Of a stretch of DNA of 20,159 nt, positions 1-20,159 are shown one piece after another (position 1 is the stretch's first letter; every line of letters starts with the position of its first letter). The notes under the pieces are model-generated. The model had not been told where the DNA came from. It saw only the letters and a list, made by a program, of their open reading frames with translations, and did no database searches. The DNA is taken from IMG/VR virus record IMGVR_UViG_3300021964_000739, positions 1 through 20,159 of that record; one strand, 5' to 3'. Source of the DNA: a virus. Both the position numbers and the translations under genes were made by a program.

Positions 1-8
1 GGTACGGT

Positions 9-560
9 ATGTCGTTTGAAGATATAAATGCCACTATTACAAAACATTTACAGTATATTAAGAAGGGAGATACGGTTATAGTGGGAGGAACTATTATTGA
101 TCGTATTATGTTCCCTGTACCTTATAGTCAAATAGCAGAGTACCACGGTACAGGATCGGAGGAAGGTTTTTCACTAACCGGAATAAATTACAAAACTCTA
201 GATTACTTTTTTGATAGCTACGATATTGGTGTTGATAAAATGAAAAGTATGGGATTTCATTTTTCCCAAGCAGAATACAGTAGATTAATATATGACTATC
301 AACATATGTTAAAGAATCCTCACTATAATGCGTATATAAGGTTTTATGATGATATGTTTAGACATTGGGAAGCATACTTTAAAACTATCTCTGTACCTTT
401 TTATTGGTGGAAATATAACTGGTGGAAAACTGCGCCTGAGGAGAATATAGGTAGCTGTGGACATTGGGATGAATACTATCATAAAACCTTTGCAGATATT
501 TTATTTACGTTTATGCAAAATAATAATTCCGGTTGTTTAGAAAATAGTACCTATATTTAA
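9..560 (+). CDS. Hypothetical phage protein, Trp/Tyr-rich (183 aa)
   Basis: I do not recognise this protein. It has no signal peptide and no clear membrane segment. It is rich in aromatic residues: two Trp-Trp pairs sit in FYWWKYNWWK at residues 131-140, with many Tyr and Phe between 85 and 165. His and Cys residues (H119, C150, H152, H158) cluster in the C-terminal third, but no standard metal-binding motif is evident. The ATG at base 9 is the first in frame. The frame is open to the window edge, so a start further upstream cannot be excluded. The next gene begins 14 bases after the stop, suggesting co-transcription. Most likely a small cytoplasmic phage protein of unknown function. Confidence 0.7.
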   Translation: MSFEDINATITKHLQYIKKGDTVIVGGTIIDRIMFPVPYSQIAEYHGTGSEEGFSLTGINYKTLDYFFDSYDIGVDKMKSMGFHFSQAEYSRLIYDYQHMLKNPHYNAYIRFYDDMFRHWEAYFKTISVPFYWWKYNWWKTAPEENIGSCGHWDEYYHKTFADILFTFMQNNNSGCLENSTYI

Positions 561-563
561 TAA

Positions 564-571
564 TATTTATT
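564..571 (+). promoter_or_regulatory. AT-rich TATTTATT box in intergenic gap
   Basis: The 14-base gap before the next gene contains TATTTATT, three bases ahead of the ATG. It resembles the TATTTATA boxes at 4108, 6934 and 14988. It lies too close to the start for an ordinary leader, so it may be a translation-initiation feature rather than a promoter, or chance in AT-rich DNA. Confidence 0.2.
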
Positions 572-574
572 TGT

Positions 575-1006
575 ATGCAACCATTAGATAAAAATACTTT
601 ATTTTCAATCTTCGAACAAGGAGATGAAGAAATCTATAGAGAATACGGTATGGAAGGTCAGCTCGACAATCCTTTCGTTCTTCTAGGTATGGTTATAAGA
701 GGCTTAGAGAACTACCAACTAATGGATATGATGTATATGAAGAGATATCCTAAACACTACAAAGAGGTTCGAAACATTACAAAGTATAAGTACTATAATA
801 AATTATACAGGTACCTCAATAGGATTGATAGTAAAGAGTTCAGCAACGTATATAAGATAGGAGAGTCTTTCGATATGGTAAAGGTAATGTCTAGTCTAGA
901 AGATATGCTAAGGTTCTATGAAGGAATAGAACACTATGAGAAATGTGCTGTTATAAAGAGATATCAAGATTTAGTTAGTAATAAAGACGTAGATATAGTT
1001 GCTTAA
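575..1006 (+). CDS. Conserved-type phage protein with C-terminal UVR-like motif (143 aa)
   Basis: A small, probably cytoplasmic helical protein rich in Tyr, Lys and Glu. Residues 107-134 (SSLEDMLRFYEG then EHYEKCAVIKRYQDLV) have the spacing of the UVR motif of UvrB/UvrC, in which a helical hairpin with a YEKAA..RD core mediates protein-protein contact. The motif is seen by eye only and departs from consensus (C124 and Y130 at usual Ala and Asp positions). The middle segment (KYYNKLYRYLNRIDSKEF) is basic and helical. My recollection is that similar small proteins occur in T4-like phages, but I know of no function. The TAA at 1004-1006 directly abuts the TTGACA of the promoter proposed for the next gene, so this gene probably closes the upstream transcription unit or is read through. 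Confidence 0.72.
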   Translation: MQPLDKNTLFSIFEQGDEEIYREYGMEGQLDNPFVLLGMVIRGLENYQLMDMMYMKRYPKHYKEVRNITKYKYYNKLYRYLNRIDSKEFSNVYKIGESFDMVKVMSSLEDMLRFYEGIEHYEKCAVIKRYQDLVSNKDVDIVA

Positions 1007-1037
1007 TTGACAAAGATTTCTTATATTTAAGTATAAA
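1007..1037 (+). promoter_or_regulatory. Putative host-type (sigma-70-like) promoter of accessory cassette
   Basis: A perfect TTGACA (1007-1012) starts immediately after the previous stop codon, and TATAAA lies at 1032-1037 with 19-base spacing, slightly longer than the ideal 17. A TATATTTA (1022-1029) also resembles the Bacteroidota TAnnTTTG element, but its spacing to TTG is wrong for that class. An AAAGG at 1040-1044 gives the downstream gene a plausible ribosome binding site 5 bases before its ATG. The window has no other clean TTGACA-type promoter that I saw. Confidence 0.42.
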
Positions 1038-1049
1038 ATAAAGGTTATA

Positions 1050-1550
1050 ATGGCAATTAAAAGAATTACGAAAGAAGAGGCTGAAGCCTTAATCAAAGTC
1101 TCTGAGGATCAGACAGGCTCGCCTGCTGTCTACTTTACATTAACTCCAGATGCCGAGCAAGGCGATGGTTGGGATAAAGTAACATACTACACTAATAGAC
1201 CTAAGAAGATCCAGATACCACAAGGCATGACTGGCTGTCAATGGGTATATGTACTTACTAACCCTACAATGCCTGGTCTATGTAAGATAGGCTTTACTAA
1301 GAATAAACCCTCGGAGAGAGTCAAGCAGATTAATGCAGCTACTGGTGTAGCATTAGACTTCGTGGTAGAGTGGGCTTACCCTTGCTTTAATGCACATGAT
1401 GTAGAGCAGCAAGTACACCACTACTTAGAGGATAATGGCTTGAGGGTTAATAAATCTAAAGAGTTTTTTAATGTAACTGTTGACGAAGCTAAGGCTGTAG
1501 TACAACGTATTGGTGAACCTTATAAAATGCAAGATAATGAAATCATTTAA
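1050..1550 (+). CDS. T5orf172/MUG113 (GIY-YIG-like) domain protein (166 aa)
   Basis: Residues 64-150 fit the T5orf172/MUG113 family, a branch of the GIY-YIG nuclease fold. VYVLTNPTMPGLCKIGFT (66-83) corresponds to the GIY...YIG strands. ERVKQINAATGV (89-100) supplies the conserved Arg (R90) and the Thr-Gly of the family. VEQQVHHYL (118-126) carries the helix Glu/His, and KEFFNV (137-142) is the usual terminal motif. The first 60 residues are a separate N-terminal part I do not recognise. Family members are predicted DNA endonucleases, often found in phages beside KilA-N or Bro domains; here the domain is alone. Base composition is visibly more GC-rich than the genes on either side, which suggests separate acquisition. 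The 3' end overlaps the lipoprotein gene by 14 bases, implying co-transcription. Nuclease activity is inferred from the family and not shown here. Confidence 0.82.
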   Translation: MAIKRITKEEAEALIKVSEDQTGSPAVYFTLTPDAEQGDGWDKVTYYTNRPKKIQIPQGMTGCQWVYVLTNPTMPGLCKIGFTKNKPSERVKQINAATGVALDFVVEWAYPCFNAHDVEQQVHHYLEDNGLRVNKSKEFFNVTVDEAKAVVQRIGEPYKMQDNEII

Positions 1551-2238
1551 AAGAGATACGAGAGCTAAACTATCTCACAATCCTACTGGAGAATTATTTA
1601 AAATATTACTTCGTAGATTAAGAATAAAAATCGCGTGGCAACTTCGCGCGTTTCGCGCGGCGGCGTGCTTGTTAATATTATCATTAGCATCCTGCACCCA
1701 AGAACCGCTCTCCCCCGACACCTGCCCCGGCGGATGTGAAGCTGTTCAATTATGGAACTATCAAAAAGATGCAAGCGGTATATACCATATACCTTTAGAT
1801 TGGACAGGAGAGTACTTACCTTATTTTTTTATCGATATTGAAGTAAGCGAAACCGATCCTTGGTGGCAATATAATGGCGAGTCTGTTGTAGAAGCAAGAT
1901 TTGATAGCAATACAAGTTGGACTATAGGAGATAACCTAGTTATATCTCAATCTTATTACACACCATTCGGTAATTATACCTCTACCGGCTTACCTTTACC
2001 GGCAGGATGGACAGATGTTAATTTAACTCAATATGAAGGAGAAAAGATCAATATTGCACAACCTACAGGTTTGCGATTTAGTAAAAAAGGTACTAAATTA
2101 AAGTCTAGAAGGTACTTAGGACCATTTATTCCAGAAATGATTGGGGATACTATTACGGTTTATATGAGGGTTTTTTGGGATGCAGGTGATCATTCCGTAC
2201 TAAAAGACCATTACGAGCAAAAATTTATTGTAGAATAG
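1537..2238 (+). CDS. Putative secreted lipoprotein, accessory/moron candidate (233 aa)
   Basis: Starting from the ATG at 1537, the protein has an unusually long basic n-region (about 40 residues with a dozen Arg/Lys), a hydrophobic core AAACLLILSL, and a lipobox LASC at residues 50-53, so Cys53 would be acylated after signal peptidase II cleavage. Thr follows the Cys, so there is no Asp inner-membrane retention signal. A CPGGC pair follows at about residues 62-66. The mature part (about 180 aa) is rich in Tyr, Trp, Gly and Thr, looks mainly beta-stranded, and matches no family I recognise. Codons 32-67 are sharply GC-rich (CGC, GCG, CCC), while the rest uses the AT-rich codons of the phage. 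An in-frame TTG lies at 1510 but runs deep into the previous gene, so the ATG is preferred. A terminator-like hairpin follows directly. Surface or periplasmic location is well supported; a role in exclusion of other phages is speculation. Confidence 0.72.
   Translation: MKSFKRDTRAKLSHNPTGELFKILLRRLRIKIAWQLRAFRAAACLLILSLASCTQEPLSPDTCPGGCEAVQLWNYQKDASGIYHIPLDWTGEYLPYFFIDIEVSETDPWWQYNGESVVEARFDSNTSWTIGDNLVISQSYYTPFGNYTSTGLPLPAGWTDVNLTQYEGEKINIAQPTGLRFSKKGTKLKSRRYLGPFIPEMIGDTITVYMRVFWDAGDHSVLKDHYEQKFIVE
1645..1659 (+). repeat. Perfect GC hairpin CGCGCG-TTT-CGCGCG inside lipoprotein signal-peptide codons
   Basis: Bases 1645-1650 and 1654-1659 are both CGCGCG (self-complementary) separated by TTT, giving a 6-bp all-GC stem at codons 37-41 (Arg-Ala-Phe-Arg-Ala). 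TTCGCGCG also occurs twice as a direct repeat with 9-base period (1643 and 1652). In AT-rich phage DNA this is a strong outlier. It could pause ribosomes or mark a junction. Confidence 0.7.
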
Positions 2239-2240
2239 TT

Positions 2241-2259
2241 GATCTTTCGAGATTTTTTT
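2241..2259 (+). terminator. Short UUCG-loop hairpin followed by T7, candidate intrinsic terminator
   Basis: Three bases after the lipoprotein stop, ATCT and AGAT flank a TTCG tetraloop, with a G-T wobble extending the stem to 5 bp, and the stem runs straight into seven T residues (2253-2259). The stem is short, but the UUCG loop is unusually stable and position and T-run fit a rho-independent terminator closing the 1007-2259 cassette. Confidence 0.5.
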
Positions 2260-2331
2260 AATATCTTAAATAATATATAAAATATATAGATATTCTTAAT
2301 AAGAAATAATATAATAAAGTATATATAATTA

Positions 2332-2364
2332 TATAAATATATATAGTATATAATAATATAAATA
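2332..2364 (+). promoter_or_regulatory. Two T4 late-promoter-like TATAAATA boxes in 150-base AT spacer
   Basis: The gap 2239-2388 is almost pure A/T after the terminator and holds no ORF. It contains two exact copies of TATAAATA, the T4 late-promoter core recognised by gp55, at 2332-2339 and 2357-2364. Transcription from the second would start near 2370, giving a leader of roughly 20 bases before the ATG at 2389. A gp55-like factor is encoded about 1 kb downstream. Extreme AT content raises the chance rate, so the match is suggestive only. Confidence 0.45.
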
Positions 2365-2388
2365 ATAATTAAAACTAATAGGTTACGT

Positions 2389-3120
2389 ATGTTAGAAGCA
2401 GAGAAAATAGAGAAAAACTACCAAAAACATCTTAAAATCATCGACACCTACATAGGGGACCGTAAGGAGGCCTGTATTTCAATGATTAAACACATGGAGG
2501 AGACTTATATTATGGCTCCTGCTAGTAGTAAGACTTGGTATCATAGTGCTTTTCCCGGTGGATACGTTGATCATGTTAATAGAGTAGTGGAATATGCGGT
2601 AAAGCAGTCAAGGTTATATCAAGAGATGGGTGGAACAATCGATTACACCGATGAAGAACTAGTCTTTGCCGCACTTTTCCATGACTTAGGTAAGATGGGT
2701 GACGGAGAAAGACCTAACTATATACCTCAGACTGATAAATGGCGTCAAGATAAGCTATCAGAGATGTATACTTACAATCCTGATCTTGATTTTATGCTTA
2801 TCCCAGACCGCTCACTGTTTATTTTACAGAAATTCGGTATAAAAGTTAGTCAAAAAGAGTTTCTTGGTATAAGATTACACGATGGAGTGTTTGATAAAGC
2901 TAATGAAGCGTACTTTTTTAGTAATGTTGAGTCGTCTAGACAGAAAACCTCTATCGTTTCAGTACTTCACAGTGCAGACTTTCTAGCTTCTAAGGTAGAA
3001 TACGATATGTGGAAAAATAATAATGGTTCTTCAGAGCCAAAAGTGGTCAAAACCCCCGCCTCTAACGGCAGAAGGGTGAATTCTTCAGAAGGTCTTACTA
3101 ATATGTTAAAAAATCTATAA
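2389..3120 (+). CDS. HD-domain phosphohydrolase (243 aa)
   Basis: The HD metal-binding signature is visible in order: GGYVDHVNRVVEYA with His62, LFHDLGKMG with His98-Asp99 and Lys102, an LHDG with His164, and LHSADFLASK with Asp197. This H...HD...H...D pattern is that of metal-dependent HD phosphohydrolases and phosphodiesterases acting on nucleotides, cyclic nucleotides or RNA ends. The SAFPGGYVDH stretch recalls the HD domain of YhaM-type 3'-5' exoribonucleases, but no OB-fold is attached. The first 45 residues form a helical lead-in and the last 35 are polar and probably disordered. The substrate cannot be read from sequence. It heads a unit of three adjoining genes ending with the late sigma factor, only 3 bases separating it from the next ORF, behind two late-promoter-like boxes. 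Confidence 0.88.
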   Translation: MLEAEKIEKNYQKHLKIIDTYIGDRKEACISMIKHMEETYIMAPASSKTWYHSAFPGGYVDHVNRVVEYAVKQSRLYQEMGGTIDYTDEELVFAALFHDLGKMGDGERPNYIPQTDKWRQDKLSEMYTYNPDLDFMLIPDRSLFILQKFGIKVSQKEFLGIRLHDGVFDKANEAYFFSNVESSRQKTSIVSVLHSADFLASKVEYDMWKNNNGSSEPKVVKTPASNGRRVNSSEGLTNMLKNL

Positions 3121-3123
3121 AAA

Positions 3124-3417
3124 ATGTTGTTTACTATAATTATTTTATCTATCTTTACTGTTATATTGGGTGTTGCAATACGCAATCTACTGTTAAAAAA
3201 TGAAAGATATGAAGATATTACAGTAGCCCAGCAAGGTTACCTGTTGAGAATCTCAGAGTTAATAAAGGATTCTAAAATGCACCTACAAAAGCTTGATGAT
3301 AAAGGGGTCTTTCAAAGCGATGATGAGGTCGGTTATTTTTTTGAACAAATGAAAAAAGTACAAGAAGAGCTTGACCGATACACGCTCCAAGAAGATTATG
3401 CCCAGAAAAAAAAGTAA
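3124..3417 (+). CDS. Small membrane-anchored phage protein with coiled-coil tail (97 aa)
   Basis: Residues 1-24 are a hydrophobic helix (MLFTIIILSIFTVILGVAI), probably an N-terminal membrane anchor. The remainder is charged and helical: an ERYED segment at 27-31, then ISELIKDSKMHLQKLDDKG (43-61), an SDDEVGYFFEQMKK acidic-aromatic stretch (65-78) and a coiled-coil-prone end. It has no signal-peptidase site, so the soluble part probably faces the cytoplasm. From memory, T4-like phages of aquatic bacteria carry similar small proteins near gene 55, with no assigned function. The gene overlaps the sigma factor gene by 20 bases, which suggests translational coupling. Confidence 0.78.
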   Translation: MLFTIIILSIFTVILGVAIRNLLLKNERYEDITVAQQGYLLRISELIKDSKMHLQKLDDKGVFQSDDEVGYFFEQMKKVQEELDRYTLQEDYAQKKK

Positions 3418-4105
3418 AGCTAACTACTTCACAAAAGAGACAGAAGAGTATATAGTCAAGTATAATAATTCTACAGATCAAGAGTATAGAAATAAAATAT
3501 TCACTGATCATATTTACCTGCCTTTTTATAAGTTATCCGAAAACATTATACACACATTTAAGTTCTATTATACAGATGTTGATAAGATTGAGGACTTAAA
3601 ACACGAGATCGTTTCTATTTTACTAGAAGAAAAGATTATGAAGTTTGATCCTACTAATGGAGCAAAAGCATATTCTTATTTCGGTACTATTGTAAAGCGA
3701 TGGTTAATTAATTATAACAATAAAAACTATAAAAAGTTAAAGCAGATAGGAAGCTTTGACGATATAGAAGATGGTTATGAGGATGGAAGCGTTTATGCCG
3801 AACCGAATAAAGGTATAACACTCTCAGACTTTGTTGATAAGTGGGTCGATACTATGTACGACGAACTAGATGAGCTTTTTATTAAAGAATCAGAGCAGCA
3901 AATTGCAGATGCAGTACTTACATTATTTAGAACAAGAAATGATTTAGATATATTTAAGAAGAAAGCTTTATATATTTATATACGAGAGATTACTGACTGC
4001 GACACTCCAACACTAACAAAAGTCATAAATGTTCTTAAAATTGACTTTAATCAAAAATACTTAGCGTTACACGAACAAGGGTTGATTTCAAATAAGATAA
4101 GGTAA
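3398..4105 (+). CDS. gp55: Late-transcription RNA polymerase sigma factor, T4 gp55-like (235 aa)
   Basis: A divergent sigma-70 region 2 lies at about residues 30-115: YRNKIFTDHIYLPFYKLSENI, then DLKHEIVSILLEEKIMKFDP and AYSYFGTIVKRWLINYNNKNYKK. The last motif is characteristic of gp55-like factors of T4-type phages. These replace the host sigma factor on the core polymerase and direct it to TATAAATA late promoters. Regions 3 and 4 of housekeeping sigma factors are absent, as in gp55. T4 gp55 is 185 aa, so this protein is longer, with an extra helical C-terminal part (about 145-235). It ends GLISNKIR and I see no hydrophobic-acidic clamp-binding tail of the T4 kind. I chose the ATG at 3398 (MPRKKSK) over an in-frame TTG at 3371, because the basic start is typical and reduces overlap with the previous gene. 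Confidence 0.85.
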   Translation: MPRKKSKANYFTKETEEYIVKYNNSTDQEYRNKIFTDHIYLPFYKLSENIIHTFKFYYTDVDKIEDLKHEIVSILLEEKIMKFDPTNGAKAYSYFGTIVKRWLINYNNKNYKKLKQIGSFDDIEDGYEDGSVYAEPNKGITLSDFVDKWVDTMYDELDELFIKESEQQIADAVLTLFRTRNDLDIFKKKALYIYIREITDCDTPTLTKVINVLKIDFNQKYLALHEQGLISNKIR

Positions 4106-4107
4106 TC

Positions 4108-4115
4108 TATTTATA
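4108..4115 (+). promoter_or_regulatory. TATTTATA box before gene 4132
   Basis: The 26-base gap between the sigma gene and the next gene holds TATTTATA followed by an A-rich stretch up to the ATG. The same octamer occurs in the gaps at 6934 and 14988. It is the reverse complement of TATAAATA, but no minus-strand gene exists for it to serve, so if functional it works in another way, such as a variant late promoter. Confidence 0.28.
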
Positions 4116-4131
4116 ATAAAAATAAATTATC

Positions 4132-4503
4132 ATGAGTTTAGATAAAGAAATATTTAAAGGAAAAACTCTATCTGATCTCTTCGGTGAAATCTACGACAAC
4201 TCGAAAGAAACAAAAGGGCAGGTAAAAGCTCTTATTGGAGAGTTAAAACCATTGATAGAAAACATCGGAGATGCTACTCTCCTTGTTCCTATGATTAAGG
4301 AATATATGGAGATAGGAGTAAAGAATGATGATGCTTTGATTAAGTTAGCCACAATCATTCAAAGGATGGAAACAGCTCAAGCTAAAGGCGACAGTGACCC
4401 ATTTGATCTTTCTGAGCTTCAAGACTTACTAGAGGAGCAAGAAGAGATTAAAGAGCAGATAGAAGAAGTAGAAAACGAAACAGAGGACGAAGAAGATGTT
4501 TAG
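4132..4503 (+). CDS. Small acidic helical protein beside late sigma gene (123 aa)
   Basis: I do not recognise a named family. Residues 1-85 are helical and mixed-charge (TLSDLFGEIYDNSKETKGQV, then LKPLIENIGDATLLVPMIKE). Residues 92-123 are a very acidic coiled-coil-prone tail ending EVENETEDEEDV. It has no signal or membrane segment. The gene lies 26 bases after the gp55-like gene and overlaps the spike gene by 8 bases, so it is translated with the baseplate cluster. Two roles are possible: a tail or baseplate assembly helper, or a late-transcription accessory like T4 gp33 (112 aa). The second rests only on size, acidity and position next to gp55, and is weak. Confidence 0.72.
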   Translation: MSLDKEIFKGKTLSDLFGEIYDNSKETKGQVKALIGELKPLIENIGDATLLVPMIKEYMEIGVKNDDALIKLATIIQRMETAQAKGDSDPFDLSELQDLLEEQEEIKEQIEEVENETEDEEDV

Positions 4504-5635
4504 AACCTTCAATTCAGGAAGAGGACCGTCTGGCGGAGGAAGTAGTAAATCAAGAGGTAATCAATTCGGTAGAGTTGTTGACATTATACTTGATGCCTTT
4601 CACCCAGACTACAACGATCAAGGCGGTTCACAAGCTCTTAACGGAGTATTCTACAGAGAGTTAGTTAAAGCGACTGATGAGTCTGGAGAAGCCCCTTTAA
4701 AGTTTGCTTACTGCGGTATATCTGAATTTAAAAAAATCCCACTAAAAAACGAAATAATTCGTTTAGAACAACTACCTAGTGAAGAGAGAGATGGTGATCC
4801 TGGAGCAACTAAAAACTACTGGACAGCTATCGTTGGGGTATGGAACTCACCTCACCATAATGCATATAAAGATACAGTACAGTTCGGTGAAGGTTCTGAT
4901 ATAGATTTAGGAGAACATTTTGCTGAATCTGACAAGATACCTCCCGTACAGACATTTCCTGGTGATGTAGTTATTGAAAGCCGCTGGGGGTCTACTGTTA
5001 GACTTGGCGGTAGCAAGTATGACGGTAATGAATTTACTGACAGTAGTAATGACGGTAAACCTTACACCATTATAAGTAACGGATGGGACGAACCAGCAAA
5101 CGGTGTTGATCCCGTTATAGAGAACATAGATAAAGACCCTAATTCAATTTACATGGGGTCTGATCATAAATTTGAACTAACCCAAGCTAATGATAAAAGA
5201 GATGCATGGGATTCAGAACCAGATAAAGCTAATGCTTATAAAGGTAATCAAGTATTAATTAACGGAGGAAGATTATTTTTTAATGCAAAAGAAGAAGGTA
5301 TTTTTTTATCTGCTGTTGAAGGTATAGGATTAAACGGAAAAGTAGTAGGAATAGATGGAGAAGACTATGTTGCATTAGACGCTAAAAAAGTTTACTTAGG
5401 TACTGATGCATTTAAAGAAAAAGAGCCTGTACTATTAGGTCAGACTTCCACAGACTGGCTAGATGATTTTATGTCGCAATTCGAGACCTTAGTAAAGAGT
5501 ATAGCTACAGCACCACCTGCACCTCCAGCCTACGTAGCCAAACAAATAGCAACAGCTAACTCTATACTTCCTTTATTACCTACAATGAAAAACTTACTGA
5601 AGCAACTACATTCTAAAAAAGTATTTACTGAATAA
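4496..5635 (+). CDS. gp5/gpV-like baseplate central spike, without lysozyme domain (379 aa)
   Basis: The N-terminal 20 residues are Gly/Ser-rich. Residues 22-165 look like the OB-fold of gp5/VgrG/gpV spikes (GRVVDIILDAF at 25-35). The segment at 155-172 (PGDVVIESRWGSTVRLGG) is the typical family motif joining the OB-fold to the spike. Residues 217-303 give short strand repeats (SIYMGSDHKFEL, QVLINGGRLFFNAKEE, EGIGLNGKVVGIDGEDYVAL, KKVYLG) as in the C-terminal triple-stranded beta-helix needle. The end has a Pro-rich stretch at 340-345 and a helical tail. T4 gp5 carries a lysozyme domain between OB-fold and helix; no such domain is visible here. It should sit as a trimer at the tip of the tail tube and pierce the outer membrane. 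The stop overlaps the next ATG as TAATG. Confidence 0.8.
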   Translation: MFRTFNSGRGPSGGGSSKSRGNQFGRVVDIILDAFHPDYNDQGGSQALNGVFYRELVKATDESGEAPLKFAYCGISEFKKIPLKNEIIRLEQLPSEERDGDPGATKNYWTAIVGVWNSPHHNAYKDTVQFGEGSDIDLGEHFAESDKIPPVQTFPGDVVIESRWGSTVRLGGSKYDGNEFTDSSNDGKPYTIISNGWDEPANGVDPVIENIDKDPNSIYMGSDHKFELTQANDKRDAWDSEPDKANAYKGNQVLINGGRLFFNAKEEGIFLSAVEGIGLNGKVVGIDGEDYVALDAKKVYLGTDAFKEKEPVLLGQTSTDWLDDFMSQFETLVKSIATAPPAPPAYVAKQIATANSILPLLPTMKNLLKQLHSKKVFTE

Positions 5636-6927
5636 TGCCATACGTTAATATACCAAATAGTGGATTAGGAGGAAGCGTTGCCAAAATAGTTGGTAAAATG
5701 CAAGGACAGGTTATGTCTAAGGTATTAGATACTTCAACAAACATAACTAATAAACTAAACAGAGAAGGCTGCCCAGAAAATAATGAAGTACAAAGGTTAA
5801 GAAATAAACTAAACCAAGCAAATAACGCACTATCAGCAGTACAGTCAAGATTAGCTAAGTTTAAAGCTATTCCAGGAAAATTGAAAGCACCCTTATCTGG
5901 GTTAGAGAAAGCGCTCCTGATAATTAAGTTACTACCTATACCTCAATCAGTACCACCTGGATTCGGTATACCGGTAAATATCTCTATGAAGTTTGCAGAT
6001 ATAATGCACCTGCTTAAAGAGCTAATAAAGCAAATAGATGAGCTTATAGAGTCCATTGAAGCTGTATTAGAAACTCCTTCATTAGCCTTAAGCTCTCTTA
6101 AAAGAAATCTAGGAGCAGCAGACAGTGCTTGTAAATCATGTGAAATTGAAGCAGCATTAAAAGCCCAACTTGCTAACGGCAATCTTACTCAGAAAGATTT
6201 AGACGATTTAGGGCTAACTGATGATGATGGAGATATGATATTTTCAAATTTAGGACCTCAACTACTTGCAGGTACGTCTAATCAAGGCCTTACTAACAGT
6301 ACAAAAGATAGTCTTAAGAGTACCGGTGATTTAAATAGAAAAGGTAAATGGACCGTTGGAGACGGAACAGACGGTACTAATACTGGAGATGGTGCTAGTA
6401 CTGGAGACGGTACTGGCGGTTCTGGTCAAGGTAGTAAAAACTTAGCTGCCGGTAGAAAGTACCTCAAAGACCAGGTATTAAAATATAATGATATAGAGTA
6501 CATCTGTCTCAAAGACCATATAGCAAGAAAATTAACACCTGACCAAGACCCAGAATACTGGTCGTCATTAGATAGTGCTTTTAGTAAAAGTAGTAATACA
6601 ATTATTGATGGACTTAGAAAATTAACTGATGGTAATATCGATAGAGATACTAAAGGGCTTATAAAAAGCTTTTTAGATACACTTAAACAAGAAGACGGTT
6701 CAAAGACAGGTCAAGCCGGTGAATATTACCATAGAGGACCTAATGGAGATTTATATAAGTTAGAGATTGTCGCTGATATAGATTCTCCTTCTATTGCACC
6801 AAGAAGGTTTGCAGTAGCTAAAGATACTTCGGATGTTATAGTACTTAGAGGACCAAAGTCCTTTAGTTCTTCCACTCAGGTACTTTTAGACGAAATAAAA
6901 TTCAGAATAGACAATCAACTTCCATAA
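5635..6927 (+). CDS. Putative baseplate/tail protein with CBM5/12-like carbohydrate-binding module (430 aa)
   Basis: The protein is modular. Residues 45-160 are helical with a coiled-coil-prone stretch (NEVQRLRNKLNQANNALSAV) and a Pro-rich hinge near 102-113. A CKSC at 166-169 follows. A Gly/Asp/Thr linker runs from 241 to 267. Residues 272-312 resemble a CBM5/12 chitin-binding-like module: GRKYLKDQVLKYNDIEYICL, then a short loop and DPEYWSSL, matching the Gx..V.Y....Y....W pattern. The C-terminal third (320-430) is soluble and unrecognised. It is linked to the spike gene by a TAATG junction and lies ahead of gp25, so a structural role in the hub or baseplate is likely. The sugar-binding function is inferred from the motif alone. 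The fold could be reused purely structurally. Confidence 0.7.
   Translation: MPYVNIPNSGLGGSVAKIVGKMQGQVMSKVLDTSTNITNKLNREGCPENNEVQRLRNKLNQANNALSAVQSRLAKFKAIPGKLKAPLSGLEKALLIIKLLPIPQSVPPGFGIPVNISMKFADIMHLLKELIKQIDELIESIEAVLETPSLALSSLKRNLGAADSACKSCEIEAALKAQLANGNLTQKDLDDLGLTDDDGDMIFSNLGPQLLAGTSNQGLTNSTKDSLKSTGDLNRKGKWTVGDGTDGTNTGDGASTGDGTGGSGQGSKNLAAGRKYLKDQVLKYNDIEYICLKDHIARKLTPDQDPEYWSSLDSAFSKSSNTIIDGLRKLTDGNIDRDTKGLIKSFLDTLKQEDGSKTGQAGEYYHRGPNGDLYKLEIVADIDSPSIAPRRFAVAKDTSDVIVLRGPKSFSSSTQVLLDEIKFRIDNQLP
6355..6430 (+). repeat. Imperfect GGAGAYGGT-type tandem repeat encoding Gly/Asp/Thr linker
   Basis: TACTGGAGATGGTGC (6381) and TACTGGAGACGGTAC (6399) repeat with an 18-base period, flanked by further degenerate copies (GGAGACGGAAC, TACTGGCGGT). 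They encode the flexible GDGTDGTNTGDGASTGDGTG linker before the CBM-like module. Such repeats allow slippage or recombination that changes linker length. Confidence 0.6.
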
Positions 6928-6933
6928 CCAAAC

Positions 6934-6941
6934 TATTTATA
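6934..6941 (+). promoter_or_regulatory. TATTTATA box immediately before gene 6945
   Basis: The 17-base gap holds TATTTATATAT running into the ATG. It is the same octamer as at 4108 and 14988. With only 3 bases between box and start, a promoter here would give a near-leaderless transcript, so a translation-initiation role or chance is as likely. Confidence 0.22.
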
Positions 6942-6944
6942 TAT

Positions 6945-7364
6945 ATGAAACTCGATCAATTAAGAAAAATCATACGAGAAGAAGTAAAAGCGGCAGTTAA
7001 GGAGGAGTTACAAGACGTAATGAATGAAGCTGTAAAATACGCTTCTACTCCTACTAAAGAAACTCAAGCTTACCAGACTGTTGAGAAAGGGCAACCTAAG
7101 AAATGGTCTTATGGTAAATCTTCTACTTTAGACGAGATGTTACAGCAGACAGCATCTGAAATGACTACTGAAGATTACAGAACAGTTATTAATGCTAACT
7201 CTGCTGGAGTTCAAGCACCTAACTTTGCACAACGTACTGCATCACAATTATCTGGAGCAGGTGCAGGTCTAGACTTATCAGCAGTACCAGGACTAGATTT
7301 AAGTAGAAGTAAGGCAATTTTAGATGCTGCTAATAAAAAGACAAAAGAAAGAGCAGGGCTCTAA
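6945..7364 (+). CDS. Small helical phage protein, probable tail/baseplate accessory (139 aa)
   Basis: The N-terminus (LRKIIREEVKAAVKEELQDV, residues 6-25) is a charged amphipathic helix of a kind I recall at the start of several proteins of T4-like marine phages. The middle is polar. Residues 95-122 are Ala/Gly/Leu-rich with the near-repeat AGLDLSAVPGLDLS, and the end is basic. It has no signal peptide or membrane segment. Its place between the hub proteins and gp25 and the 6-base spacing to gp25 suggest a role in tail assembly, but I cannot name one. Confidence 0.72.
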   Translation: MKLDQLRKIIREEVKAAVKEELQDVMNEAVKYASTPTKETQAYQTVEKGQPKKWSYGKSSTLDEMLQQTASEMTTEDYRTVINANSAGVQAPNFAQRTASQLSGAGAGLDLSAVPGLDLSRSKAILDAANKKTKERAGL

Positions 7365-7370
7365 TTATAT

Positions 7371-7781
7371 ATGGCTTTCGAAGTAAAAAAAATAGATCCG
7401 TTAGATTTACAACCTAGAAAAGCGGTAGGTTTAAAGTTACCTTTTTCTGGCAAAAGCGTATTTAACGTAAACTATACTACTGAAGAAGCAATAAAAACAA
7501 ATTTAATTCACTACTTTTTAACAGGTAGAGGAGAAAGATTTTTAAATATTGAATTTGGGAACGGTCTGCAAAGACTAATTTTCGACCAACTAACAGAGGA
7601 TAAAGTACGAGAGATAGATGCTACTGTAAAAGCAGATCTAAATTTTTACTTTCCCAGAGTAGAACCTCTTAGTATAGAGACAGTAGGAATACCGGATAAT
7701 AATACCGTACAGTTTACTATGAGGTATAAAGTAAAAAATACTAACATCGAAGATGAAGTAGTAATAAATTTTGAACAATAA
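7371..7781 (+). CDS. gp25: Baseplate wedge subunit gp25 (GPW/gp25 family, 136 aa)
   Basis: Length and motifs fit the GPW/gp25 baseplate family. TTEEAIKTNLIHYFLTGRGE (36-55) is the conserved first helix followed by the G-E-R turn. RFLNIEFGNGLQRLIFDQLT (56-75) is the signature in which FG.GL precedes a short helix. A C-terminal beta-hairpin follows (VQFTMRYKVKN, EDEVVINFEQ). In T4, gp25 forms the wedge core with gp6 and gp53 and contacts the sheath. This is the most secure call in the cluster with gp6. The TAA overlaps the gp6 ATG (TAATG), so the two partners are translationally coupled. Confidence 0.93.
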   Translation: MAFEVKKIDPLDLQPRKAVGLKLPFSGKSVFNVNYTTEEAIKTNLIHYFLTGRGERFLNIEFGNGLQRLIFDQLTEDKVREIDATVKADLNFYFPRVEPLSIETVGIPDNNTVQFTMRYKVKNTNIEDEVVINFEQ

Positions 7782-9598
7782 TGGCTGAGCAAAGAGACAT
7801 AAAGTACGTAAATAGAGAGTTTAGCGACTTTAAAGGACAGCTTATTGAGTTTGCAAAGAGCTACTTCCCTGATAGCTATAACGACTTTAATGATGCTGCT
7901 CCCGGGATGATGTTTATTGAAATGGCGGCATATGTTGGTGACGTCCTTTCTTTTTATCAAGATACTCAATTACAAGAAACATTCTTACAGCACGCACAGA
8001 ACCCCTCAAATCTATATTCATTAGCGTACATGATGGGGTACAGACCTAGAGTTACTACTGCGTCTGAAGTAGAAATAACCGTATCTCAACAGGTTGCAGC
8101 CTTATCTGGTAGTACTTATGCACCTAACTGGGATCAAGCAGCTAAGATACAAGAAAACAGTACTATAAAGTCTACAGCAGCAGGTAATACATCATTTATC
8201 CTACAAAACTCACTTGACTTTACTTTTTCTAGTTCTTATGACCCTACTGATGTATCTATTGCAACAGTAGATGAGGATAATAATCCTTCTGAGTATTTAC
8301 TTAAAAAGAAAGTAACTGCAATATCTGGGCAAATCAACACAGTTGAAGAGACATTTACTACAGCAGAAAAGTTTAAAACTCTTACTATCGATGACGAAAA
8401 TATAATTAATATATTAGATATTACAGATAGCGACGGAAATGCGTGGTATGAGGTACCTTTTCTAGGACAAGATACAATATTTGACGAAAAAGCTAACAAT
8501 AATACTGATAACGGTCTTATACCGTCATTACTACAAATTAAAAGAGTACCTAGAAGATTTGTAACTAGGTTTACATCTCAAGGTAAAATGCAAATACAGT
8601 TTGGAGCTGGGGTGAGCGTAGCTACAGATGAAGAATTCTTACCAGACCCAACCAACATTCAAACATACGGCGATAAGCAACATATAGAACAAATAGATAG
8701 AGCATTTGATCCATCTAACTTCTTATTTACAAGAACATATGGAATTGCTCCAAGTAATACAACATTAACCATTAGATACCTTACTGGAGGTGGTGTAGTA
8801 GCAAATGCACCTGCCAACTCTGTAACGGAAGCGGATGTAGTAACAACTACAGTAACAGACTCTACTTACTTAACCACATTGGCGTTTAACAACGAAAAAC
8901 CAGCTGCAGGAGGTAAGGATGGAGATACAGTAGAAGAGTTGAGACAAAATTCACTGAAAGCATTCTCTGAACAGAAGAGAGCTGTTACTACCGCGGACTA
9001 TACAGTAAGAGCATTATCACTCCCACCTCAGTTTGGTTCTATAGCTAAAGCATACGTAACTAAGGAGTTTAGTCAAAACAGAACAAGTATGTTAGAGACT
9101 AATCCTTTAGCATTATCAATGTATGTCTTAGCTTACGATAACAGTGGCAAACTAATTACAGCACCTACATCATTGAAAAATAATCTCAAGACATATCTTA
9201 CTGAGTATATGATGATAACGGATGCTATAGATATTAAAGATGCATTTGTAGTTAATATAGGAGTTAAGTTTGAGGTACTAACATTACCTAATTATGCTTC
9301 TAGAGATGTACTATTAAACTGTACTAACAGGCTTAAAGAATATTTTGCTACAACAAGAAGAAATATAAATCAACCTATCAACATATCAAATGTATTTACA
9401 GCCTTAGACCAAGTCAAAGGTGTGCAGACAGTGAAGTCTGTTAGAATTAACAACAAAGCAGGAGGTAATTACTCTCAATTTGCTTACGATACAGAGGGTG
9501 CTACTAAAGGAGGAGTTGTTTACCCTTCTTATGATCCTTGTATCTTTGAAGTTAAGTACCCTGATACAGATATAGAAGGTAGAGTAACAACAGTATAG
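7781..9598 (+). CDS. gp6: Baseplate wedge subunit gp6 (baseplate J-like, 605 aa)
   Basis: The first 95 residues hold the strongly conserved gp6 start: FKGQLIEFAKSYFPDSYNDF, then DAAPGMMFIEMAAYVGDVLS and YSLAYMMGYRPR. The middle (about 383-425) has the baseplate J-like segment LRQNSLKAFSEQKRAVTTAD followed by Y..RAL.LP..FG.I.KAYV. T4 gp6 is 660 aa, so the length is normal. The C-terminal part (about 490-590) includes the INQPINISNVFTALDQVKGV dimerisation-type region found in J-like proteins. gp6 forms the continuous ring of the inner baseplate with gp25 and gp7. No truncation is seen. The next ATG follows after one base. Confidence 0.93.
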   Translation: MAEQRDIKYVNREFSDFKGQLIEFAKSYFPDSYNDFNDAAPGMMFIEMAAYVGDVLSFYQDTQLQETFLQHAQNPSNLYSLAYMMGYRPRVTTASEVEITVSQQVAALSGSTYAPNWDQAAKIQENSTIKSTAAGNTSFILQNSLDFTFSSSYDPTDVSIATVDEDNNPSEYLLKKKVTAISGQINTVEETFTTAEKFKTLTIDDENIINILDITDSDGNAWYEVPFLGQDTIFDEKANNNTDNGLIPSLLQIKRVPRRFVTRFTSQGKMQIQFGAGVSVATDEEFLPDPTNIQTYGDKQHIEQIDRAFDPSNFLFTRTYGIAPSNTTLTIRYLTGGGVVANAPANSVTEADVVTTTVTDSTYLTTLAFNNEKPAAGGKDGDTVEELRQNSLKAFSEQKRAVTTADYTVRALSLPPQFGSIAKAYVTKEFSQNRTSMLETNPLALSMYVLAYDNSGKLITAPTSLKNNLKTYLTEYMMITDAIDIKDAFVVNIGVKFEVLTLPNYASRDVLLNCTNRLKEYFATTRRNINQPINISNVFTALDQVKGVQTVKSVRINNKAGGNYSQFAYDTEGATKGGVVYPSYDPCIFEVKYPDTDIEGRVTTV

Positions 9599-9599
9599 A

Positions 9600-10649
9600 A
9601 TGGCAGTATATAGAATATATCCCGAAAAAGATGCTTACATCTGGTCAGAACCTACAGTAGCCGGTATTTACGGTAATGCAGGTAAAGACGAGGTAGTAGA
9701 GGTTGGCGGGTATCCCGATATTAACACAGTAGGTAGAACTAAACGAACCTTAGTGCAGTTTAGCCAAGCTGAATTGACATCTAGTATTGATACTAAAGTT
9801 ACAGGTTCATATAGTGCAAGCTTACACCTTTCCCTTGCCCACGCTTCAGAAATACCAGACACGTACACCCTTTTTGCTTACCCTGTTTCTTCTTCTTGGA
9901 AAAACGGTACAGGTAGAGGAGGTGATAGTCCTGCTAATAAAACAGGAGTAAGTTGGAAATTTAAAGATGATTATTCAACTGAATGGGATACCTTAGGAGG
10001 AGATTACTTAACAGATTATTCTGCTAGTCAAACATTTAATCTTAGTTCAGACTACGATGTTAATATGAACGTTACATCTATCATTGATACAATGTACAGC
10101 GGTTCTATAGATAATAACGGACTATTATTAAAAATACAAGATAGTTACGAAAACTACACATCAGCAAGCATAAACCTAAAGTATTATGGCTCTGACACAC
10201 ATACTATTTTTCCTCCTTATTTAGAGTTAAAATGGGACGATTCAACCTATGATAGTACTTTAACAGAGTTAGATACTGATATTGTTACTGTAGGTATAAA
10301 AAACCACAGACAAGAATACACAGACTCAGATAAGACTAAATTTAGAATCTCTGCTAGACCGAAGTATCCGACTAGAACGTTTTCTACTTCATCTATCTAC
10401 CTAACAAATTATAAATTACCGGAAAATTCTTATTGGGGTATTCAAGATGATTTTAGTCAAGAAATGATTATAGATTTTGATAATACATTTACTAAGATAA
10501 GCGCTGACAACACTAGTAGTTATTTTGATGTATACATGGATACCCTTCAACCTGAAAGGTACTACAAGCTTTTAATCAAAACTACTTTAAATGGAAGTGT
10601 AATTGTAATTGATAACAATAACATTTTTAAAGTAGTGAAGAATGGCTAA
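9600..10649 (+). CDS. Virion structural protein with DNRLRE/CBM96-like beta-sandwich (349 aa)
   Basis: Residues 1-215 have the layout of a DNRLRE-type beta-sandwich, a fold common in secreted carbohydrate-associated proteins. AYIWSEPTVAGIYGNAGKDE opens it, TLVQFSQAEL at 51-60 follows, then YPVSSSWKNGTGRGGDSP (93-110), GVSWKFKDD, a Trp-Gly-Gly segment near 129-134 and NNGLLLKIQDS (172-182). Residues 255-349 form a second unit, with SYWGIQDDFSQEMIIDFDN, TKIS.D..SSYFDVYMDTLQ and PERYYKLLIKT, of a type I recall in structural proteins of marine T4-like phages. It lies between gp6 and the gpI/gp7-like gene, so a wedge-attached position is likely. I cannot equate it to T4 gp8 or gp10. It overlaps the next gene by 8 bases. 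Confidence 0.72.
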   Translation: MAVYRIYPEKDAYIWSEPTVAGIYGNAGKDEVVEVGGYPDINTVGRTKRTLVQFSQAELTSSIDTKVTGSYSASLHLSLAHASEIPDTYTLFAYPVSSSWKNGTGRGGDSPANKTGVSWKFKDDYSTEWDTLGGDYLTDYSASQTFNLSSDYDVNMNVTSIIDTMYSGSIDNNGLLLKIQDSYENYTSASINLKYYGSDTHTIFPPYLELKWDDSTYDSTLTELDTDIVTVGIKNHRQEYTDSDKTKFRISARPKYPTRTFSTSSIYLTNYKLPENSYWGIQDDFSQEMIIDFDNTFTKISADNTSSYFDVYMDTLQPERYYKLLIKTTLNGSVIVIDNNNIFKVVKNG

Positions 10650-10986
10650 GAACGTAAAAATTTCTAAAACAGTTTATAATAAGGATACCTTCAATAAGGT
10701 AATCGATAGAGAGTTCAAGTCTTTCATACCTGCAGTAGATGTAGAGCAGGAAAGAACTATTGAACAGTTTTTTAGTGAATACGAAAGACTGTACCTCGAA
10801 ATATCACCAGAAGGAGAAAATCAATCACATGCTTACTTAATAAATAAAAGTAGTGAGTTAGTAGACTATGAAAAAGACACTACTGATATTCAACCTCTAT
10901 TAGATGAAATTGCACAGTTAAGAATACAGGTTCTTGATCAACAACAACAAATTATAGATTTAAATATAACACAAGCAGAACAATAA
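10642..10986 (+). CDS. Small protein with C-terminal coiled coil, baseplate cluster (114 aa)
   Basis: The N-terminus is basic (MAKNVKISKTVYNKDTFNKV). The middle (26-70) is an acidic mixed region with FKSFIPAVDVEQERTIEQFF. Residues 82-112 form a clear heptad pattern (IQPLLDEIAQLRIQVLDQQQ), so a trimeric or dimeric coiled coil is likely. The protein has no signal peptide. The 8-base overlap with the gene before and 1-base gap to the gene after suggest stoichiometric expression with them. A connector between the DNRLRE-like protein and the large wedge protein is plausible but not demonstrated. Confidence 0.75.
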   Translation: MAKNVKISKTVYNKDTFNKVIDREFKSFIPAVDVEQERTIEQFFSEYERLYLEISPEGENQSHAYLINKSSELVDYEKDTTDIQPLLDEIAQLRIQVLDQQQQIIDLNITQAEQ

Positions 10987-10987
10987 C

Positions 10988-13900
10988 GTGTCAGAATTTA
11001 TATACAATATAGAGCAATTAGAGCTAGAAAGTTTAGCTCAACCTTCGAAAATTACAGCGAAGGATAAATCTCTTATTGGCGATTATAAAATAGATAATGT
11101 TTTTAATATAGCTCAATCAAGAGTTAGTGTAGGTGTTTATTCTATCGATAATACACTATTAGAGTTTGTTCCTAACTTTAAAGGATATACCTTCGATGGT
11201 AGTGCAGAAATAAGTGGTGATAGAGGTGCAACCTCTGTTGTATTAGATCCCGAAAAAGATATAAAAGAGTTAAACTATTCTACTGGTGATATAAGAATAC
11301 TTTATAACTTTACTAATAACGCATTTTCGGAGACTCAAAAAGGAGGTACTTTTTTTATATCTGAAATTTCTAGTGATAGGACAGAAATAAAGGCTTCAAC
11401 TTTAGAGCTTACTCCTGAACAAATTGTTAACTATGTTAGCGTATTAAGAAAGAAATTAGAAGATGCTTCTTACTTCTCTCAGTTTAGAGTAGACTTTGGT
11501 GAAAATAATTTTGCACTAGGGATAAATGTTAGTACGTTAACAGAAAACGGAGTAACATATCTTACCCTAAGACTTTATAGTCCTTTAACTGACGACTTAA
11601 CTGTAAAAGATAAATTTACAGTAGAAGAAATTGTTAGTGACAGTACACTTTACGAAATTACAGCCCAACCAGTTGTAGATAAACTGAAGATACCTTTTTT
11701 AAAAGGTCCTAACTTTTCAATAGAAGAAGTAGAAAAATCAACTGAACCTACACAGTTTTTAAATTATAACGACTTATTCTCCTACCCAGTATCTGGTTCC
11801 TACTATGAACTATTTAGTTTATTTAATAATGCTGGAGCTGAGATTGCAATTAATCATGAAGATTATAGTGATTTTATTCACTTTTCATCAGCAGAAGAAA
11901 GATTAAGAAACTTTCATTATAAATTACAGTTAATAGAAAGTTATGAAGAAGCTATAGACACCATATCAGCTTCTGCAGCATCACCTAGTGGGTCTAACTT
12001 TCTTACTCAGATTTCCGGTAGTCAAAGCTACTATGAAAATTTAATTAGAGGATTAGTTAATAACTTTGATCATTATGATAGGTTTTTATACTACTCTAGT
12101 GGATCAAAATCATGGCCTAAAAGTAATACCTCTAGACCCTATACAAACTATGCCTCTGACTCCCTTACCGGCAGTGACTGGTTAGAAGCACAGCTCATAT
12201 CAGCTTCTAACTACGATGTAAGTAATGTAGACATTTTAACTAATACAATACCAGCATTCCTTAGAGAAGATTCAAATAACGAGCAATATTTAATGTTTAT
12301 TCATATGATTGCTCAACACTTTGACAATCTTTGGATTTACTTTAAAGCTGTAGCCGATAAGTATGATACTGATCACCGCCTTAACTTCGGTGTTAGTAAA
12401 GACCTGGTAAGAGATGTAGTCGAATCATTTGGTGTTAATCTATACTCTACAAATCAAAATACCGACGACTTATTTGCTAGATTTTTAGGTTCTTCATTCC
12501 CTACCGGAAGTGAGACTATTACTTCTATGTCTGTAGCAACTTCTGCTTCTTATAATAGTGGATCAACAGCATTAGAATATCTACAACCTGTACCTAAAAA
12601 TGATTACGAGAAAGAAGTATATAAAAGAATTTACCATAACTTACCTCACTTAGTTAAGACTAAAGGAACTGAAAGAGGTTTAAGAGCGTTGATAAACTGT
12701 TTTGGTGTACCTGAATCTATTTTAAAAATTAGAACATTCGGTGGTGCTAAGGTAGATCAATTTTCTTTTCTAGGACCTGACGCTTCTATTACTTCAAGTT
12801 TATATCAATCAGGTAGCGATACATACAGAAGCGGTTCATATAAAATTAGAACAGATAATACAGGTAGTAATGTATCTGGTAGTACACTGTCTAGGTATGT
12901 TTCTGTAGAACAGAAAAACAAAAAATACACTGACGATATACATAATGTAGAGATTGCATTTAACATATCTAAGCTAACAGATGACCTACTCGAAACTAAA
13001 ACTGGAAATGTTGGCTTTGACATAGATAGTTACATTGGAGATCCAAGATTACGCTTTGAAGATAAGTATGACGAATTAAACGCTTATAGAGAAGAAATAG
13101 TAGAGCTAGGACTTACTTGGGATACTATTCAAGACAAGTGGTCTAACATAGAAGGAAACTGGGATGATGTTTTAGCATTCGCTAAATCTCCTAAATCGTT
13201 TATAAGATTACTTAACTTCTTTGATAGTGCAATCTTTAAAATGATTAAAGACTTTGTACCTGCAAGATCAAAAGTAGATACAGGTATAATAATCAAATCA
13301 CCAAAACTACATAGAAGTAAAGTAAAGCAAGTAGAAGTTTCTTTTACCGACGATCAATATTCAGCTTCTATTCAAACTAATACCGTAACCGGTAGTCAAG
13401 GAGGTACTTATGATTCATCAGGTAGCTTCAACTATACTACGAATTACGATGCACACATTGTTACTCCATTAGGAGTTGCCGTAAGAAATATAACGGACGA
13501 ATCTCCAATGTATAATGGAGAATTATCTGGATCTTTGGTACTTGCATCTGATGGTGAAGTAGGTAAGAATAACCCATTCTTAAACCTAGCACAACCTATC
13601 ATACAGCTGGATATTACTACATTTAACTTCTCACTACCACCACCACCTGCTTGTATTATAGCATTAACAGGTAGTTATTTAGGTGAGTACTATGTACTAG
13701 GTGTGGTAGATGATACAGACACAGATGAATCTGTAAGCATTACTTACCCGCTAGCAGTAAGTGAAGTAACTTCATCGTATGCATTTGCACATGACTTTGA
13801 CACTTATGAATTCTTTACTATTCAAGCAAGCGGTGAGGTTAACTACGGTGACTACTCAGGGTATGCAGCTACATTTGTAGGCTGGTATAACAACTCTGCA

Positions 13901-14005
13901 GGAACAGGATCAGCTATATCAACTGAAAACCCGCTGACTATTTATAGATATGACGAGCAGACTTATGGTAATAAGTTCTATGCTAAATTCTCAAACGACT
14001 ACTAA
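10988..14005 (+). CDS. Large baseplate wedge protein, gpI/gp7-like (1005 aa)
   Basis: The start is GTG (base 10988) one base after the previous stop; no nearby in-frame ATG fits as well. Residues 418-590 resemble the P2 gpI tail-protein family: NTIPAFLRE, then YLMFIHMIAQHFDNLWIYFK (434-453), and NLPHLVKTKGTERGLRALIN (551-570) followed by CFGVPESILKIRTFGG. The KGT..GL..L...FG motif is the family signature. Length is close to T4 gp7 (1032 aa), which holds the same place after gp6, so it is probably the gp7 counterpart linking inner ring and periphery. After a PPPP hinge at 884, the C-terminal 120 residues look like an added beta domain with FVGWYNNSAGTGSAIS (963-978), similar to InlB B-repeat/Flg_new modules. 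SGS/TGS tripeptides are frequent throughout. Confidence 0.82.
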   Translation: MSEFIYNIEQLELESLAQPSKITAKDKSLIGDYKIDNVFNIAQSRVSVGVYSIDNTLLEFVPNFKGYTFDGSAEISGDRGATSVVLDPEKDIKELNYSTGDIRILYNFTNNAFSETQKGGTFFISEISSDRTEIKASTLELTPEQIVNYVSVLRKKLEDASYFSQFRVDFGENNFALGINVSTLTENGVTYLTLRLYSPLTDDLTVKDKFTVEEIVSDSTLYEITAQPVVDKLKIPFLKGPNFSIEEVEKSTEPTQFLNYNDLFSYPVSGSYYELFSLFNNAGAEIAINHEDYSDFIHFSSAEERLRNFHYKLQLIESYEEAIDTISASAASPSGSNFLTQISGSQSYYENLIRGLVNNFDHYDRFLYYSSGSKSWPKSNTSRPYTNYASDSLTGSDWLEAQLISASNYDVSNVDILTNTIPAFLREDSNNEQYLMFIHMIAQHFDNLWIYFKAVADKYDTDHRLNFGVSKDLVRDVVESFGVNLYSTNQNTDDLFARFLGSSFPTGSETITSMSVATSASYNSGSTALEYLQPVPKNDYEKEVYKRIYHNLPHLVKTKGTERGLRALINCFGVPESILKIRTFGGAKVDQFSFLGPDASITSSLYQSGSDTYRSGSYKIRTDNTGSNVSGSTLSRYVSVEQKNKKYTDDIHNVEIAFNISKLTDDLLETKTGNVGFDIDSYIGDPRLRFEDKYDELNAYREEIVELGLTWDTIQDKWSNIEGNWDDVLAFAKSPKSFIRLLNFFDSAIFKMIKDFVPARSKVDTGIIIKSPKLHRSKVKQVEVSFTDDQYSASIQTNTVTGSQGGTYDSSGSFNYTTNYDAHIVTPLGVAVRNITDESPMYNGELSGSLVLASDGEVGKNNPFLNLAQPIIQLDITTFNFSLPPPPACIIALTGSYLGEYYVLGVVDDTDTDESVSITYPLAVSEVTSSYAFAHDFDTYEFFTIQASGEVNYGDYSGYAATFVGWYNNSAGTGSAISTENPLTIYRYDEQTYGNKFYAKFSNDY

Positions 14006-14007
14006 TA

Positions 14008-14970
14008 ATGAATCTAGAAGAGTTTATTAATACTGACCCCAATCAATACGGTAGAGGAAACGCCAATATATTCTACAGCTCCAGTCTCTCTGGGTCTGAT
14101 GAGGTACCGGTTGCTCCTTTTACCATATTAGGAATGTCAGTACCCCTTACAGATTTAAATGGGAACAATTTAGTATCCCCGTTAAAAGAGGTAGATAAAT
14201 TTAAATTTGATTTTGGCGGACAGAGAGTAGAAGCAACTATAACAGGTAGACAAAAGAAGAATACATATTTCTTTTTCTCATTTGATCCTATAATAGTTAA
14301 TGGAATACCGGAAGAAGAACAGGGCGTTAGAGTAGAAGAAGATTCAGAATTTGTTTTCTTTCCGTATTTCGAGAGTAGTTACTTCAATAGCGACTACAAC
14401 CCCTTCCAGGGATCTGCACAGACATTATTATTAAATTCGGTAGTACAGGTGGTAGATAGATCTACATCACAAGCTCAACCTACTAACTTAGATGCTTTAT
14501 TATCTCAAACTGCTCAAAGAGCACAAATGCCGGACAGTTCATATGAAACAGCTGGACTGATTTCCGGTAAGTACCTAGGTGCAAAACTAACAAATGCTAC
14601 TACGAACTTTAACGTTTCTAAAGAAGCATTAACAAGACACGTATTACAATATGGAATATCTGGCTCAGAACCTGCCTTAAGCTTTAAATTATTTGATGGT
14701 AGTATTCACTCATCAGATGCAGATACTAATACCATTAAAGGTCTATCTGACTCGGATAGAACTAAAATAGAAGTGTATTTTAACTCATACAGACAACTAA
14801 GCGGGAGTCTTTTAACATTTCCTAACTTCCCTCTAACAGGTAATATTTTATATGTAGGAGTAGAAGGATCTAAAGATCTTAGAAAAGCTGTAGATGCTAA
14901 AGTATATTCTATTGAGAAAAACAGAGTATATATTACAGATGAGGACGGTATTGTGACTTCATTTGCTTAA
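14008..14970 (+). CDS. Unrecognised virion structural protein (320 aa)
   Basis: I recognise no named family. The first 25 residues (FINTDPNQYGRGNANIFYSS) are polar. Residues 30-130 look beta-rich (VAPFTILGMSVPLTDLNGN, KFDFGGQRVEATITGRQKK, NTYFFFSFDPIIV). Residues 150-210 are helical and Ala/Gln-rich, including NLDALLSQTAQRAQMPDSSY. The end is again beta-like (NILYVGVEGSKDLRKAVDAK). It has no signal peptide. The start follows the gpI/gp7-like gene as TAATAATG, and a gap with a TATTTATA box comes after, so it closes the long wedge run. Position suggests a baseplate or short fibre component. Confidence 0.72.
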   Translation: MNLEEFINTDPNQYGRGNANIFYSSSLSGSDEVPVAPFTILGMSVPLTDLNGNNLVSPLKEVDKFKFDFGGQRVEATITGRQKKNTYFFFSFDPIIVNGIPEEEQGVRVEEDSEFVFFPYFESSYFNSDYNPFQGSAQTLLLNSVVQVVDRSTSQAQPTNLDALLSQTAQRAQMPDSSYETAGLISGKYLGAKLTNATTNFNVSKEALTRHVLQYGISGSEPALSFKLFDGSIHSSDADTNTIKGLSDSDRTKIEVYFNSYRQLSGSLLTFPNFPLTGNILYVGVEGSKDLRKAVDAKVYSIEKNRVYITDEDGIVTSFA

Positions 14971-14987
14971 TAAACTAAATTAACATA

Positions 14988-14995
14988 TATTTATA
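14988..14995 (+). promoter_or_regulatory. TATTTATA box in the 44-base gap before gene 15015
   Basis: The gap 14971-15014 is AT-rich and contains ATATATTTATATAAAAC. The octamer matches those at 4108 and 6934. With a 19-base distance to the ATG, this is the copy best placed to be a promoter element; TATAAA at 14992-14997 overlaps it. No hairpin terminator is visible in this gap. Confidence 0.33.
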
Positions 14996-15014
14996 TAAAA
15001 CACAATTACATAAA

Positions 15015-15671
15015 ATGGGATACTTAGACAATTCAATTGTGACGGTGGACGCAATCCTAACAAAAAAAGGTAGAGAGCTATTAGCTAGAGGGGATGGCTC
15101 TTTCAAGATTACCCAATTTGCATTAGCAGATGACGAAATCGACTACACCTTATACAATCCACTTCATCCCTCTGGTTCTGCACTCTATGGAGAAGCTATC
15201 GAAAACTTACCGTTATTAGAAGCATTTCCTGACGAGACTCAAATTATGAAGTACAAATTAACAACTCTACCACGAGGTACTTCTAAACTACCTATTCTTG
15301 ATTTAGGTGTAACATCTGTATCATTGAGACAAGGAGCTTCTGTAGCAATTACCCCTCAAACGCTAAACTACTTAGGAGCTACATCAATTTTTGAAACTCA
15401 AGGTTACACAGCAACAATCGCCGATGTTAGAACACTTAATTCATTTACAGGTGTTGGTATTAACACAGAAGAAGCAGAAAGACTAAATACCGGAACTACT
15501 ATCGGAACTAACGTTTCTAAGACAGTTTTAGGTACATCAATTAACCTAGTTGCTACTTCAGTAAATACTTTATTCGGATCTAACACACAACTACAGACAA
15601 CCTTGACTGTAATTGGTAGAGGATCAGGAGCAAGATTAACGATTCCAGTAACAATTACTAAAACTAACTAA
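15015..15671 (+). CDS. Virion structural protein of marine T4-like type (218 aa)
   Basis: The N-terminal 45 residues are a distinctive motif I recall in structural proteins of aquatic T4-like phages: IVTVDAILTKKGRELLARGD (8-27), then FKITQFALADDEIDYTLYNP (30-49). The conserved LTKKGRE and FALADDEIDY parts are intact. The rest (about 80-218) is Thr/Ser/Val-rich and strand-like with a repetitive look (TLNYLGATSIFE, GTTIGTNVSKTVLGTSINLV), consistent with a beta-sandwich. Its exact position in the virion is unknown to me. It begins the distal run of fibre-related genes, behind the best-placed TATTTATA box, and is followed 2 bases later by the first of two paralogous proteins. Confidence 0.78.
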   Translation: MGYLDNSIVTVDAILTKKGRELLARGDGSFKITQFALADDEIDYTLYNPLHPSGSALYGEAIENLPLLEAFPDETQIMKYKLTTLPRGTSKLPILDLGVTSVSLRQGASVAITPQTLNYLGATSIFETQGYTATIADVRTLNSFTGVGINTEEAERLNTGTTIGTNVSKTVLGTSINLVATSVNTLFGSNTQLQTTLTVIGRGSGARLTIPVTITKTN

Positions 15672-15673
15672 TT

Positions 15674-16699
15674 ATGTCATATAAAAGATTTGATGCGGAA
15701 GATGTTGTAGTTAGTGCTGAATCGGTAACCACTCCTGTTTGGTCTGGCCAAAATACTACACTATCGTCATTTCATACTTCATCTACACAGGTAGGTGGAA
15801 CCTCTGCAGACTACTACTACGATATCTACCAGACAGCATCTACTGATACATCTGCTAGAGTACAATTTTCAGTAGCATATGCAGATAAAAAAGGAAGTGG
15901 TTCACTTTACTTTAACTCTTCTGTAGCAGGTAAGTCTCCTTCTTCTACTATCTATGGTCAATACAGAAACCTAGTATTAGGTACTGAAGAAGATGATTTT
16001 ACTTTTGGTTCAACAACTGCAGAACATTTCTATGTTATATCAATCGATAGAGCAAGATATAAAGAAAAGTTACTTCCCGGTAGTTTAACTTTACACCTAA
16101 ACAATAGTTCTTCTGGAGACTTTTTATCATTAACAGATAACAGTAATCAGGTTTCTACTATTACTTACACAGACGCAGGAAGAGTGTACGAACTTATTAC
16201 AGGTTCATTAGGTACTAAATCTTCTGCAGCTAAAAACGATAATGGGTACACTCAAGGGTCAGGTTCCTACGGTAAACTCCTCCCAGATATTGGGATTATC
16301 CTTTTAAACGGTAAAGCATTAGATGCTTCTGCTACTGCTGGAGGACTAAACCTCAATACCAACAGAGCTGCTAATACTGCATCGTTAAATAATAGAAAAA
16401 TCTTTAACGCACTAGACTATAGTGGTAGTTTTAGAGTCCAATCTGAAGAAACAATCACTTCTAACTTCGTATTTGTTAGAGCTAGAAACTCTGAGTTTAA
16501 TTATTCTACTAATCCATCATTAATAACAGGTTCAGGTGAATTGAGACATAATGTAATGATTAATACCCCTCAATCCTTTATTACATCTGTTGGACTGTAT
16601 AATGATAATAACGATCTACTTGCTGTAGCAAAACTATCTAGACCTCTATTAAAGGACTTTACAAAAGAAAGTTTGGTACGTATCAAGTTAGACTATTAA
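15674..16699 (+). CDS. Baseplate/fibre structural protein, paralogue A (341 aa)
   Basis: This and the next gene product are paralogues of nearly equal length. Both start MS.YK...-DV..S, both contain a central (V)ISI.R..Y...PG strand pair (here FYVISIDRARYKEKLLPGSL at 119-138), and both end in the same kind of domain: here FNYSTNPSLITGSGELRHNV, then TSVGLYNDNNDLLAVAKLSR and a closing RIKLDY. The C-terminal VGLYND..(E/D)LLAVAK motif is one I recall in baseplate proteins of marine T4-like phages. The middle is Ser/Thr/Gly-rich. It probably sits at the baseplate periphery, where fibres attach. No catalytic motif is seen. Confidence 0.75.
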   Translation: MSYKRFDAEDVVVSAESVTTPVWSGQNTTLSSFHTSSTQVGGTSADYYYDIYQTASTDTSARVQFSVAYADKKGSGSLYFNSSVAGKSPSSTIYGQYRNLVLGTEEDDFTFGSTTAEHFYVISIDRARYKEKLLPGSLTLHLNNSSSGDFLSLTDNSNQVSTITYTDAGRVYELITGSLGTKSSAAKNDNGYTQGSGSYGKLLPDIGIILLNGKALDASATAGGLNLNTNRAANTASLNNRKIFNALDYSGSFRVQSEETITSNFVFVRARNSEFNYSTNPSLITGSGELRHNVMINTPQSFITSVGLYNDNNDLLAVAKLSRPLLKDFTKESLVRIKLDY

Positions 16700-16705
16700 T
16701 AATGA

Positions 16706-17728
16706 ATGAGCGCTTACAAGAAACTAAACCGTCAAGATGTTTATATATCTGATTACTCTGCTAAAAAGCAGTGGTATGCATCAGGTAGTACAGTTGATAG
16801 GTACGGTCTAGAGGTTCTAAGAGGGTTTTCAGGTTCAACACCAGGCTACCCTTACCCTACGGACTACCTAAACAATAGGTATCAAAAGTTAGTTTTTGAT
16901 AGTGTTTTTCATAATTACTATTCCGGTAGTAATAAATTAGGTACTTTCTCTGGATCTTATAATTTATCATTACAAACTAGCCTTACCTTAACCGGTTCAC
17001 GAAGTAGTAGCTGTGAGGTAGGTGTTATCTCTATTCCAAGAGACGTTTATGGTACGCATATTGAACCAGGAACGGTAGTTCTGAAGCCTTTCTTTGAAGA
17101 GGAGGATAAGTACTGGGAAGAAGGTTATGCTAGAGCAGACAACTTTGCAGATGACTACGTAGAGGACTTAGAACACTGGTACGGAACATTACCTATCGAT
17201 TTAGATGATTATATTGTAGATGAAGGAGAATACGTAATCGAAACAGGCAGTCAATATCTAGAAAGAGATGAAAGTATTTTATTTGAAAGATACGAAGTAG
17301 TAGACGATAAAGAAGGTAGATTAATATTATCCGGCTCTACCCTACCTTATACTAAAAAAGAAAGAGTAGTAGGAGATGTAATTTATAATCAAGGACAGAT
17401 TATCATTACTGATGACCATGCAGCTAGGTATTATTCAACTTATGCAAGACCTATTGTGCACTGGAAATCAAACCTACCTATTTATACATATAACGTTCAC
17501 TGTACTGTGAAGGAAGCCGATATGAATTTTACTTATAACCCTTCTGCAATTACAGGATCAGATAATACTATCAGGGATAACATTACAGGAAGTAGTTTTA
17601 GACCCTATGTAACAACCGTTGGTTTATACAATGATGCAAATGAGTTAATAGCAGTTGCAAAAACGAATAGACCAATACCAAAATCGGAAAATGTTGATAT
17701 GACGTTTGTCGTAAAATTAGATTTATAA
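16706..17728 (+). CDS. Baseplate/fibre structural protein, paralogue B (340 aa)
   Basis: Paralogue of the preceding gene: MSAYKKLNRQDVYISDYSAK at the start, GVISIPRDVYGTHIEPGTVV at about 106-125, and FTYNPSAITGSDNTIRDNIT followed by VTTVGLYNDANELIAVAKTN and VVKLDL at the end. The middle differs: residues 128-240 are strongly acidic (EEEDKYWEEGYARADNFADD, then EDLEHWYGTLPIDLDDYIVD), unlike the Ser/Thr-rich middle of paralogue A. About nine SGS/TGS tripeptides are present. An ATG at 16702 is out of frame and is not the start. The stop overlaps the next ATG (TAATG), coupling it to the short S74 fibre. Perhaps the two paralogues form a hetero-oligomer or each holds one fibre. Confidence 0.75.
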   Translation: MSAYKKLNRQDVYISDYSAKKQWYASGSTVDRYGLEVLRGFSGSTPGYPYPTDYLNNRYQKLVFDSVFHNYYSGSNKLGTFSGSYNLSLQTSLTLTGSRSSSCEVGVISIPRDVYGTHIEPGTVVLKPFFEEEDKYWEEGYARADNFADDYVEDLEHWYGTLPIDLDDYIVDEGEYVIETGSQYLERDESILFERYEVVDDKEGRLILSGSTLPYTKKERVVGDVIYNQGQIIITDDHAARYYSTYARPIVHWKSNLPIYTYNVHCTVKEADMNFTYNPSAITGSDNTIRDNITGSSFRPYVTTVGLYNDANELIAVAKTNRPIPKSENVDMTFVVKLDL

Positions 17729-18387
17729 TGGCAGTAAAGTTTAGAGCAGATAAAGGCACACCGTTAACCTACGCAGAGTTAGATAATAACTTTGGAGCCT
17801 ATTTTTATTCCGCTTCTACTAATGGGCAGACATTAACTCTGTACTATCCTAGTAGCTCACAAGTCCCAGTCAACAGTGGTTCTATTGACATAAGTTTAGT
17901 AAAAGGATTACAGAATGCAGGAGTAAATAAAAGACTCGTTGTATTCTCCGGTTCTTCTGCTGTATCATCAAGCCAAGGAGTTATTATAGATGAAAATAAT
18001 AATTTAGGTATTGGTGTAAATGAGAATAACGATCTACCATTGTCGTACAAATTAATGGTGTCTGGTTCTATTAAAGCATCTGGTACAGTTGTGCAAGGAT
18101 CAGATTTAAGATTAAAAGAAGACATTAGACCTATAGACAATGCTTTGAGTAGGGTTAATAATATCGACGGAGTATATTTTACTTATAAAGATACAAAAGA
18201 AAAGAGTATAGGTGTTATTGCACAAGACATACAGAAAATTCTACCAGAAGTTGTATCAGAAGATAATAATGGCTATCTTGGGGTTAACTATAGTGGTATC
18301 GTCCCTGTACTGGTCGAGGCTATTAGAGAACAAAGTAGCATTATATTCGATTTAGAAGAAAGAATATCTAAGTTAGAAAAGAAATAA
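17728..18387 (+). CDS. Short tail fibre with C-terminal S74 intramolecular chaperone (219 aa)
   Basis: Residues 9-30 (KGTPLTYAELDNNFGAYFYS) are an N-terminal motif shared with the next fibre and probably dock it on the baseplate. Residues 125-219 are a Peptidase S74 chaperone: SDLRLKEDIRPIDNAL has the catalytic pair Ser125 and Lys130, spaced five residues apart as in phage phi29 gp12 and endosialidases. IGVIAQDIQKILPEVVSED and GVNYSGIVPVLVEAIREQ follow, with a final coiled coil (EERISKLEKK). The S74 domain helps the trimer fold, then cuts itself off. Cleavage before Ser125 would leave a mature protein of only about 124 residues, very short for a receptor-binding fibre. It could be a short spike, a tip adaptor, or a fibre that has lost its receptor domain. 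Confidence 0.85.
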   Translation: MAVKFRADKGTPLTYAELDNNFGAYFYSASTNGQTLTLYYPSSSQVPVNSGSIDISLVKGLQNAGVNKRLVVFSGSSAVSSSQGVIIDENNNLGIGVNENNDLPLSYKLMVSGSIKASGTVVQGSDLRLKEDIRPIDNALSRVNNIDGVYFTYKDTKEKSIGVIAQDIQKILPEVVSEDNNGYLGVNYSGIVPVLVEAIREQSSIIFDLEERISKLEKK

Positions 18388-18388
18388 G

Positions 18389-20152
18389 ATGCCAGATAGT
18401 AATATTACATTAAGAACGGTAAAAGGATCAGGGCTAACCCATGCCGAGATGGATCAGAACTTCCAAGAGTTGTTCTATTCAGCATCTTCTACCAATTCAG
18501 AATTAAAGCTTTTCAGATCACAGTCTGACGCTCCTTTTGTTGCTGTAGAGTTTTCTACTCCTAAAGCAGATAAATATGCTGTACAGTTAAAAGAAGGTAC
18601 AGGTTCTATTGCCGCTCAAATTACTTTTACTGGTTCTAACAATTTTAAATTTGATTACGATAACAATAACTTAATTGTAACAGGTTCACATTATCATAAA
18701 GGAGATATGGTAGTAGACGGTAGGATGACCGCTAAGGTTTTCCAGTCACAGACTATTATCTCTTCAACTTCTACAGGTTCTACCTCATTTGGAGACACCT
18801 TAGATGATAATCATATACTTACAGGTTCACAACATATTTCTGGTTCGTCTTTCTTAGTAGGTGATAGCGACATAGAAGGAGTTCTTAGCATTACAGGCTG
18901 GTCAGATGTTTCTGCATCGTTAGGCCACCTATACGAATTTAGTTCATCCTTAGATAGATTTTATGCAACTGATGCAGATTTAGAGGCTTCAAGGTCAATA
19001 GATAGTGCATCATTCCATGCTGATAGGGTAACAAGAATAGCAGCATTATCTGCATCTTCTAATACTCATAGAAATGTTCTCTATAATTACAACTCTAGCT
19101 CTATACAAGCATTATCGCAATCAGCTCATACACAGAGAGTACATTTATGGAACTCTGCCTCAGCTTTAGATAGCGCAGTATCAGAATCAGCTTCAGGCTC
19201 TATAGCAGAACTTTCTTCTTCAGCACATACTCAAAGACAAAGCATATCAGGTAGTTTTGATAGTACTATAAGCAGCTTATCTTCTAGTATTCATAATGAA
19301 TTCTTAAAAGACACAACTGACACATTTACAGGTACTCTAACTGTAGCCGGTAATGTTGATGCAAACGATGTTACGATAGACGTCTGGGGAAGTATTTCTG
19401 CTTCATTAGCACAAATATCTTCTTCAGCTAGTGGTAGCCAATTAAACATAGCAAATAATGCTAATGATAGATTGGTAACTGCACAAGGTACAGACTACTT
19501 AAACGCTGAGGCTAATTTAACATTTGATGGAACACATTTAACAATCGGTGGTACTTCATTAACTAACTTTACCCCTACATCGCATGTAGGATTAGCAACT
19601 TTAGTTGGAGGTACGCAATCTGGTTCGTTAATTGAAGCATACGAAGGTGGGCATTTTGTAGTAGGTATTAGAGATAATGCTACTGATGGATACGATAGCT
19701 TTGCTGTTGTTTCCGGTGATGGAGGATACTACTCAGGTAACCAGTATACTAAATTAGCATTTAGAGTATCTGGTTCTGGAGATACATTAGTAGGAGGTAA
19801 TCTAACAGTACAAGATAATTTATTTGTCACTGGTTCAATTGATGCAACAGCTGATATTACCGCTTACTTCTCTTCTGATGAAAGATTAAAGGATAACGTT
19901 ACTCCTATAAGTGACGCAATAAATAAAATAAATCAAATAGGAGGATATGGATTTGATTGGAATAGTAATTCTGAGCATAGCGGTCACGATGTTGGTGTTA
20001 TCGCTCAGGAAATCGAAAAAGTGCTGCCAGAGGTAGTAACTACTCGAGATAATGGCTATAAAGCCGTACGTTATGAAAAAATTGTCGCGTTATTGATTCA
20101 AGCTGTTAAAGAACAGCAGTTACAAATCGATGAGCTGAAGTCAAAGCTCTAG
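18389..20152 (+). CDS. Tail fibre / receptor-binding protein with S74 chaperone (587 aa)
   Basis: Residues 12-33 (KGSGLTHAEMDQNFQELFYS) repeat the docking motif of the preceding fibre. The shaft up to about 310 is Ser/Gly/Thr-rich with strand repeats ending in SGS/TGS, then a helical repeat section with SSNTHR (223), SAHTQR (245) and SAHTQR (278). Residues 352-385 (LNIANNANDRLVTAQGTDYL then NAEANLTFDGTHLTIGG) are a tail-fibre segment I recall in aquatic phages. Residues 392-485 are probably the receptor-facing head. Residues 495-587 are the S74 chaperone: SSDERLKDNVTPISDAIN with Ser496 and Lys501 as catalytic pair, VGVIAQEIEKVLPEVV, and a closing coiled coil. Predicted self-cleavage leaves a trimeric fibre of about 495 residues. 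This is the most likely host-range determinant of the window. The gene is complete, ending 7 bases before the window edge. Confidence 0.88.
   Translation: MPDSNITLRTVKGSGLTHAEMDQNFQELFYSASSTNSELKLFRSQSDAPFVAVEFSTPKADKYAVQLKEGTGSIAAQITFTGSNNFKFDYDNNNLIVTGSHYHKGDMVVDGRMTAKVFQSQTIISSTSTGSTSFGDTLDDNHILTGSQHISGSSFLVGDSDIEGVLSITGWSDVSASLGHLYEFSSSLDRFYATDADLEASRSIDSASFHADRVTRIAALSASSNTHRNVLYNYNSSSIQALSQSAHTQRVHLWNSASALDSAVSESASGSIAELSSSAHTQRQSISGSFDSTISSLSSSIHNEFLKDTTDTFTGTLTVAGNVDANDVTIDVWGSISASLAQISSSASGSQLNIANNANDRLVTAQGTDYLNAEANLTFDGTHLTIGGTSLTNFTPTSHVGLATLVGGTQSGSLIEAYEGGHFVVGIRDNATDGYDSFAVVSGDGGYYSGNQYTKLAFRVSGSGDTLVGGNLTVQDNLFVTGSIDATADITAYFSSDERLKDNVTPISDAINKINQIGGYGFDWNSNSEHSGHDVGVIAQEIEKVLPEVVTTRDNGYKAVRYEKIVALLIQAVKEQQLQIDELKSKL
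19055..19297 (+). repeat. Degenerate SAHTQR-type repeats in fibre shaft
   Basis: Four related units, SSNTHR (residue 223), SAHTQR (245), SAHTQR (278) and SSIHN (299), recur at intervals of about 21-33 residues within an otherwise Ser/Ala-rich helical stretch. They are degenerate at the DNA level (TCAGCTCATACACAGAGA compared with TCAGCACATACTCAAAGA), so they reflect protein repeats rather than recent duplication. Confidence 0.5.
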
Positions 20153-20159
20153 CGACCAA

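Follow-up and report, generated by a model that had tools for sequence, protein, structure and literature searches.

Genes of the T5orf172 family have been described as putative homing genes located at genetic-exchange boundaries (Barth et al. 2023, PMC10448857), and one T5orf172 protein, Gp88 of ICP1, cuts PLE origins (PMC8263062). In Capnocytophaga (C. canimorsus), a K-(D/E)2 motif or similar after the lipobox cysteine acts as a lipoprotein export signal (PMC5080379), and the Bacteroidetes sigma consensus reads TTTG/TANNTTTG (PMC6847099). All of these bear on a locus found in the window, i.e. the whole 20,159-nt IMG/VR virus record IMGVR_UViG_3300021964_000739, where a T5orf172 nuclease gene and a lipoprotein gene lie ahead of a T4-like structural module. 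An initial annotation of this DNA had read positions 1007-2259 as a moron made of these two genes. We consider it fairly probable that the locus is instead a gene-exchange slot, with a promoter and a conserved 50-nt element (hereafter EL) as its edges, a homing-type nuclease gene as its occupant and a separate, near-core lipoprotein gene.

The slot is framed by two conserved genes: on the left U2 (575-1006, plus strand), an ORF of no family, and on the right a gene encoding an HD phosphohydrolase (2389-3120, plus strand), at which the structural module starts, gp25 (PF04965) and further baseplate-type genes following 3' of it. The HD protein matches PF01966 below the cut-off (E 0.001) and PHROG 5889 with an E of 2.4e-17; by this protein, the closest cultured relative is the Flavobacterium phage immuto (59% identity). 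Another ORF (3401-4105), always found 3' of HD in relatives, has a weak late-sigma-factor-like match (PHROG 234, E 0.59; Pfam Sigma70_r2, E 0.058). Relatives were collected from IMG/VR with four queries (nuclease, lipoprotein, HD and U2), yielding a survey set of 92 distinct related loci, each with both flanks U2 and HD; because the HD and U2 samples consisted of the best 80 matches each, the locus frequencies given here describe nearer relatives. Both flanks are conserved throughout this set and the gene content between them varies: the lipoprotein ORF is present in 84 loci, the nuclease ORF in 58, both in 51 and neither in 1, the lipoprotein standing without the nuclease in 33/92 loci and the nuclease without the lipoprotein in 7/92. 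No empty site was found between U2 and HD among the 92 loci, since the distance from flank to flank never falls below 515 nt. These counts support an accessory status for the nuclease gene, while the lipoprotein gene is a separate, near-core gene. Judging by sequence reading, SGNH-hydrolase-like and 2OG-oxygenase-like proteins are among the other occupants of the slot, together with many small unknowns. In one relative (L004:2190-3380), a radical-SAM-like gene, recognised by eye from its CNLACQMC motif, lies between U2 and a near-identical counterpart of the promoter seen in the window. Where all five genes are present (21 loci), the protein distances for the slot and its flanks gave a nuclease-lipoprotein correlation of 0.49 and values of -0.004 to 0.40 for the other pairs; these values are modest and, coming from 21 loci, not conclusive as to the co-inheritance of the genes.

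At the left edge of the slot, motif scanning and conservation point to a Bacteroidetes-type promoter (999-1028, plus strand) made of TTG at 999-1001, a 20-nt spacer and TATATTT at 1022-1028. Its TTG overlaps the end of U2, and the motif is conserved upstream of different first genes in relatives; a conserved leader ahead of the start codon, AATAAAGGTTAT (1037-1048, plus strand), likewise precedes the first gene of the slot in divergent relatives. Across 76 nonredundant loci, the pattern TTG-Nx-TATMTTW has 120 matches at x=20 and 0-10 at most other spacers, the outliers being x=12 and x=31, with 29 matches each, and x=30, with 17. The same 20-nt spacing gives 44 matches vs 5-13 for other spacers in a 168-kb relative, and 56 vs 2-14 in immuto. 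The pattern appears as a genome-wide class of approximately 40-56 copies per phage genome, often with AATAAAGGTTATG ahead of the start codon, and is also seen in the window at 14963-14992 and at 3127-3156, the latter within a small ORF (3124-3417). Because it is close to the Bacteroidetes sigma consensus, TTG-N20-TATMTTW can be read as a host-type promoter with A for the last G. Comparison of the relatives thus places the left edge of the slot where U2 ends, at what would be an ordinary host-type promoter.

The promoter claimed initially was a different one, namely TTGACA (1007-1012), which does begin on the base right after the stop codon (1004-1006), followed after a 19-nt spacer by TATAAA (1032-1037). 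These letters are as described, and the idea that a promoter precedes the nuclease gene survives in the predicted 999-1028 motif, albeit as a member of a genome-wide class. The hexamers themselves do not survive: alignment upstream of the nuclease gene in relatives reveals a conserved TTCTTATATTTAAGTATA...AATAAAGGTTATG within which TTGACA is not conserved, TTGACA has 7 plus-strand copies in the window, and the 19-nt spacer falls outside the scanned range of 16-18. The proposed terminator had to be abandoned altogether. Its TTCG-loop hairpin (2241-2254) and run of seven T (2253-2259) are correctly located, but the hairpin folds at -1.5 kcal/mol vs a shuffle mean of -1.85 (z +0.26), no better than shuffles, and the whole of it (2241-2259) lies inside the spacer of a predicted promoter of the HD gene (2239-2268, plus strand), found in the window by motif scan with TTG at 2239-2241, a 20-nt spacer and TATCTTA at 2262-2268. 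This second promoter sits directly 3' of the lipoprotein stop codon, and the same motif is found there in many relatives. TTG-N20-TATMTTW thus provides a usable promoter rule for such phage genomes, with the caution that an E. coli-style TTGACA/TATAAT reading misleads in Bacteroidetes phages.

The right edge of the slot is EL, a 50-nt GC-rich palindromic element (TCGCGTGGCAACTTCGCGCGTTTCGCGCGGCGGC; 1627-1676, plus strand) identified by a covariance model and a blind scan. In the window EL lies in signal-peptide coding sequence and at the lipoprotein start reads AAAATCGCGTGGCAACTTCGCGCGTTTCGCGCGGCGGC, in a phage of approximately 35% GC. The covariance model, R1, was built from 46 diverse EL copies, some of them from the 92 survey loci, and scores the window copy at 66.8 bits (E 8.5e-16). 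With this model EL is found in 85/92 loci, which had been gathered irrespective of EL, always on the plus strand and once per locus, and is missing from 7/92; it also occurs once in each of the two near-complete genomes that were read. A pattern search found it once in 13 of 16 larger records and in none of the other 3. A blind 16-mer scan of 2.9 million IMG/VR contigs led to the same place: all the AT-rich loci fetched (74/74) contained EL at the same locus, each adjoining an HD, lipoprotein, U2 or nuclease gene, and the matches in GC-rich contigs were isolated and unextended. Among copies that are no more than 70% alike over 236 nt, the pairwise identity of the EL core is 0.98 vs 0.29-0.32 in the flanks, a core value that is partly forced by the search pattern, which is not so for the model R1 survey. 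Taken together, locus comparisons show EL in the position of the right edge of the putative exchange slot.

EL could not be assigned to any known class. It has no credible match in Rfam 15 (window 900-2500), and the candidate of a known structured RNA was dropped for that reason; no copy was found in cultured phages, either by blastn of a phage collection or by the model in immuto, and the sequence was not found in the literature. It is not a host genome repeat either, as the exact pattern has 2 matches in approximately 85,000 genomes of bacteria and archaea, each within a GC-rich contig and probably due to chance. Nor is EL tied to the nuclease: it is also found beside F2, F6, F8, F16 and U2, and because it stands beside these other genes without a nuclease, the nuclease is not needed for its presence. 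In immuto, a short GC-rich stretch, ATCTTGCGCGGCGATTCTTCG (L303:7815-7870), lies between the T5orf172 and lipoprotein genes at the EL position; it is possibly an EL remnant, the EL model having no match there. The phages with EL also carry a second GC-rich hairpin family, E2, with the layout GGGGGCGTTTCTCTCTC-stem-GAA-stem-GCCACGCGC and 1-3 copies per genome, the stem varying with compensating changes (CACC/GGTG, CGACC/GGTCG, CCCC/GGGG). E2 sites (L218:76, L190:2526, G001:C1 near 42368 and NC_055915.1:42434-42490) are located within small ORFs and in gaps and, in immuto, directly 3' of the gp196 stop codon.

The nuclease gene (1050-1550, plus strand) encodes a protein that scores 68 bits against PF10544 (curated cut-off 20, E 1e-18), and Y67, K79-I80-G81, R90, E119, H123 and E138 are invariant in 24 aligned homologues. 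The protein is thus predicted to be a T5orf172/GIY-YIG nuclease with catalytic-type residues kept, in agreement with the initial assignment. No DNA-binding domain was recognised in Pfam beside the nuclease domain; the N-terminal 60 residues are conserved among homologues. The dN/dS values of 0.07-0.3 indicate purifying selection, and premature stops are seen in 2/55 nuclease genes and 0/86 HD genes, so heavy decay of the nuclease gene is not observed. The protein also matches two PADLOC defence-candidate models, PDC-S57 (E 1e-25) and PD-Lambda-1 (E 1e-8). The insertion itself may be read from pairs of loci. When loci in which F2 is directly followed by EL (L109, L125 and L193) are set against loci in which the nuclease gene stands between F2 and EL (L142-L144 and L070), homology extends as far as the end of F2 and picks up again at EL or within approximately 30 nt upstream of it. 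Similarly, L161, which carries another gene, and L190, L183 and L172 are homologous up to a point just past the promoter and again from EL onwards, the genes in between being different. These alignments show, at a resolution of approximately 30 nt, that the nuclease gene has been inserted adjacent to EL, and the enzyme is most likely a free-standing endonuclease of the homing type.

Could the nuclease serve as a weapon against other phages or satellites, not as a selfish homing gene, and cut competitors at a site that is altered in its own genome? There is a precedent in Gp88 of ICP1 (PMC8263062), the protein matches defence-candidate families, and strong purifying selection with few broken copies suggests a useful function. 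While this is conceivable, we regard it as rather unlikely: insertion beside a conserved site is the classic homing pattern, and EL, the obvious candidate site, is intact in nuclease carriers, so that no self-protection is visible.

The role of EL is best approached from its coding state. EL is coding in 56 copies, mostly as the start of the lipoprotein signal peptide, and noncoding in 29; near-identical bases are read as different peptides (QLRAFRAAA, LARVCAAG, LALFCAAA), and EL keeps the codons CGC (1.4% of Arg) and GCG (3.4% of Ala), which are rare in the codon usage of a relative. Because of these noncoding copies, variant peptides and rare codons, protein constraint alone cannot explain EL. 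The comparison shows that EL is conserved across coding and noncoding states, and its function would most likely be exerted at the nucleic-acid level. EL starts between -3 and +13 nt relative to the end of the stop codon that precedes it in 62/85 loci, irrespective of which gene lies upstream (the nuclease in 53 loci, U2 in 12, F2 in 10, and others). Noncoding copies are followed by a second small hairpin (z -1.28) and a T-run (T 0.70-0.85), and in 13 of 27 distinct noncoding copies the next promoter is found 59-90 nt downstream of the point where EL begins, a context resembling the close of a transcription unit. The second hairpin of the coding copies is weak (tail z -0.26), which counts against a plain terminator. 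Since the EL stem hardly varies, covariation neither supports nor refutes its pairing, and the hairpin cannot be proven in this way. It is tempting to speculate, though only tentatively, that EL is a new kind of phage signal, single-copy, locus-fixed and near-invariant, acting at the nucleic-acid level (i.e. in termination, processing, recombination or nuclease docking), serving as a fixed slot edge and tolerated in signal-peptide coding sequence, and that E2 is its relative.

Two other readings of EL were weighed. It is possible, if doubtful, that EL is a recombination anchor, i.e. a short shared stretch used by the phage's own recombination to swap slot genes and lipoprotein heads with no dedicated factor. 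Homology between slot variants does break and resume at EL, and slot and flank protein distances are weakly correlated, as in mosaic genomes; however, the flank genes already offer longer homology, and an anchor alone leaves the one-strand conservation, the T-run and the stop-codon placement unexplained. We find it very improbable that EL is conserved mainly as protein, namely as a signal-peptide start, QLRAFRAAA, common to the lipoproteins, and has no role of its own as nucleic acid: of the 56 coding copies, most do read as an Arg/Ala-rich signal-peptide start in the lipoprotein ORF, but the 29 noncoding copies with the same core refute this as the sole explanation, LARVCAAG and LALFCAAA are made from nearly the same bases, and the very rare CGC and GCG codons are kept.

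The lipoprotein gene (1537-2238, plus strand) overlaps the nuclease ORF by 14 nt (1537-1550), as initially annotated, and the lipoprotein call itself is confirmed by a signal peptide and a lipobox, LASC, with its Cys53 (1693-1695) after a hydrophobic stretch. C53 is invariant in 43 homologues, to which a C-terminal beta domain is also common. The AlphaFold2 model (pLDDT 91.8) is that of an Ig-like beta-sandwich; by sequence, no credible family match was found in Pfam, PHROG or PDB, and the fold search returned generic Ig-like sandwich matches alone (Z up to 8.9). Among 42 homologues, the residues after the cysteine are enriched in K at +3 (45%) and in D/E at +4 (76%) and +5 (43%). The family thus resembles the C. 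canimorsus export signal, the window copy, CTQEP, being a weak match, and from this export-signal-like N-terminus the lipoprotein is probably displayed on the host surface, where it might plausibly serve in superinfection exclusion or envelope remodelling. An unusually long N-terminal extension ahead of the signal peptide (MKSFKRDTRAKLSHNPTGEL..., 1537-1626) is conserved in L002, L004, L008, L021, L027 and L139 and missing from most homologues.

The composition of the two genes had been thought to differ from that of the flanking phage genes. This is not the case at third codon positions, the GC3 being 0.35 for the nuclease and 0.29 for the lipoprotein vs 0.34 for each of U2 and HD. The nuclease gene has the highest GC of the window (0.40), the lipoprotein gene is at 0.355 beyond position 1740, and much of the local GC peak comes from EL (1627-1676), with a conserved CPGGC-coding stretch just after it. 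Synteny in relatives without a composition shift, which the initial annotation had named as evidence against its own reading, is found for the lipoprotein gene and not for the nuclease gene. Its remark that the pairing of the two genes was not a recognised system stands, as the pair is absent from the family libraries searched. The two genes are found together in 51/92 loci, and in the same order in immuto, and independently elsewhere. Least probable of all is that they form a discrete moron of two genes, equipped with a promoter and a terminator of its own, gained and lost as a unit and acting on the host or on rival phages: a promoter is present, the 14-nt ORF overlap spacing recurs in many of the loci where both genes occur (51) and the nuclease has its PDC-S57 and PD-Lambda-1 matches, but the two genes occur independently in syntenic relatives (33 and 7 loci), no allele is empty, there is no terminator, the promoter is of a genome-wide class and the GC3 is like that of the neighbours.

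We propose that the gene-exchange slot would border the structural module of a T4-like flavophage on its left side, and that the gene between the U2-end promoter and EL would be swapped among relatives. The occupant in the window would be a T5orf172 GIY-YIG nuclease gene copying itself next to EL. EL itself would most likely function as nucleic acid, signalling at the 3' end of the unit upstream of it, either as a terminator-like or as a processing hairpin, over which the start of the lipoprotein may often have slid. Because EL is near-invariant and asymmetric, we infer that it may be recognised by a specific factor, possibly the nuclease. Expression and activity of the slot genes are predicted from sequence. 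Several points count against the slot and homing view, among them that (i), premature stops, a sign of homing genes, are few (2/55), (ii), Pfam shows no DNA-binding domain beside that of the nuclease, (iii), EL occurs without the nuclease and (iv), 7/92 loci are without EL. In place of the two-gene moron there would thus be, in a widespread group of marine T4-like flavobacterial phages, a gene-exchange slot with edges that are recognisable in the sequence. EL now provides a concrete 50-nt target to understand how phage gene slots stay open, be it through nuclease reading, transcript ending or recombination.

The locus shares features with several described systems and matches none of them entirely. 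Like the putative T5orf172 homing genes of ICP1 and other phages (PMC10448857), the nuclease gene has GIY-YIG-type residues, is variably present among relatives and adjoins conserved structural-module genes at an exchange boundary; unlike them, it encodes a small protein without recognised DNA-binding repeats, has few broken copies and abuts the conserved 50-nt EL, homing being a prediction here. It has the T5orf172 nuclease domain in common with Gp88 of ICP1 (PMC8263062), which differs in having a RepA_N-like DNA-binding domain, whereas none is recognised in the window nuclease. Flavobacterium phage vB_FspM_immuto (Immutovirus) has a similar arrangement, with T5orf172 gp123, lipoprotein gp122, small ORF gp121 and HD gp120, then the baseplate, and uses the same promoter class, TTG-N20-TATMTTW, but the two slot proteins are at 28-29% identity and its genome is without EL. 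The lipoprotein family resembles Bacteroidetes surface lipoproteins (PMC5080379) in its lipobox Cys followed by K or polar and acidic residues at +3 to +5; here, however, the protein is phage-encoded, has an Ig-like fold and no sequence family, and the CTQEP of the window is a weak match. Finally, EL is reminiscent of bacterial REP and other short palindromic repeats (PMC3733652), being likewise short, palindromic, GC-rich and close to the ends of genes. Whereas REPs are extragenic and occur in multiple copies, EL is single-copy, locus-fixed and often coding.
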